From Flavobacteriales bacterium UBA1494 (GTDB lineage Bacteria; Bacteroidota; Bacteroidia; Flavobacteriales_E; Vicingaceae): DNA of 64,000 nucleotides. The notes beneath the pieces were generated by a model. The model saw nothing but the letters and a program-made list of their open reading frames with translations, was not told the DNA's origin and did no database searches. Numbering within the stretch: the stretch's first letter is position 1; every line of letters starts with the position of its first letter. Below, in pieces: positions 1-64,000 of the stretch. The translations under genes were made by a program, and so were the position numbers. Where the stretch lies: positions 1 through 64,000 of the forward strand of contig CAJJAT010000018.1 in assembly GCA_905182175.1 (NCBI GenBank), given 5' to 3'.

Positions 1-1
1 A

Positions 2-52
2 GAAATTCAAGAAAAGTTTGGAAAAGACGCTTTTAATAAAGCAATGGAATAA
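2..52 (+). CDS. C-terminal end of a gene cut by the window edge
   Basis: The first bases read as an open frame of 16 codons ending in TAA, with the C-terminus EIQEKFGKDAFNKAME. It is charged and probably helical. The stop lies ten bases before the first hairpin repeat, as expected for the last gene of a module. The protein cannot be identified from so few residues, and it could be a chance open frame. Confidence 0.35.
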   Translation, partial: EIQEKFGKDAFNKAME

Positions 53-61
53 AAAATGATT

Positions 62-190
62 TGCCAACAACGTGTATAGTTAATTGCTTGATAGTGTTTA
101 ATGATTACCAAGGAAATTCTGCCGAATTTCCTCATCGCACTTCCTTTTTGCTATCTTACTACCTAACGCAATTAACCATTCACTGAACCG
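62..190. repeat. Long imperfect hairpin repeat A (attC-like)
   Basis: The outer arms are GTGTATAGTTAATTGC (about 72-87) and GCAATTAACCATTCAC (about 168-183), which pair at 14 of 16 positions. An inner perfect 9-bp stem AGGAAATTC (111-119) and GAATTTCCT (124-132) encloses the loop TGCC. The element begins near AAC and ends in ACCGTT. I recall similar sequences as common interspersed elements between genes of Flavobacteriia; that is memory, not a search. The architecture (long imperfect stem, AAC at one end, GTT at the other) resembles an integron attC site. Confidence 0.6.
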
Positions 191-784
191 TTCGCGTGCA
201 TAGCAAACAACCTAATAATAAGAACTACATTAATATTAGTAGCTCTAGTAATTTTGATTCAATACTTTAAAATGTATTCTCTAATCGCTTGATATAGTAA
301 CATGTCAAAAAAAGAGAATATTGATCTTAAAAAGTTAGCAGACGCGCACCGTAATGAATGCTGAAGGTTTCAAAATTTTGGATTTAATGTTCTACAAAAT
401 TCGAATTTCTCAGCATTTAATCATCTATTTGACTGCTTGCCTGTCTCAAATTTCTAAATTGTTAGACTTCTTACAATACTAGTTGACCAAGCCAATTTTG
501 GTTAGGTAGATTTTGAACAAACAAAATCGCAATATTGAGATTTTCGATTGGCTGCCTAGTTGCAGTATAAATAGATTGAGAACTTGACTCGAGCACTTAA
601 CTGTGAGAACCGGCATACCCCCAAAATACGTGACTATTTTTTAAGTCGCTTTATTAAATAAGTTTTCTAATTCTAACTGCATCTCTAAAAGTATGGTGCA
701 TAATAAAATAGTCTGTATTATTTTGTGTTATACCAACTAATCTAATTCTTTAAACAATCAAATAGCTATTAATTTGAGGTAACT
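191..784. other. Non-coding stretch with two further hairpins
   Basis: No convincing gene is present. A short open frame from ATG near 302 (MSKKENIDLKK...) is soon lost and may be a remnant. Two inverted repeats stand out. AATGCTGA (357-364) pairs with TCAGCATT (410-417) around a self-complementary CAAAATTTTG. AGCCAAT (490-496) pairs with ATTGGCT (547-553) around an inner perfect 7-bp stem GATTTTG (509-515)/CAAAATC (522-528). They look like decayed relatives of the hairpin repeats that flank the neighbouring modules. Confidence 0.5.
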
Positions 785-1780
785 TTGTATCTATTAGTAC
801 ATTCATACTTTTTACCAGAAAATGGATTTCAATCAGAAAACTATCAATACTTGGGAAAGTTCTGGATTGTTACCGGTACAATAAACATATCTAATCTTTA
901 TAATAATTACACTATTTCTAGAGCTTATAAAAAAAATCAAGATATAATATTTGAATCACATAACGTTGTTTTAAAGTATAAACGTACAACTTCAACTAAA
1001 GAGATGAACAGCTTAGAATCTAAAAATAAATTAAATTAAATTTCACCGAATGACATATATGCCGGATTATTGGTTGTCAATCCACTAGAAACTGCAAATA
1101 ATATTTATCTAACGGGATTATCTGAGTATGCAAAACAGAACTTCTTTTTTCGAATAAAACCAGCTTACACACTAAACGCTCCATATTATAATAAACAATT
1201 CTACCTTCATCATAGCGGTCAAATTATAAATTATAATGGCTCGGGAATTGCAAATGCGGATATGGTTCTACCCGAGACTTGGAACAGAACAAAAGGAGAT
1301 AGTAATTTCATTATTGCAGCAATAATCAAAGGAATTACTCTAAACCATCCCAAACTCCAGAATAGTTGGTAAGTACGATTGCCAGGTGGAAATATTTCAG
1401 GAGTATTTACAGGCAATAATACAAACGACTTGTCTCCTAACCATTTTCATGGTGACCCTTTTGCAGTTATAATAACAGCAACTCAACATAATGTTGGTAT
1501 TTCAGGAATAGCTCCTAATTGCAAAATAATGCCTGTTAGGCCGACAGAAGGGGCAGCACCTTTTATAGTTGCAGAGTTTTTTAGTTTTGCAGATACAAAC
1601 AATGCTAAAGTTATTTCGTTCGGTAATTCATTCGCAATTTTCAATGATACATTAATTAATTTTAAGGTTTAAAGAAGCAAATAAAAATGATGAATTGATT
1701 TTTGCTACTACAAACAATTATAAAGACCAAATTGATTACAGTTCATCTCCTCCTGTATTTAACATTCAAGATATATTTTA
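785..1780 (+). pseudogene. Degraded subtilisin-family (S8) peptidase
   Basis: Three fragments in shifting frames (785-1039, 1070-1372, 1379-1672) plus a tail to a TAG at 1778-1780 together resemble the N-terminal half of a Bacteroidota secreted S8 peptidase. The middle fragment keeps the pre-catalytic pattern with FYLHHSGQ, NGSGIANAD and ETWNRTKG. Where an active enzyme has the catalytic Asp (V-I-D-G-G), this copy reads AAIIKG, so the Asp is lost. The third fragment keeps NHFHGD, the likely catalytic-His region, then GISGIAPNCKIMPVR. The GTSMA serine region and any sorting domain are absent. No signal peptide is visible, so the 5' end is probably missing too. It is a non-functional remnant between repeat A and the downstream histidine kinase. 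Confidence 0.75.
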
Positions 1781-1792
1781 GAAATAAACTAA

Positions 1793-3724
1793 ATGGAAAA
1801 TACAATAGACAACAATAATTTCGAACAAATATTTGACAAATCCACAATAGGGATGGCCTTATGCGAACTTATTGTTGACAATCAGGGTAACCTTTTAGAT
1901 TATCGATTTACTAAGGTTAACCCTGCATTTGAGGAACAATCAGGAATCAAACTCGAGACTGCAATTGGTAAAACAATTAAAGAAATTTTTCCTGACATTG
2001 AACAGTCTTGGATTGAGAAGTTTGGATCCTCTGTAATTAACAACGAACACGTTTCTTTTATAAACTTCAATCATAATACCGGTAGACATTACAATGCTCA
2101 TGCATTTCCCTTATCAGACAACAAATTTACTATGTATTTTGAAGATATAACGGAGAGATTAAAAGCTGAAAGAAAACTCATTAAAAGAAACGAAGAACTG
2201 GTTAAAGCCAAAGAAAAAGCAGAAGAAGGCGAAAAAAGATATAGTGACTTGTTAAATAATCTTGAATCCGCCATTGTTGTTCATGCACCCGATAGTTCTA
2301 TTTTAATGACTAATTCAAAGGCAACAGAGTTACTTGGCTTAAGCGAAGAGCAGATGAAAGGTAAAGAGGCCATCGATCCTGCATGGAAATTCATAGATGA
2401 ATCGAATGTTGCCCTACCTCTTGAAGAGTATCCGGTAAATAGAATAATAAATGAAGAAAAGCCCATCCAAAACCAAGTTATAGGTATCTATCGTCCGAAT
2501 ATGGAAGACATCATATGGGCAACGGTTAATGGCTGTCCTATATTCGATAGCACAGGTGTCATTTCCGAGATAGTTATCAGTTTAATTGACATCACAAAAC
2601 GCAAACAAGCGGAAAATTTATCCATCGAAACCAACCGTCTTAATGCAATTGGTGAAATGGCAGCTTCGGTTGCTCACGACTTCAATAATTCTCTTCAGTT
2701 AATGATCGGGAATTTAGAAATAATCAAAATGCAAAGCGATTTACCTACAACTGCCAATGAACATATTAGTAATATAGAGCCCATAATAAAGGACTTAGCA
2801 TCCAGGACTCGATTATTGCAATCTTTTGGTGATAAAAGAAATAATACCGAGGACCTTGACACTTTAGATTTAAACATAATTGCTGCCGAAACCATATCCC
2901 AGTCTCGCCCGATATGGAAAGATCAGATGGAAAAGAATGGATTAAAAATAAATTTCTTAACCGATTATGGACATATTCCAAAAATACTTTTTAATAAAGG
3001 ATCATTAAGCTCAATTATTTTTAATCTAATTAAAAACAGCATAGAAGCAATGCCTGAAGGAGGAACAATCCAAATCAAAACAGGTATTAAAAACGAGGGC
3101 GTATTCTTAACTTGCAGGGATACAGGGATTGGAATGAGTGAAGAAAGTCAATTGAGAATATTTCAACCATATTATTCAACTAAAGGTTATGAAATAGGAA
3201 GAGGCTTGGGCATGAGCAGTGTTTATAACTTTCTCAAGAAAGCAAAGGGTAGCGTTAAAGTGATAAAAACCGGAATCGGAGAAGGCTCTACCATTCAAAT
3301 ATTTTTCCCAATCAACTCCGTTGAAAAAATCAAATCTATTGACGAAACTGTTCCGAAAAAAGACTCCTCCTTGAGGATTTTATATGTTGATGATGAAGTA
3401 TCAATAGGATTAAATTCCAAAATGTCAATTGAATCGTTTGGCTACGAATGTGATGTAGAGATATCTGCAAAAGATGCCTTAATTACTCTCGAAAAAAAAC
3501 AATACGATGTTGTAATTACAGATATTGGAATGCCGGAAATGAATGGATGGGAATTTGCAACAAATATTAGAGAGAAGTTTGGAGATACAATAAAAATAAT
3601 TGCTGCAAGTGGATGGAAAATTGAAGAAAAAGAATTAATTAAAAATGATATTAATTGTTCATTAATGAAGCCTTACAACTCTGAAGAAATCGAAAAAATA
3701 TTGGGTAAAATACACAAGCTATAA
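1793..3724 (+). CDS. PAS-containing hybrid sensor histidine kinase with C-terminal receiver domain
   Basis: This 643-aa protein has no membrane segments, so it is probably a cytoplasmic sensor. Two PAS domains (about 10-125 and 150-275), the first ending FEDITER and the second SLIDITKRK, are joined by a charged coiled coil (about 125-150). The kinase core has its phospho-acceptor at His295 (VAHDFNNSL), an N box (NLIKNSIEAMPEGG), a G1 box (RDTGIGM) and a G2 box (GRGLGM). A receiver domain starts near residue 520 (ILYVDDE) with the acceptor Asp577 (VITDIGMPEMNGW) and Lys in LMKPY. The HDFNN-type H box with a C-terminal receiver is typical of NtrB-like hybrid kinases. The frame is intact although its neighbours are pseudogenes. 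The stop codon abuts hairpin repeat C. No dedicated output regulator lies beside it, and its ligand is unknown. Confidence 0.9.
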   Translation: MENTIDNNNFEQIFDKSTIGMALCELIVDNQGNLLDYRFTKVNPAFEEQSGIKLETAIGKTIKEIFPDIEQSWIEKFGSSVINNEHVSFINFNHNTGRHYNAHAFPLSDNKFTMYFEDITERLKAERKLIKRNEELVKAKEKAEEGEKRYSDLLNNLESAIVVHAPDSSILMTNSKATELLGLSEEQMKGKEAIDPAWKFIDESNVALPLEEYPVNRIINEEKPIQNQVIGIYRPNMEDIIWATVNGCPIFDSTGVISEIVISLIDITKRKQAENLSIETNRLNAIGEMAASVAHDFNNSLQLMIGNLEIIKMQSDLPTTANEHISNIEPIIKDLASRTRLLQSFGDKRNNTEDLDTLDLNIIAAETISQSRPIWKDQMEKNGLKINFLTDYGHIPKILFNKGSLSSIIFNLIKNSIEAMPEGGTIQIKTGIKNEGVFLTCRDTGIGMSEESQLRIFQPYYSTKGYEIGRGLGMSSVYNFLKKAKGSVKVIKTGIGEGSTIQIFFPINSVEKIKSIDETVPKKDSSLRILYVDDEVSIGLNSKMSIESFGYECDVEISAKDALITLEKKQYDVVITDIGMPEMNGWEFATNIREKFGDTIKIIAASGWKIEEKELIKNDINCSLMKPYNSEEIEKILGKIHKL

Positions 3725-3870
3725 CATCGTGCATAGTAAATAGGGCTATAGTATTAAATTTAAAGTTTATCCCTATTTGAAACTCCGCCAAATTAAAATT
3801 TAGCGAATTGGTAAGAGGAAAACTTATCGATTTCTACTGCCTTACTGGCCACATACTAACCGTTAGCAAT
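3723..3870. repeat. Long imperfect hairpin repeat C (attC-like), ending GTTAGCAAT
   Basis: It starts at the stop codon of the upstream kinase with AACATCGTGCATAG, similar to AACAACGTGTATAG at the start of repeat A. The outer arms GTGCATAGTAAATAGGGC (3729-3746) and GCCTTACTGGCCACATAC (3839-3856) pair only partially. The inner arms CGCCAAATT and AATTTAGCG (about 3786-3804) pair well. The right end reads CTAACCGTTAGCAAT; its last nine bases (3862-3870) are the exact reverse complement of 4319-4327 on the far side of the next gene. Confidence 0.6.
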
Positions 3871-3876
3871 AATTAG

Positions 3877-4318
3877 ATGAAAAAAGTTTTAAGATATTCT
3901 CATATGGTTCTGAGGAAGCAGTAACCTATGAGATAATCTTTCGGTTTGAGGCTTTAGTTTCAAGTGACGAAAAAATTATTGTTGAATTACCAGACATCAA
4001 TTGTCAGAATCGTGCCGAGACTCGTGATGACTGCAAAGCCTTTCAATACTCATTTGGTCAAAATGACCTTAAATGGCTAATTCAAATAAATGATGTTAGC
4101 TATTTTTTAAATCTAAAACGATTTAGCACTATAGATCACTACTTCAAAAACTTGTATCAGCTTGAAGCTTCAAGTAAATTTACAGGCACAAAACTTAAGC
4201 TCAATCATTAGAAGTTGACAGGTGAGCAAGTCAAAGCCCTTTTAGATTCCGGCTTACCTACTGAAGACTGTGAGACATGTGCTTCAATTAGAAACTTTTT
4301 TGCCGCTAAAAAACAACA
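3877..4318 (+). pseudogene. Broken gene of unknown function in a single-gene cassette
   Basis: An ATG at 3877 is followed one base out of register by an open frame from 3879. That frame runs 110 codons to a TAG at 4209-4211 and then continues coding-like in the same frame (KLTGEQVKALLDSG, then EDCETCASIRNFFAAKKQQLL). One frameshift near the start and one nonsense codon therefore interrupt what was probably a 140-150-aa protein. Before the stop it has an acidic N-terminal half with NCQNRAETRDDCKAF. I recognise no family. Complementary 9-bp sequences GTTAGCAAT and ATTGCTAAC bracket the gene exactly, so it looks like mobile cassette cargo. Confidence 0.55.
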
Positions 4319-4345
4319 ATTGCTAACAGCGGTAATCGTTGCACG
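4319..4345. repeat. Cassette-end motif ATTGCTAAC and start of a hairpin element (F)
   Basis: ATTGCTAAC at 4319-4327 is the perfect reverse complement of GTTAGCAAT at 3862-3870. It is followed by AGCGGTAATCGTTGCACG, which resembles the left boundary of the other module-separating elements. The rest of the element appears to have been truncated or invaded by the IS1182-type transposase remnant that starts near 4405. Confidence 0.5.
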
Positions 4346-4404
4346 ACCCTATAATTTAGATAATAACAATTTCAATTAAAACGTTTTAATGAAGGGTTTA
4401 ATTT

Positions 4405-6000
4405 AATTTAAGTCTATTTAGAGTATAATTTTCTAAGCTTAAAGTTGAGTTTATAATCTCTAAAAGCACCCTTTTTACAAGCCGAGCCAAGTCAAGTATC
4501 TTTGCCTTTCTTTTTTGCCATTTTTGAGTAAATTCTAGATATTTATCGAGATTGTATGAAATGTCCGCCATCATCATACAATTGTTTGCTTATTATATTC
4601 TTACCGTATTCACTTTGCGCATGCCCATAAATTGAGTTAGTGCGCCAAACAGAGGCTATACTGTACTTTGTCGCTTCCTTTTCATGTACTTACCCAATTT
4701 ACTCGTTACTCGCTTTGCGTGACATTCTTATTCTACGCGATAAACCGTTACTGCAAATTTCTTTTCGGTAGGGGTTTTGCTTAAACAACTTAATCGCATT
4801 GTGCATGCTTTGCATTGATATCTCGTTCCCCGGTATTCTTTCTTTAGTGTTTCTGATTTAGAGACTTTAAAGACTTTTTTGAAAGGCATCTTCTCTCCAT
4901 TCAGACACAGGTAATAATCTTCTTCTTTATGATCGATAAAACCAACCGAACGTCCCTTATTCGTGCCATGTAGAGCAATATAACTCTCTAAGCCTATTTC
5001 CTCTAAAAAAGCATAATTCTCGCCATTGCCATAACCTGAATCGGCTTCACAATTACGCCATAGCGAGCCTTGCTTATGCAATTGAGGTTTTAAGCGGTTT
5101 ACAATATCCTGCAAATACTGATTGTCCTTCCCATCGGCATGATACGCTCTAATGTCTGTGATTACATGATGCCCCGCACCTACACTCATCTGGCTTAAAT
5201 AATTTAAATTAAATACCTTATAAGATTCTACAATTACTCTAGCTTCAAGGTCTGTGGGCTATAATGTGTTTGTTGCTGGTATACTTCGAGTTCTTCCTTC
5301 TCCCTCCTTGGCGCATGTTTTGGTCTTTTGACCACTTCTAAGTCCTACTTGCTATAGCCTGTAATTCTGCTTTACTTCCGCTATTGCTGCGTTGCTCCTC
5401 ATCATATTTATCTTGCTAAGCCTTACGTTTACGTTCTGAGTATTCTTCTCTATCTTCTGTGCTAATGTGACGGATTTTATGGAGGTGTTCTTCTAAACTC
5501 TCTTCAGGAACTTTCAACTCAAAGGTATCCACGATGTGTTTGCCTTTACAAGGGCATACACATCGCCTGCTTATGAACACTTACCATCCCGTTTTCTACA
5601 CACATCTATAGAACTTCGGTGAACACTTCTTCAAACAACTCTTCAGGAAATAGCTGTCGAGTTCTACTTATCGTTGAATGCCAAGGTAAATAATCATCAA
5701 CGTCATACCCTGAAACGAAAAGAATATCTAAAAGCATACTGCAATGGGTTATCAATTTTCGATCGCTAATTCTGTTCTCCAAATAACCCACCAAACAAAG
5801 CTTAAAAAATACAATTGGGTCGATACACTTTTGTCCGCTTGTTCGATAAAATGTGGCCGTTTGACAATATAAATAGTCCAAGTTTAGTATTCCAAGAAGT
5901 TGACGGTAAAAAGTTTCCTTAGCTACTCGATTACCTAAGGAAAGGGAGCAAATAGCTTCTCTTGGTAATGTTTCGTGCCTTGCATACCTAAAGACAACAT
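4405..6000 (-). mobile_element. Degenerate IS1182-family transposase
   Basis: Read on the minus strand from ATG at 6000, this is a decayed IS1182-type DDE transposase of roughly 500 codons. The N-terminal part (MLSLGMQGTKHYQEKLF) shifts frame near 5930 and continues as LDYLYCQTATFYRTSGQKC, then WHSTISRTRQLFPEELF, to about 5606. The middle (about 5190-5600) has several stops and frameshifts. The 4728-5189 segment keeps TDIRAYHADGKDN, a likely catalytic-Asp region EADSGYGNGENY, and the cysteine-rich RYQCKAC...LSC. A stop at about 4728 is followed by a recognisable C-terminus (VTSKLGKYMKRKRQ, LFGALTQFMGMRKVNT, MMADISYNLDKYL) to about 4405. No intact product is possible. I could not define terminal inverted repeats with confidence. 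Confidence 0.8.
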
Positions 6001-6058
6001 CTTAAGGTATTTATTCCAATCATCTCAACTTCTTTTTATTAAAACTACCTTGTGCAAC

Positions 6059-6185
6059 ACGCACACCGTATATAATTTATTGCCAGTTCTAACCTACTTA
6101 CGAAAATCCTCACGGACTTCTATCTGTGTTTTATTTGCTAAATTTAGTACTTAAACTAAGCAACAGACCATATACTAACACATCA
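6059..6185. repeat. Long imperfect hairpin repeat B (attC-like)
   Basis: The arms GTATATAATTTATTGC (6068-6083) and GCAACAGACCATATAC (6160-6175) pair at 12 of 16 positions. The left part starts near CAACACGCACACC and the right part ends CATATACTAACACATC. It separates the IS1182 remnant from the following kinase. The repeat is open in the kinase frame, which explains an apparent 26-residue N-terminal extension of that kinase that is not real protein. Confidence 0.6.
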
Positions 6186-6203
6186 GGATTAATTATAAAT
6201 TCA

Positions 6204-7670
6204 ATGAAGATTACTCAAAATTTTGTTTTAAAAAACAGCTTACTCTCAATTATTCAATCTTCACACGATTCTATAATTGTTGCCAATCAAGAAGGAGAGA
6301 TAGTTTCTTGGAATAAAGCTTCAACAAAAATTTTTGGTTTCACCTCAAAAGAGGCATTGGGAAATCAGCTCAATATTATCATACCTGAAGAAATACCTAA
6401 CCTGCATGCTACAGGAGAAAAGAGAATTATGGGTCGGACCGTCCAGCTTAATGGTTCGAGAAAAGATGGTTCAATCTTCCCCATCGAGATATCGCTTTCC
6501 TCCTGGAAAGAGACAAATGAGACCTTTGTATGCGGGATAATTCGAGATATTAGTAAGCGTAAAAAAAATGAGTTGGAAATAATCGATCTTGGAAGTATTA
6601 TTGACTCTTCTCCTTCTTGTGTAAAATTATTAAACGAAAAAGGGGAGCTTCTTAGAATGAATTCAACTGGTCTCGATTTAATTGAGGCTGAAAATTTCGC
6701 TATTGTCGATAGAGCGAATGTTTATGATATTGTTCACGACCAAGACCGAGAATCATTTATTAAGTTCAATAAATTCATTTGCGGTGGTGGAGAAGGCAGC
6801 TTGATATTTAAACTCGTTGGATTAAAAGGAACTGAAAGGGTAATGGAATCTTTTGCTCGAGCTCATAAATTAGAATCGGGAGTAATTGCTCATCTTGCTA
6901 TTACAAACGAAATCACAGAAAGAATAAAATCTGAAAAAGAACTATTGAAAAAAGATCAGGAACTTGAAGAAGCTAAAAGACTTTCAGTTATTGGTGAATT
7001 TGCTGCAGGAATCGCTCACGAAGTGAATAACCCTCTAGCCATAATACATTCAAAGACTGAATTATTAGCATTACAATTAAACCAACTGGAAATTAAAAAC
7101 AGCAAAAATGTTGAATTAATCCAAAGTTCTTTGGCTACAATTAAACAAACGGTAGTCCATGCTTCAGATATAATTAAAAACCTTAAAACATTCTCGTCAA
7201 AAGCCGATTTCGAAAACCTTGAATTAATACGGCTTGAAGAAGTGATTGACATGGCTTTAAAAATCAGTCAAAATAGATGTTATAATGCTGGAATAGATAT
7301 TATTATGAAAGTAGATCCAAATATAAAATTAATTTGCAGCTCTGCCGGACTTTCTCAAGTAATACTAAACCTCTTAATCAATTCAATTGATGCTTTAGAA
7401 AGATTAGACGAGAAATGGATACGAATCGAAACAAATGTTTCGGGCAAGCTGCTAAAAATCAAATTCACTGATAGCGGGAAAGGTATCCCGGACGAAATTA
7501 TTGATAAAATAACACAACCATTTTTTAGTACAAAAGAACCTGGAAAGGGAACAGGCCTTGGACTTTCTCTTTCATTGAAATCAGTAGAAAAAATGAATGG
7601 TAACTTTAACTACAATTCAAACTCAAAAAACACTCAATTCATAATTGAGTTTAAATCATTTGAAATATGA
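6204..7670 (+). CDS. PAS sensor histidine kinase (soluble)
   Basis: The frame is open from 6126, but its first 26 codons lie in hairpin repeat B, so I place the start at the ATG at 6204 (MKITQNF), giving 488 aa. No membrane segments are seen. A PAS domain (about 10-125) with ISKRKKNE at its end is followed by a more divergent PAS (about 125-240) and a short coiled coil. The HisKA acceptor is His272 (GIAHEVNNPLAII). The N box is NLLINSIDAL, with DSGKGIPDE and GKGTGLGLSLS as G boxes. The stop overlaps the start of the next gene (ATGA), so the downstream receiver protein is its likely phosphorylation partner. The signal is unknown. Confidence 0.88.
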   Translation: MKITQNFVLKNSLLSIIQSSHDSIIVANQEGEIVSWNKASTKIFGFTSKEALGNQLNIIIPEEIPNLHATGEKRIMGRTVQLNGSRKDGSIFPIEISLSSWKETNETFVCGIIRDISKRKKNELEIIDLGSIIDSSPSCVKLLNEKGELLRMNSTGLDLIEAENFAIVDRANVYDIVHDQDRESFIKFNKFICGGGEGSLIFKLVGLKGTERVMESFARAHKLESGVIAHLAITNEITERIKSEKELLKKDQELEEAKRLSVIGEFAAGIAHEVNNPLAIIHSKTELLALQLNQLEIKNSKNVELIQSSLATIKQTVVHASDIIKNLKTFSSKADFENLELIRLEEVIDMALKISQNRCYNAGIDIIMKVDPNIKLICSSAGLSQVILNLLINSIDALERLDEKWIRIETNVSGKLLKIKFTDSGKGIPDEIIDKITQPFFSTKEPGKGTGLGLSLSLKSVEKMNGNFNYNSNSKNTQFIIEFKSFEI

Positions 7671-8038
7671 AAAAAAGCAAGATTTTAATCGTCGAAGATG
7701 AGGCAGGCATTAGAGAAACTTGGAATCTAATGTTATCGCATTTTGATTTTTCTGCTCATACAGCAGCAAATGGACTTGAAGCTGTAAGAATTATTGAACA
7801 GTACCCTATTGACGTTATTATTACTGATTTACAAATGCCCGTGAAGGACGGGTTTTTTGTCCTAGAATACATAAAGTCAAATAATTTAGACATTATTACT
7901 TGGGTTTGTAGCGGACAATTATCCCCGAATACAGTTTTAGATGACTATAATATTGATAAAATCATATTAAAACCCTTTTCTATGCTTGACAAAGTTCACG
8001 AACTAATCTCAATAATTAGTGAAAATAATGCTAACTAA
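7667..8038 (+). CDS. Single-domain response regulator (receiver only)
   Basis: This 123-aa CheY-like receiver has no output domain. The acidic pair is in ILIVEDEAG, the phospho-acceptor is Asp54 (IITDLQMPVKDG), and the conserved Lys is in IILKPFSM. It overlaps the preceding kinase by 4 bp, so the two are almost certainly co-transcribed and translationally coupled. Without a DNA-binding domain it must act by protein contact or relay phosphate onward; the hybrid kinase at 1793 is one possible partner. The stop TAA (8036-8038) falls at the left edge of hairpin D. Confidence 0.88.
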   Translation: MKKSKILIVEDEAGIRETWNLMLSHFDFSAHTAANGLEAVRIIEQYPIDVIITDLQMPVKDGFFVLEYIKSNNLDIITWVCSGQLSPNTVLDDYNIDKIILKPFSMLDKVHELISIISENNAN

Positions 8039-8083
8039 ACCTAAACTGCATTAAAACGCAGTTTAGCTAAAACGTCGTATGCC
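8029..8083. repeat. Hairpin element D and left cassette end GTCGTATGCC
   Basis: A perfect 9-bp stem CTAAACTGC (8041-8049)/GCAGTTTAG (8058-8066) follows TGCTAAC at the end of the response regulator gene. The stem has no U-run after it, so it is not a typical intrinsic terminator. GTCGTATGCC (8074-8083) matches the reverse complement of GGCATACAAC (11742-11751) at 9 of 10 positions. The two sequences bracket the whole Crp-to-monooxygenase block. Confidence 0.55.
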
Positions 8084-8111
8084 ATTTGAGAACACAACAG
8101 AAAATTAAAAA

Positions 8112-8696
8112 ATGACAGAATTTAAACCGTTATATTCAAAAATAAAAAGCCACCTAGATTTGTCTGATGAAGAGACTGCTTTTTTTGTGAGTCATTTCGC
8201 AAAGAAAAAGGTGAAAAAGCGGCAATTTATAGTTCAACCTGACTACATAGCAAAGCACAGAAACTATGTTGTTAAAGGAGCATTTAGGTCTTACGTTATT
8301 GGGAATGACGGACAAGAACATACCATTAACTTAGCCATAGACGATTGGTGGATTACCGATTCCAATAGTTTTATTTACCAAAAACCAGCCACTATGTTTG
8401 TGATTGCGCTGGAAGACAGTGTCCTTTTGCAATTGGATTTTGAAAATGAGCAAAAATTAAAATCGCATAGCCATAAGTTTGAAACATTTTTCAGAACAGC
8501 TGCAGAAAGAGGCCTTACTTTTTTACAACGAAGAATAACCTCTAGTCATACTCTTACAGCTGAGCAACGCTATGAAGAGTTCGTAAAAGAATACCCACAA
8601 TTTTTACAACGTATGCCTCAATACGTGATAGCTTCCTATCTTGGTATGACTACCGAATATCTCTCCAAAATCAGAAATAACAAATTAAAATCTTGA
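8112..8696 (+). CDS. Crp/Fnr-family transcriptional regulator
   Basis: This 194-aa protein is of the short Bacteroidota Crp-like type. It has a cyclic-nucleotide-binding-like beta-roll (about 10-120, with NYVVKGAFRSYVI and EHTINLAIDDWW), a dimer helix (about 125-150) and a compact helix-turn-helix at the C-terminus (PQYVIASYLGMTTEYLSKIR). The residues that contact cAMP in true Crp are not obvious, so the ligand, if any, is unknown. It heads a same-strand run of oxidoreductase genes beginning 86 bp downstream and is probably their local regulator. Together they form the cargo of a cassette-like block at 8074-11751. Confidence 0.85.
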   Translation: MTEFKPLYSKIKSHLDLSDEETAFFVSHFAKKKVKKRQFIVQPDYIAKHRNYVVKGAFRSYVIGNDGQEHTINLAIDDWWITDSNSFIYQKPATMFVIALEDSVLLQLDFENEQKLKSHSHKFETFFRTAAERGLTFLQRRITSSHTLTAEQRYEEFVKEYPQFLQRMPQYVIASYLGMTTEYLSKIRNNKLKS

Positions 8697-8782
8697 ACTA
8701 GTTCAATCTAATTTCCTAAACCACTTCATTTTTAAAATTGACTTTCTACCTGATCTTTGCGTTATAATTACAGCAAAGAAAA

Positions 8783-9412
8783 ATGAAAATAGCAATAATT
8801 GGTACTGGAAATGTTGGTACCGCTTTAGGCTCCAATTGGAAAAAATCGAACCACGAAATAATATATGGTTCAAGAAGTCCGCAAGACGAAAAAAATATTG
8901 AACTTGAAAAATTTGCACAAGTATTAACGCTATCTCAGGCTGCTATGCTCGGAGATGTAATTGTTTTGGCGACTCCCTGGCAAAGCACGGAAGAAGCAAT
9001 CAATGAAATGGGTAGCACCCTTGATGCAAAAATAGTGATAGATGCCACAAATCCTTTAAAGCCAGACTTAAGCGGATTACTCCTTTATGGAGATAACAGT
9101 GGTGGTGAGCAAATTGCCAAATGGGCAAGTAAATCTAAAGTAGTAAAAGCACTAAACTCGGCTTTTGCAAAAGTTATGGAGCAGCCTGAAATCAATGGAG
9201 TAAAATCCATGATGCTTATCGCAGGAGATGATCTCTCGGTATTACATACAGTCGCTGAATTGGTAGATGATTTAGGCTTTCAATCGCAAAAAATGAATGG
9301 TATACGCAATAGCCGTTTACTTGAAATGGTTGGATTAACATTAATTACACTTGGATATAAAGAAGGCTTAGGATATGAAATCGGACTCTCAATTTTAAAA
9401 AATAAAAAATGA
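8783..9412 (+). CDS. NADPH-dependent F420-reductase-like NAD(P)-binding protein
   Basis: This 209-aa Rossmann protein has the dinucleotide motif GTGNVGTAL at residues 7-15 and a basic NADP-preferring stretch after the second strand (YGSRSPQ). The length and pattern (VIVLATPWQ, VIDATNPLKPD, VVKALNSAFAKVM) match the COG2085 family of dinucleotide reductases. Bacteroidota are not known to make F420, so the name refers to fold and the true substrate is unknown. The stop overlaps the following broken SDR gene by 4 bp (ATGA), so it was translated as part of an operon. Confidence 0.8.
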   Translation: MKIAIIGTGNVGTALGSNWKKSNHEIIYGSRSPQDEKNIELEKFAQVLTLSQAAMLGDVIVLATPWQSTEEAINEMGSTLDAKIVIDATNPLKPDLSGLLLYGDNSGGEQIAKWASKSKVVKALNSAFAKVMEQPEINGVKSMMLIAGDDLSVLHTVAELVDDLGFQSQKMNGIRNSRLLEMVGLTLITLGYKEGLGYEIGLSILKNKK

Positions 9413-10233
9413 ATAAATAAGTAATATTAATCACAGGAACGAGTCGAGGAATCGGTAAAGCTACCGCTGAATATTTAAAAACCAAAGGATACATTGTTTA
9501 TGGCTCATCGAGAGGAACAGCCAACATGAGCATTAATCAATTGCAACTTGAAGTTACAGATTTTGAATCGTGCAAAAGTGCGGTGGAAGAAATTGTAAAG
9601 AAAGAAGGTCGATTGGATGTTCTTATCAATAATGCTGCCTACGAATTAGTGGGTGCTCATGAAGAATATACAGTGGAAGAAATTCGTGATCAGGTTGAAG
9701 TGAATTTCTTTGGTGCATTGCACATGATGAAAGCTGTTACACCGCAAATGCTAAAGCAAAAATCTGGGAATATTATCAATATCTCTTCTATTGGTTCTGA
9801 TTTTGGTTGGACGTTCAATGGCGCATATAGTGCTGGGAAATTTGCAATGCATGGCTATTCGGAAGCAATTAGATGAGAATTTTTGCCTTTGGGAATCAAT
9901 GTTTCCTTGATTTCTCCTGCGGGAGTAGCAAGTGGAACTACCAATATATCCGTTCAACACTCAAAAAATAGGCATCCTATTTTTGAAAAAGCAAGCAATG
10001 CAGCATTTGAAGCTTCTCATGGTAGAGGTGATTTAAAAATGGCAAGTAGCATGGAAACTGTTGCAAAGACCATAGAAAAAGTCATTGAATCTAAACAACC
10101 AAAGTTCATTTATCGTGTAGGTTTTATACCGAGATTGATGCAGTTCATGAACACGATCCTTTCTCAAAAACGATTTGAAAAGTTTTATATGAAGGCACTT
10201 AAAGCACCTACAAAGGCACCAAGTAATTATTAA
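9409..10233 (+). pseudogene. Short-chain dehydrogenase/reductase with two in-frame stops
   Basis: From ATG at 9409 one single frame of 274 codons runs to 10233 with no frameshift but two nonsense codons: TAA at 9418-9420 (codon 4, after MNK) and TGA at 9874-9876. Otherwise it is a complete classical SDR. It has the nucleotide motif TGTSRGIG, NNAA, the catalytic region IINISSIG with YSAGK (Tyr and Lys present), and LISPAGVASGT. The upstream gene ends 1 bp into the start. The frame is preserved apart from point nonsense changes, so the inactivation is recent, or reflects sequence error. Substrate unknown. Confidence 0.8.
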
Positions 10234-10254
10234 TAACAATTAAACTTAATCAAA

Positions 10255-10647
10255 ATGAACAAGACCAAATTAATTTTCAGCATCACAACTAGTATTTTAG
10301 CCTTAATGTATCTTGGTGGAGGATCTCGGTATTTTCTTGAATTTCAAGAAATGTCAGACATATTTACCACTTTACAATTTCCAAGATGGTTACACCCACT
10401 TTTAGGCGTAACCAAATTTATGGCGGTCATTTCGCTTTTGACCATCCTATTTAATGTAAAAGCAAATCCCAACAGGTTGAAAGAATGGACCTATGCAGGT
10501 ATATTTTTTAATGGAACATTAGCCTTAATTGCACACTTAATGATAGGAGAACCATTTGAATTATACGTTCCAGCAATTATGGTGATTGTATTCGTTATCA
10601 TTTCGAGAATATCTTGGGGTAAACTAAATAACGCTACCAATCTTTAA
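10255..10647 (+). CDS. DoxX-like small membrane protein
   Basis: This 130-aa protein has four hydrophobic segments (about 7-25, 45-65, 80-100, 103-122), with the pattern YLGGGSRYFLEF near the first and LGVTKFMAVISLL in the second, as in the DoxX_2 family. Members sit in the inner membrane and are thought to be quinone- or redox-linked, but biochemical roles are poorly known. It lies 22 bp after the SDR pseudogene and 3 bp before the monooxygenase pseudogene, which places it in a redox operon. It is one of the intact genes of the block. Confidence 0.75.
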   Translation: MNKTKLIFSITTSILALMYLGGGSRYFLEFQEMSDIFTTLQFPRWLHPLLGVTKFMAVISLLTILFNVKANPNRLKEWTYAGIFFNGTLALIAHLMIGEPFELYVPAIMVIVFVIISRISWGKLNNATNL

Positions 10648-10650
10648 AAA

Positions 10651-11733
10651 GTGAACGTTCAAAATCTAAAAGCAGCAGTAATTGGAAGCTCTATAGGCGG
10701 ATTGAGTGCAGCGAATGTGCTCAATCGCCTTGGTTTTGAAGTAACCGTTTTTGAAGCCTTTACAGAAGGGTTCCATAATCGTGGTGGTGCTTTGGATTCA
10801 GTTGATATACAATTACTGCAAACTATTTTGCCCACCGAAACTGTTCAAAAACGCATTGGTAATCACGGACATTTTTATGGCGATTTATGGCAATATCTAT
10901 ATGAGGGATTACCTAAATATTCGGTCAAATTTGGTGTTGATATACAAGAAATACGCAATCCTGAAAGTCTAAAACCAATAGTAGAAATAGAAGGAAAACT
11001 TTTAGAATTTGATTTGATAATTGGAGCAGACGGAGGAAAATCAACCATTAGAAAATATGTTTCGGATGCAGTACCTCAATATGCAGGCTATACTTTATGG
11101 AGAACATTACTTTCTACTGACAAAATTGGCCACCCGCCCAATGGAAGTAAAACCATCAATGGTATACGCTACGAAACTCTTGGTTTTCCTTTTATCGGGG
11201 CCAACCAAGAATCCTTATGGAATTGTGGTGTTTATATGGCAATGCCCGAATAGGAAGTGGAAAAACCAACAAAAAATAGACAAATAAGCACCCAAAATTT
11301 TAAACAAATACCAGATTGGTTTTTGCCTTTCATTGAGCATTTATTTGACAAGCCCACTTTAAAATTTTGGAAAACTGCCATTCAACGCGGTAAAGTATCC
11401 CCACACCCCGTTTGGGAATTTGTAACCAAAAAAGTAGTCCAAAACCGGGTTCTACTCTTAGGAGATGCTGCACATATGGCAAGTCCGAGAACTGGTGCAG
11501 GTGCATATTCTGCAATGGTAGATGCGGTTGTTTTAGAAACTGCTTTTAAACAAGGTGAAAACATAATCGAATCACTTAAGATGTACAATAAAAGCACCGT
11601 TAACAGAGGAAGAGAATTGTACAATCACAGCCGGAAATCGGCATCATATTTTGCGCCTGACAACAGAAAAATAGTATCGCCAAAAGTAATGTTAGAGAGA
11701 CTTCAAAGTCAACAAGCATTAAATATGAAATAA
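10651..11733 (+). pseudogene. FAD-dependent monooxygenase interrupted by one TAG
   Basis: A GTG at 10651, 3 bp after the preceding gene, opens a 360-codon frame that is continuous to 11733 except for TAG at 11251-11253. The N-terminal part has the FAD motif GSSIGGLSAANVLNRLG with an acidic end (VFEA) and LIIGADGGKSTIRK. After the stop comes the second FAD motif LLLGDAAHMASPRTGAG. This is the PHBH/UbiH-type flavoprotein hydroxylase fold. One base change would restore the gene. A 200-aa N-terminal piece alone would not be active. It was probably the terminal enzyme of the Crp-headed operon; the substrate cannot be told. Confidence 0.8.
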
Positions 11734-12155
11734 AGAAAAACGGCATACAACATAGAAATGAGCTAAAAAACAAATACTTTATTGATTATTTCAGCAATTT
11801 GAAATCAACTTGTCTCTATACTCCTTATCGTATGGCAAGCCTAATTTAAAAATAATAACTACATCAAAAGCAGAATATTTTCTGTTCTTAACTTAGGAAG
11901 AGTATACTTTAAAGAATCCTTCTCAGATATGAGAATAGAAGTTACCAGACGGATGAAAGAACCTCCTCTGCATGTTTTATTGCAGTGCAGGTTTAGTATA
12001 CCATGAAATATTTGATTGAAAGGATAACGATGGAACGCACGAGGTAAAGTCGCTCCTTTCTGTTTTTCAATTTAACTGCTTAATTAACCCAGACCTAAAA
12101 AGCGTTTCCCTAAAGAATATTATGTGTAGCCTCTAAAGTTTAAACAGCAAATAAC
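11734..12155. repeat. Non-coding stretch with right cassette end GGCATACAAC and weak hairpins (E)
   Basis: No gene is seen here. GGCATACAAC at 11742-11751 is the near-perfect reverse complement of the sequence at 8074-8083. Beyond it TTGATTATTTCA and TGAAATCAA (about 11781-11808) can pair imperfectly. CGTATGGC near 11830 may be the far side of a decayed long hairpin. A small stem CTGCA/TGCAG lies near 11980. The stretch ends at the stop of the minus-strand gene at 12156. Confidence 0.45.
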
Positions 12156-12548
12156 CTACTCCGAGTCGCTATCTGCTTGTCTAATGTGTTTAAATGTTGG
12201 CGCATACTCAGTAATGCTGCCTGCACCCTTTTTATTTATTTTAAACGTTACATCCTTTGTTGTAGTAAACAATAGTACTGAAAAAAATGGTTTTTGAAGG
12301 TATGATTTCAAGACATCAAAGGCTTCTTCTAATGTAAGTTCATTTTCTACATCCGCAGTATCTCTAGAACGGTAGCGTAATTTTAATAAAACGGTAAAGC
12401 CGTTTTCCGAATATATTGGCCTCAGAAATACATTTCTCAAGTTAGGCTTACCGATAGTTTTTGCCATTGTTAACTTAGCAAATCGGCCTTCTTGTGCACT
12501 TTCTTTTACCTGTTCCCAGTAAAGAACAAACAAATCTTCATACGCCAT
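12156..12548 (-). CDS. Conserved hypothetical protein, 130 aa
   Basis: This soluble, mixed alpha/beta protein has no signal peptide or membrane segment. Notable patterns are GKPNLRNVFLRPIYSE, LLKLRYRSRDTADVEN, LTLEEAFDVLKSYL and FSVLLFTTTKDVTF. The RYRSRDT...LFTTTKD arrangement reminds me of the N-terminal domain that precedes a methyltransferase in some Bacteroidota proteins. That is a weak memory-based resemblance, and no methyltransferase motif is present. It stands alone on the minus strand between the redox block and a plus-strand dehydrogenase. Function unknown. Confidence 0.65.
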   Translation of the reverse strand: MAYEDLFVLYWEQVKESAQEGRFAKLTMAKTIGKPNLRNVFLRPIYSENGFTVLLKLRYRSRDTADVENELTLEEAFDVLKSYLQKPFFSVLLFTTTKDVTFKINKKGAGSITEYAPTFKHIRQADSDSE

Positions 12549-12663
12549 AGTCTATAGATTATCGTGGAAATATCTTTATTTAAAATGTAAAATTAGTAAT
12601 TCAATTCGACAGCTATTGAATTAGTCACCCTAATCTATTGCGAATTTAATAGCTCAGACTTGA

Positions 12664-12729
12664 AGTGCTAAAATTGCTCGAAAAATAGAGTTGTGACCTG
12701 ACCCTAGAATGTGTTAATTTTAGCGCACT
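12664..12729. repeat. Inverted repeat upstream of the Gfo/Idh dehydrogenase
   Basis: AGTGCTAAAATT (12664-12675) pairs with AATTTTAGCGCACT (12716-12729), apart from a 2-base GC insertion, across a 40-base loop. It lies in the 232-bp gap between the minus-strand hypothetical gene and the dehydrogenase start at 12781. It could be another decayed hairpin separator or a regulatory palindrome. There is no U-run to suggest a terminator. Confidence 0.35.
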
Positions 12730-12780
12730 AACAACTTTGATTGATATAAATTGGTGATATAAATAGACATTAAAAAACGG

Positions 12781-13785
12781 ATGCATAAAAAAATTAATTG
12801 GGGAATCATTGGCTTGGGAAAAATAGCAAATAAGTTTGCTGCTGATTTACAGCTATCTGACAATTCGATGCTTTACGCTGTAGCCTCTAGAAATCCTGAG
12901 AAAGCTGCAATTTTTAGTGAGCAGCATCACTCATCTAAATTTTATGCCTCTTATGAAGAATTAGCTGATGATCCTGAAATAGATGTGATTTACATTGCAA
13001 CTCCGCACACTTTTCATTTTGAAAACACGATGATGTGTTTAAAAAAAGGCAAAGGGGTACTGTGCGAAAAGCCTATGGGAATGAACCTTCAAGAAGTAGA
13101 GACCATGGTTCGAGAGGCCAGATCGAGGAATCTATTTTTAATGGAGGGAATTTGGACACGATTTATTCCTGCAACCGCAAAATTATTAGATCTATTAGCA
13201 AAAAAAGTGATAGGCGATATCTTGTTTATTCGTGCTGACTTTGGATTCAAAGCAAACTTTAACAGAGAAGGTAGACTCTACAATAAAAAATTAGGAGGAG
13301 GTTCTTTACTCGATGTAGGAATATATCCTGTTTATTTAAGTCTTATCACCTTAGGAATTCCCATTGACATGAAAGTTATGGCCCGCATAACAGATACTGA
13401 GGTTGATGGCTATTGCGCGATGCTTTTTGATTACGCAAATGGAACTAAGGCTATTCTTGAATCAACTATTGAAGCAAATACTCCGACAGAAGCTTTTATT
13501 TATGGAAGTAAAGGATCTTTGGAACTTCATAGCAGATTTCATCATTCTGAAAAAATAACAATTTCCCAAAATGGAGAGAGCGAAGTTGTAGAACTTAAAT
13601 ACAATGGAAATGGATATATACATGAAATAGAGGAAGTAAATAAATGTCTTTTGAACCGTGAGGTTGAAAGCTCGAAATTGCCATTAATGAGCAGTTTGGA
13701 TTTAACTACTTTACTAGATAAAATTAGAGAGGAAATAGGTCTAAGGTATGAAGCAAAAGCAACAACCGAAAGTAAGATGAGCTAA
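12781..13785 (+). CDS. Gfo/Idh/MocA-family NAD(P)-dependent oxidoreductase
   Basis: This 334-aa protein is the usual length for the family. The N-terminal Rossmann domain carries GIIGLGKIANK, then VASRNPEKA and YIATPHTFH. The signature EKP is at residues 96-98, with Lys97 the family's catalytic or cofactor-positioning Lys. The C-terminal alpha/beta domain contains GGGSLLDVGIYPVYLSLITLG, a pattern shared with dihydrodiol dehydrogenase / D-xylose dehydrogenase-like members. It probably oxidises or reduces a sugar or cyclitol in the cytoplasm, with the exact substrate unknown. The gene is monocistronic and intact. It is the one clearly functional metabolic gene between two wrecked regions. Confidence 0.88.
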   Translation: MHKKINWGIIGLGKIANKFAADLQLSDNSMLYAVASRNPEKAAIFSEQHHSSKFYASYEELADDPEIDVIYIATPHTFHFENTMMCLKKGKGVLCEKPMGMNLQEVETMVREARSRNLFLMEGIWTRFIPATAKLLDLLAKKVIGDILFIRADFGFKANFNREGRLYNKKLGGGSLLDVGIYPVYLSLITLGIPIDMKVMARITDTEVDGYCAMLFDYANGTKAILESTIEANTPTEAFIYGSKGSLELHSRFHHSEKITISQNGESEVVELKYNGNGYIHEIEEVNKCLLNREVESSKLPLMSSLDLTTLLDKIREEIGLRYEAKATTESKMS

Positions 13786-13852
13786 ATAGTTTAAAATACA
13801 GATGCAGATAGTGAAGTCATAAAGCCTCGTGGTATCTGACCTTACAATTGGG

Positions 13853-14685
13853 TTAAACACTTCCTATCACATACATCGCGCCAAGTGTCGGAGCCTCACT
13901 TCTCCCCTCTTTCCCCAATGTAATAGCAAATGCCTGGATATTTTCCAATTGAATTACTTTCTTGTCTGTTGACTGCTTCGATTTATTCAACACTCCACTA
14001 TTAACAGGCTTTCCGTCGGCAATAGTCCACAGCTGATATTGTTTTCCCTTTTCTACTTTTGCCAGCTTATTGTATTGCTCAACGTATTTTTTCTTCTCTC
14101 GATTCCAAAATAGTATCACTTTTGAATCGGAACTTAACTCTGTTCCTGCCAACAATAGGATTTTCGCCCCTTCGGCCAACAAAAAAGAACGCTCTTCTAT
14201 CGTTTTTAATAAAGAATCTTCTATTTAATTAATTTGTTGGTCAGTCTGCTTTTGGTAAGAAAGCAATTCCCCTTCCGGGGAGGAATAGTCGGTCTGTAAT
14301 TGATTAAATACATACCCAAAGACCAACAGAATGGCCGAAGGAACAGCAAGTTTCAAGTAAGATTTCAATTTAATTACTTTCCTAGCCTGATCTTCTTATA
14401 GCGAAGCATCCGCAAGGGGCTTCTTTTCAGCAACATTTGTAAATATTGGCTCTTGCTCTATTTCTTTTATGGACGTAAGTATCTTTTGTTTCGACACTTC
14501 ATATGCGTTGACAGCTAGATAATTGGCATAATATTTCAACTGAAAGCTGAATATTGTTTAATTCAGCTTTCAGTTCAGGGTATATAGAAGTAAGACTTTC
14601 CTCCTTACTGCTCACCTGAACAGAAGAAAGCCCCATAGCGTAGCTTTCAAGTGTAGCCGATGCAATGTATTCTTTGGTATCTAAA
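13853..14685 (-). pseudogene. Broken anti-sigma-K-like (RskA-type) factor
   Basis: On the minus strand the pieces line up as one anti-sigma protein. A cytoplasmic N-terminal sigma-binding part (DTKEYIASATLESYAMGL) has lost its start codon (TTA where ATG is expected). A frameshift lies near 14545. A transmembrane segment follows (LKLAVPSAILLVFGYVF), and then the periplasmic RskA domain (KVILFWNREKKKYVEQ, KGKQYQLWTIADGKPVNSG, AFAITLGKEG, LGAMYVIG). TAA codons interrupt the frame at 14396-14398 and 14225-14227. Such genes normally sit directly after an ECF sigma factor gene; none is present here, so the module is an orphan as well as broken. Confidence 0.75.
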
Positions 14686-14791
14686 AAAAAAATAATTAAT
14701 TTTCTATTTATAGTGATGTTGTGCAAAACACTTAAAAATTAAAATGAATCGCTAAAGCGATATAAAAAAGCCAATTCTTATAAAATTTATC

Positions 14792-15526
14792 ATGAAAAAC
14801 TTCAAACTTTTATCTTTTTTCTTACTTTCTTTTGGGGCTCAAACTTCTACTGCTCAAATAGACTTGGCAATAGGGAATATTAGTGCAGGTTATAATGCCT
14901 ACACTCCAAGTACCGGAATTATTACAGGAGTTTATTTTGACGCTCTGAACAATGGAAATGGATCGGCAGGTGCATTTAGAATCGCATTATTTCTTGTTGA
15001 CCCTAACAACTTTAGCAATCTATACGAGGTACATAGTATAAACGTTTCTGGCCAAAGTGGAAATTCTCTTTTACAATACACAAACATTACTATAAACTTT
15101 AACAATACAAGTGGTATACCTTCCGGTAATTACCGCCTACTAGTTTCTATAGATGAAGACAATGTAATTGCAGAAACAAATGAGTTGAATAATGCATTGT
15201 ATTTAACTACACAAGGAAATAATTTGACATACAACCCAACTTCTGTAGGTATTGATGAACCCAAAAGCAATGAATCATTCCTAAGCAACTATCCCAACCC
15301 TGTTTCAACAACATCGACTATTACGTACAAGTTTAACACTCAATCAAAAAAAGCAAGCATTAGAATTTATAATTTGACAGGATCTATAGTTCAAGATATT
15401 GATATTGATGATACTGAAAATAAACTAGAACTATCTTTTACTGAGTACGACTCAGGCGTATATTTCTATTCTTTAATAGTTGATGGCCAAGTGCTTGCAA
15501 ATAAAAAATTAGTTGTAGCACATTAA
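14792..15526 (+). CDS. Secreted CARDB-domain protein with T9SS type A sorting domain
   Basis: This 244-aa protein has a Sec signal peptide (about 1-21, cleavage after TSTA) and then one immunoglobulin-like CARDB domain (about 22-145), with GVYFDALNNGNGSAGAFRI near the start and AETNELNN near the end. The C-terminal T9SS sorting domain (about 165-244) has NYPNPVSTTSTITYKF, IRIYNLTGSIV, DSGVYFYSLIVDG and KKLVV. It is predicted to cross the outer membrane through T9SS and be anchored at or released from the surface. CARDB domains are adhesion or spacer modules, so a binding role is likely and no catalytic domain is seen. It is intact, unlike both neighbours. Confidence 0.85.
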   Translation: MKNFKLLSFFLLSFGAQTSTAQIDLAIGNISAGYNAYTPSTGIITGVYFDALNNGNGSAGAFRIALFLVDPNNFSNLYEVHSINVSGQSGNSLLQYTNITINFNNTSGIPSGNYRLLVSIDEDNVIAETNELNNALYLTTQGNNLTYNPTSVGIDEPKSNESFLSNYPNPVSTTSTITYKFNTQSKKASIRIYNLTGSIVQDIDIDDTENKLELSFTEYDSGVYFYSLIVDGQVLANKKLVVAH

Positions 15527-15741
15527 TTGGCTATTTTTTTTAAAGACATAGTAGCTAACAAAAACCATAATCTCCTGTTTTCAATTTAGTAGATTTAAAA
15601 CAATCCAGTTTCACTAGTCCATTTGACTACCTACTTAATGTATTTAATATCAATATAATATATTATTAATTAAAATTCATCCAACTTTAGTGTAACTCAT
15701 GAATTTATAACTTTGTAGTGCAAGTATAGTAACGAACAACT

Positions 15742-16240
15742 ATGGATATATAAAAACTAACGTTTCCAATAGGACGACATTCTCCCAACAAAAATCCAAA
15801 TGAGAAACTAATTCAACAATGGATTAATGTCATGCAGAGTTTTACCGAAAAAATTGAAAAACTAACAAAAGTTGCTTCCGTTGAAAAACTCAATTGGAGT
15901 TATAGACCAAATGGTTGGACAGTGAAACAAGTGATACATCACTTTGCAGATAGTCACATGAATAGTTTCATTCGGTTCAAGCTTGCTTTAACAGAGAGAA
16001 TACATACAGGAAGACCCTATAATGAAGATGTTTGGGTGAATTTAGCTATATTTCGTAACAAAAAAATGGGTCCGTCTATTAAAGAGTTTGACCAAAGACC
16101 AATTAGATTTGGATTTTGTACATCCGGCACATAGTCTAAAATACAATATAGCTGAAAATATTGGTAATTTCCCTTGGCATTGCAACCCTCATTTAGCCCA
16201 CATCAGAAACGTTATTAACTCAAGAGAAAATACAAATAAC
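15742..16240 (+). pseudogene. Broken DinB/YfiT-like metal-dependent hydrolase
   Basis: The frame opens MDI then TAA at 15751-15753 and continues LTFPIGRHSPNKNPNEKL. The next part (15832-16100) has WINVMQSFTEKI, YRPNGWTVKQVIHHFADSHMNS and FIRFKLALTE, with the first metal-binding His in the VIHHFADSHMNS motif. After a frameshift and an internal loss, the sequence resumes near 16088 as LDLDFVHPAHS and then NFPWHCNPHLAHI, the second and third metal-ligand region. The YfiT-type DinB proteins are four-helix-bundle metalloenzymes of about 175 aa. One nonsense codon, one deletion and a frameshift make this inactive. Confidence 0.75.
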
Positions 16241-16462
16241 AAACTCTATATACCACTACAAATCAATGCAGCTAATTCTAATGTTAGTCAAAGTGCTATA
16301 ATAATAGAAACTTTAGCTAGAATTGAAGGAGAGGTTTTACTTAATGGGAATAAAAATCTTAATCGTGGAATTATAGAATTAAATAAAAATTTTGAAATTT
16401 TAGGTAATGTTTATTGTTTTGATAGGGTAGAATTGGAGGGTTTCAAATTCAATAATGAATAG
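16241..16462 (+). other. Coding-like fragment fused to the DinB remnant
   Basis: The frame that carries the DinB C-terminus runs on without a stop through NAANSNVSQSAIIIETLARIEGEV, LLNGNKNLNRGIIELN and VELEGFKFNNE to a TAG at 16460-16462. This part does not belong to DinB. Its beta-rich GNKNLNRG...LEGFKFNNE pattern is reminiscent of stacked beta modules near the C-terminus of some secreted Bacteroidota proteins, a weak resemblance only. It looks like a deletion junction between two former genes. Confidence 0.35.
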
Positions 16463-18948
16463 AGATCCCAATACAGGTCCGAACAGAGATTTCAACGGAG
16501 ATAATAGTGCCTATTTATATACCGAGAAAAATCTTATGTACTTTAATACAATTAAAACGGATTTTTTTGAAAGTAAGTATATAGATTTGAGAGAACTAAC
16601 AGGTTAAAAATTAGAGTTTAAATATCATCAATTTGGTGAATTTATAAGCCAATTGAATATAGATATTTTTAACTGTGTAAATTGGATTAGAACGGCAATA
16701 ATCACAGGGGATGAACACCAAGATGGGAGTGATGCGTGGTCTTATTACAAGCTAAATCTATATAAATTTGCAGGTTCAGTAGCTAAATTAAGATTTGAAT
16801 ATACTCCTAAAAGTCTAAACTTTACGAGACAAACAATAGCAATTGATGACATAAAAATTTATAAAAGAGATTCGTTTGACCTTTCATTTACAAAATTGGA
16901 ATTTATCAATATCAGTGGGGTATATGATGATTCTCTATTCCTTTCAATTTCAAATTTTGGAGATAGTCTTATAAGTGGTCCTATTCATTATTCTTATAGA
17001 GTGAATGGGGGAACTATTCTATCTAACTCAATTGTACTAAGTAACCCACTAGATAAGAGTGAAACGATTCAGAGGAAATTCAAACCTAATGTCAACTTTA
17101 ATACAAATGGAATTTATGAAATCAAAGCTTGGCTAAGTAATTCTAGTGATAAAAATGGTACGAACGATACCAATCGGATTGTAATTGAAAATAATATTCA
17201 AGTTGCAAATAATTATATAGAAGGTTTTAATGCTTTTTTTGATGGTAGTTGCAATCTGAGCGGAGGTACAAGTGTTTATAATTCCTCAAACTTTGTTGAT
17301 GAATTAAAAAACGGGTGGATACAAGCTGCTGAGGGCACATATTATTGGGATGTTCAGAATTCAATAAATTGTAATATTGGAGGAACACAATATCTACCAA
17401 ATTTCGATCATTCGACAGGTAGGGGTAATTTTATGTTTAACGCAGGTCAAACTGCACATCCAAGGGCAATTCTTGAATCACCATTTATTGATTAAAGGAA
17501 TGATTTAACTGCCGGATTAAGATTTTGGTATCATCCATATGATAGTAGCTCAGGAGTTTTATATATTGATGGATTGTTAAATGGTGTTTGGCAAAAAGGG
17601 TTGGATAGTATTATTGGAGTGCCACAAACTAATCGTTTGCTCCCTTGGTCATTAAAGAAAATTGAATTTAATCAGTTTGCTGGTGAAATCATTAAAATTC
17701 GGTTTAGAAAGGAAAATGGTTCAGGATTTAATAAAATTGCAATTGACGACGTAGAATTTTATAGTCCAAGTAACGCAAGATGCTAAAATAGAAAAGTTAA
17801 AAGTTAGCAAAGATGTGTGTAGTTCAAATAATGCAAATTTAGAAATTGAAATTAGCAATATAGGATTAGACACTATTCAGCAAAACCAATTAAAAGTGTT
17901 TTATCAATTAAATAGCGGTCAAATTTTTACTGATAGCAATTTACTTGCAATTTTACCAGATTCTAATAATATCTTTAAATATAACATTTCAGGAATATCA
18001 CATGTTAAGGAGGACACTTTCAAAACTTGGGTCCAACTTTTAAATGATAGCAATAACTTTACTGATACGATGAGTTATTATCTTATAAATAAGCCTGATG
18101 AGTTAGAATATTATGAAGGGTTTGAAAACTTGATTACCCTAGCGTGGCAATGTGGTAGTTATAACAATCCTTTAAATAAAAACCAGAAAGTGGTAGTTGG
18201 AGACCAATGGGTGGTTAGTGACGATTCTATTTGTAATTATGGTAACAGCGGTGCTACTCCTAATCTAAATTCAGGACCAGATATTGCCTCAAATGGACAT
18301 GGATTTATTTATTTTGAACCGGGATTTAATTCGGTTATAGATACTGCTATTCTTTATAGCACTTGCTTAGATTTAACACAAGATAGCTCTATTGCTTTAA
18401 GCTATTATTATCATATGTACGGTGCAGGAACAGGTGAACTTTATATAGATGTGAACTTGAATGGTACATGGTTAAGAGTAGATTCATTAATTGGTCAACA
18501 GCATTTCTCAGGCATTGATCCTTGGAGTCAGAGAAGGATTTCATTGAATCAGTTCTCAGGAGAAATAAATCAAATGCGATTTACAGCAATAGAATCATCT
18601 GCTAGTAATTCTGATGAAGGAAATATTGCAATAGATAATTTTAGTATTTACGACCCTTTGCTAACTGCTATTTCAAAAAATACAGCTAAAACAAATTACT
18701 ATCGTTTATACCCAAATCCAACAGTTGGTGAATTTGTTTTACAAGGTTTAAATTCAAATTCATAAGAACTTAAAATTTCTGTCTTAGATATTGATGGAAG
18801 GTTAATTGAAGTAAGAATAATCAGTTCTCAATCACTTTATATTGATGAACGGTTTAATTTGAGTGATCGGTCAAATGGACTTTACTTTATAATCATTCAA
18901 GGTTTAGAAAAGGTAGAAATAAAGAAGGTGATTTTGACAGGGAGGTAG
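16455..18948 (+). pseudogene. Large secreted MAM-like multi-domain T9SS protein, broken by stops
   Basis: About 830 codons remain of a protein with three repeated beta-jellyroll domains resembling MAM. Each domain ends in IAIDDIKIY, IAIDDVEFYSP or IAIDNFSIYDP and contains WSYYKLNLYKFAG, WSLKKIEFNQFAGE or WSQRRISLNQFSGE. CARDB-like spacers lie between them. The C-terminus is a T9SS type A sorting domain (YRLYPNPTVGEF, SNGLYFIIIQG, KKVILTG). The frame is broken by TAA at 16604-16606, 17493-17495 and 18763-18765 and by a frameshift near 17770. No signal peptide is left, so the 5' end is missing. It was probably a surface adhesin or carbohydrate-binding protein. An IS3 element begins ten bases after its stop. 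Confidence 0.75.
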
Positions 18949-19014
18949 AGTATAGTTTAGCTCCTAATAAGATCGGAGTGATATTTTAAATTTCAAAACT
19001 AATACATTTGAGAT

Positions 19015-19314
19015 ATGAACTACAAGAAATGGGCATTAAAGGAGAAGCTAGAAATACTCTCTAAATCATAAGAAATAGGTGTCGTGGAAACCTGTCATAA
19101 ATGCAGTGTTAGCACTGGTACTTTCTATAGCTGGAAGAATAAGTTTGAGCATAAAGGAGAGGTTGGATTAAAGGTTACCTATGACACTAAGAGTTAGGAT
19201 CTCAAAGCAGCAGAAGAAGAAAATCGTGTATTGCGAAAGTTGCTAAGTGATCGTGAAACCGAACTCGATGAGCAACGAGAGCTCTTAAAAAAAAGTTTGG
19301 AACGTCCAATCTAA
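19015..19314 (+). pseudogene. IS3-type orfA (helix-turn-helix) with two in-frame stops
   Basis: This 99-codon frame has the usual orfA layout. A helix-turn-helix comes first (MNYKKWALKEKLEIL, CHKCSVSTGTFYSWKNKF), followed by a leucine-zipper-like tail (DLKAAEEENRVLRKLL, ELLKKSL). It is interrupted by TAA at 19069-19071 and TAG at 19195-19197. A run of eight A bases near 19287 lies where IS3 elements usually make OrfAB by frameshifting. In this copy, however, orfB is in the +1 frame relative to orfA, so an indel has probably broken that arrangement too. Confidence 0.75.
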
Positions 19315-19329
19315 GAAAGATTTAGTAGA

Positions 19330-20221
19330 TGCCCCTTGCAAGAAACATAAGTGTAGTAAAACCAGGATTATAAAAATGGTTGGTATTATATATAGTAGTT
19401 ACTACAGAAAGCCTAGTGGTGGTAAAAAGGGAAATAAACCCTCTAAACAGACCTTTCATAATACAGAATGCTTTGTGTCACAAGATGTGGTTATAGCTTC
19501 TGTAAAGGAGATTTTAGAGCACGTATTTATAGATTGTGGATACCGATTAATGACTAGCTATTTGAATAGAGGCGGTTACACTATCAACCATAAAAAGCAC
19601 TATAGAATTATGAAAGAAGAAGGTTTGTTAAAGCTTGATAACAGAATAGATGGAAATGATTCTGGGCGTAAATTTGTAAAGTTTAGAAAGGTTCATACTG
19701 ATAGGCCATTAGACTGCTTAGAGATGGATATAAAGATGGTTTGGATACCTAGTGTCGGAAAAAACGCTTACTTGATCTCTGTTATTGACGTTCGCACACG
19801 TAGAATATTAAAGGACTATTTTTCATTTAATATTAAACGGAACGATGTAATAGCACTACTATCTGAGTTGTTTGAAGATTATGATTACCCTGAAAGTGTG
19901 GTTATTAGAAGTGATAATGGTAGCCCATTTATATCAAGAAAGGTACGTGAATATTTAGGTGTAATCGCAGTCCAACAAGAGTTTACACACATTGCAACAC
20001 CTTAGGAGAACGCACATATTGAAGCGTACCACGGAATATTAAAAAAAGAAGTCTTTAAAAAAATTGATTATCAAAATTTTAGTGAAATAGAACAGATACT
20101 AAAGCGCTACGTAAAGTGTTATAACAATAGAAGACTTCACGGACTATTGGGGCGCATAACTCCAATGGAAAAATGGAATGCAGATAAACATCTAATTATG
20201 ATGAAAAAATTAACCGCGTAA
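19330..20221 (+). pseudogene. IS3-type orfB (DDE integrase domain) with one in-frame TAG
   Basis: The frame is readable from about 19330 (KKDLVDAPCKKHKC) and ATG 19376 (MVGIIYSSYYRKP) to 20221. An HTH_21-like part (GYRLMTSYLNRGGY, NHKKHYRIMKEEGLL) is followed by the rve integrase core. The first Asp is in CLEMDIKMVW, the second in VIRSDNGSPF, and the Glu in ENAHIEAYHGILKKE. TAG at 20003-20005 falls two codons before that Glu, removing it from the product. The remainder (YNNRRLHGLLGRITP) is well conserved, so the stop is a recent change. Confidence 0.8.
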
Positions 20222-20422
20222 TTAATAATCGAAATTTAAAAGATTACTCTTGTTTTATAGGGGTCAAAACAGATAGCTCAAGCGAATCATTTTTTTTGCA
20301 ATAATGATCTCCTTCAACACCTTCTATTGCTATCGGTATAAAGTCCTATTTTTATATATTAACAACAACACCTTACTTTAGCGTTTAATTCACGCAACAT
20401 AAATAAAGCTTAAAACCAGGAT

Positions 20423-21181
20423 ATGAATTTGAATTTAGCAGTACTTATAGACGGAGACAATATACCCTCTGCCCACGTGAAAGAAATGATGGAGGAGATT
20501 GCCAAGTATGGAAACCCAACTATTAAAAGAATTTATGGAGATTGGACAAATCCCCATTTGTCGAAATGGAAAAATTTACTGTTACAAAATGCAATTACAC
20601 CGATTCAACAGTATGCCTACACCACAGGAAAAAATGCTACTGATTCAGCTATGATTATTGATGCCATGGATATTCTCTATTCTGAAAAAGTAAACGGGTT
20701 TTGTCTGGTTTCTAGTGACAGTGATTTTACAAAATTAGCTACCAGATTGCGAGAAGCAGGAATGCAGGTTATTGGAATTGGAGAAAAAAAGACCCCACTC
20801 CCTTTCATAGTCGCTTGCGATAAATTTATTTACATAGAAATTCTTAGAAGCCAAACAAATAAGAAAGAAAACTTAAATAAGAAAAATGAAGTTGAAGAGA
20901 GTATCGATAAAATTACTCCGAATGTAATCAAGTTATTATCCTCCACTATTACAGACTCTTCAGATGAAGATGGTTGGGCATTTCTCGGCGATGTAGGTAG
21001 CTTGCTTCAAAAAAAGCAGCCCAATTTTGATTCAAGAAATTATGGATTCGAAAAGTTGACACCTTTAATTAAATCTATAGGAAATTTCGAAGTTGAACAG
21101 CGCGAAAATTCAAAGAGTAAAAACAAATTAATTTTTGTAAAAAACAAGGAAAAGCATAGTCCAAAAAGTAAAAAGGCATAG
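20423..21181 (+). CDS. NYN-domain (PIN-like) ribonuclease-type protein with C-terminal OST-HTH/LOTUS domain
   Basis: This 252-aa soluble protein has an N-terminal NYN domain (about 1-150) with acidic metal-site candidates in LIDGDNIP, GKNATDSAMIIDAMD and LVSSDSDFTKLATRLR, followed by VIGIGEKKTP. The C-terminal half (about 165-245) matches the OST-HTH/LOTUS fold (DGWAFLGDVGSLLQKKQPNF, YGFEKLTPLIKSIG), which binds RNA, notably G-rich or structured forms. It is the LabA/YaiI-like arrangement common in bacteria, and a role in RNA processing is inferred. It is the first intact gene after the decayed region and lies 150 bp from the IS3 right end. Confidence 0.88.
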   Translation: MNLNLAVLIDGDNIPSAHVKEMMEEIAKYGNPTIKRIYGDWTNPHLSKWKNLLLQNAITPIQQYAYTTGKNATDSAMIIDAMDILYSEKVNGFCLVSSDSDFTKLATRLREAGMQVIGIGEKKTPLPFIVACDKFIYIEILRSQTNKKENLNKKNEVEESIDKITPNVIKLLSSTITDSSDEDGWAFLGDVGSLLQKKQPNFDSRNYGFEKLTPLIKSIGNFEVEQRENSKSKNKLIFVKNKEKHSPKSKKA

Positions 21182-21461
21182 AAGATTTATCCCATAAACC
21201 TGATAATCAATCAAAAAATTATCTCCAATAAAAAAACACTACAATTCGCCAACAAGAATCCCTACTATTTTCTCATTACTTAGAACAATTTCAACTCGTA
21301 ATTAGAGCACTAAATCAGCTGTTCATTTTCTTAAAGTACTTAAATACAACCCTGTTTTTTGCCGATCAACCAATCTACATCTTAGGCATAACTAAACACC
21401 ACTTAAAGCTTTAAAATTAGTCTAATTAAAGTAAATTACCGCATTATCAAAAGTGAATATT

Positions 21462-23306
21462 ATGCAAGAGAATAGAATACTAGACTACATAAAAGATGTG
21501 TTAGAAAATATGCCAACTGATTGGTTAAACATAACAACTCATCGACTAGATATTTACGATGAAAAGTTGGCCAAAACCCAGTTTTTAGACCAATTTGACA
21601 TCTTATTTAATGACAACAATTCTGAATTATCATCACTGATTGAGTTACCAACAGCTTATGACTATATTCGATTAGGTCATCCATTATCCTGTATTTTAGA
21701 ATGGGGAATTGCTAATCTGCATCAGATAAATCAAAAAAATATCATCAGTTTTGCATCAGAGTCGATTCCTATTTTAGCAATTCTGAGAAAAAATTTACTA
21801 AATAATAAAAACACCCGAATCGTTTATTCCGAGGAATTACCACGCTTCTTTGACGCTGAAGTTTTGAAAAGTGTTTACGGTTATAATTTTAACCTTGAGA
21901 TCGTTGAAAGCTTAAGTGAAATTTCAGAGTTTGATGGAAGTACAATCTTCATTTCACACCAAGATGAAATATCTACTATTGACCTGATTCCAAATGTTGA
22001 CTTTTTTGTCACTATTTATTCCCCCTTGGGAAGTATTCTACTTGTAAATGGCGAGAAAAACAAGAGCTATATTTCCGACATACAACATGTCAGAAGAAGA
22101 GAGACAATTGCGATGACGCCTATAAATTCTCTGGTTGCTTTAACGTCTCTAACGGAGAAGTCTCCTTTGCATATCGAGAAAAGTACGATAGAGAAAAACA
22201 AAGGACTGGTTTTAGATTCAATTGCAACAATTACGGGTACCACAACACCTGCTTTAGTGGCTTCTAGCGGCCTCTCTATGCAGTACGCAATAATGAAGGG
22301 CCTTATTCACGATGCAATAGAGCAACACCCGGGAAAGGCTATTAAATTTATAGTACCTACAAATTGTTACGGTGGAACAAATGACCAAGCAAGAAGAGTT
22401 GCAGCTTGCCTTGATACTGTTGAAATTGTAGATTTAGCAGTGGATGGAGACAGCGATATGGTACAAAGCATAGATACTGTCTTAGCTAAAATTGCTATGG
22501 AAGATGCTATCCCTTACATCATCGCTGAAATTCCCACAAATCCAAGAGTTGAAGTTCCAAACCTTGCACAGTTAAAGGCTGTTTTAAGCGTTGAACGTAA
22601 AACGGCCACTGGTAAAGTTGCTATTGACCCTGTCTTTATTTTAGATCAAACATTCTGTCCTAACGTACTCTTTTTAGGTGAAGGGGAAATACTTTCGACA
22701 GTTCGAGCCATTTCATATGCTAGTGGATCAAAGTTCCCAAGCGGTGGAAAGTGCACCGCAGGGTATTGCGTTGCAAATAACAAGGCAGAAGCGTTGATGG
22801 AAAAGATTGAATTACATCTGAATCTTTGCAACAATGAAGCGACCGAACTTCAATATGAAATATTAGCGAAACAATTGCCTTCTATGAACCAAAGAATTAA
22901 AGATGCATATACCAATACACGAGAATTTGTGACTTATATCAACAAGACTTTACCAGAAGCAAAAATTAATTTCGTTTCAGAAGAACTAGCAAGTCTAGAA
23001 TTTACTCCTTCTGTATTTTCCTTAGACCTCCCTACTAAGGGAAATACACATGAAGAAAAGGAAGCTTACAAAAGAGAGTTGAATCATAAATTGATCAACT
23101 TAATGATTAAAGAAATTCCAACGGAAAGTAAATATTGCGTGAGCTATGGACAGTTAAATGGATGTTATTGGACTATACCTGCAACATCTACTCAAGGGAC
23201 TACTAAAGAAGGTGACAAAGATTATATTGCCCGTGTATCGCTTTCACCCAATATGAACCTTGAACTTCATAAAAAAGTCTTTTTAAGCTTTGTTAAAAGC
23301 ATTTAA
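21462..23306 (+). CDS. Cys/Met-metabolism PLP-dependent enzyme family protein (long form)
   Basis: The ATG at 21462 gives 614 aa; a GTG at 21453 is an alternative. The C-terminal two thirds look like a fold-type I trans-sulfuration enzyme: IVPTNCYGGTNDQ, then IIAEIPTNPRVEVPNL, and YASGSKFPSGGKCTAG, where Lys424 in SGSK should bind PLP. An N-terminal region of about 200 residues has no clear family assignment and makes the protein much longer than the roughly 390-aa cystathionine synthases and lyases. It may act on a sulfur amino acid, but the substrate is unknown. It is monocistronic in this window. Confidence 0.75.
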   Translation: MQENRILDYIKDVLENMPTDWLNITTHRLDIYDEKLAKTQFLDQFDILFNDNNSELSSLIELPTAYDYIRLGHPLSCILEWGIANLHQINQKNIISFASESIPILAILRKNLLNNKNTRIVYSEELPRFFDAEVLKSVYGYNFNLEIVESLSEISEFDGSTIFISHQDEISTIDLIPNVDFFVTIYSPLGSILLVNGEKNKSYISDIQHVRRRETIAMTPINSLVALTSLTEKSPLHIEKSTIEKNKGLVLDSIATITGTTTPALVASSGLSMQYAIMKGLIHDAIEQHPGKAIKFIVPTNCYGGTNDQARRVAACLDTVEIVDLAVDGDSDMVQSIDTVLAKIAMEDAIPYIIAEIPTNPRVEVPNLAQLKAVLSVERKTATGKVAIDPVFILDQTFCPNVLFLGEGEILSTVRAISYASGSKFPSGGKCTAGYCVANNKAEALMEKIELHLNLCNNEATELQYEILAKQLPSMNQRIKDAYTNTREFVTYINKTLPEAKINFVSEELASLEFTPSVFSLDLPTKGNTHEEKEAYKRELNHKLINLMIKEIPTESKYCVSYGQLNGCYWTIPATSTQGTTKEGDKDYIARVSLSPNMNLELHKKVFLSFVKSI

Positions 23307-23483
23307 CTTTTTCACTAGATGTTAACTTATTGTCCGAGAAGTGTCACCGCATATGCTTAAAAACACAAACCCTTTTATAAGTTTTATGAATAATAAATAA
23401 TATGCTAAGCAGGTTTAATTGACAACTTTCTTCATATACGAGCATTACGAACACTAAGAAGTAGTAAAACCTTCAGAAAGTAG

Positions 23484-23882
23484 ATGCAATCATATATACA
23501 TTACTTTTTACACTTTGGCTTTCCTTTTATTATAGCATTTGGATTCTTTAGAAAAGAATGGAAAAAAGTGTACCTCATTCTGATCGCAACCATGTTAGTT
23601 GATCTAGATCACTTATTAGCGAATCCAATCTTTGACGCAACTCGCTGCAGTATCAATTTCCATATTTTACATACCTATCAAGCTATAGCAATATATATTC
23701 TACTTCTATTCCTTCGAAAACCCCTGAATATAATTGGAATTGGCCTGCTGTTTCATATGTTCACTGATTTTATAGACTGTTTAATGATGTATTCTAACTG
23801 CAAAGAGTGTTTTGCAACTGCTCCGTCAATGACATTAATAAACTCCATTTCAATGTGGATCGGAATCTACTCACCAGCTTAA
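23484..23882 (+). CDS. DUF6122-family membrane protein
   Basis: This 132-aa protein has about four hydrophobic helices (about 8-20, 28-45, 63-82, 84-105). It carries the DUF6122 signature residues that I recall: HYFLHFGFP at the start, MLVDLDHLLANPIFD, RCSINFHILHTY, and FHMFTDFIDCL at the end. The conserved Asp and His residues (DLDHLL, HMFTDFID) recall membrane metal-dependent hydrolases, but activity is not established. It lies between two unrelated single genes, so context gives no clue to function. Confidence 0.75.
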   Translation: MQSYIHYFLHFGFPFIIAFGFFRKEWKKVYLILIATMLVDLDHLLANPIFDATRCSINFHILHTYQAIAIYILLLFLRKPLNIIGIGLLFHMFTDFIDCLMMYSNCKECFATAPSMTLINSISMWIGIYSPA

Positions 23883-24035
23883 TTAATTTATTCCAAAAAA
23901 ACAGAAACGCTAAAGCCAATTAATTTCTCAAAATTGAAACCCTCATTGAGATCTTCGGAAACAATATTCATATTCCACCCTTACCGTTTTAGATAGTAGT
24001 AACTTCACCGTCTACTTTTTTAACCAGTCTTAATT

Positions 24036-25151
24036 ATGAATTGTCTATTAACCGGAGGAACAGGAATTGTTGGAAGCCACATCATATTTGAATGGATTCA
24101 CAAAGCTATTGTCGACAAAACGGTGAATCATCTTTTTGTTGTTATTCGAGATAATGAACTATCTGCAAAACAGCGGTTACTAAATATCTTAAAAGATAAG
24201 TCTCGGCCGGACTTTCTAAATGATTATACACTGGAAGCCTGTTTAGAAAAAGTAACTGTAATTACTCAGGATCTAGCTACGTTAACTAAAGAACATATAA
24301 ATGAGTATGATTTCGACACCGTTGTTCATTGCGCAGGGTCTACGAGCTTATTGCACACTAGCGATTCAAAAAAGAAAGTACACACTCAAAACTATTTAGT
24401 AACGAAGCAACTTATACAAGAGTTGCCTCAAAATGTAACTCGTTTCCTCTATATCAGTACAGCCTATTCTTTTGGAATCCAAAATGAAAAGGTAAATGAT
24501 GTTATCGATCAATATGATGTCAAACATTTCAGAAACCCTTATGAACAATCTAAATATGAGTGCGAACGATATGTTAAAGAAGCATGTAAAGCCAAAAATA
24601 TAGACGCACAAATTTTAAGACCTAGTATTATTTGTGGTCGTTTAATTGATATGCCATTTTATGAGACTCCAAAATTTGATGTCTTCTATTCTTGGGCTAT
24701 CTTTTTAGACAAGTATGCTGAAAAAGCGAAAGAAAATTTTAGAATTTGGATTGACAAAAAAAGCGGATTAAATATTGTACCAGTAGATTTTGTTTCTAAA
24801 GCAGTTCTTTATGCATTTTTAAGTCCTGATATTAAAGAACTTAACATTGTTAATCCAAAGCAAATATTGCACAAAGATTATGTTGGAGATGTGCTCGAAT
24901 CGTTCAATATTAGCTCTTATGAGTACATTGAAGAAAGACCTGAGAACCTGACTATTTTCGAACAGTTATATTACAAAAGTATTGGAGGCCTTTTCGAAAA
25001 ATACATCTCTATCCCAGATTTACAATTTCAGCCTGACCTTATCTTGAAGTTAATAAACCATTTAAAATTAGACCCTACACTTGGTGTTCACGATAATTTC
25101 ATGAACTTAATTAATTTTTCAGTTGAAAAAAAATTCAAGAAAAGTTACTAG
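24036..25151 (+). CDS. NAD(P)-binding reductase of the male-sterility/thioester-reductase (NAD_binding_4) type
   Basis: This 371-aa extended SDR has the glycine-rich motif LTGGTGIVGSHI right at the N-terminus, as expected for a stand-alone Rossmann protein. VVHCAGSTSLL, LYISTAYSFG and NPYEQSKYECERYV contain the active-site Tyr and Lys in YEQSKYE. LRPSIICG and LNIVPVDFVSKA follow in the usual order. Relatives reduce acyl-thioesters or modify sugars or lipids. No acyl-carrier or adenylation domain is attached, so the substrate cannot be told. It has a 260-bp gap after it and no operon partner. Confidence 0.8.
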   Translation: MNCLLTGGTGIVGSHIIFEWIHKAIVDKTVNHLFVVIRDNELSAKQRLLNILKDKSRPDFLNDYTLEACLEKVTVITQDLATLTKEHINEYDFDTVVHCAGSTSLLHTSDSKKKVHTQNYLVTKQLIQELPQNVTRFLYISTAYSFGIQNEKVNDVIDQYDVKHFRNPYEQSKYECERYVKEACKAKNIDAQILRPSIICGRLIDMPFYETPKFDVFYSWAIFLDKYAEKAKENFRIWIDKKSGLNIVPVDFVSKAVLYAFLSPDIKELNIVNPKQILHKDYVGDVLESFNISSYEYIEERPENLTIFEQLYYKSIGGLFEKYISIPDLQFQPDLILKLINHLKLDPTLGVHDNFMNLINFSVEKKFKKSY

Positions 25152-25411
25152 CTATAAATTCAATTGTTAGTGCAGAAATTTATTATTTGACAACATATCG
25201 GAAAAAAAATCTTTGCGTCCTTCAAATTAAACCTATTTTGTAATCAGCGTGAATAGATTTTTAATTGGAGTAAGCACATTAGACCAGTCGCAAAAATAAA
25301 AAGTAAATTGACAAAAAAAAGATGTTATTTTATAGTCGGATCCGTCCTTATTTGCACACAAGACTTCGCTTTAAACATTCGAAATCAAAAGTCTTCAATG
25401 TAAACTAACAC

Positions 25412-26161
25412 ATGGATAACCCACTTATTTTCGGCTTCAAAAAAGCTATTTCAACAATCAATATCTCCAAACAACTCAACAATCCGTTTAAAAAAGACAT
25501 TCCTGAGATTGCGGCTATAGCTGCTCAAGAATTTCAACACTTCATCGCTCAAGAATCTCAAAGCTGGGAGAACAATTTTCTCGCCAAAAAAGGGAAGATG
25601 TTTGGTGTTCTCGTTGTCCAGAAAAAAGATGAGACATATGGCTTCTTAGCTGCTGTCTCCGGAAAATTACCAAACAACGTTAAGTGCGATAAATTAATCC
25701 CTTCAATTTTTAATGATTCCGCTGATGACTTTTTCATTAATAGAGGGATGACCGAATTAACTGAAATTAGTGAGGAAATTAAAGAATCCAGTTGTCAACT
25801 TGAGATTTATGCACTGAAGAAAAGAAGAAAAGAAAAGTCAATCAAGCTGCAAGAGCAACTCTTCAAAAATTATAAAATTTTAAATCTATTTGGAATTGAA
25901 AAGAATGTGATCGAAATTTTCAAAGATTCATCACACGGAAGCCCCCCATCAGCCGCAGGGGAATGTGCTGCCCCTAAATTACTACACCATGCTTTTAAGC
26001 ACCAATTAAACCCAATCGCCTTAGCGGAATTCTGGTGGGGAACCCCTTCTGAAAACACAGAAAGAAACCACAAAGAATTCTACCCCGCTTGTAAAAATAA
26101 ATGTCGACCAATCCTAGAATATATGCTGGATAATACAGAATTATTCAGCAAGGATAATTAA
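25412..26161 (+). CDS. Stand-alone N-terminal domain of a Bacteroidota RluA-type pseudouridine synthase
   Basis: This 249-aa protein matches the N-terminal, non-catalytic half of the roughly 550-aa RluA-family proteins of Bacteroidota. Patterns seen are KMFGVLVVQKKDE, YGFLAAVSGKL, a short charged coiled-coil segment (about 110-155) and SHGSPPSAAGECAAPKLLHHAF, followed by AEFWWGTPSEN and FYPACKNKC. The catalytic domain with its HRLD-type Asp motif is absent. The frame ends in TAA at 26159-26161, and no continuation is visible in the following sequence. It is either a truncated gene or a genuine single-domain paralogue. The AGECAAPKLL and FYPACxxKC cysteines look like a conserved metal or RNA-binding centre. 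Confidence 0.75.
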   Translation: MDNPLIFGFKKAISTINISKQLNNPFKKDIPEIAAIAAQEFQHFIAQESQSWENNFLAKKGKMFGVLVVQKKDETYGFLAAVSGKLPNNVKCDKLIPSIFNDSADDFFINRGMTELTEISEEIKESSCQLEIYALKKRRKEKSIKLQEQLFKNYKILNLFGIEKNVIEIFKDSSHGSPPSAAGECAAPKLLHHAFKHQLNPIALAEFWWGTPSENTERNHKEFYPACKNKCRPILEYMLDNTELFSKDN

Positions 26162-26423
26162 TTGATATAAAGTTAGATAAGTCAAATAATAAGTACGTGA
26201 CCTAGTTCCACTAGACAATAAAAAGCAGTTAAATGGAGTCACTTATTTTAGCTCAATTTGATCGAACTCCATGTGAGGTTTACAACAACACATGGCTAGA
26301 ACGTTGCTACAATGTTTTTACCAAACCATCCGAGAAGTATTTATAAATAAGACAAGTACTGTTCCTTGACAATTGCAATACTTTTGGAGTGAGTTAATTC
26401 CGTTAAACCTAACATCACAACAT

Positions 26424-26461
26424 AAAAAAAGCCCACCCCAAAGTTATCGGGATGGGCTTTT
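26424..26461. terminator. Bidirectional intrinsic terminator
   Basis: AAAAGCCCACCCC and GGGATGGGCTTTT form a GC-rich stem around a short loop, with an A-run on the left and a T-run on the right. It can terminate the minus-strand pyrG-yidC transcript, 20 bp after the yidC stop, as well as any plus-strand transcript from the upstream gene. Confidence 0.85.
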
Positions 26462-26480
26462 AAATTCTACTAACCAAAAA

Positions 26481-28409
26481 TTACTTCTTATTTTTTATCT
26501 TTGCTTGTTGTTGCTTTGACATGTCTTCCAATCGTTTCTGGAAACCAGATTTCTTTTGATTCTTTGGCTTTTTCTTATTTATTTCAATTTTTGCTCTAAT
26601 TGAATCTTCATTGATAAACACCTTACGAATCAATACCGTTTGACCAATTGATATAACGTTGGCCAGCAAATAATAATAACTTAAACCTGAAGAGTAGTTG
26701 TTAAAAAAGAACAACATCATGACAGGCATCATGTACGTCATAATTTTCATTTGAGCTGCCATTGGTCCTTCTGCCATTGCGCCCATACTCATTTGACTAT
26801 TCATTTTAGTATAAAAAGCGATCGAAATTGCCATTAAAATTGTAAACAAGCTAACATGATCACCATAAAAAGGGATATCAAAACCTGCAGGGAAAGTATA
26901 AATGGAATCGTAGGTAGATAGATCGTCTGCCCACAAAAAACTCTCCTGGCGTAACTCAATAGAAGCAGGGAAAAACCTAAACATAGCAAACAGAATTGGC
27001 ATTTGAATCAACAGCGGTATACAACCGCTAAGTGGATTTACTCCTGTTTGACGATACAGTGCCATAGTAGCTTGCTGCTTCTTCATCGCATCATCCTTAT
27101 GCTTGTCATTAATTTCTGAAATCTCTGGCTTGAGCACTCTCATTTTAGCACCTGATAAGTAAGTCTTATAAGTAATAGGCATCAAAATCAACTTCAATAA
27201 GATGGTTAAAATCAAAATAATAATTCCATAATTCCAATTAAAATCTTCTAAAAAGTGAAATACAGGAATTACTGCAAATTGGTTTACCCAACCAAAAATT
27301 CCCCAACCAAGGTTAATGATGTTTTGCAACTCATTCCCGTGCCCTTCTAAAATGTCGTATTTATTTGGACCCAAATACATAGACATTCCTAGCTTCTCTA
27401 TTTTACTGCCACTAACAGGAAGTGTTAAGGCAATAGTCAATTTCTTTACATACTCCGTTTCTCCTTCATCAGTGATGGTTTCCATAAAAGCACGAGACTT
27501 ATCAAAGTACTCATCCGCAATTAAGGTTGTATTAAAGAATTGTTGTTTCAAAGAAACCCATTTCATAGAAGCTTCTAACTCCTCTCTGTCGTCAGAAATA
27601 CCTAAATCATCTACATCTTCATTCTTGTACTTATAAAAAATTGTAGTTGCATCTCGTTGTGGCTTTAAACTCTTTTCTTGACTTGGTGCATTTACCATCC
27701 AATTCACGTAGACCTCTCCACTTCGCATGTCTACGATTTGATCCATCTCAACCATGTTTACATCAAAGTCGATCATGTAATCATTTCCCTTGATTTTGTA
27801 AACGTATTCTATATACCGATCAGCCCCTGCGTCTAACTTAAATGATACGGTTCTTTCATCGTCACCATTTATATTCTGACTTGATGCATCAGTAGTAAAC
27901 ACCAATTCATCAGTAGTGATATTTTTACTGTCTCGGGTAAAGAAATTTAAATTAAAATTTGAGGTTGAATCAAATAAAACTAACTCTGCTCCTTCTTCAC
28001 CGTCTTCTGCATATTGAAAATATTCCTTCAATACCGCTTTCTGTATGTTTCCTCCTTTTGTAGAAAAGGTCAACTTCATTAAATCTGTTTCTACAACAAA
28101 CGTTTTAGCCTCGCCAATTGAAGAAGAGGCAAATGCTCCGAAAGCTTGAATTTGATCGGCCATTTGTGCCGAATCAGAAGCCATTGATACAACTAGAGCT
28201 CCCTTAGAATCTATCGCTTCAGAGAAACTACTTTCAGTTTTCTTCGCTTGCTCTTCAATAACTTCTTTTTGAATAGCATCAACTTGTTCAATTGAATCTA
28301 ATAATCTTTTTTGCTCTGCAATTTCTTCGTCCGAAGGACCATTTAATATACCAAAACCTATAACTATGGCTCCAATCAATAGCAAGCCAACTAATGTATT
28401 CTTATCCAT
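26481..28409 (-). CDS. yidC: Membrane protein insertase YidC
   Basis: This 642-aa inner-membrane protein is of Gram-negative YidC size. One N-terminal helix (TLVGLLLIGAIVIGFGIL) leads to a large periplasmic beta-domain (about 60-360). The conserved insertase core follows (about 370-600) with helices around NWNYGIIILILTILLKLIL, NPLSGCIPLLIQMPILFAMF, LFTILMAISIAFYT and MMPVMMLFFF. The C-terminus is strongly basic (KKKPKNQKK, KQQQAKIKNKK), as expected for ribosome contact. It inserts and folds membrane proteins with or without SecYEG. It lies 14 bp downstream of pyrG on the same strand, so the two are co-transcribed and share the terminator at 26424. Confidence 0.96.
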   Translation of the reverse strand: MDKNTLVGLLLIGAIVIGFGILNGPSDEEIAEQKRLLDSIEQVDAIQKEVIEEQAKKTESSFSEAIDSKGALVVSMASDSAQMADQIQAFGAFASSSIGEAKTFVVETDLMKLTFSTKGGNIQKAVLKEYFQYAEDGEEGAELVLFDSTSNFNLNFFTRDSKNITTDELVFTTDASSQNINGDDERTVSFKLDAGADRYIEYVYKIKGNDYMIDFDVNMVEMDQIVDMRSGEVYVNWMVNAPSQEKSLKPQRDATTIFYKYKNEDVDDLGISDDREELEASMKWVSLKQQFFNTTLIADEYFDKSRAFMETITDEGETEYVKKLTIALTLPVSGSKIEKLGMSMYLGPNKYDILEGHGNELQNIINLGWGIFGWVNQFAVIPVFHFLEDFNWNYGIIILILTILLKLILMPITYKTYLSGAKMRVLKPEISEINDKHKDDAMKKQQATMALYRQTGVNPLSGCIPLLIQMPILFAMFRFFPASIELRQESFLWADDLSTYDSIYTFPAGFDIPFYGDHVSLFTILMAISIAFYTKMNSQMSMGAMAEGPMAAQMKIMTYMMPVMMLFFFNNYSSGLSYYYLLANVISIGQTVLIRKVFINEDSIRAKIEINKKKPKNQKKSGFQKRLEDMSKQQQAKIKNKK

Positions 28410-28423
28410 GAATAATAATTACT

Positions 28424-30076
<1,653 letters not shown>

Positions 30077-30111
30077 TTAAGATAATATGATGGGCTTCTA
30101 AAGTTATATTT

Positions 30112-32448
30112 TTAAAAAGTCAGACTAACACCAACAGATGGTAAAAATGGCAATTGATTTACCCTATCATTCGTAACTCTATTCACGTAAAAAACATTCT
30201 CTCTGTTGTAAACGTTTGTAATGCTTGCGGTAGTTTGAAGCACAGAACTCTCAGAAATAAAGAACTTTCTCTTCAATGACACGTCAAATCTGTGGTACCA
30301 AGGTAACCTGCCCTCTCCCAACCCACCGTACTGTATTCCTAGGTCTCCATTCTGTGTCGTAATATCTTGACCAATATCACCTTGAAGGTTTATGTTTTCA
30401 TAAAACCCAGTCGTCTGTGTTAATGGGAAACCAGACCCGATGTTCAACCTTGCATCAAACGACCAAACTTGGTCTTCCCCAAACAAGTAAGAAGTCAAGA
30501 AATTAATATTGTGCCTTCTGTCCCAAATTGGATTATATCTCAATGCTCCATCCCAACGATCAACATAACTCCAAGAGTAAACTAACGAAACACTTAACTG
30601 CTTCTTGTTATATTTTGCGGAAAAGTCAACACCATAGGCCGATCCTGTTTCCACGATAAACTCCTTTTTCAAAGCGTCTGGGATTTTGCTATTTTCAGGG
30701 TTATCATCGAACAATTTATTCCTGTTCAAATTTGTTAACTGATTAAACCATTTGTAGTATCCTTCGACATTTATGTTGATGTATTTGGTTAGGTCATATT
30801 CGAAGCCTAAAATTGCGTGTCTACCTAGTTGCAATGGCGCCTTAATTTCTGTGTACGAACCATCTTCATTTCTAATTTCTTCTTGCAAGTTAGAGGGTCC
30901 CGAAAGGAAGCCGTAAAATAAGTTTACTACATCCCGATCGGAAGTCGCGCTAATTAAATTCTGAGAGTAAAATCCTCCCGCACCTTTAATTCTTAACCTT
31001 TTTGTTGCATTAAATTTAAATCCTAATCTAGGCTCCGGAGAAATTGTAGTCAATGAGGCATAGATCTGTATTCTAAAGCTTGGTTCCAGTACAAATTTTC
31101 CAACATTGATTCGCCACTGACCATAAGCTGCTATTTCAGTTGTATTTTCTTCTCTTTGAATTTTTTCATTTACATTATTTACAAAAGAGAAATCGGTTTT
31201 GAAACCTAACATTTCAAAACCAAATTTGGTTTGATTTTCTCCTTTAAAATTGGTAAAATTCATTCCTGCATTAAAGCCATCGATAGAGCTCTGTCTCTCC
31301 GAAATATCGGCTCCTTCAATACTCTCGTCTGATTTAATAGTATAATTACTAAATGCTATTGTTCCATCAATTAAAGTCGTAGCAGCCGAAGGGATTAACA
31401 CAAAATTTGTTCCACCTCCATACTCTTCCCACTCGAAACCCGCGACATTTGGATAGTTTACTTGGTCTCCATATCTGAAACCAAAGAAACTTGCCTTACT
31501 ACCATTTGAGCCTTTCAAAGATAATTTAGCGTACAAATCATTGAATTTATAAGGTAAACCTGCGGTATCGGCATAGTCATACAAAATAGGAGCCGTGCGA
31601 TCGATGTAAGAATTTTTGTAGGAAACCATAAATGAACTTCCCCCTTGACCAATTTTTTTAGGTTTACTCAAAGGTCCTTCAAGAAAGGCACTTGCACCAA
31701 AGGTACTTGCTGAAACCCTCCCGGCAATTCTTTGATTATTCCCATCCTTAGTTTTGATATCCATAATAGACGATACTCGTCCACCGTGCTCTGCACCAAA
31801 CCCTCCAGTATAGACGTCAGCAGTTTTGATTATCTCTGTCTCAAACACTGAAAATAGACCAATTGAATGAAATGGATTGTAAACAACCATCCCATCAAGT
31901 AAAACTTTATTCTGAATTGGTGAACCGCCTCTTATGTATAATTGCCCCCCTTGATCTCCTGTAAAAACAACACCGGGTAGCACTTGCAAATATTGGGCTA
32001 AATCAGGATCACCGCCAATTGAGGGCATCTGTTTTATTTGCTTAGGAGTTAATTTGGTTACAGACATCTGTACAGTATTCTCAGCTTCCTGTCTCTCTGC
32101 TGTAATCGTCACTGCATCAATTTGAATTGACGTTTCAGCGATTATTAAATTATTTGAAAGAACCTGACCACTTCGGGTTAAACTAATGTCAGCAGATGCT
32201 GTATCATAACCTAGAGAAGTTGATATAATTGTGTAATCGCCCAAAGGAACCTTGGAGATACTATAATATCCATTTTCATCAGTTGTAATTCCAATTGTCG
32301 TACCCTTCAAAAAAACGTTAACAAAAATAGCTGGCTCTCCTGAATTCTTGATATAAACAAACCCTTTTAATGAACCTGTTTGTGCCAAAATAGACCCCGT
32401 AAAAACAATGAACAAGGAGAAGAAGACTACTATCTTGGAGATTTTCAT
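30112..32448 (-). CDS. TonB-dependent outer-membrane receptor with CarboxypepD_reg-like domain
   Basis: This 778-aa protein has a signal peptide (ISKIVVFFSLFIVFTGSILAQ), then a carboxypeptidase-regulatory-like domain (about 25-105, GFVYIKNSGEPAIFVNVFLKGT). A plug domain (about 125-235) includes LAQYLQVLPGV, GGQLYIRGGSPIQNKVLLDG and FGAEHGGRVSSIMD. A 22-strand barrel follows to the C-terminal aromatic residue. It takes up a substrate across the outer membrane using TonB energy. No susD homologue sits beside it and it is shorter than SusC-type proteins, so it is a stand-alone receptor, substrate unknown. It is transcribed alone from a promoter just upstream. Confidence 0.92.
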   Translation of the reverse strand: MKISKIVVFFSLFIVFTGSILAQTGSLKGFVYIKNSGEPAIFVNVFLKGTTIGITTDENGYYSISKVPLGDYTIISTSLGYDTASADISLTRSGQVLSNNLIIAETSIQIDAVTITAERQEAENTVQMSVTKLTPKQIKQMPSIGGDPDLAQYLQVLPGVVFTGDQGGQLYIRGGSPIQNKVLLDGMVVYNPFHSIGLFSVFETEIIKTADVYTGGFGAEHGGRVSSIMDIKTKDGNNQRIAGRVSASTFGASAFLEGPLSKPKKIGQGGSSFMVSYKNSYIDRTAPILYDYADTAGLPYKFNDLYAKLSLKGSNGSKASFFGFRYGDQVNYPNVAGFEWEEYGGGTNFVLIPSAATTLIDGTIAFSNYTIKSDESIEGADISERQSSIDGFNAGMNFTNFKGENQTKFGFEMLGFKTDFSFVNNVNEKIQREENTTEIAAYGQWRINVGKFVLEPSFRIQIYASLTTISPEPRLGFKFNATKRLRIKGAGGFYSQNLISATSDRDVVNLFYGFLSGPSNLQEEIRNEDGSYTEIKAPLQLGRHAILGFEYDLTKYININVEGYYKWFNQLTNLNRNKLFDDNPENSKIPDALKKEFIVETGSAYGVDFSAKYNKKQLSVSLVYSWSYVDRWDGALRYNPIWDRRHNINFLTSYLFGEDQVWSFDARLNIGSGFPLTQTTGFYENINLQGDIGQDITTQNGDLGIQYGGLGEGRLPWYHRFDVSLKRKFFISESSVLQTTASITNVYNRENVFYVNRVTNDRVNQLPFLPSVGVSLTF

Positions 32449-32466
32449 AAGTAAATTTTAAAGCGG

Positions 32467-32474
32467 CAAATGTA
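32467..32474 (-). promoter_or_regulatory. Bacteroidota -7 element for the TonB-dependent receptor
   Basis: Read on the minus strand this is TACATTTG, an exact match to the TAnnTTTG consensus recognised by the primary sigma factor of Bacteroidota. It sits 18 bases before the receptor start, which implies a very short leader. A matching -33 TTG at the right distance is not obvious. Confidence 0.5.
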
Positions 32475-32539
32475 ATTATTCAAAACGTCTAATATTGTCG
32501 TCGTTTTGAAAATGACAACATGAAACAGAAAAACGTTGT

Positions 32540-33541
32540 CTAGGCATGTAGAATTTCAAATACTAATTCTTGCAAGATATCATGATTCGACATTCCTGTT
32601 GATCCAATTCCTTTTGATAAATTATCAGCTTTTCTCAAAGCAGCGATGGAGCGAGCTACCTTTTTAGTGTTATAGTTTCTGCCTGCGGAGATGTAATCGT
32701 TCGCAAAAAACGGGTTTACTCCTAATTTGGCAGCGACTTCTCTGCTAGAGCAATTCCTGACTGTTTGATACAAGAGCAATTGTGAGAAATACCGATAAAC
32801 ACTTGGCAGGACCATTTGTATAGGATGGGCTTTTTCATTTTTTCCCATGTAATTGATAATGCGGTTCGCTTTCAGCACATTTTTATCACCTAGTGCCTTA
32901 TTCAGTTCAAAAACATTAAAGTCTTTACTTATGCCAATATTTTCTTCAATAATTGAAGGTGAAATAACAGTTCCTTGCGCTAAATTTATTATCAGTTTTC
33001 CTAACTCATTGCTAATTTTACTTAAATCTGTTCCTAAAAAATCAACTAATAAGAAAGTTGCTTTAGGCTCTATAGTATAGCCCTTTCGTTTTAAGTAAGA
33101 GTCAATCCAAGGCCCTACTTGGTTTTCATATAACTTTTTAGATTCGAAGAAAACTCCTGACTTCTTAACCTCCTTTACAAAACCCGAACGCCCGTCTGGC
33201 TTGCCATGTTTGTAATTTATAACAAGAATTGTGCTTGTTGATGGATTTTTAGCGTAATTCGACAATCCATCTAATTTCTTTAAACTTTGAGCTTCCTTTA
33301 CAATAACGACGTTGAACTCAGACATCATTGGGAAACGCTTCGCTTCAGACTCAATTGTCAACAAGTCCGTCTCTATTCCATAAAGCACGGTTTGATTGAA
33401 CTCCTTTTCAGAATCATTTAGCGCAGAGTTTTCAATTGCATCGCTAATTTTATCAATGAAGTATTCTTCATCTCCTGTTAGAAGGTAAATCGGCTTAAAA
33501 GCTTTATTTTTTATGTCGCGAATGATTTGTTCGAATTCCAA
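32540..33541 (-). CDS. holA: DNA polymerase III delta subunit
   Basis: This 333-aa protein is the clamp-loader delta subunit, which opens the beta clamp during replication. The N-terminal part has KPIYLLTGDEEYFIDKISDAIE and LDGLSNYAKNPSTSTILVI. The middle has GTDLSKISNELGKLI, and the C-terminal alpha domain has LNKALGDKNVLKANRIINYMG and LLLYQTVRNCSSREVAAKLG. The order and length agree with the family, although delta subunits are poorly conserved in sequence. It is divergent from the HsdR_N-like gene, with only 28 bp between starts, a pairing I remember as typical for Bacteroidota. Confidence 0.9.
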   Translation of the reverse strand: MEFEQIIRDIKNKAFKPIYLLTGDEEYFIDKISDAIENSALNDSEKEFNQTVLYGIETDLLTIESEAKRFPMMSEFNVVIVKEAQSLKKLDGLSNYAKNPSTSTILVINYKHGKPDGRSGFVKEVKKSGVFFESKKLYENQVGPWIDSYLKRKGYTIEPKATFLLVDFLGTDLSKISNELGKLIINLAQGTVISPSIIEENIGISKDFNVFELNKALGDKNVLKANRIINYMGKNEKAHPIQMVLPSVYRYFSQLLLYQTVRNCSSREVAAKLGVNPFFANDYISAGRNYNTKKVARSIAALRKADNLSKGIGSTGMSNHDILQELVFEILHA

Positions 33542-33569
33542 TGGGACTCCTTATTTTTGTGAATAACAG

Positions 33570-34025
33570 ATGAAAACATTAAATCTACCTTCCTACCAGT
33601 TTAACCTAATTGTAGAAAACAAAAAAACTAAAATTTTCGATGCCATCCGGAAGAAATTCCTAGTACTTACACCTGAAGAATGGGTTCGTCAACATGTAAT
33701 TCAGTTTTTAATTGAAGAAAAAGGTTTTCCAAAAAGCTTAATTGCAGTTGAACAGGGGCTTAAATTAAATGGTTTACAAAAAAGAGCTGATATTTTAGTT
33801 TATTCAAAAATAGGCCACCCATTATTTATGGTTGAATGCAAAGCCCCACAAATAAAAATTGATCAAAAAGTACTCGATCAAATTGGGAGATATAACATTA
33901 CTTTTAAACTTCCTTACCTTTTAGTGACCAATGGTATGGAACATTATTGCGCAAAGGTTAATTTTGAAACAAAGAAGTTCTCCTTTTTACATGATATTCC
34001 AAATTATGATAAACTTGAATTGTAA
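33570..34025 (+). CDS. HsdR N-terminal-domain (PD-(D/E)XK-like) protein
   Basis: This 151-aa protein corresponds to the HSDR_N_2 nuclease-like domain alone, with no helicase. It has VLTPEEWVRQHVIQFLIEEKG, SLIAVEQGLKLNGLQKRADILVY and LFMVECKAPQ. The D...EcK residues in the last two motifs form a PD-(D/E)XK-type catalytic site. RADIL has the Asp, and VECK has the Glu and Lys. Despite the name it is a widespread housekeeping-like gene next to holA, not part of a restriction system here. Its role is unknown; DNA metabolism is a reasonable inference. Its last 20 bp overlap the following protease gene. Confidence 0.88.
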   Translation: MKTLNLPSYQFNLIVENKKTKIFDAIRKKFLVLTPEEWVRQHVIQFLIEEKGFPKSLIAVEQGLKLNGLQKRADILVYSKIGHPLFMVECKAPQIKIDQKVLDQIGRYNITFKLPYLLVTNGMEHYCAKVNFETKKFSFLHDIPNYDKLEL

Positions 34026-36606
34026 ACTACTTTTCATTCTTTCCTTGTTTTTTTGCACCAATGCAACTTCCCAAAACCCTGCAAAATTTGGGTTTGAACT
34101 AATCAATTATTTAAAGACAGCCAATCCTGAGGAGCAAGTACCTCTGCTAGTAGAGGGAAACCCAGAAGGAATAAAACAAATCACCGACCAATTGGGAGGT
34201 AATGTTAGACTTGAATTTCAGCGTTTATTTTCATTAGAGATTCCTGCAAAAAACATTCCCCTCTTTTCAGAAAACTCAGCAGTTGAGTTAATCGAATTTA
34301 GCATAACTCCAGGCCAATCGTTAAGTGATACCATGCTTGTGCACACCAATGTTGATTCTATTATTCAAATGGCTGCTCCCTTACAGCAGTCATATTCAGG
34401 CAAGGGAGTTATCTTAGGTGTAATTGATTCAGGAATTGAATTAGCACATCCTGATTTTCAGGATAGCACCGGAAAAACCAGAGTTTTATATGTTTGGGAT
34501 CAGAGACAAGCCTTTAACCCGTCGCAGCAAGCTTTAAACTATAATTACGGAGTTGAATGGGACTCTGCAGCAATCAACTCCGGACTTTCTACTCACGATG
34601 ACCGTGCAAGTGAGTATGGACATGGTTCAAATGTGACCGGAGCAGCAGCTTCTAACGGTTTGGCTAGCGGACAATATAGAGGAGTAGCTCCTGAGGTAAA
34701 TATTATAACAGTAGCGACCGATTTTAACAAAATAAATTGGCTACAAACAGTTGCTGAATCGGTTGATTACATTTTCAAAAAAGCGGATGCACTAGGCATG
34801 CCATGCGTCATTAATGCCAGCGTTGGAACGTATGTCGGCTCTCATGATGGATTAGATATTGGTGCTCGAATAATAGCTGGTTTAATTAATCAGAAATCGG
34901 GAAGATCATTTGTTTGTGCAAATGGAAATGCCGGAAATCGAAAATTTCATGTACAACAAGAGATAACGAATGACACAGCATTTACTTGGTTTGAAAACAG
35001 TGTGGCACAGTGGGCAGGCCTTGGAGGCTTTTATTTTGAAGTTTGGGCAGATACAGCAAACACAACTAACTTAGAATTTTCAATTGGGGCAGATAAAGAA
35101 TTAAATGGAAACTTTTCATTTGAAGGCAGAACGGTATTCTCAAAGATTAGAAATAGATTAAATGCCATTTATTACGACACCTTAAGAAACACTCAAGGCG
35201 TAGAATTGGCAACCATTGAAACGTATGCAGAACAAAGTCAAGGCAGATACAAATTAGAGGTTGCAATAGTGAGGCCTGATTCTGTAGATTTTTTATACCG
35301 CTTTGAAACAAAAGGAACCGGAAAAATTGACATTTACTCCTCCTACTCTCTTTTCAGGCACAATAATATGCGCAGCAATAATTTGCCTACAATTAGTCAA
35401 TATTCGGCCATGAGCAACTACGCCAAGCCAGATAGCATGCAAACCATGGTCAGTAGTTTCACTTGCTCCCCTTCGGTTATCTCCGTGGGAAACCACTACA
35501 ATAGATCTACCTACGTAGATGTTACAGGAACATTAAGGAATATGAATGTGACTCCAGGATTAATTAGTGTGAATTCGAGCCTCGGACCAAACAGGCTGAA
35601 TATCCTAAAACCTGATGTGAGTTCTGCGGGCGATTTCATGTTTGGTAGCGGAAGACTGGCTACTATTCGAGGTTCATTAAATTCAAATCCAAATAAAATA
35701 AGTCAAGACACCATGCATTGGCGAAATGGGGGAACCTCCATGGCTTCACCTACTGTAGCAGGTATGGTTGCATTGTATTTTCAAATGTGTCCGAAAGCAA
35801 CTCAAAGCCAAATTTTAGCCGACTTGCACAACAGCGCCAAAAAAGATCAATTTACTAGCCCTCAAGATAACTTCACTTATGGCCACGGAAAAGCGGATGG
35901 CTTCAACCTTTTAAAGAGAAGAGTTTTTGCTCCTAGTTTGGCCATTCCTCTTCCTACTTTATGCATCGGAGACAGCCTGCCTCTTGTTTTATCAACTACT
36001 TACCAGCAATACTCTTGGAATACCGGCGACTCAACAAATCAAATAATTGCAGCGCAAAGCGACACGTATTTTGCTACAGTTCAAAATCAATTTGGATGCG
36101 AAGCAACGACTGACACTCTCAACTTGGTTTTTAATCCGGTTCCACCCAAACCAGTAATTAATAGAACAGGAGACTTTCTTGGTCTTTCTGCCAATGGGTT
36201 TTACCAGTGGTATTTTAACGGTAGCAGAATTATGGGTGGCACTAACGCAACGTATCAAGCCTTAATGAATGGCAACTATTTCTGCCAATTTACAGACAGC
36301 AACAGCTGCAGTATAAATTCAGATACTGCCAATGTCATTATCACCTTAATCGAGGAATGGGGTAATTCCTCAACTACGATTTTCCCAAATCCTAGCAACG
36401 GGAAAATTGAGTTAAAAACATTGAATTCAATTACTATAAAATCTGTCGAATTATTTGATTTAACAGGCAAGCTTATTTGGTCAAAAGAAATTTATGAAAC
36501 AGGACAACATTTCAATCTAAATATGAGTCTTGTTAAGAGAGGAATATACTTTTTACAGGCAACCAGCTTGAAAGGTGTGATTCAGAAAAAAATACTGATT
36601 AAATGA
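34006..36606 (+). CDS. Secreted S8 (subtilisin-family) peptidase with T9SS type A sorting domain
   Basis: The frame is open further upstream, but the ATG at 34006 gives a proper signal peptide (NCKLLFILSLFFCTNATSQ), so the product is 866 aa. The catalytic triad is intact: Asp141 (VIDSGIELAHPD), His206 (YGHGSNVTGAA) and Ser578 (GGTSMASPTVAG). The long insert between His and Ser marks the large Bacteroidota type. An immunoglobulin-like region (about 640-770) precedes the sorting domain (FPNPSNGKIEL, VELFDLTGKL, KKILIK). The enzyme should be exported by T9SS and digest external protein. Its start overlaps the previous gene by 20 bp and its stop overlaps the next protease by 4 bp. Confidence 0.9.
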   Translation: MINLNCKLLFILSLFFCTNATSQNPAKFGFELINYLKTANPEEQVPLLVEGNPEGIKQITDQLGGNVRLEFQRLFSLEIPAKNIPLFSENSAVELIEFSITPGQSLSDTMLVHTNVDSIIQMAAPLQQSYSGKGVILGVIDSGIELAHPDFQDSTGKTRVLYVWDQRQAFNPSQQALNYNYGVEWDSAAINSGLSTHDDRASEYGHGSNVTGAAASNGLASGQYRGVAPEVNIITVATDFNKINWLQTVAESVDYIFKKADALGMPCVINASVGTYVGSHDGLDIGARIIAGLINQKSGRSFVCANGNAGNRKFHVQQEITNDTAFTWFENSVAQWAGLGGFYFEVWADTANTTNLEFSIGADKELNGNFSFEGRTVFSKIRNRLNAIYYDTLRNTQGVELATIETYAEQSQGRYKLEVAIVRPDSVDFLYRFETKGTGKIDIYSSYSLFRHNNMRSNNLPTISQYSAMSNYAKPDSMQTMVSSFTCSPSVISVGNHYNRSTYVDVTGTLRNMNVTPGLISVNSSLGPNRLNILKPDVSSAGDFMFGSGRLATIRGSLNSNPNKISQDTMHWRNGGTSMASPTVAGMVALYFQMCPKATQSQILADLHNSAKKDQFTSPQDNFTYGHGKADGFNLLKRRVFAPSLAIPLPTLCIGDSLPLVLSTTYQQYSWNTGDSTNQIIAAQSDTYFATVQNQFGCEATTDTLNLVFNPVPPKPVINRTGDFLGLSANGFYQWYFNGSRIMGGTNATYQALMNGNYFCQFTDSNSCSINSDTANVIITLIEEWGNSSTTIFPNPSNGKIELKTLNSITIKSVELFDLTGKLIWSKEIYETGQHFNLNMSLVKRGIYFLQATSLKGVIQKKILIK

Positions 36607-39386
36607 AACGACTCTTTACTTTAGCCTTGCTATCTCTTTCTTTTTACGGATTTTCGCAGTCGCCCCCCCATTTTATAACAGGAGAAATAATTGTAAAAAT
36701 AAAGTCGGAATACAGTAACAAATGCGCTAAAAATTCTATTCAAATTACTGATATAGAAAATTTAATAAGAAAAAACGGCATAACAGCAATAGAGAAGCTA
36801 TTTCCGAAACATGGGCAACTCAAACAGCTAAAATCAGGACAAAAATTCATTGACCTCAGCACTATTTATACGTTTAAAATTGATCCACTTTCAAATCCAA
36901 AAAAAATAATAGCACAGCTACAAAAAAATGAAACAGTGGCTTACGCCGAAGAAAAAGTATTAAACGAGTTAACATACACTCCTAATGACAGATTGAATGG
37001 AAGTCAATGGTATTTAGGAGCCATTGATGTTTTTCGGGCTTGGGATATACAAAAAGGCGATACGACTGTGGTAATTGCCTTTACTGATACAGGTACAGAT
37101 ACCGATCATCCAGACATGGTAGAAAACTATGCGTACAACTACAACGACCCAATTAACGGAATTGATGACGATATGGATGGCTACATTGATAACTTTTTAG
37201 GTTGGGATGTTGCCGATAACGATAACGACGTAGGTTTCGGAAACTCTGGTCATGGAATTAATGTAGGTGGTTTAGCTAGTGCAGTTACAGACAATGTTAC
37301 TGGCCTTAGTGGTGCAGGTTTTAATACCCGCTTACTGCCAATTAAAATTGATCAAAGTTCATCAGGTAGACTTACAGCCGCTTATGAAGGCATTGTTTAC
37401 GCAGCTGACCACGGTGCATTTATTATTACAAACTCCTGGGGAAGTACAGTTTACCGGCAATATGCTCAGGACGTTGTAAATTATGCCACTCTAAACAAAG
37501 GTTGCTTAGTAATTGCAGCAACTGGTAATAATGGTTTTGAGAATCGTTTTTATCCTGCGGCGTATGACAATGTGCTTTCCGTCGGATCTCTCACGACCCC
37601 TGATACAGTAAAGACAAACTCGAACTACGGCTACTGGACAGACCTTATGGCACCTGGTGACAACATGCTAACCACTAATGCAATTGGCGGTTACGGAACC
37701 AATGGAGGAACTTCCATGGCAGCGCCTGTTGTAGCGGGAGTTGCAGGCTTGGTGAAAGCCCAATTTCCGAAGTACACATGGCAACAGGTTACCGAACAAA
37801 TTTTAAACAATGCCACTAATATTGATCGATTTAATGACTCAAAGTATACCGGTAAAATTGGCTCAGGCAGAGTAAATGCTTTTCTTGCTGTTTCAGATTC
37901 GTCCAAGCCAGGCATTGTGTTTCAAAATTATTCCATTACAGACTCGAACGACGAAACTTTTTTAATTGGCGATACACTTCGAATTTCAGGTGCATTTATA
38001 AATTTGCTAAAAGACGCAACAAATACAGTTATATCAGTAACAACTATTAATAACAAACTTCAAAACGTTACCAATACACTAGTAATTGGTGTGTTAAATT
38101 CGTTAGATTCAGTTGAAAATAGATCCAATCCATTCGAGTTTATTGTGCCGCAAAACATTGGCTTTAACGAGGTAATTGAATTTGAAATTACGATTACAGC
38201 TGATAGTTACGTAAAAAAGCAATACTTCTCCACTAGTGTAAACTCAGACTACCTAACGGTGAACGAAAACAATCTAACAGTTACATTAACGAGTAACGGG
38301 GCTTTGGGTTTTGCTGCAACTAGTGGCCAATTAGGAGAAGGCATAAAATATAAAAACGGAAACTCATTACTATATGAGGGAAGCTTCATTTTAGCTTCAG
38401 CCGCATCATTTGTTGGTAACAACTTCAGAGGTTCAACCTCTGGTACAACAGATGATGACTTTACAACATCACGTCCAATTCGCCCAATAACTGCTAAATC
38501 TGCAGATTTTCAAACCTTCAATTCATTTGACCTAAACAATTCGCCTTCAATCAATTTTAATATTGAAAACACTTGCTATATATTCAAACACAACCAAGCA
38601 AACAATTCAATTATATATGAGTATGAGATAACAAACACAGGGAATATTGCTTATTCTGATTTGTACTCAGGTCTAATATTGGATTGGGATATTGCAAACT
38701 TCTCCAACAACAAAATTGGTTTTGACCCCGCGCGAAATATGGGAATAAGTTTAGCTACCGATACAACTATTTTTTGTGGTGTCCGTATTCTAACTGATAC
38801 CTCAATTTCGAAGTTTCACTACGCCATTGACAACGCATTAAACGGCAATGGAGGTGTAAACATAACAGATGGTTTCACCGATGCTGAAAAAGTACAAGTG
38901 CTCAGTACAGACAGAGCGATAGGTGGAAATTCATCTAATGAAGGAAATGATATTATTGATGTTAACTCAATGGGGCCGTTTTCGCTAAACCCCGGAGAAT
39001 CGTTTTACGTCAGCTTCCTAATTACCGTTTCAGACTCCTTAGAAAGTCTTCAAATAGAAAGTGACACATTGAAAAAATTATATGAGCAGATTGTGCTTTC
39101 CGCAAAAGAAATAACATCAATAGATCAAAAGAATGCATTGTCTGTATTTCCCAATCCAGCCACTCATTTTATTTCATTGAAAGTGACCCTTGCTAAAAGG
39201 CAAGATTTTAACCTAAATATCTACGACCTAACAGGTAAATTAGCTTACTTCTCAAAAGAGAACACTCTTCAAAAAGGAACAAATATTCTTTCTCTACAAG
39301 AAATCAATTTTAATTCTGGAGTCTATTTCGTTGAACTCATTGGTGAAGGAATTCGCCTTCAACAGAAGTTTGTAGTTGCTAACTAA
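36603..39386 (+). CDS. Second secreted S8 peptidase with T9SS type A sorting domain
   Basis: This 927-aa protein has a signal peptide ending YGFSQ and an inhibitor-like propeptide (about 20-125). The catalytic domain has Asp162 (FTDTGTDTDHPD), His217 (SGHGINVGGLAS) and Ser371 (GGTSMAAPVVAG). A long beta-rich region (about 435-840) follows, then the sorting domain (VFPNPATHFISL, LNIYDLTGKL, FNSGVYFVELIG). It is of the Bacteroidota extracellular S8 type with a GINVGGLA oxyanion-side pattern. The ATG overlaps the stop of the preceding S8 gene (ATGA), so the two proteases are co-translated as a pair. They differ strongly in sequence, so they are not a recent tandem duplication. Confidence 0.9.
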   Translation: MKRLFTLALLSLSFYGFSQSPPHFITGEIIVKIKSEYSNKCAKNSIQITDIENLIRKNGITAIEKLFPKHGQLKQLKSGQKFIDLSTIYTFKIDPLSNPKKIIAQLQKNETVAYAEEKVLNELTYTPNDRLNGSQWYLGAIDVFRAWDIQKGDTTVVIAFTDTGTDTDHPDMVENYAYNYNDPINGIDDDMDGYIDNFLGWDVADNDNDVGFGNSGHGINVGGLASAVTDNVTGLSGAGFNTRLLPIKIDQSSSGRLTAAYEGIVYAADHGAFIITNSWGSTVYRQYAQDVVNYATLNKGCLVIAATGNNGFENRFYPAAYDNVLSVGSLTTPDTVKTNSNYGYWTDLMAPGDNMLTTNAIGGYGTNGGTSMAAPVVAGVAGLVKAQFPKYTWQQVTEQILNNATNIDRFNDSKYTGKIGSGRVNAFLAVSDSSKPGIVFQNYSITDSNDETFLIGDTLRISGAFINLLKDATNTVISVTTINNKLQNVTNTLVIGVLNSLDSVENRSNPFEFIVPQNIGFNEVIEFEITITADSYVKKQYFSTSVNSDYLTVNENNLTVTLTSNGALGFAATSGQLGEGIKYKNGNSLLYEGSFILASAASFVGNNFRGSTSGTTDDDFTTSRPIRPITAKSADFQTFNSFDLNNSPSINFNIENTCYIFKHNQANNSIIYEYEITNTGNIAYSDLYSGLILDWDIANFSNNKIGFDPARNMGISLATDTTIFCGVRILTDTSISKFHYAIDNALNGNGGVNITDGFTDAEKVQVLSTDRAIGGNSSNEGNDIIDVNSMGPFSLNPGESFYVSFLITVSDSLESLQIESDTLKKLYEQIVLSAKEITSIDQKNALSVFPNPATHFISLKVTLAKRQDFNLNIYDLTGKLAYFSKENTLQKGTNILSLQEINFNSGVYFVELIGEGIRLQQKFVVAN

Positions 39387-39400
39387 CGTAGATTTACAGA

Positions 39401-40138
39401 ATGAGTAATGTACGATCCCTTTTCGTTAAAAGGCCTTTAGAGGGAAGGAGATTAGCAATTTCTGACATTCATGGTTGTAGCAGAACATTCAAGAAATTAC
39501 TATCGAAAGTTAAGCTGACGAAAAAAGACCAGCTCTTTCTTTTGGGCGATTTGGTAAATAAAGGGCCAAACTCAGATAAGGTGTTGAACAGAGTCTTAAA
39601 ACTTAGAAACCAAGGATACCAGATTTTTATCACATTAGGCAACCACGAGCAAATCATTTTAAATAGCAACCTAAAATCTGAAGGGCAGAGAAAGCGTACT
39701 TTAAACGGCATGAATTCCTTGAATCTACTTAAAGGAAAAATGGTTCGAAAAGAATACCTTCAATTGTTTAAGTCAAGCTATCACTTTATAGAAACAGATC
39801 AGCATTATCTTGTTCATGCTGGATTTAATAGCTCTAAAAATCCATTTGAAGAGAAGAAGTCCATGCTGAATACAAGGGATTTTAAGTATAAATCAGAATT
39901 ATTTCATGAGAAACAAATCCTAATTGGCCACACTCCAACCGAGCTTGACGAAATTAAAGAAAGAGTTAAAAAAGAGAAAAGAGTGATTTGCATAGATAAC
40001 GGCTGCGTTAACCGAACGGAAAAAAACCAAGGAGGATTAGTTTGTTTGAACCTAGACACGAAGAAGATAATCTCGAAGAAGTACGCTGAAAGAGAGCAAA
40101 AAAAAAGCTTCTCGATTCTTCGAGAAGCTTTTTTGTAA
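39401..40138 (+). CDS. Metallophosphoesterase (serine/threonine protein phosphatase type)
   Basis: This 245-aa cytoplasmic enzyme has all the PPP-family metal-site motifs: ISDIHGC (residues about 20-26), LLGDLVNKGP, TLGNHEQ, then LVHAGFN and IGHTPTE. It is close to bacteriophage-lambda-like or PrpE-like small phosphatases that act on phosphoproteins or dinucleotides; the substrate is unknown. It starts 14 bp after the second protease, so it may be expressed with that pair. Its last codons lie inside the terminator hairpin at 40098-40134. Confidence 0.88.
   Translation: MSNVRSLFVKRPLEGRRLAISDIHGCSRTFKKLLSKVKLTKKDQLFLLGDLVNKGPNSDKVLNRVLKLRNQGYQIFITLGNHEQIILNSNLKSEGQRKRTLNGMNSLNLLKGKMVRKEYLQLFKSSYHFIETDQHYLVHAGFNSSKNPFEEKKSMLNTRDFKYKSELFHEKQILIGHTPTELDEIKERVKKEKRVICIDNGCVNRTEKNQGGLVCLNLDTKKIISKKYAEREQKKSFSILREAFL
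40098..40134. terminator. Intrinsic terminator overlapping the 3' end of the phosphatase gene
   Basis: AAAAAAGCTTCTCG and CGAGAAGCTTTTTT form a perfect 14-bp stem around ATTCTT, with A-run and T-run on the two sides. It encodes the last residues of the phosphatase before TAA at 40136-40138. It can also stop the rpsT transcript coming from the other strand, 18 bases beyond the rpsT stop. Confidence 0.85.
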
Positions 40139-40152
40139 CTATTTTAAACAAA

Positions 40153-40404
40153 CTACTTTGCTGAAACGTGCTTTGTTAACTTAGATTTTAAGTTAGAAGC
40201 TTTTTTCTTGTGAATAACGTTTCTCTTGGCTAATTTATCAATCATACTTACAACCTTCGGAAGAGCAGCTGTTGCTTCCTTCTTGTCTTCAGTACCTCTT
40301 AGCACAGCAATTGCATTACGAGTAGTCTTTGCATAATATCTATTCTGCAAATTTCTTTTTCTTGACTGTCTGATTCTCTTTAATGCCGACTTATGATTAG
40401 CCAT
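40153..40404 (-). CDS. rpsT: 30S ribosomal protein S20
   Basis: This 83-aa very basic helical protein starts [17 protein letters not shown], the hallmark S20 N-terminus, and continues [26 protein letters not shown] and SKLTKHV. It binds 16S rRNA early in 30S assembly. The gene is downstream of tRNA-Glu on the same strand with 18 bp between, so it may share the tRNA promoter. Its 3' end runs into the shared terminator with the phosphatase gene. Confidence 0.97.
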
Positions 40405-40422
40405 AGTTTTGTTTTTTATTTG

Positions 40423-40494
40423 CAGTCCGTAGGGGAATCGAACCCCTGTTACCAGGATGAAAACCTGGCGTCCTAACCCCTAGACGAACGGACC
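40423..40494 (-). tRNA. tRNA-Glu (anticodon TTC)
   Basis: On the minus strand the sequence folds as a 72-nt cloverleaf. The acceptor GGTCCGT pairs with ACGGACT. The D arm contains TCGTCTAGGGGTTAGGA. The anticodon stem is CCAGG/CCTGG with loop TTTTCAT, giving anticodon TTC. The T arm AGGGGTTCGATTCCCCT contains the invariant TTCGA. The 3' CCA is not encoded (GCA follows), so it must be added after transcription. It lies just upstream of rpsT. Confidence 0.95.
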
Positions 40495-40521
40495 GTGTAT
40501 TGTTCCAAAAAATTTGGAGTG

Positions 40522-40529
40522 CAAATGTA
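40522..40529 (-). promoter_or_regulatory. -7 promoter element for tRNA-Glu (and possibly rpsT)
   Basis: Read on the minus strand this is TACATTTG, an exact TAnnTTTG match located 28 bp before the tRNA 5' end, a normal distance for a tRNA primary transcript. The -33 region is T-rich without a clear TTG. Confidence 0.55.
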
Positions 40530-40703
40530 CTAGAAATTTAAATATTGAAAAACTTTTTAAGAACATTTTTAATATATTTTTTTACCTCCCCTTTCTGTTC
40601 GTTTAACCTACTCACAAATAGATTAATAATCTCTAAATAAAATTAAAAACAAAACAAATACTTTAATTTATGTTTGCAATAATTTTAATTAAATAAAAAA
40701 TTG

Positions 40704-42212
40704 GTGGAATCAATTCTAAAAAATCTAGCTTTTATCTTTTTGTATTTTTTTCTTTGCTACTCAATTGGGTATCTTGAAATCCTCTCAAGTAATCCAAATG
40801 GAGACCATATATGGAGACAATCGGATGGCTTATCTATGGCATACATCTATTATTCAGAAGAAAATAGCTTTTTAGAACCTAAAATGCTAAACCAACTAAG
40901 CAACGCTGGGAAAGCCGTAGGAGAGTTCCCCATACTTTATTACGGTGTAGCACAACTCTACAAGGTATTTGGCCAAAGTGATAGTATCTATCGCCTAACT
41001 TGCTGGCTCATCGGATTTTTAGGGTATTTTGCAGTTTTTAAGATGGTAAGTGAAATCTTAAATGACTTTAAATGGGGAATTATAATTTCACTATTAACCT
41101 TTACTTCACCCATTCTCATTTATTATGGGGTGAGCTTTCTTCCTGACCCTGCATCACTCTCACTTGTATTTATATCTTGGTATTTCATCTACAAGCACTC
41201 CAAAAGAAAAAAACTAGTCTATTATATTCTGGGAATGTTGTTCATGACATTGGCTGCCCTATTAAAAATTACAAGCCTACTATCATTTATTGCTGTGTTC
41301 ATGGGGCTAATTGTTCAGCACATTTCCTCTAAGAAAGCGATTACGTTAAATTGGAAGATGATCACGGCAACTGTCTTGTCAATTCTTTCTATCGTTAGTT
41401 GGGTAATTTTCTCAAAAAGCTACAATCAACTAAATCAAACAACCTATTTTTTCTTGGGAACAGCACCTGCATGGAATCTATCATATAAAGACTTTTGGAT
41501 TACTCTTCACTATATCTCAGATTGGACCAAAGAGTATTTTTACCCAACAGGAAGACACTTAATCTACCTTTTTGCGACGTTAATAATTACACCCATCTTT
41601 AAAAATAAGCTTAGCAAAACTTTATACTATAGCTACTTATTTAGCGTAATAGGTTTTTTGGGTTTTATAGCTTTATTCTTTCAGCAATTCAAAGATCATG
41701 ATTATTACATGGCTCCACTCTTATTTATAGTTCCGCTTACTTTAACATTATTATTATTAAAGTTTAACTTTTTACTTAACAAATCAAACCTGTTGAAATA
41801 TGGGTCTCAATTTTTGTTTGCTCTACTTCTTGTCGCTAGTTCGGTTTATGCACAAAACAGAACCGAAAAAAGAATAACTAATAAATCTGATTGGGTTTTT
41901 GAAGAATTGTATGATTTAGAACCTAAATTGACTAAAATAGGCATAGGTAAAGATGATTTAATCCTGGCACCATTTGACCCTAGCGCTAACATCACTCTTT
42001 ATGCTTTGAAGAGAAAAGGTTGGACAAGATTGAACCGTATTCATACCGTAGAAGAAATATACAAAAAACAACAGTTAGGTGCTAAGTGGATTATTATACC
42101 CACTGACAGCTTGATTTCTAATCGTTATTTGCACAAAGTAATTTCTGAACCGACTTACCAATCAGAAAAAATTTCATTATTCCGATTACAAAAAACTAAT
42201 CGTCAAAACTAA
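40704..42212 (+). CDS. Multi-span membrane glycosyltransferase (GT-C, ArnT/PMT-like)
   Basis: The product is about 502 aa; I choose the GTG at 40704 (an adjoining TTG at 40701 is the alternative) because there is no upstream ATG. About ten to twelve hydrophobic helices cover residues 5-395. The first loop carries the GT-C acidic motif in NPNGDHIWRQSDGL. EFPILYYGVAQLYKVF and FLPDPASLSL are typical of PMT_2/GT39 members. A soluble C-terminal tail (about 395-500) follows. Such enzymes transfer a sugar from a lipid carrier to envelope lipid or protein; donor and acceptor are unknown. It stands alone, with convergent neighbours overlapping its 3' end by 17 bp. Confidence 0.8.
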   Translation: MESILKNLAFIFLYFFLCYSIGYLEILSSNPNGDHIWRQSDGLSMAYIYYSEENSFLEPKMLNQLSNAGKAVGEFPILYYGVAQLYKVFGQSDSIYRLTCWLIGFLGYFAVFKMVSEILNDFKWGIIISLLTFTSPILIYYGVSFLPDPASLSLVFISWYFIYKHSKRKKLVYYILGMLFMTLAALLKITSLLSFIAVFMGLIVQHISSKKAITLNWKMITATVLSILSIVSWVIFSKSYNQLNQTTYFFLGTAPAWNLSYKDFWITLHYISDWTKEYFYPTGRHLIYLFATLIITPIFKNKLSKTLYYSYLFSVIGFLGFIALFFQQFKDHDYYMAPLLFIVPLTLTLLLLKFNFLLNKSNLLKYGSQFLFALLLVASSVYAQNRTEKRITNKSDWVFEELYDLEPKLTKIGIGKDDLILAPFDPSANITLYALKRKGWTRLNRIHTVEEIYKKQQLGAKWIIIPTDSLISNRYLHKVISEPTYQSEKISLFRLQKTNRQN

Positions 42213-42882
42213 ACTTAAACCCTAACCTCTTGCCTGTCTTTACACTCACTCCAGACGTCTCACTTAGCATTTGACCAACAGAAATTTCTTGTACATGTCG
42301 GTAAGGGGGAGCGAATAAATCGAAATCCATAGAGTAAAGTATCGCTTGTTGAATAATATCCAACACGTCCTTCTGATTCATCTCTTGACTTATAAAATCA
42401 TTGTGTATAAAATTTAACTGTCGCTTACCTTCTACAAAAAAGTGATTTTCTTTGTTGATGAATATTCTGCCAATCAAATACCCACTATCATCATATCGAT
42501 TGTATTTTAAAGAATCAGAAAGAAAATTGTACACATTAATAATTCCACAAAAACTCCTATTTGCATCCTCTTTTAAATAAGATGTTTTCCAAAGAGGGTT
42601 AGACCGATCAAAATCAAAAACATTGGTATGCATTTGGAATAAAATAATATCCCCACCAATTTTTAATTGAAATTCAAAACTTCCTTTTTCTTGAAAAGTG
42701 ATATTTACGCCATCGTCAAATTGAGAAGCTTCCTTTACCAAATCTTCCACAACTTTTTTTGACAACACTTTGAAATGGGTGAATGCATCTATTGTATTTC
42801 GATAAATATTTTGCTTTAATGAAGCTTTATTTTTTACCGTTTCTACAATCTTTATAAAATTTTTTTGTTCCTTCTCGCCCAT
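42196..42882 (-). CDS. Conserved hypothetical protein downstream of proS
   Basis: The start is the ATG at 42882 (MGEKEQKN), one base after the proS stop, giving 228 aa. The ORF also reads open six codons earlier, inside proS. The protein is soluble and rich in aromatic residues: KGSFEFQLKIGGDIILFQMHTNVF, NRSFCGIINVYNFLSDSLKY, IGRIFINKENHFFVEG, and a C-terminal block GQMLSETSGVSVKTGKRLGFKF. I recognise no characterised family. Tight coupling to proS means it is made whenever proline-tRNA synthetase is. Its 3' end overlaps the convergent glycosyltransferase by 17 bp. Confidence 0.7.
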   Translation of the reverse strand: MGEKEQKNFIKIVETVKNKASLKQNIYRNTIDAFTHFKVLSKKVVEDLVKEASQFDDGVNITFQEKGSFEFQLKIGGDIILFQMHTNVFDFDRSNPLWKTSYLKEDANRSFCGIINVYNFLSDSLKYNRYDDSGYLIGRIFINKENHFFVEGKRQLNFIHNDFISQEMNQKDVLDIIQQAILYSMDFDLFAPPYRHVQEISVGQMLSETSGVSVKTGKRLGFKFSFDD

Positions 42883-42883
42883 T

Positions 42884-44362
42884 TTAATACGCTTTTGCAA
42901 AAATTACTCTTTGTTTTGAAGGCTTACCTGTCACCATACAAACGCCCTCTTCCTTCTTGTCTGTAAAAGGCAAGCACCTTATTGTTGCTTTAGTTTCCTT
43001 TTGAATTAGATCTTCGGTTTCAGCAGTACCATCCCAGTGAGCATAAATAAATCCACCTTTCTTTTCCAAAATCTTTTTAAACTCAGCATAACTGTCCGCT
43101 TTTTGAGATTTCTCTTCTCTAAAATCAACTGCTCGTTGGTGTAGGTTTAACTGAATATTTTCCAGTAAATGCTTTACCTTATTAGCAATGTCTTTTTGCT
43201 CGTAAATTTTCTTTTCTAGCGTATCTCTTCTAGCTAACTCTAAATTTCCGGCTTCCACATCTCTCATGCCCATTGCAATTCGAATTGGAACACCCTTCAA
43301 CTCATATTCTGCAAACTTCCAACCTGGCTTATGCGTATCTCTATCATCTAGCTTTACAGAAATGCCTTGGTTTTCCAACTCTGTTTTAATTTCCTTTAAT
43401 CTAGCTACTACTGCTTCTTTCTGATCATCTCCCTTGTATATAGGAATCATTACTACTTCATATGGCGCCAATTTTGGCGGCAGCACCAATCCTTTATCAT
43501 CCGAATGTGTCATAATCAAAGCGCCCATTAGTCGTGTAGAAACTCCCCATGAAGTTGCCCAAACATACTCTTTAGTCCCTTCTTTAGTTGCAAATTTTAC
43601 ATCAAACGCCTTCGCAAAGTTTTGGCCTAAAAAGTGTGATGTTCCAGCTTGCAATGCCTTCCCGTCTTGCATCATTGCTTCAATGCAATAGGTATCTTCA
43701 GCTCCTGCAAATCGCTCACTTTCAGATTTTATTCCTTGTATTACCGGCATGGCCATCCACTCCTCTGCAAACTTTGCGTACACCTCAACCATTGTTTTCG
43801 TTTCAGTTAATGCCTCTTCTTTCGTAGCATGAGCTGTATGTCCCTCTTGCCATAAAAACTCAGCGGTTCTTAAAAACAACCGAGTTCTCATTTCCCATCG
43901 TACCACATTGGCCCATTGATTCACTAAAATTGGTAAATCTCTATACGATTGAATCCACCCTTTGTAAGTACTCCAAATAATAGCTTCACTAGTTGGTCGA
44001 ACAACCAATTCCTCTTCCAATTTTGCAGTTTCATCCACAATTAACTTCCCCTTATTATTAGGATCTGTTTTTAATCTATAATGGGTCACTACTGCGCACT
44101 CTTTAGCGAATCCTTCTGCATTTTTTTCCTCAGCTTCAAACAAACTTTTAGGAACAAAAAGCGGAAAGTATGCATTTTCGTGACCTGTGGCTTTAAACAT
44201 TTTATCAAGCTGCGCCTGCATTTTTTCCCAAATTGCATACCCGTATGGTTTTATTACCATACAACCTCTAACTGCCGAGTGCTGAGCTAAACCAGCTCTG
44301 CTTACAATCTCATTGTACCATTGAGAATAATCTTCTTCTCGTGTTGGGAGTCCTTTTGCCAT
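42884..44362 (-). CDS. proS: Prolyl-tRNA synthetase (short, eukaryote/archaea-like type)
   Basis: This 492-aa class II synthetase charges tRNA-Pro. It lacks the editing insertion of the longer bacterial type. Class II signatures are present: motif 1 region [20 protein letters not shown], motif 2 [26 protein letters not shown], and motif 3 with [20 protein letters not shown]. An anticodon-binding domain is at [12 protein letters not shown], and the C-terminal zinc-like extension ends [11 protein letters not shown] -7-like TACTTTTG lies on the minus strand at 44403-44410. The hypothetical gene at 42196 follows it in the operon. Confidence 0.96.
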
Positions 44363-44456
44363 TTTTGGTATAAAATTTGTTTATAGTTAAGAAATACGAA
44401 AACAAAAGTATCAAATACTTGCTGCTTAAGTAGACGTAAACCTTAAAATAAACGCT

Positions 44457-45860
44457 ATGAAAAGGATTCACAACATAACGACACTATCTATTCTCAGTTT
44501 GCTACTAGTAAGCTGCACTGTTTCTAATACTCCTTATGCCTTCGACGATCTGTATTACAGTCCTTCAAAAGACCCCGTTCAACAAGCGAGAGTTGAAACA
44601 CCTGCAAACAATCAGACCTATTCTAATACTACCACATACAATGATAGATATGCAGAAGATGGGGAAACGAATTATAACGCGTCACAATATCAAAACAGTT
44701 ATGCGGAGGAAAATCAGCAGCAAGCAGCGCAATCAAATAAACAAGCTGAAGACGTAGAATATTATGACGAGGATTATGCTCAGACACTGCAAACAATCAA
44801 TGCCCCAGTTAGAAGTTTCAACACCTACGATCCATATCAAAGAGACAGAATAATGTATACTCAAAACCCTGTTTTTGCTGCACCAAGTGTTTATGGTGGT
44901 TTTCAATTTTGGGATCCATTTATGCCAACAACAGGCCTAAGTGTTGGGTGGAACTCATTTAACGGATGGAACGTAGGAGTTAATGCCGGTGCTGGTTTTG
45001 GTTGTGGAAGAGCATTAAACCCTTACGCAAGGTTTTATGACCCGTTTTGGGGTAATAACATGGGATGGAATGATCCTTTTTGGGGCCCTCAGTTTGGTTG
45101 GGGAAATAACAGAGGTTGGAACAACCAATGGGGCTGGAACAATGGATTTAACAATTTTGGCTATCAGAATGGCTACAGAGATGGATTCAATAATGGTGCA
45201 TTCAACAATTACAGAAACTATGCAGTTGGAAACAACGGAACGAATGGAAGAAATGGAAGAAGACAGGTAGTAGCGCCTAGAGGAAATGCAGGTTCTAGAA
45301 ATGTTTCAACAGGAAGTGGGGCAAGACCAGTAAGGCCAGTTAGAGGTGGAAATAGTGAAGGCACGAATACTTCAAACTCAGTTCGACCATCTAACGCAAG
45401 ACCAACAAGACCTGCGACCGGAGGAACCACTGCGCCCGGTTCTGAAAGCAGACCTAGCCAAAACACAAGACCTAATACAACAAGGCCTGTTAGAAGCACA
45501 CCTCAGCGATACGAGGTTACTCCGAATAGACCGCAACAAACTCGGCCTAATCAATCTAGACCAACAATACAGCAAAGTAGACCTGCTACTCGACCTGCAC
45601 AAAGCACACCAAATAGTCGACCTACGTATACTAGACCTACACAACAAACTAGGCCTACAAACACTCGACCTGTAACAAGACCGACAACAAGACCTGCCCA
45701 ACAACAGGCAAGGCCTAGAACAAATACTCAACCGAGACAGCAAAGCAGACCCAGCTATAACAATAGCAAACCAACTTACTCTGCTCCAAGTAGAAGTAGC
45801 GGAGGAAGTGGATCTAGTTCGCCTTCAAGAAGCACAACAACTAGACCAAGTAGAAGATAA
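44457..45860 (+). CDS. Low-complexity Arg/Pro/Thr-rich lipoprotein of unknown function
   Basis: This 467-aa protein has a lipoprotein signal (SILSLLLVSC, lipobox Cys at about residue 21). Three composition zones follow. Residues about 22-135 are acidic and rich in Q, N, Y. Residues about 140-260 are rich in W, G, N, F, with WDPFMP, NPYARFYDPFWG and WNDPFWGP repeats. Residues about 270-467 consist largely of short RP/RPT/TRP/SRP/QQTRP repeats with a strong positive charge and a GSSSPSR tail. It is probably lipid-anchored at the outer membrane or cell surface. A basic tail could bind polyanions such as LPS, DNA or polysaccharide; this is inference. The next gene follows 11 bp later, so the two are probably co-expressed. 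Confidence 0.8.
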   Translation: MKRIHNITTLSILSLLLVSCTVSNTPYAFDDLYYSPSKDPVQQARVETPANNQTYSNTTTYNDRYAEDGETNYNASQYQNSYAEENQQQAAQSNKQAEDVEYYDEDYAQTLQTINAPVRSFNTYDPYQRDRIMYTQNPVFAAPSVYGGFQFWDPFMPTTGLSVGWNSFNGWNVGVNAGAGFGCGRALNPYARFYDPFWGNNMGWNDPFWGPQFGWGNNRGWNNQWGWNNGFNNFGYQNGYRDGFNNGAFNNYRNYAVGNNGTNGRNGRRQVVAPRGNAGSRNVSTGSGARPVRPVRGGNSEGTNTSNSVRPSNARPTRPATGGTTAPGSESRPSQNTRPNTTRPVRSTPQRYEVTPNRPQQTRPNQSRPTIQQSRPATRPAQSTPNSRPTYTRPTQQTRPTNTRPVTRPTTRPAQQQARPRTNTQPRQQSRPSYNNSKPTYSAPSRSSGGSGSSSPSRSTTTRPSRR

Positions 45861-45871
45861 AAAGAAAGACT

Positions 45872-47404
45872 ATGAAATATATCATCGCACTCTTAACCCT
45901 TGGACTAGCCAGCGCCAGTTTTGCTCAAAATTACTCAGACGCATTGCGGTTCTCTAGAACCGACATTGCTGGATCAGCAAGATACGTCGCAATGGGTGGT
46001 TCTTTCGGAGCATTAGGAGGGGAAATTTCAGGAATATCTGTAAATCCAGGAGGAATTGGAGTTTACCGAAACTCAGAATTTACTTTTACTGCAGGCTTTA
46101 ACAATTACGACGCTGAAACGAATTTTAGAGGTTCCAGCGCATCAGATGGACGCTTTAATTTAAATTTGCCAAACTTTGGGTATGTTGGTAATTATAAAAT
46201 TAATTCGAATGGTTGGAAAAGTTATTCTTTTGGAATACTGCACAACAGGTTAAGTCATTTTGGATCTGAACAGAGAGCGTTTGGGAATTCTAAAAATTCC
46301 ACATTTGTTGATGATTACGTAAACCAGCTTAACAATAAAAACGCTTCAGTTGCACAAGCTAGTGACTATGACAACTACCCGTTTGGCGCAGCACAAGCAT
46401 GGAATACAGTATTAATAGATACATTAACAAACCAATCAACAGGATTGGTTGATTATATCCCTTACATATTCCTATTTCAAGCAGATTCATCAATTACAGG
46501 AAGGTCCCCACGATCTGTCGAAAACATTGCACAATCAAGAACAATAGATACAAGAGGAAACCAAGCGGAAACTCAGTTTGTATTTGGTGGTAACTTTGAT
46601 GATAAGTTATACTTAGGAGCAAGTATTTCAATTCAAACTGTAAATTTTGAAAGAGAATCTAGCTTTAGTGAAGAGTACACATACGGACCGAACGCAACTG
46701 CACAAGATTCTCATTTGGTGGTCTCCTACCAAGAGAATACTCGATTAGTATCAGAAGGACGTGGAGTAAATCTAAAAATTGGTGCAATTTACAAAGTGAC
46801 AGAACAATTAAGAATTGGATTATCCGCCCAAACACCCACAGTCATGAGCTTTGATGAAGTCTTTATTGTAGATGCCCAATCTCAATTTGCCGACGGGTCT
46901 ACAAGAGATGCTGAATCTATTGAAGCTTCATTTGGCTACAGGTTAAGAACCCCTGCAAGAGTTAATGCAAGTTTAGCATATCTTTTTATGCAGCGAGCTG
47001 CACTTAATGTGGACTATGAATATGTTAACTACTCCACTTCTTTTTTTAACGATAGAAACGAATTCAACAATGATTACACACCTCAAAATAATGGAATAGA
47101 AGAGTTTTTAACCAGTGCTCATCATGTAAGAGTTGGTGCAGAGTGCAAAATCAATCCATTTGTAATTCGTGCAGGATACAATTACCAAGGGAACCCCTAC
47201 TCTGTTAACTTCACAGATGCCGATGAAAGCAGAAGCACGTATTCGATTGGAGGTGGTTTCAGAAACAAAAATTTTAATTTTGATGTAGCAATGAATTGGA
47301 GAAACGTTGCATTAACAGAGAAATTTTACGACTCTGCAGACCAAACAGCAACTATAGACGAAAGAGAAACAAATGTTGTTTTTACCTTCGGTTGGAGATG
47401 GTAA
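45872..47404 (+). CDS. Outer-membrane FadL/OMPP1/TodX-like transport protein
   Basis: This 510-aa protein has a signal peptide (IIALLTLGLASASFA) and the FadL-family N-terminus: YSDALRFSRTDIAGSARYVAMGGSFGALGGEISGISVNPGG. This conserved region enters the barrel. The rest is a beta-barrel with alternating patterns (LRIGLSAQTPTVMSF, NASLAYLFMQRAALNVDYEYVN) ending in an aromatic residue (VVFTFGWRW). Relatives import hydrophobic compounds passively across the outer membrane; the substrate here is unknown. It lies 11 bp after the Arg/Pro-rich lipoprotein and is followed by a terminator, so the two form a small envelope operon. Confidence 0.88.
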   Translation: MKYIIALLTLGLASASFAQNYSDALRFSRTDIAGSARYVAMGGSFGALGGEISGISVNPGGIGVYRNSEFTFTAGFNNYDAETNFRGSSASDGRFNLNLPNFGYVGNYKINSNGWKSYSFGILHNRLSHFGSEQRAFGNSKNSTFVDDYVNQLNNKNASVAQASDYDNYPFGAAQAWNTVLIDTLTNQSTGLVDYIPYIFLFQADSSITGRSPRSVENIAQSRTIDTRGNQAETQFVFGGNFDDKLYLGASISIQTVNFERESSFSEEYTYGPNATAQDSHLVVSYQENTRLVSEGRGVNLKIGAIYKVTEQLRIGLSAQTPTVMSFDEVFIVDAQSQFADGSTRDAESIEASFGYRLRTPARVNASLAYLFMQRAALNVDYEYVNYSTSFFNDRNEFNNDYTPQNNGIEEFLTSAHHVRVGAECKINPFVIRAGYNYQGNPYSVNFTDADESRSTYSIGGGFRNKNFNFDVAMNWRNVALTEKFYDSADQTATIDERETNVVFTFGWRW

Positions 47405-47432
47405 CGATCTCAAAAAATAATTAAATACAAGA

Positions 47433-47462
47433 AAAGGGGAAGCCAATTGACTTCCCCTTTTT
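47433..47462. terminator. Bidirectional intrinsic terminator
   Basis: AAAAGGGGAAG and CTTCCCCTTTTT form a stem around CCAATTGA, with an A-run and a T-run. It ends the lipoprotein/FadL-like operon on the plus strand and the minus-strand glucosaminidase transcript, whose stop is about 10 bases away. Confidence 0.85.
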
Positions 47463-47470
47463 GTATGCCA

Positions 47471-48430
47471 CTACTGATGCTTTACCTTTTGCAAATAGAT
47501 CTTATCGCCTTGCTTGGGTGAATCTCCGTCGTACAACCTATTTTTCTTTAATAATTTTCTCAACTTTATTCCGTACTGCTGAGATATATCCCACATGGTT
47601 TCCCCTGTCCTTGCGATGTGATACTCTTCTTGCGCTTTTCTTCTCTTGGGCTGAAGGAACAAAACTCCTGTGTCAAACAATTCTCTTTCCTTATTTAAAT
47701 CGTTGTATTTGTGCAGCTGCCAAACTCCCATGTTAAACTCTTCAGCAATTTTTTCAAAACTGTCTTCAGGTTTTACTTCTATGTACCGAATGTTGTTTTC
47801 ATGTAGCTTAGTTGGATGATTTCCCCTTTTCTTGGAGTTAGCAATGACTTTCGGTTCGTCAACCTCCCTTTTCTTTTCTTTTTTAGTTTTTTCCTTCTTT
47901 CCTTTCCCTACCTTTTCCGATTTGATTTTATCGAACTTGGCTAAATCATTTTCTTCGATAATCCGAATTAACAATTGCGGATACTTTGGATTTGTTGCAT
48001 ACCCTGCGGCTTTTAACCCTTTAGCCCAACCTTTATAATCTGTTATTTTAAGGTCGAATAAAGAGGCGTATCGCTTTCGATTTAAGAATTCAGAATGATC
48101 TGCGAACGATTCTAAAGCTGTTTTATATTTCCGAAAGCATTCATCTTTAGCATCGTCATCTTGTATAAAAGTTTCGCCAGTCCAACTGCTGTGGCACTTA
48201 ATTCCAAAATGATTGTTGGCGTACCTTGCTAATGGACTATTTCCATCTCCTGACTCTAAAATTCCTTGTGCCAAGGTAATGCTTGCAGGAACACCGCCAC
48301 GGTGCATCTCTTTAATCGCTTCATTTTTATACGTTTCTATATATTCTGAGCGTGTAATTCGTTTACTTGCAGGTTGTGCAAAAGCAGTTTGTATAAATAA
48401 TACACTTGTTACAAATAAAATTTTTCTCAT
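47471..48430 (-). CDS. Secreted N-acetylglucosaminidase with LysM repeats
   Basis: This 319-aa protein has a signal peptide ending TAFAQ. A glucosaminidase (GH73-type) domain (about 30-170) has AIKEMHRGGVPASITLAQGILESG, where the Glu in LAQGILES is the likely general acid, then YANNHFGIKCH and WAKGLKAAGYATNPKY. After a Lys-rich linker (about 175-205) two LysM modules bind peptidoglycan (about 210-260, YIEVKPEDSFEKIAEEFNM; about 270-315, YHIARTGETMWDISQQYGI). It trims peptidoglycan in the periplasm, as in FlgJ/Bax-like and AtlA-like proteins of Bacteroidota. It is monocistronic on the minus strand. Confidence 0.9.
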   Translation of the reverse strand: MRKILFVTSVLFIQTAFAQPASKRITRSEYIETYKNEAIKEMHRGGVPASITLAQGILESGDGNSPLARYANNHFGIKCHSSWTGETFIQDDDAKDECFRKYKTALESFADHSEFLNRKRYASLFDLKITDYKGWAKGLKAAGYATNPKYPQLLIRIIEENDLAKFDKIKSEKVGKGKKEKTKKEKKREVDEPKVIANSKKRGNHPTKLHENNIRYIEVKPEDSFEKIAEEFNMGVWQLHKYNDLNKERELFDTGVLFLQPKRRKAQEEYHIARTGETMWDISQQYGIKLRKLLKKNRLYDGDSPKQGDKIYLQKVKHQ

Positions 48431-48510
48431 TCTTCAAATTTATTGAGCATACCTCTGCTGGCACAACCGACAACGAAAAAGTATTAACAATGGTACTTTG
48501 ATGAAAAAGT

Positions 48511-49377
48511 CTAATTCCCTTGTAAGCCGCCTGTATGAATTGCCAATATTTTGTCACCTCTTTTGAAAGCGCTCTTCTGAATTAAGTCAAACAAGCCAAA
48601 CATCATTTTTGAAGTGTAGATTTTGTCAAGCTCAACTTTGTACTCTTTAAAAAATTGAGACATGAATGCCAACTGCTCTGGCTTTGTTTTTCCATATCCA
48701 CCAAAATGGTACTCTAGTTGCAATTGAACTTTGGCTAGTTGCGTCGAATCACAATATTGCTCCATTTCTTCCAAAATAAAGCTACCTCCTTTTAATGCCG
48801 GAAATACGATCAGCTTCTCGTTTTTCAATTGTCTACAAATACCTGAAGCAGTCGTTCCTGTGCCTGCAGATACAGCAATTGCATCAAACTGTAGGTTTAC
48901 CTCTTGAAGAATTTCCTCGCACCCTTGAACTCCAAGTTCACTCGCTCCGCCTTCAGGAATCAAATAAAATTCACCGAAGTGCTCTTCTAATTTGTGTTGA
49001 AAAGATTCTGTCGTTTTCAGCTTGTAGTCTGCTCTACTAACAAAATGCATGTGCATTCCATTTAGTTTGGCTTCAGACAGGGTTTTATTCTCAAAGCCTT
49101 CATCTCCTCGAATAACTCCTATCGTTTGAATGCCCAACAATTTGCCTACAGCAGCAGTTGCTGCAATATGGTTGGAGTAAGCACCACCAAACGTCAGCAA
49201 TTTATGATGCCCTCTATTTGTTGCCTCTTGAATATTATACTTGAGCTTCCTCCATTTATTCCCTGAAATTTCTGTGTGAATTAAATCATCTCGCTTTAGC
49301 CAAAGCTCAACTCCGTGATCATCTAAAAATTTAGATTTTAATTGTTGAACAGAACTTGGCAAATTAAAAAAATTCAT
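48511..49377 (-). CDS. PLP-dependent ACC deaminase / D-cysteine desulfhydrase-like enzyme
   Basis: The ATG at 49377 gives 288 aa; the frame is open three codons further. It is a fold-type II PLP enzyme: RDDLIHTEISGNKWRKLKYN, where Lys41 of GNKWRKL binds PLP, then FGGAYSNHIAATAAVG and AVSAGTGTTASGICR (phosphate-binding loop). The C-terminus has YTSKMMFGLFDLIQ and LAIHTGGLQG. The length and motifs agree with the 1-aminocyclopropane-1-carboxylate deaminase/D-cysteine desulfhydrase group; which substrate is used cannot be decided from sequence. Probably cytoplasmic. It starts 65 bp from the divergent DUF5522 gene. Confidence 0.85.
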   Translation of the reverse strand: MNFFNLPSSVQQLKSKFLDDHGVELWLKRDDLIHTEISGNKWRKLKYNIQEATNRGHHKLLTFGGAYSNHIAATAAVGKLLGIQTIGVIRGDEGFENKTLSEAKLNGMHMHFVSRADYKLKTTESFQHKLEEHFGEFYLIPEGGASELGVQGCEEILQEVNLQFDAIAVSAGTGTTASGICRQLKNEKLIVFPALKGGSFILEEMEQYCDSTQLAKVQLQLEYHFGGYGKTKPEQLAFMSQFFKEYKVELDKIYTSKMMFGLFDLIQKSAFKRGDKILAIHTGGLQGN

Positions 49378-49441
49378 ATTCAACAAAATTGATTAAAAAT
49401 GAACCAAATTGTACTTTTAGAGTTCCTTAATTTTACAATTT

Positions 49442-49615
49442 ATGGAAGGCTTTTCAATTTTAGATAAATACGACAAGGATGAATACTACGTGAACGAGGA
49501 TGGCTATGTTGTTTTTACTGAAAAACACCATCTTAAACGTGGCTATTGTTGCAAGAACGGTTGCAAACATTGTCCGTTCGGTTTTGATAAAAAGAAAGGA
49601 AGAATTATTAAGTAA
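49442..49615 (+). CDS. DUF5522-family mini-protein, 57 aa
   Basis: This is a short complete gene (ATG to TAA) with the strong conserved core YVVFTEKHHLKRGYCC, then KNGCKHCPFGF and a basic tail. The cysteine pattern CCxxxCxxC is the family's hallmark and suggests a zinc or iron-sulfur site. No function is known. It lies 50 bp upstream of hutU on the same strand, and the family is widely conserved as a small stand-alone protein in Bacteroidota as far as I recall. Automated predictors often miss it because of its size. Confidence 0.82.
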   Translation: MEGFSILDKYDKDEYYVNEDGYVVFTEKHHLKRGYCCKNGCKHCPFGFDKKKGRIIK

Positions 49616-49665
49616 TTTAATAAAATTCAAAGTACTATTAAGATCAATATTTAGATTATACAGTT

Positions 49666-51669
49666 ATGGAAAAAATAGCACTCTCTTTTAAAGCAGAAAT
49701 TTTACAAGGAATTCCTAAAGATTTACCTGCTGCTAAAACATATGATTCGGAAATAAATCATGCCCCAGTTCGTAAGCAAATACTTACAGCCGAAGAAAAG
49801 AAGTTGGCCTTAAGAAACGCCCTTCGTTACTTTGATAAAAAACACCATTCTGTTTTAGCCAAGGAGTTTTCAAAAGAACTACAAGATTACGGTAGAGTTT
49901 ACATGCACCGCTTTCGTCCGGATTACGAAATAAAAGCGAAGCACATTGAGGAATTTCCACATCAATCTGAACAAGCAGCTGGCATTATGTTAATGCTTTC
50001 AAATAATCTAGATCATGCTGTTGCTCAGCACCCTCATGAATTAATAACATACGGGGGTAACGGTGCTGTTTTCCAAAATTGGGCGCAGTATCTTCTGTGC
50101 ATGCAGTATTTAGCAACCATGAATGATCAACAAACTCTGGTCATGTATTCTGGTCATTCAATGGGTCTATTCCCTTCGCACAAGGATGCTCCAAGAGTTG
50201 TGGTTACCAATGGAATGATGATACCTAATTATTCTAAACCCGATGATTGGGAGAAATTTAACGCTATGGGCGTAACTCAATACGGTCAGATGACTGCCGG
50301 CTCGTTTATGTACATAGGTCCTCAGGGAATTGTTCATGGAACTACCATTACTCTGTTGAACGCCGGTAGAATGATTTCTGATGAAGGTTTAGGCGGCAAA
50401 TTATTTATTACAGCAGGCCTAGGCGGAATGTCAGGAGCTCAACCAAAAGCGGCAAAAATTGCAGGAGCAGTTAGCATTACAGCTGAGATCAATGCGAAAG
50501 CCACCTACACCAGACATTCACAAGGTTGGGTAGATGAAGTCTATACAGATTTAGATGAATTGCTTTCTAGAACAAAGCAAGCTCAAAATAACAAGGAGGC
50601 TGTTTCTTTAGTTTACCAAGGAAACATCGTTGAGCTTTGGGAGAAATTAGTAGAAGAGGATTTTCCTGTTGATTTGGGTTCTGACCAAACGTCACTTCAC
50701 AACCCTTGGGCAGGAGGATATTATCCGCTAGGATATACATTAGAAGAAGCCAACGAAATGATGGCAAAAGAACCTCTTAAATTCAAGAAGGAAGTTCAAA
50801 AGACATTAAAACGGCATGTTATTGCGATCAATACACTAAGTGCAAACGGAATGTACTTCTTCGACTATGGTAATGCGTTTTTGTTAGAGTCTAGCAGAGC
50901 TGGAGCTGACATTATGGAAGGTTTAAATTTCAAATACCCATCTTATGTTCAAGATATTATGGGACCCATGTGTTTCGATTTTGGATTTGGCCCATTCAGA
51001 TGGGTATGCGCCTCTAATGACCCAAAAGATCTTCAAATTACAGACAGAATTGCAGGAGATGTTTTAGAAGAAATGGCAAAAGAAGCACCAAAAGAAATTA
51101 AACAACAAATTGAAGATAACTTGAAGTGGATTAGAGCTGCTGACGAAAACAAATTGGTTGTTGGTTCACAAGCAAGAATTTTATATGCGGATGCTGAAGG
51201 AAGAATGAGAATTGCAAAAGCGTTCAATAACGCTGTAAAATCAGGTGAGCTCTCTGCTTCTATTATTTTAGGAAGAGATCATCACGATGTTTCAGGAACA
51301 GATTCTCCTTACAGAGAAACTTCAAACATTTATGATGGTTCACAATTTACAGCAGACATGGCTATTCAAAATGTTATTGGAGATTCATTTAGGGGAGCAA
51401 CATGGGTTTCTATCCACAACGGAGGTGGCGTTGGTTGGGGTGAAGTAGTAAATGGAGGCTTCGGAATGTTAATAGACGGAAGTTCAGATTCTGAAAGAAG
51501 GCTTACTTCAATGCTGCATTGGGATGTTAACAACGGAATTGCGCGAAGAAATTGGGCAAGAAACGAAGGTGCTACCTACGCTATTAAAAGAGCAATGGAA
51601 ATGGAACCCAACTTAAAAGTTACTATCCCTAATTTAGTAGACGATGCTGATTTGGAAGACCTGCTATAA
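49666..51669 (+). CDS. hutU: Urocanate hydratase
   Basis: This 667-aa enzyme adds water to urocanate in histidine breakdown, using tightly bound NAD+. Conserved patterns include TYGGNGAVFQNWAQY, MYSGHSMGLFPSHKDAPR, GPQGIVHGTT, the NAD region LFITAGLGGMSGAQPKA, and WVSIHNGGGVGWGEVVNGGFG near the C-terminus. The active-site Cys neighbourhood is likely PMCFDFGFGPFRWVC. The length is that of the longer Bacteroidota form (proteobacterial HutU is about 560 aa). No hutH, hutI or hutG is present in this window, so the pathway genes are scattered. Confidence 0.95.
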   Translation: MEKIALSFKAEILQGIPKDLPAAKTYDSEINHAPVRKQILTAEEKKLALRNALRYFDKKHHSVLAKEFSKELQDYGRVYMHRFRPDYEIKAKHIEEFPHQSEQAAGIMLMLSNNLDHAVAQHPHELITYGGNGAVFQNWAQYLLCMQYLATMNDQQTLVMYSGHSMGLFPSHKDAPRVVVTNGMMIPNYSKPDDWEKFNAMGVTQYGQMTAGSFMYIGPQGIVHGTTITLLNAGRMISDEGLGGKLFITAGLGGMSGAQPKAAKIAGAVSITAEINAKATYTRHSQGWVDEVYTDLDELLSRTKQAQNNKEAVSLVYQGNIVELWEKLVEEDFPVDLGSDQTSLHNPWAGGYYPLGYTLEEANEMMAKEPLKFKKEVQKTLKRHVIAINTLSANGMYFFDYGNAFLLESSRAGADIMEGLNFKYPSYVQDIMGPMCFDFGFGPFRWVCASNDPKDLQITDRIAGDVLEEMAKEAPKEIKQQIEDNLKWIRAADENKLVVGSQARILYADAEGRMRIAKAFNNAVKSGELSASIILGRDHHDVSGTDSPYRETSNIYDGSQFTADMAIQNVIGDSFRGATWVSIHNGGGVGWGEVVNGGFGMLIDGSSDSERRLTSMLHWDVNNGIARRNWARNEGATYAIKRAMEMEPNLKVTIPNLVDDADLEDLL

Positions 51670-51870
51670 GCGAATAAGGCACAAAAAAGACGAATTAGAA
51701 ACAGCATTGAGTAGGTTTTAGAATATTCATATACATTCTAAATACTTATGTAGTCCCCTATTTTAACGATCAAGGAATGACCACAGAATCTACTTTATGC
51801 ATGATTCCCATTTGCATAGCAGACAGTTATTAATTTAGTAGATTTAAAGAGCGACGAATAGAAAATGCCA

Positions 51871-51915
51871 ATTTAGACATTTGTCTTAATTTATGAGATA
51901 AAAGTCGTACATTTG
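51871..51915 (+). promoter_or_regulatory. Promoter and candidate operator of the Xre/RES operon
   Basis: TACATTTG at 51908-51915 matches the -7 consensus TAnnTTTG and lies 17 bases before the antitoxin ATG. The upstream palindrome AGACA-TT-TGTCT (51875-51886) is flanked by further matching bases and covers the TTG at 51881-51883 that may serve as -33 element. An antitoxin bound there would block its own promoter, as is usual for toxin-antitoxin operons. Confidence 0.5.
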
Positions 51916-51931
51916 AGGTAAACTAAATGGT

Positions 51932-52435
51932 ATGGTTTATAAAGCGAATGACATAAAATTACTTGCAGTGCAGGAATCAATCTTAGCATATGCAAAAACT
52001 ATTTCTACTGCAGGAGCTCAAGCCAATCAACTACATTATATAAGAAGCGATTTTTTCCAAAACAAGCTTTTGGTAATTCAATTCATTCAAACAGGGCTGC
52101 CATTTGATTTATTTGAAAAAATAAAGGCGATTACTCCTTTTTCAGAAGAAGACTGGGCAAACTACCTCAACCTTTCAGTAAAAACCCTGCAACGAAACAA
52201 AAAGGAAGTAGACTTCGTATTTAAACCAATCCATTCCGAAAAAATAATAGAACTTGCCGAAATAGCTTATTTTGGCCATGAAATATTTGATACCAAAGAA
52301 AAATTTTATAGTTGGTTATTTTCTAATAACTATTCTTTAGGTAATCAACTACCAAGCTCACTTTTACAAAACTCATACGGCAAAGAAATGGTGATGGCGG
52401 AGCTAAACAGGATTGATCATGGAATTTTTGTATAA
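51932..52435 (+). CDS. Xre/MbcA/ParS-type antitoxin (DUF2384 family)
   Basis: This 167-aa protein has a DNA-binding part (about 65-100) with PFSEEDWANYLNLSVKTLQRNKKE, the helix-turn-helix of the DUF2384 antitoxins. It has a C-terminal toxin-binding region (about 105-167) with IIELAEIAYFGHEIFDTKEKF and LGNQLPSSLLQNSYGKEMVMAELNRIDHGIFV, the typical antitoxin tail. It should neutralise the RES toxin encoded next and repress the operon. Its stop and the toxin start overlap as TAATG, a strong coupling signal. The gene is intact. Confidence 0.88.
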   Translation: MVYKANDIKLLAVQESILAYAKTISTAGAQANQLHYIRSDFFQNKLLVIQFIQTGLPFDLFEKIKAITPFSEEDWANYLNLSVKTLQRNKKEVDFVFKPIHSEKIIELAEIAYFGHEIFDTKEKFYSWLFSNNYSLGNQLPSSLLQNSYGKEMVMAELNRIDHGIFV

Positions 52436-52896
52436 TGACGCTGTTTCGATTAACTAGACTGAAATACGCAGGCAAATTAAGCGGTTATGGAGCATCGCTT
52501 TATGGTAATCGATGGAATTCCAAAGGTGTTGAAATGTTATACACTGCAGAAAGTAGATCATTAGCAATGGCCGAAGTTATGGTTCACCTGACATTAGCCA
52601 GCCTACCAAGTGATTTTATGATGGTTGAGATCGAGGTTCCAAACGAAGTGACTTACGCTGTACTTAAGCCATCCGAACTTAACGAGAATTGGAACGCAAA
52701 CCCATTTGTTTCTTCCACACAGAAAACAGGAGATGCCTTTATTCATTCAGGAAAACCCTGCTTGTTAAAAGTTCCATCTGCAGTTGTTCAAGGAGATTCC
52801 AATTATCTTATTAATCCATATCATATACAATTCAAACTCATTAAAATTGCTGCTTCAAGTAATTTCCCTTTAGATCACAGAATTTTTAAAACGTAA
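52435..52896 (+). CDS. RES-domain toxin (NAD+-degrading)
   Basis: This 153-aa protein carries the RES fold signature: Arg in FRLTRLKYAGKLSGYGASLYGNRWN, Glu in SLAMAEVMVHL, and Ser in the C-terminal part (KVPSAVVQGDSNYLINPYH). Characterised members of this family (MbcT, Res) consume NAD+ by phosphorolysis or hydrolysis and stop growth until the antitoxin is present. The pair with the upstream Xre gene is textbook. Its stop TAA in turn shares its last base with the next start (TAATG at 52894-52898), tying a pseudouridine synthase to the module. Confidence 0.88.
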   Translation: MTLFRLTRLKYAGKLSGYGASLYGNRWNSKGVEMLYTAESRSLAMAEVMVHLTLASLPSDFMMVEIEVPNEVTYAVLKPSELNENWNANPFVSSTQKTGDAFIHSGKPCLLKVPSAVVQGDSNYLINPYHIQFKLIKIAASSNFPLDHRIFKT

Positions 52897-53465
52897 TGCA
52901 CGCTCACTTCCTTATTCATAAGCCATATGGATACCTCAGCCAGTTTGTAAACAATGGTCCAAAGCAAGGCAAAAAGAAACTGCTTGGCGAATTGTATGAT
53001 TTCCCAGAAGAAACAATGGCTATTGGTAGATTAGATGAACCGTCAGAAGGATTATTATTATTGACTACTGACGGTATGATGAGCGAAGTTGTGCGAGGGA
53101 AAAAAGTAGAAAAAGAGTATTTTGCTCAAGTAGACGGTTTAATTGATGATGAAGCGATTCGTCTATTGGAAAAGGGAATTGAGATTGGTTTTCATGGAAA
53201 AAAATACACTACCAAACCTTGTGCCATCTCCAGTATTGAAGATCCTAATTTTCCTGACCGAACTAAAAAAATTCGTGACCCAAAACATGGTCCCACCTCG
53301 TGGGTTTCAATTACGCTTAAAGAAGGTAAATTCCGCCAAGTAAGAAAAATGACAGCAGCTTGTGGCTTTCCGACCCTGCGATTAGTTCGAGTAAGAATTG
53401 GCAACTATAGAATGGGTGCTTTTAATGCAGGAGAAGTTATTCCATTAGAAAATATAGAAGTTTAA
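52896..53465 (+). CDS. RsuA/RluB/RluE-type rRNA pseudouridine synthase
   Basis: This 189-aa protein has only the catalytic domain, lacking the S4 RNA-binding domain, which matches RluE-type enzymes. The catalytic Asp lies in [19 protein letters not shown], and [38 protein letters not shown] follow. It isomerises a uridine in 23S or 16S rRNA; the exact site cannot be inferred. Its start overlaps the RES stop by one base, so it is the third gene of the toxin-antitoxin operon, and its end overlaps the convergent photolyase by 4 bp. Confidence 0.88.
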
Positions 53466-54943
53466 TTTCTGCGATTTCTGCGATCAAAAGCCGTATTTCG
53501 GGTGTGTGTTTGAATTAACCTTGTTTGCTCTTCTTTAACTTTTGGGTGCTTTCTGTGTCCCCAAATTTTATCTCTGGCTATTTTAGATGCTTTCGTAAAA
53601 TCTATGATTGGCATCGGGTAATTCTCTCCTAAAACGAAACTATATAGTTGCTGCTCCATAGGTGTGAGACTCCAAGGCTCGTGAATAAATTCAGATTGTA
53701 AATCCCTCAATTCTGGAACCCATTTTTTAATAAATACCCCGTCTTCATCATTATCTTTAGATTGCTTCACGGGATTATACATTCGGATTGTATTTATACC
53801 TGTTGTACCTGCTTGCATTTGAATTTGGGGATAATGAATTCCGGGCTCGTAGTCTAAGAAATTTCTTCCCAAATGAGAAGTAATCAAGCGCCAATCTAAG
53901 TCCAAATGCAGACAAGCAAAAGAAACTAACATAGCTCTCATTCTAAAATTAATCCAACCAGTGCTGATTAGCGCACGCATGTTTGCGTCAATCATTGGGA
54001 AACCGGTTCTTCCCTCTTTCCAAGCTGCTAATTTTTCAGGATCATTCTCTCTCTCCAGTAATTCATATCCTCTATTAATGCATTTTTTTTCATAAGCCAC
54101 TTCCACTTCGAACTTTTGAATAAAGTGACAGTGCCACTTCAAACGCATCATCATATTTTCAAAACTGCGAGAATATTTTTTTCTGTTCGGATGAAAGTGA
54201 ACATAATGCAGTACCTGCTTCACACTAAGGTTGCCCCAAGTAAGGTAGGGTGAAATTCTGCTACATGACTTTCTGCTTAATAAAGGTTTAGAGATGTGGT
54301 TGCTATAATTCTTGCCCCTGTCTTCACAAAAAGACTGCAAGTATTTCCACGCATTTTTTTCGCCTGCTGGTTGAAAACGACTCGGTAGAACTTGTATTTG
54401 TTGCTCCAACTTTTGCTTTAGTGGAAAGTTATTTTGAAAGACTAGATTCTCCTTTTTCTTGTATTTATTTTCAATTGGCTCGGCGCTCATTGTTTCATCC
54501 CATTGCTTGTCCCAACCATTTCTATTTTTGATGCCCCGAACAATTGCATCACGCTGAAATTCTCGCCAGAAAACATGCTTAGAGTCGAATAGTTTTTTTA
54601 TTGCTCTATCACGATTCCAAGTCACTTGGACTCCGCTTTCCTGGTAACTGAATACATTTTTGACTTCAAATTGATCTAAAATACTTTTGAATCCGTCAAC
54701 CGCGTTGCAGTGCATAACGGTTACCTGTTGATTGAACGACTGCATGTTTTCATTCATATCTTGAATACTACCGTATACAAATTGCAAGTGCCTTTCTGAA
54801 GTTGCGGAATGAGCCAATAAATCAGGTTCAAAAAAATAAACTATCATGTACTCGATACCGCTATTTTCCGCAGCATGGAAAGAGGCGTGATCTCTCAATC
54901 TTAAATCCTTCTTTAACCAAACTACATTAATTTGCTGCACCAT
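53462..54943 (-). CDS. Cryptochrome/deoxyribodipyrimidine photolyase family protein
   Basis: The ATG at 54943 gives 493 aa. An N-terminal alpha/beta domain for the antenna cofactor ([19 protein letters not shown]) precedes the C-terminal FAD domain with [18 protein letters not shown]. The segment after it, [21 protein letters not shown], has Asn-Phe where classical CPD photolyases have His-Asn-Arg. [24 protein letters not shown] replaces the usual NNGGWQW tract. I recall a cyanobacterial and Bacteroidota subgroup with this pattern. Repair activity is therefore plausible but not certain; a blue-light sensor or a (6-4)-like role is an alternative. The gene is tail-to-tail with the pseudouridine synthase (4-bp overlap). 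Confidence 0.85.
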
Positions 54944-54987
54944 CTTCTTAAACAAAACCGGAATTTAAATAAAAAGTTTCATCTCTG

Positions 54988-55032
54988 TTGCAATCAAATA
55001 TTATTTCTACATTTGTAAGTGATTACTCACTT
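54988..55032 (+). promoter_or_regulatory. Promoter and TetR operator for the TetR-SDR-MBL operon
   Basis: TTG (54988-54990), then 17 bases and TACATTTG (55008-55015), is a close match to the Bacteroidota promoter. Directly after it lies a perfect 16-bp palindrome AAGTGA-TTAC-TCACTT (55017-55032) that covers the expected transcription start. The gene starts at 55038. The layout is that of an autorepressed TetR-family promoter. Confidence 0.75.
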
Positions 55033-55037
55033 TTTTA

Positions 55038-55565
55038 ATGACATCGAAAAAAGATCTTATATTAGAGACTGCCTTAAAACTATTCGCTCAGAATGGGTTC
55101 TCAGCAACTTCTACCTCTAAAATTGCAAAGGCTGCAGGAGTTTCTGAAGGTTTAATTTTTAGACATTTTGAAAACAAAGAAGGCTTACTTCATGCTATTC
55201 TAGAAATGGGAAGAATAAAAGGCATGGCTCTTTTTGAAGGAGTCACCAATTTTCAAAAACCGGAGGACCAGCTTAAGTACATTCTACAAATTCCATTTAA
55301 CATACGGAAAGACGAATTACCTTTTTGGAAGTTACTATATGCTTTAAAATGGCAATCCGATAATTACGACGAAGAACCTTCAAATCAATTAAAACCAATT
55401 GTAATTGCAATTTTTAGCCAACTAGAGTATCCTAAGCCAGAATTAGAAGCAGAGTTTGTACTGATGCTTTTTGACGGCATGGCAACAGCTGTGCTACTGA
55501 AAAAGATTAAAAAGAGCAAAGCCATAGAAGACTTAATACTTAACAAATACAATATACATGACTAA
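55038..55565 (+). CDS. TetR-family transcriptional repressor
   Basis: This 175-aa protein has an N-terminal helix-turn-helix (about 5-50, DLILETALKLFAQNGFSATSTSKIAKAAGVSEGLIFRHFENKEGLL) as in TetR/AcrR regulators. The C-terminal ligand and dimer domain has no strong family match (WKLLYALKW, EAEFVLMLFDGMATA). It probably represses its own operon by binding the palindrome at 55017-55032 until an unknown small molecule releases it. Its last 8 bp overlap the next gene. The two downstream genes are probably its targets and encode enzymes for the inducer. Confidence 0.9.
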   Translation: MTSKKDLILETALKLFAQNGFSATSTSKIAKAAGVSEGLIFRHFENKEGLLHAILEMGRIKGMALFEGVTNFQKPEDQLKYILQIPFNIRKDELPFWKLLYALKWQSDNYDEEPSNQLKPIVIAIFSQLEYPKPELEAEFVLMLFDGMATAVLLKKIKKSKAIEDLILNKYNIHD

Positions 55566-56373
55566 AGTAATTCTTATAACTGGAGCATCCTCAGGCATTG
55601 GAAAAGAAACTGCCAAAACATTGATTGCAGAAGGACATAGCGTTTACGTTGCGGCAAGAAGAATTGAAAAAATGGATGACCTAGTAAACCTTGGCGCTAA
55701 ATCTATAAAAATGGACATTACTGTTGATGCTGATATTGTAAATGCAGTAAACATTGTGCTTGAAGAAGAGGGCAAAATTGATGTGTTAGTAAACAATGCC
55801 GGATATGCCATTTACGGGGCAATGGAAGACACCACCCTTGAAGATGCCCGAAGACAATTTGAAGTAAACATTTTTGGTTTAGCTCGAATTACTCAATTGG
55901 TATTGCCTAACATGCGAAAACAGAAATCTGGTACCATTATTAACATGAGTAGCATGGGCGGTAAAATGTACATTCCCTTCGGCTCTTGGTACCACGGCAC
56001 CAAACATGCCCTTGAGGGTTGGTCTGACTGTTTACGGACAGAATTAAAGGACTTTGGAATTAAAGTAGTAATTATTGAACCCGGTGGAATTAAAACGGAA
56101 TTTGATGATGTGATGCTAGAGCCAATGATTGAAAGATCAGGCAAGGGACCGTATGCTAAACTGTCTAAGAAAGTAGTGAAAGGAGTAAAAGATACTTACC
56201 ATAACAATAAGGCATCACACCCTTCGGTAATTGCGACCTGCGTTTCCAAAGCAGTGAACTCGAAAAAACCAAAAACCCGATATCGTGCAGGTTACATGGC
56301 AAAACCAGCAGTATTTATTCGCACTTTTTTAGGTGATAGAGTTTGGGATTGGCTTATAATGAAAGCGAGATAG
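55558..56373 (+). CDS. SDR-family oxidoreductase
   Basis: This 271-aa classical SDR is of the long-chain-oxidoreductase type. It has TGASSGIG at residues 8-15, LVNNAGYAIYG, NMSSMGG and the catalytic YHGTKHALEGWSD (Tyr, Lys), with IIEPGGIKTEFDD after the active site. The long C-terminal tail (SKKPKTRYRAGYMAKPAVFIRTFLGD) resembles the closely related broken SDR at 9409. NAD(P) specificity is unclear (AARRIEKM suggests NADP). It overlaps the TetR gene by 8 bp and sits 4 bp before the MBL gene, so it is the middle gene of a three-gene operon. Confidence 0.9.
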   Translation: MTKVILITGASSGIGKETAKTLIAEGHSVYVAARRIEKMDDLVNLGAKSIKMDITVDADIVNAVNIVLEEEGKIDVLVNNAGYAIYGAMEDTTLEDARRQFEVNIFGLARITQLVLPNMRKQKSGTIINMSSMGGKMYIPFGSWYHGTKHALEGWSDCLRTELKDFGIKVVIIEPGGIKTEFDDVMLEPMIERSGKGPYAKLSKKVVKGVKDTYHNNKASHPSVIATCVSKAVNSKKPKTRYRAGYMAKPAVFIRTFLGDRVWDWLIMKAR

Positions 56374-56377
56374 AAAC

Positions 56378-57502
56378 ATGACAAAAATAGTAAAAATAAT
56401 AGCACTCACTATTGGTGGATTTATCCTCTTAGTTGTGATTGGAGGTGTAATTTTTGTGAAGATAAGCCCAGAATTTGGGGGAAAGCATACTCTAATTGAT
56501 GTTGAACGATATTCAAAGTCAACTAACTTTAAAAAAGGACAGTTTGAAAATTTAAGCTCCACTAACATGGACATGAGCTTTGGAGAAACGATGGAAACTT
56601 TGGCTGATTTTATAAAAGGCACCCAAAATGCAAAGCCAGACTTTGAATTACCGGTTGAAAAAGTAGATTCTCTAAATTGGGAGCAAAATGACAGCACAAA
56701 TCGACTAGTTTGGTTTGGACATTCTTCTTTTTTAATCAAGCTAGACGGAAAAAACATTTTAATTGACCCTATGATGGGCAAAGTTGCAGCACCTCATCCT
56801 TGGCTTGGAGTAGATCGGTATTCAACAGAACTTCCTATTGAAATTGAAAAATTACCGAAAATTGATGCGGTTTTAATTTCTCATGACCATTATGACCATT
56901 TAGACTATGGCAGTATTAGGCTATTAAAAGACAAGGTGAATCAATTTATGGTACCACTTGGTGTTGGAGCTCACCTAAAAGAATGGGGAATTGAAGACCA
57001 TAGAATCCAAGAATTTGATTGGTGGCAAAAAACTACTTACGAGCATATTGGTTTAGTATTCACTCCCTCGAGACACTTTTCAGGTCGAGGTTTAACAGAT
57101 CGATTTTCGACCTTGTGGGGAAGCTGGGTCATTACAGGAGAAACGAAAAACCTATACTTTAGTGGCGACGGTGGATTTGGAGATCATTTTAAAGAAATTG
57201 GAGAAAAATTTGGACCTTTCGATTTTGCAATGATGGAATGCGGCCAATACAATGAAAACTGGGCAGATATCCACATGATGCCAGAAGAAACGGTGCAAGC
57301 ATCGTTAGATGTGAATACTAAGGTTTCAATGCCAATTCATTGGGGAGCTTTTACGCTATCCATGCATTCTTGGACCGATCCTGTGGAGCGATTTACGGCA
57401 AAATCGAAAGAACTAAACCTAGCGTACTTTGTGCCAAAAATTGGTGAGGAAATTCTATTGGGTACACTTAAAAGTAAATCGGGAGTATGGTGGAAAAACT
57501 AA
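56378..57502 (+). CDS. Membrane-anchored MBL-fold metallo-hydrolase (UlaG/NAPE-PLD-like)
   Basis: This 374-aa protein has one N-terminal helix (IIALTIGGFILLVVIGGVIF) and a metallo-beta-lactamase domain. The metal-site motif is His169-x-His171-x-Asp173-His174 (SHDHYDHLD), preceded by VWFGHSSFLIKLDGKNILIDP. Later ligands lie in PSRHFSGRGL, FSGDGGFGDHF and MPIHWGAFTLS. This is the N-acyl-phosphatidylethanolamine phospholipase D/UlaG-like group, which cleaves phosphodiesters or lactones. As third gene of the TetR operon it may degrade the same compound the SDR acts on. The stop abuts the convergent kinase gene. Confidence 0.85.
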   Translation: MTKIVKIIALTIGGFILLVVIGGVIFVKISPEFGGKHTLIDVERYSKSTNFKKGQFENLSSTNMDMSFGETMETLADFIKGTQNAKPDFELPVEKVDSLNWEQNDSTNRLVWFGHSSFLIKLDGKNILIDPMMGKVAAPHPWLGVDRYSTELPIEIEKLPKIDAVLISHDHYDHLDYGSIRLLKDKVNQFMVPLGVGAHLKEWGIEDHRIQEFDWWQKTTYEHIGLVFTPSRHFSGRGLTDRFSTLWGSWVITGETKNLYFSGDGGFGDHFKEIGEKFGPFDFAMMECGQYNENWADIHMMPEETVQASLDVNTKVSMPIHWGAFTLSMHSWTDPVERFTAKSKELNLAYFVPKIGEEILLGTLKSKSGVWWKN

Positions 57503-58597
57503 CTACCGATTCTTATCAAAAGAAATCTCATAGTGCATTCCTTTTTCTAATTTATCATGATGAAGGTTTGCCTCTATTTGATTACAGAATAATTGAAGCG
57601 ATTCTACTCCTAAGGACTCCTTCGACTCATCATTTTCTGGTTGCCTTTTACCATCATCTCCTATACGAAGCACACAACTTCCCTCTTCTACGAAAAGTTT
57701 TAAATAAATCTCTAGACTCTCTCCTTCAACTTTTCCATGTTTCAGAGAATTAATAACGATCTCATTAATAGCCATACCCAGTGGAATTGATATATCTATA
57801 TTCAAAAATATATTTATTAAGTCCAATTTGAATTTTACATCTTCCATCAATTTAGATGAACCCTTTAAATTAGAAATTAATGTTTGTATGTAGGTGGAAA
57901 AATTGATGTTGGAGAAATTTGAGGTCTTGTATAAAATCTCGTGAACGTTCGCCATTGCATCAATACGGTGTTTACAATTGTTAAACGCATTGTGGATTTC
58001 TTTGTCTTCAAATCGCATCATTTGCAAACTCAACAAGCTATTTACAACCTGTAAATTGTTTTTTACTCGATGGTGAATTTCTTTTAAAAGTGTTTGGTTA
58101 TTCTTTTTTTCTTTTTCTAACTCATCTTTCTTTTGCTTTAATTGAATGTGCTGATTTTCCTTATCTGTCACATCTGTTATCAACCCTACCAAGAAGCGGT
58201 TTCCCTCTCCATCAAAAATTCTAACTTTTGAAGTGATTAAATTATAAGTTTCATCTTGAATGGTGAGTTTCTCATCGTTCCAGTTAATTCCGCCATTTGC
58301 TAATATTTCCTCATCTATTTGAAGGAATACATCTGCTTCTTCGGCAGGAAAAAAATCGCTATCTCTTTTCCCTAGCAATCCTTCTTTTTTAATATTAACA
58401 AAGCTCTCAAATGATGAATTGACCAAGGTAAAACAAGAATTTTTATTTTTAATAAAAAGTGGATTCGGAATCGAATCAATTATGTTCTGAAACCAAGTAG
58501 ACTCCTTCTTTCTTTTACCTTTTTCTAATAAAAGCTGTTGCTTTAATTCTTCAACTTCCCTTTCTAATTCTTCAATACTCCTCATATCCGCACCCAT
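57503..58597 (-). CDS. PAS sensor histidine kinase of the HisKA_2/HWE type
   Basis: This 364-aa protein has no membrane segments. A coiled coil (about 5-30) is followed by a PAS domain (about 35-155, with LVNSSFESFVNIKKEGLLGK and FLVGLITDVTDKE) and the HisKA_2 motif with phospho-acceptor His176 (KEIHHRVKNNLQVVNSLLSLQ). An ATP-binding domain follows (about 250-360, IPLGMAINEIVINSLKHG as N box, IGDDGKRQ). This family is typically part of short phosphorelays or general stress networks. No response regulator gene is adjacent, so it must work with a distant partner. It is convergent with the MBL gene with no gap. Confidence 0.88.
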   Translation of the reverse strand: MGADMRSIEELEREVEELKQQLLLEKGKRKKESTWFQNIIDSIPNPLFIKNKNSCFTLVNSSFESFVNIKKEGLLGKRDSDFFPAEEADVFLQIDEEILANGGINWNDEKLTIQDETYNLITSKVRIFDGEGNRFLVGLITDVTDKENQHIQLKQKKDELEKEKKNNQTLLKEIHHRVKNNLQVVNSLLSLQMMRFEDKEIHNAFNNCKHRIDAMANVHEILYKTSNFSNINFSTYIQTLISNLKGSSKLMEDVKFKLDLINIFLNIDISIPLGMAINEIVINSLKHGKVEGESLEIYLKLFVEEGSCVLRIGDDGKRQPENDESKESLGVESLQLFCNQIEANLHHDKLEKGMHYEISFDKNR

Positions 58598-58640
58598 TCA
58601 ATCAAATTCTTGCTGAATATACTCAAAAAACCTTGCTCAT

Positions 58641-59852
58641 TTAAATTGCTAGTTGTTTAGAAATACCATCTGCAACAATAAACCCTCCAGTCCAAGCTGC
58701 TTGAAAATTAAAACCTCCTGTATAGCCGTCAATATTAAGAACTTCTCCAGAAAAATAAAGCTTCGAGATAATTTTACTTTCCATCGTTTTCATATTCACC
58801 TCTTTCAAGTTTATTCCTCCTGCTGTCACAAACTCTTCTTTAAACGTCGTTTTTCCATTTGCAGAATAATCATCTCTAGACAAAAGTTGAACCAGTTTTT
58901 CTAATTCTTTTTTATTCAAATCTGCCCATCTCTTTTTGCTATCCATGTTTCCTTTCTGAAGTAAATAAATCCAAAACCGACTTGGAAAACCTTCTATTTT
59001 AGTATTCGATAACTGCATCTTAGAATTTGTTTTTCGAAGACCATCAACTAGATCCTGTGCATTAGAAATCCATTCTACTTCGTAGTCGAATTGGTACGAC
59101 CTTTCAAATAAATACTTTGCTGCTTTTGCAGATAATTTGAGTATTCCTGGACCACTCATACCCCAATGGGTGAAGAGAACCGGTCCGTATTCCTCAAACT
59201 TAGTTCCCACAATTCTAACAGATGCATTCATCGCCAATCCCATTAATTCATTGGATGCATGTTTTTTTAAATTAAATGTAAATAAACTAGGGATTGGTTG
59301 TGAAATAGTATGCCCAAGACTTTCGATCCATTCATAATGTTTTACCTTAGAATTTCCTCCGACAGCTAATACAACAGTATCAGCAGTCATACTTTCTTTA
59401 TTTGTTTTAATCTGAAATCCATCTTTTCCTTCAACGATACTTTTCACTTCAGTAGATAGCTGTACTTTGACTTTATGCTTATTAATCTCGTTTTGGAAGC
59501 AATCAATTATCGTCTGAGAAGAATCGCTAACTGGAAACATCCTTCCATCATCCTCCATTTTTAACTCTACTCCCCTATCAGAAAACCACGCAATAGTATC
59601 TCCAGTCATAAACGTATGAAAAGGCCCTAGTAATTCCTTTTCTCCCCTTGGGTAAAAGGCAGAAAGCTCTTTCGGTACAAAACAAGCATGCGTTACATTG
59701 CAACGTCCACCTCCACTAACCTTTACTTTCGACAATGTTTTAGTTGTCTTTTCTAAAATAACCACTTCAACATTTGGACATTTTTCCGCTATATTAATTG
59801 CTGAAAAAAAACCAGCTGCTCCTCCACCGATTACTACTATTCTAATTCCCAT
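58641..59852 (-). CDS. BaiN/HI0933-like NAD(P)/FAD-dependent oxidoreductase
   Basis: This 403-aa flavoprotein has GGGAAGFFSAINIAE (FAD Rossmann motif) at residues 8-22, EKTTKTLSKVKVSGGGRCN (family signature), LFTFNLKKHASNELMGLAMNAS and GEVLNIDGYTGGFNFQAAW at the C-terminus, where FAD binds again. The BaiN/YhiN family includes bile-acid-processing flavoproteins, but most members have unknown substrates. The gene is divergent from the NhaC antiporter (42 bp between starts) and same-strand with the kinase 43 bp away, so it may be transcribed with it. The frame is intact. Confidence 0.88.
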   Translation of the reverse strand: MGIRIVVIGGGAAGFFSAINIAEKCPNVEVVILEKTTKTLSKVKVSGGGRCNVTHACFVPKELSAFYPRGEKELLGPFHTFMTGDTIAWFSDRGVELKMEDDGRMFPVSDSSQTIIDCFQNEINKHKVKVQLSTEVKSIVEGKDGFQIKTNKESMTADTVVLAVGGNSKVKHYEWIESLGHTISQPIPSLFTFNLKKHASNELMGLAMNASVRIVGTKFEEYGPVLFTHWGMSGPGILKLSAKAAKYLFERSYQFDYEVEWISNAQDLVDGLRKTNSKMQLSNTKIEGFPSRFWIYLLQKGNMDSKKRWADLNKKELEKLVQLLSRDDYSANGKTTFKEEFVTAGGINLKEVNMKTMESKIISKLYFSGEVLNIDGYTGGFNFQAAWTGGFIVADGISKQLAI

Positions 59853-59894
59853 ATTTCAAAGAAACTTAATCCAATTCGTTTAATCCAAAAAGAA

Positions 59895-61853
59895 ATGGCC
59901 GCATTTCTATATTTTTACTCCAAATTTTTAACTGTGCGTTTATTTTTAATATCAATCTTTCTTTTTTCTGCATTTTGTTCAACTGCGGCCGAACCTTCCC
60001 TTGTTTCAAAACAGAATGTAGTTATTGAAAATGTCGAATCAGAAATTCAACTGGTCAACCTTCCACCTGACTGCAAAGATTGTATCGCAAAGCTGAACGG
60101 AAAAAAATACATCCTTACTGTAAACGAGCTTGGAGAAAGCACCATAACTGCCACTTTGCAAAGGAAAAGTTTAATAAACGTATCATCGAGCTCCGGAAGT
60201 TACAATTCCATTATCAATTTGATTCCGTTGTGGTTATCAATAATACCTCCCCTGTTAGCTATTATTTTAGCTTTGGTTTTTAAAGAAGTGGTTACCTCGC
60301 TTCTAATCGGCATTTTTTCAGGAGTTTTTATAATTCACATCTATTTCAATTCATTTTGGATGGCACTTATTTCATCTTTCACAAGTTTAATAGATCATTA
60401 TATTCTAAATTCTTTAAACGACTCAGGGCACCTTTCCATTATCATTTTTTCTACTTTAATTGGCGGAATGGTTAGTGTAATTTCTAAAAATGGTGGAATG
60501 CAAGGCGTTGTAAATCGAATTTCTAAGTTTGCAAAAACACCTAAAAGTGGTCAATTGGCTACATGGTTTCTAGGAATTGCTATCTTTTTCGATGATTATG
60601 CCAACACCCTTATTGTAGGAAATACGATGCGCCCAATTACGGATCGACTTAAAATCTCTAGGGAAAAGCTAGCTTATTTAGTCGATTCTACTGCAGCACC
60701 TATAGCTGCTATTGCATTTGTAACAACTTGGATTGGGGCAGAACTTGGGTACATTGAGAGCGGTATTGCAACCATAGAAGGATTAAATGAAGGTGTTTAT
60801 TCTATCTTCCTCTCGTCTTTAGCCTACTCTTTCTACCCAATTTTTGCGCTCCTATTTATGTTGATTCTGATTTTAAGAGAACGAGATTTTGGTCCAATGT
60901 ACCACGCCGAAAAAGAAGCACGAATGAGTGACGTTATGACTATTGATCCTCTAAACCTGAACGAGGAATTAGATGAATTTACTGCAAAAGAAGGAATACC
61001 TCACAAAGCATTTAATGCCATTGTTCCCGTATCAGTAGTCATTTTAGGTACAATTATTGGTCTCATAAGCACAGGGTGGGATACTACCGTTATTGACGAT
61101 TCCTCAATATCATTGAGTCGGACAATGTCAACTATTATCGGGAATGCAGACTCCTACAAGGCGCTTTTATGGTCCTCATTAGCGGGGCTTTTTATGGCGA
61201 TCATCCTTTCTGTTTCACAAAAAATAATGAGTATACACCAATCAATAAATGCTGCAGTTGGTGGTTTCAAAACCATGTTAACAGCTGTAATTATTCTTGT
61301 TTTAGCTTGGTCTCTTGCTTTAGTTATAGAAGATTTACACACTGCCGACTTCCTAACCTCAATTATGTCGGATAACGTAAGTCCTTACTTTGTGCCAACG
61401 TTAACATTTCTACTTGCTGCAGTAGTAGCTTTTTCTACAGGATCTTCTTGGGGTACAATGGCAATTTTGTATCCTCTCATGTTACCATCTTCTTGGGCAA
61501 TTTGCCTTACCGCAGGAATACCTGAAGTTGAGACGTTATCTATTTTTCATAACGTTGTAGCTTGTGTATTAGCCGGAGCAGTCTTAGGCGACCATTGTTC
61601 CCCCATTTCAGATACCACGATTTTAAGCTCATTAGCTAGTTCTTGCAACCATATAAGCCACGTCCGCACACAAATGCCATATGCATTGACCGTTGGTGCT
61701 GTTGCAATCTTATTTGGAATTATTCCTGCTGCCTTTGGAATACCGTTTTGGATAACTTTACCATGCGGAATTATTGCCATGTATTTAATTATTGGTAAAG
61801 TTGGAAAGAAGATCGAGTTTTCCACAAAAAAAGTTGAAGAGAACCCTAGTTAA
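59895..61853 (+). CDS. NhaC-family Na+/H+ antiporter with an extra N-terminal domain
   Basis: This 652-aa protein has a first signal-like helix (FLISIFLFSAFCSTAAE) and an extracytoplasmic beta domain (about 30-100). About twelve transmembrane helices then carry the NhaC features: FKEVVTSLLIGIFSG, a core with FFDDYANTLIVGNTMRPI, DSTAAPIAAIAFVTTWIGAELGY, and STGSSWGTMAILYPL. Acidic transport residues sit in FFDDYAN and DHCSPISDTTI. It exchanges Na+ for H+ across the inner membrane, typical of marine or alkaline-adapted species. The N-terminal extension is unusual; NhaC proteins are generally about 450-500 aa. Confidence 0.9.
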   Translation: MAAFLYFYSKFLTVRLFLISIFLFSAFCSTAAEPSLVSKQNVVIENVESEIQLVNLPPDCKDCIAKLNGKKYILTVNELGESTITATLQRKSLINVSSSSGSYNSIINLIPLWLSIIPPLLAIILALVFKEVVTSLLIGIFSGVFIIHIYFNSFWMALISSFTSLIDHYILNSLNDSGHLSIIIFSTLIGGMVSVISKNGGMQGVVNRISKFAKTPKSGQLATWFLGIAIFFDDYANTLIVGNTMRPITDRLKISREKLAYLVDSTAAPIAAIAFVTTWIGAELGYIESGIATIEGLNEGVYSIFLSSLAYSFYPIFALLFMLILILRERDFGPMYHAEKEARMSDVMTIDPLNLNEELDEFTAKEGIPHKAFNAIVPVSVVILGTIIGLISTGWDTTVIDDSSISLSRTMSTIIGNADSYKALLWSSLAGLFMAIILSVSQKIMSIHQSINAAVGGFKTMLTAVIILVLAWSLALVIEDLHTADFLTSIMSDNVSPYFVPTLTFLLAAVVAFSTGSSWGTMAILYPLMLPSSWAICLTAGIPEVETLSIFHNVVACVLAGAVLGDHCSPISDTTILSSLASSCNHISHVRTQMPYALTVGAVAILFGIIPAAFGIPFWITLPCGIIAMYLIIGKVGKKIEFSTKKVEENPS

Positions 61854-61924
61854 CAGTTTAAGGTTAATAACTTCAAAAATCGATCCTATTTTACCCCAAG
61901 CCTTTATATAGCTTTGGGAAATAA

Positions 61925-61947
61925 GTTTTCAACACCGTGTTGATAAC
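61925..61947. promoter_or_regulatory. Interrupted palindrome with DnaA-box-like halves in the NhaC/SPOR gap
   Basis: A perfect 7-bp inverted repeat TCAACAC-C-GTGTTGA, extended by GTT/AAC on its outer sides, lies in a 119-bp gap that also holds GGTTAATAACTT and AT-rich tracts. TGTTGATAA differs from the DnaA box TGTGGATAA at one base. It could be part of a replication origin or an operator for the downstream gene. No dnaA gene is near. Confidence 0.35.
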
Positions 61948-61972
61948 CTTATTTAACTAAAGTTTATATAGT

Positions 61973-63433
61973 ATGGAAAAGCTCTTTTTGATTAGCGTCA
62001 ACATTCTTGTGGTATTTGCGCTTAAAATATTTTTTGGTGGAGATGTCAGTATCGAACAGAGAATGCAGGATACAATCGCGCCTGGAGACACCTTAAATGT
62101 CACATTAGCAATTACCAAAGGGGATAGAGAAGGCTTTGCAAAATGGCAACAGACCCTACCAGCAGGATTTATTGCTAGCCCTGTTGAAATGAATGGCGCA
62201 ACTTTTTCATTCAAAAATCAACAAATTAAAATCATTTGGATGGAGCTTCCAATTTCAGAAACTTTCAGCATCAAATATAAAATAGAAACAAGTCCAGCTG
62301 TTTTTGGGGAGCATAACCTAATGGGGAAATTTTCATTCATCGAAGAAAATGAAAGAAGAGACATTAACTCTAATCTTTTTATATTGAGCGTTGAGGAAAA
62401 CACAGTAGCTAATAACAGTGAGACCGAATTACATAAATCCGAAGAAAACTCGCCGATACAGCAAAAGCAAGCAATTAAAAACTCTACAAAACTAGTCGAG
62501 ATTCCGGTAAAGGTAGAAGAATCTCAAATCGTGAAGGACATTGAACTTGCTAATAATATTGAAAAAACTATAACTAACAACACAGTAACAACCAAAGCCG
62601 CTCAAAACGATTTAATTTCAATAGAAAGAGAGGTTAAACATTTAGAAGGCGGGAACTACGAAGTCAGCTTAGTGATTTCTAAATCGAATCTTTCTAGTTT
62701 TGGAAAGGTAGAAGATTACCTACCTCCAAACTTCAGCGCTTCTGCAATAGAGTCAAGTGATGGTATTTTTTCTTTCAGAAATAATGTAGTGAAGATTTTA
62801 TGGATGACACTTCCTAAAGCTGAAAGTTTTACGGTAAAATATGCAATGCAAAGCACTTCAAACGAACTTGACAGCACCATTGTACATGGAATGTTTTCTT
62901 ACTTAAACCTTGACCAATCAGTGCAAGACAAATTAAATCCAACAAAATTTAAAAACTTCTTATTTAAAAGTGAGACGGATTTGCAACTAGCAGATGAAAG
63001 GACCACCGACAAAAAAGTAAGTGAAGTAGAAGAGCCTTTTGAAATCGAATCTCCTACAACTTTCGATTCAACTGAAAAAGAGGTCACTGCTAGTATTGAA
63101 GAAGAATTAATAGAACAAATAACAAACATTCCTGCACCTGAAGCAAGCATTGCTTATAAAGTACAAATTGCTGCGTCACACAAAGAAGTTCAGCAATCTT
63201 ATTTCACTGAAAGGCATTCAATCAAGGAAAAGGTTTCAATTGAATTTCATGAAACATGGTACAAATACACAATCGGCTCATATCCTATTTACAAAAAAGC
63301 TCGTGACAAAAGAAACAACGTTTGGGCAAACAACAATAAAATAAACGACGCCTTTGTGACAGCATACAATGCAGGAGAGCGAATTAGTGTGCAAGAAGCA
63401 CTGATGGTTAGCAAGCAAAAATGGTACAAGTAA
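61973..63433 (+). CDS. Membrane-anchored protein with two copies of a novel beta domain and a C-terminal SPOR-like domain
   Basis: This 486-aa protein has a signal or anchor (LFLISVNILVVFALKIFF). The segments 24-145 and about 218-330 are similar to each other: IAPGDTLNVTLAITKGDREGF against EGGNYEVSLVISKSNLSSF, ATFSFKNQQIKIIWMELP against GIFSFRNNVVKILWMTLP, and the ends LMGKFSF against VHGMFSY. They are separated by a charged linker (about 145-210). The C-terminus (about 395-486) has YKVQIAASHKEVQQSYF and TIGSYPIYKKARDKRNN, the SPOR-like pattern that binds bare glycan strands at division sites. It is probably a periplasmic or envelope protein. The next gene follows 50 bp downstream. Confidence 0.75.
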   Translation: MEKLFLISVNILVVFALKIFFGGDVSIEQRMQDTIAPGDTLNVTLAITKGDREGFAKWQQTLPAGFIASPVEMNGATFSFKNQQIKIIWMELPISETFSIKYKIETSPAVFGEHNLMGKFSFIEENERRDINSNLFILSVEENTVANNSETELHKSEENSPIQQKQAIKNSTKLVEIPVKVEESQIVKDIELANNIEKTITNNTVTTKAAQNDLISIEREVKHLEGGNYEVSLVISKSNLSSFGKVEDYLPPNFSASAIESSDGIFSFRNNVVKILWMTLPKAESFTVKYAMQSTSNELDSTIVHGMFSYLNLDQSVQDKLNPTKFKNFLFKSETDLQLADERTTDKKVSEVEEPFEIESPTTFDSTEKEVTASIEEELIEQITNIPAPEASIAYKVQIAASHKEVQQSYFTERHSIKEKVSIEFHETWYKYTIGSYPIYKKARDKRNNVWANNNKINDAFVTAYNAGERISVQEALMVSKQKWYK

Positions 63434-63483
63434 CTTATTAAATAAATAAGAATTATCTTTAGCCCTTAATTGCAGATACAAGA

Positions 63484-64000
63484 ATGAAATACTTTTTATT
63501 AAGCATCTTTTCCTTTTTTTTGATTACTTCAGCTATTGCACAAGACACTGGGAAAAAAAAAGAAGCAGATTTGAATGTAACTAAAGCATTTGGGCCGACA
63601 ATTGGAGTTGGAATTGGAACAATTGGAATTTATGGAGACCTGAACGATAGGGACTATGGCTCACCTTTTAACTCTAACTTCGGCTATAACCTTTACGTAC
63701 TTCAGCCGATTAGTAAATCATTCAATGTTCGTTTTAATTTTTTCTTAGGAGAAGTGAGGGATGAAGAACGATCTTTAGAACGTAACTTAAATTACGAATC
63801 CGATTTAAGAGCAGCATCCATTCAAATGGAGTATAATTTTGATGCATTATTACCAGAAAACAGAACTATTTCACCGTTTATTACCATCGGTATTGAAGCC
63901 ATTGAATTTAATCCTAAAACTGACCTAGAAGCGAATGGTGGAGAAACTTATAATTATTGGACAGACGGTTCGATTAGAAGCAGAGCCGAAAATTCTGCAA
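63484..64000 (+). CDS. Outer-membrane beta-barrel protein, 5' part (cut by window end)
   Basis: 172 codons are visible, starting with a signal peptide (LLSIFSFFLITSAIAQ). Alternating strands follow: PTIGVGIGTIGIYGDL, GYNLYVLQPISKSFNVRFNFFLGE, IQMEYNFDALL and ISPFITIGIEAIEF. This looks like the N-terminal barrel of an OmpA-type or porin-like protein. Any C-terminal peptidoglycan-binding domain would lie beyond the window. It follows the SPOR-like protein on the same strand, which fits a cell-envelope pair. Confidence 0.75.
   Translation, partial: MKYFLLSIFSFFLITSAIAQDTGKKKEADLNVTKAFGPTIGVGIGTIGIYGDLNDRDYGSPFNSNFGYNLYVLQPISKSFNVRFNFFLGEVRDEERSLERNLNYESDLRAASIQMEYNFDALLPENRTISPFITIGIEAIEFNPKTDLEANGGETYNYWTDGSIRSRAENSA

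Follow-up and report, generated by a model that had tools for sequence, protein, structure and literature searches.

The complementary sequence pair at 3862-4327 of the stretch analysed here (the window, 64,000 nucleotides long) very probably delimits a degraded cassette of an integron-type array, belonging to a system that is widespread in Bacteroidota and that appears to rely on a recombinase other than IntI. Integrons are a main route of gene capture, and the Bacteroidia were thought to have almost none. Surveys with standard models at first yielded only In0 elements in Bacteroidetes; IntegronFinder 2.0 later added a single complete integron, that of Salinibacter ruber (PMC9024848). If the present reading is true, a large bacterial group holds an overlooked reservoir of cassettes that was missed by both IntI-based and attC-based surveys. 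The evidence is comparative throughout: what the sequences display is a recombinase, a repeat resembling attI, cassettes chained by their complementary ends, a covarying stem, a bottom-strand bias and a cassette shared between genera. A search of the open full-text literature found no description of this system, though one may exist elsewhere.

The feature, here called cassette A, begins with GTTAGCAAT at 3862-3870 on the forward strand and closes with the exact reverse complement, ATTGCTAAC, at 4319-4327, and the complementarity extends over these 9 bp and no further. It encloses one orphan gene whose ATG is off-frame relative to the main reading frame (3879-4208); no homologue was found among 60 related genomes and no Pfam family was matched. 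The initial annotation had reported just such a broken gene of unknown kind between exactly complementary 9-bp ends, and both points stand. It had also taken the left flank to be the attC of the preceding cassette, and this flank (3724-3864) does match the family HMM over its full length (nhmmer E 2.6e-10, model positions 2-187), a model whose training set comprised only elements of relatives and a single further one from this genome. Taken singly, the end pair is only mildly unusual and is weak evidence. The 9-mer occurs three times in 64 kb against 0.9 expected, and at least three times in 7% of shuffles; the opening 8 kb of the window contains six GTT/AAC 9-mer pairs, and a complement lies 100-1000 bp downstream of 0.75% of the background GTT 9-mers in this genome (14 of 1875). 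The pair gains significance because the attC-like flank that fits the above HMM from end to end has exactly this GTT as its 3′ terminus, and because the same arrangement recurs in homologous arrays. Cassette A is placed exactly between attC-like site 2 and the next AAC, and we read it as a degraded gene cassette of an integron-type array.

The window starts at the first base of its contig (C18), and its first 6.2 kb, with three attC-like sites in one orientation, reads as a decayed cassette array at the contig edge (Table 1). Site 1 was recovered by covariance model (CM) R1, with the bottom strand, over model positions 1-66 (E 3.5e-7) and by a DNA HMM over model positions 1-124 (E 5e-7), and positions 1-65 ahead of it are the tail of a truncated cassette. 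The kinase gene that follows encodes PAS, HATPase_c and Response_reg domains (Pfam). Its 5′ cassette end is unrecognisable, with no GTTATAGC upstream within the array, and its stop codon is overlapped by the R′′ motif TATAAC of site 2. Fragments of a subtilase (Peptidase_S8) gene, spread across frames, lie at 1070-1672 between site 1 and the kinase gene. To the right of cassette A, a short stretch is probably the scar of an attC, in which the 5′ end of one site would be joined to a 3′ end (AATCGTT) with the middle lost; the attC of relatives show the same AACAGCGG starts and ..CTAATCGTT ends. Probable cassette B contains a decayed insertion sequence with a short inverted repeat (4442/6024), whose ORFs at 4728-5189 and 5606-5881 gave the Pfam matches DDE_Tnp_1 (below cut-off) and DUF772. 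Site 3 is matched by CM R1 (E 7e-5) and by the DNA HMM (model positions 2-121, E 9e-16). Decay is visible in the broken gene, the insertion sequence, the scar and the kinase gene without a partner end. An Rfam search of the window returned a tRNA only, and an inverted pair at 3709-3742/61537-61570 was rejected as a coding coincidence.

Table 1. Features of the window array, with the loci of the shared cassette and of the candidate accessory gene; "probable" marks assignments inferred from the sequence.
Feature	Position	Strand	Remarks
attC-like site 1	66-192	+	5′ AAC 66-68, 3′ GTT 190-192
Sensor histidine kinase/response regulator gene	1793-3724	+	643 aa; between attC-like sites 1 and 2
attC-like site 2	3723-3864	+	Left flank of cassette A, taken as hairpin repeat C of the initial annotation; 3′ end CTAACC followed by GTT
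Cassette A	3862-4327	+	GTTAGCAAT start, ATTGCTAAC end; one broken orphan gene inside
Broken orphan gene of cassette A	3879-4325	+	Frame lost after ATG 3877; in-frame TAG near 4210
Probable attC scar	4325-4340	+	AAC-AGCGGTAATC-GTT
Probable cassette B	4338-6058	+	GTTGCAC (4338-4344) to GTGCAAC (6052-6058), 7-bp complementary
Decayed insertion sequence in cassette B	4430-6045	-	Borders approximate
attC-like site 3	6063-6181	+	Right end of recognisable array
Shared cassette	L075, reverse complement of 9160-10107; L262, 1511-2460		
Zinc-finger-like gene	L092, L096-L102, L104, L106, L107, L126-L131, L138, L148, L219-L221		Upstream of recombinase

The array in the window does not stand alone in this genome, as sites of the attC family occur on contigs C6, C14, C18 (the window), C22 and C40. 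Perfect 10-bp cassettes are found at attI-like flanks, two on C22 and one on C14. Single cassettes at attI-like flanks, with no recombinase adjoining, lie at 3002-3497 of locus L282 (C14) and at 3818-4456 and 4850-5135 of locus L283 (C22), and these flanks are possibly secondary attI sites. The tyrosine recombinase of the genome, a 377-aa protein (G000:C44:17718-18845), is followed by its stop codon, an attI-like region and GTTGTAGGG; the contig ends 110 bp past the stop, just inside the first cassette, a break consistent with an assembly interrupted by repeated sites. This recombinase lies on another contig than the window array, and we infer that it built the array. Because attC subtypes differ in sequence, searching the whole genome with a single element, or with its end motif, gave few matches, and the family had to be traced with an HMM and a CM. 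The suggestion in the initial annotation of an integron-like system at work in this genome is borne out by these attC-family sites on five contigs and by the recombinase with its attI-like region. No intI-type integrase, the enzyme proposed there, was found, and the work is more likely done by a tyrosine recombinase of another kind.

The system is found intact in relatives, which also place the present genome in Bacteroidota. One C14 element of the present genome has related copies in 15 of 60 genomes and 10 of 39 genera, some of them in tandem, with the better copies 80-89% identical. In genome G024, one strand of a contig (its own C14, locus L075) carries a 382-aa tyrosine recombinase, an inverted repeat with 14-bp arms and about a dozen cassettes, the first bounded by GTTGGCGTG..CACGCCAAC, the next by GTTAGGGCAA..TTGCCCTAAC, and so on. 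The layout of a recombinase followed by cassettes is repeated in Winogradskyella, Seonamhaeicola, Algibacter, Rufibacter and other loci, and chains of 5-9 cassettes are found in Algibacter, Seonamhaeicola, Winogradskyella and Flavobacteriaceae S0862, the longest consisting of nine co-oriented cassettes (L147). The GTTN6/N6AAC ends of the chained cassettes in relatives are perfectly complementary. Raw counts of GTT/AAC 9-mer pairs, the kind of frequency on which the initial annotation was to be judged, were only modestly raised, and chains were therefore counted instead. With a link defined as complementary GTT/AAC pairs 40-260 nt apart, the sequence downstream of recombinases gave 84 chained links, whereas 20 shuffles gave 3-23 and the upstream sequence, although more of it was scanned, gave 11. 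Strict links, for which 10-bp ends and the observed attC lengths were required (criteria set after the lengths were seen), numbered 18 downstream against 0 upstream, with 0-1 in 30 shuffles. In 14 of 21 loci a GTT located no more than 200 nt past the recombinase pairs with a downstream complement, compared with 6.9% for swapped loci; the first-cassette pair is absent in the other 7.

It is extremely improbable that the hairpins are instead MITE-like or REP-like repeats put behind genes by a transposase, with complementary ends arising by coincidence. That elements of the TATATAGC subtype are intergenic and 81-96% identical across genera would suit such repeats, as would the mildly unusual pair of cassette A, but the complementary arms differ from one cassette to the next, flank the gene on both sides and are chained, and the arrays begin directly behind one recombinase family. 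Elements of different sequence moreover have a common fold and common end bases, and the strict-link counts already largely refute the repeat explanation.

Read as part of an integron-type array, the attC-like site is an imperfect hairpin in which structure rather than sequence is conserved. Its body is mostly 53-55, about 115-122 or about 180-184 nt long. Comparison of the arms in 30 sites yields a stem of 15 pairs, 12 of which show double compensatory changes. The outer and inner stems are separated by spacers of unequal length, typically 3 versus 6 nt. In the outer arms AAC/GTT alone is conserved (e.g., GCTAAC/GTTAGC and GCACAAC/GTTGTGC), and the canonical R boxes RYYYAAC/GTTRRRY are not kept, in agreement with the earlier remark that the window pair breaks the strict GTTRRRY rule and may be a divergent site. 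Folding favours the bottom strand over the top in 32 of 32 attC (mean -27.7 versus -24.0 kcal/mol), which are mutually related sequences and do not amount to 32 independent events. Single elements of the window fold no better than shuffles, and the left-flank hairpin, which had been put forward for folding as a single strand, gave no hairpin signal (z -0.25); the hairpin is revealed by covariation across the family. The poor folding of single window elements can be attributed to decay of the sites and to outer arms that would pair only in the excised form.

A cassette common to genomes G024 and G019, of two genera (88% identity), has its left homology border at GTT, preceded by a short TTAGCTAG match; this border lends indirect support to recombinase-dependent movement of cassettes. 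The cassette lies mid-array in one genome, and in G019 directly behind an attI-like inverted repeat. The two copies have the same outer ends and the homology stops just after AAC, with different attC bodies, which simple cassette transfer does not explain. Cargo genes, which resemble those of sedentary integrons, encode HigBA toxin-antitoxin, a NERD nuclease, cation efflux, a serine hydrolase and proteins of unknown function. HigBA toxin-antitoxin cargo is typical of sedentary integrons.

Mechanistically, each cassette would comprise one gene (sometimes two) and an attC-like site. In the excised circle, GTTN6 from the cassette start and N6AAC from its end could pair with each other and so close a folded single strand with an outer stem. 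The recombinase would then recognise the folded bottom strand of attC and cut between the G and the TT of GTT; joining of the cut attC to attI, or of attC to attC, would insert or excise whole cassettes. Both the position of the cut and the use of attC as a single strand are predictions from sequence, as is the role of the neighbouring recombinase as the enzyme that does the work.

These recombinases are proteins of about 380 aa made up of an N-terminal domain of about 70 aa, a SAM-like core-binding domain and a catalytic domain, the Pfam matches being Phage_integrase and a SAM-like domain. The best NCBIfam model is XerA (NF040815), and by both profile and fold the closest solved relatives of the catalytic part are XerA/archaeal Xer (5hxy, 4a8e). 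It is unlikely that they are true IntI proteins that diverged and lost the IntI insertion, making this an integron class of the ordinary lineage. In the tree, the new recombinases and IntI do fall in a larger group apart from Xer (98/63), and IntI4 (2a3v) is among the top matches of a PDB profile search. Within that tree, however, a long branch of length 1.43 sets IntI off as a clade by itself (100/100), the new recombinases form their own group (92/82), and Xer stands apart; L134, probably a wrong ORF on a very long branch, was ignored. The IntI model TIGR02249 scores them at 188-214 bits, under its cut-off of 265, in matches that skip model positions of about 180-238, and the insertion specific to the IntI catalytic domain is absent from them. 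The motifs GLRxxE and HxLRH are spaced 91-96 apart in 30 of the proteins versus 133 in IntI of L206, the sole IntI in which both motifs could be read. The N-terminal domain is different as well.

A further alternative is that cassettes are moved by host XerC/XerD, or by canonical IntI acting in trans, and that the recombinase next door has nothing to do with the array. This is very improbable. No IntI scored above the TIGR02249 cut-off in any of the 60 relatives, and among 396 Bacteroidota genomes 105 have one, a single genome of these being in the class of the present genome; recombinases like that on C44 (E<=1e-80) are found in 111 of the 396, 53 of them in the same class with the present genome counted. 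Arrays without an adjacent recombinase do exist (the window, C22, C40) and Xer-type and IntI models give the recombinases similar scores, yet the recombinase gene adjoins the array start in locus after locus, and the flavobacterial subclade keeps an inverted repeat between the stop codon and the first GTT. In that subclade the attI-like site consists of a 7-14-bp inverted repeat with GTT a few bases later; the repeat is weaker or missing in some other subclades.

The first 70 or so residues of the recombinase are confidently predicted to form a domain (mean pLDDT 87) with a beta-beta-alpha-beta-beta-alpha arrangement. This is weakly matched to XPB (2fwr; probability 0.97, E 0.03) and to the HARP domain of SMARCAL1 (4o66; probability 0.44), and one homologue matches Pfam HARP at a non-significant E of 0.07; the likeness to HARP/XPB damage-recognition domains is below significance, short of family membership, and amounts to a suggestion that the domain may bind structured DNA. 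Directly upstream of 22 recombinases, that of the present genome included, and divergent from them lies a gene for a treble-clef/zinc-finger-like protein of about 125 aa, nearly always in the flavobacterial subclade. It has a weak DUF2116 match and no curated family, and its product is a candidate accessory factor. Bacteroidetes SOS motifs (PMC8565304) were not enriched upstream of 44 recombinase genes; among integrons, SOS control of the integrase is frequent without being obligatory. We give even chances to the broader proposal that the Bacteroidia possess a second kind of integron, in which folded-hairpin cassettes are captured by a recombinase of separate origin from IntI and an N-terminal HARP/DRD-type domain, together with the zinc protein in flavobacteria, would replace the IntI insertion in hairpin recognition. 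The IntI insertion has been described as essential for integron function (PMC8138268); if the integron-type reading of the arrays is true, a natural enzyme without the insertion offers a direct test of this claimed need in the recombination of hairpin cassettes.

The system shares with IntI integrons, both the mobile class 1-3 and the sedentary chromosomal ones, a tyrosine recombinase with an adjacent attI-like site, co-oriented and mostly single-gene cassettes, complementary ends around GTT/AAC, a hairpin attC with the stronger fold on the bottom strand, and cargo of toxin-antitoxin and unknown genes. It differs from them in a recombinase that lacks the IntI insertion and has the extra N-terminal domain, in outer arms that break RYYYAAC/GTTRRRY, in the conspicuous inverted repeat of the attI-like site, and in a recombinase gene co-oriented with the cassettes, whereas the integrase gene of class 1 integrons is divergent from them. 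The window array resembles CALIN (attC clusters without an integrase) in having attC-like sites and cassettes with no recombinase alongside, but its attC sites are of the Bacteroidota family. The extra N-terminal domain and the location at a cassette array likewise set the recombinase apart from XerA and archaeal Xer. Similar recombinases are also seen in records labelled as Spirochaetota, Firmicutes or archaeal MAGs (L157, L160, L161, L168).
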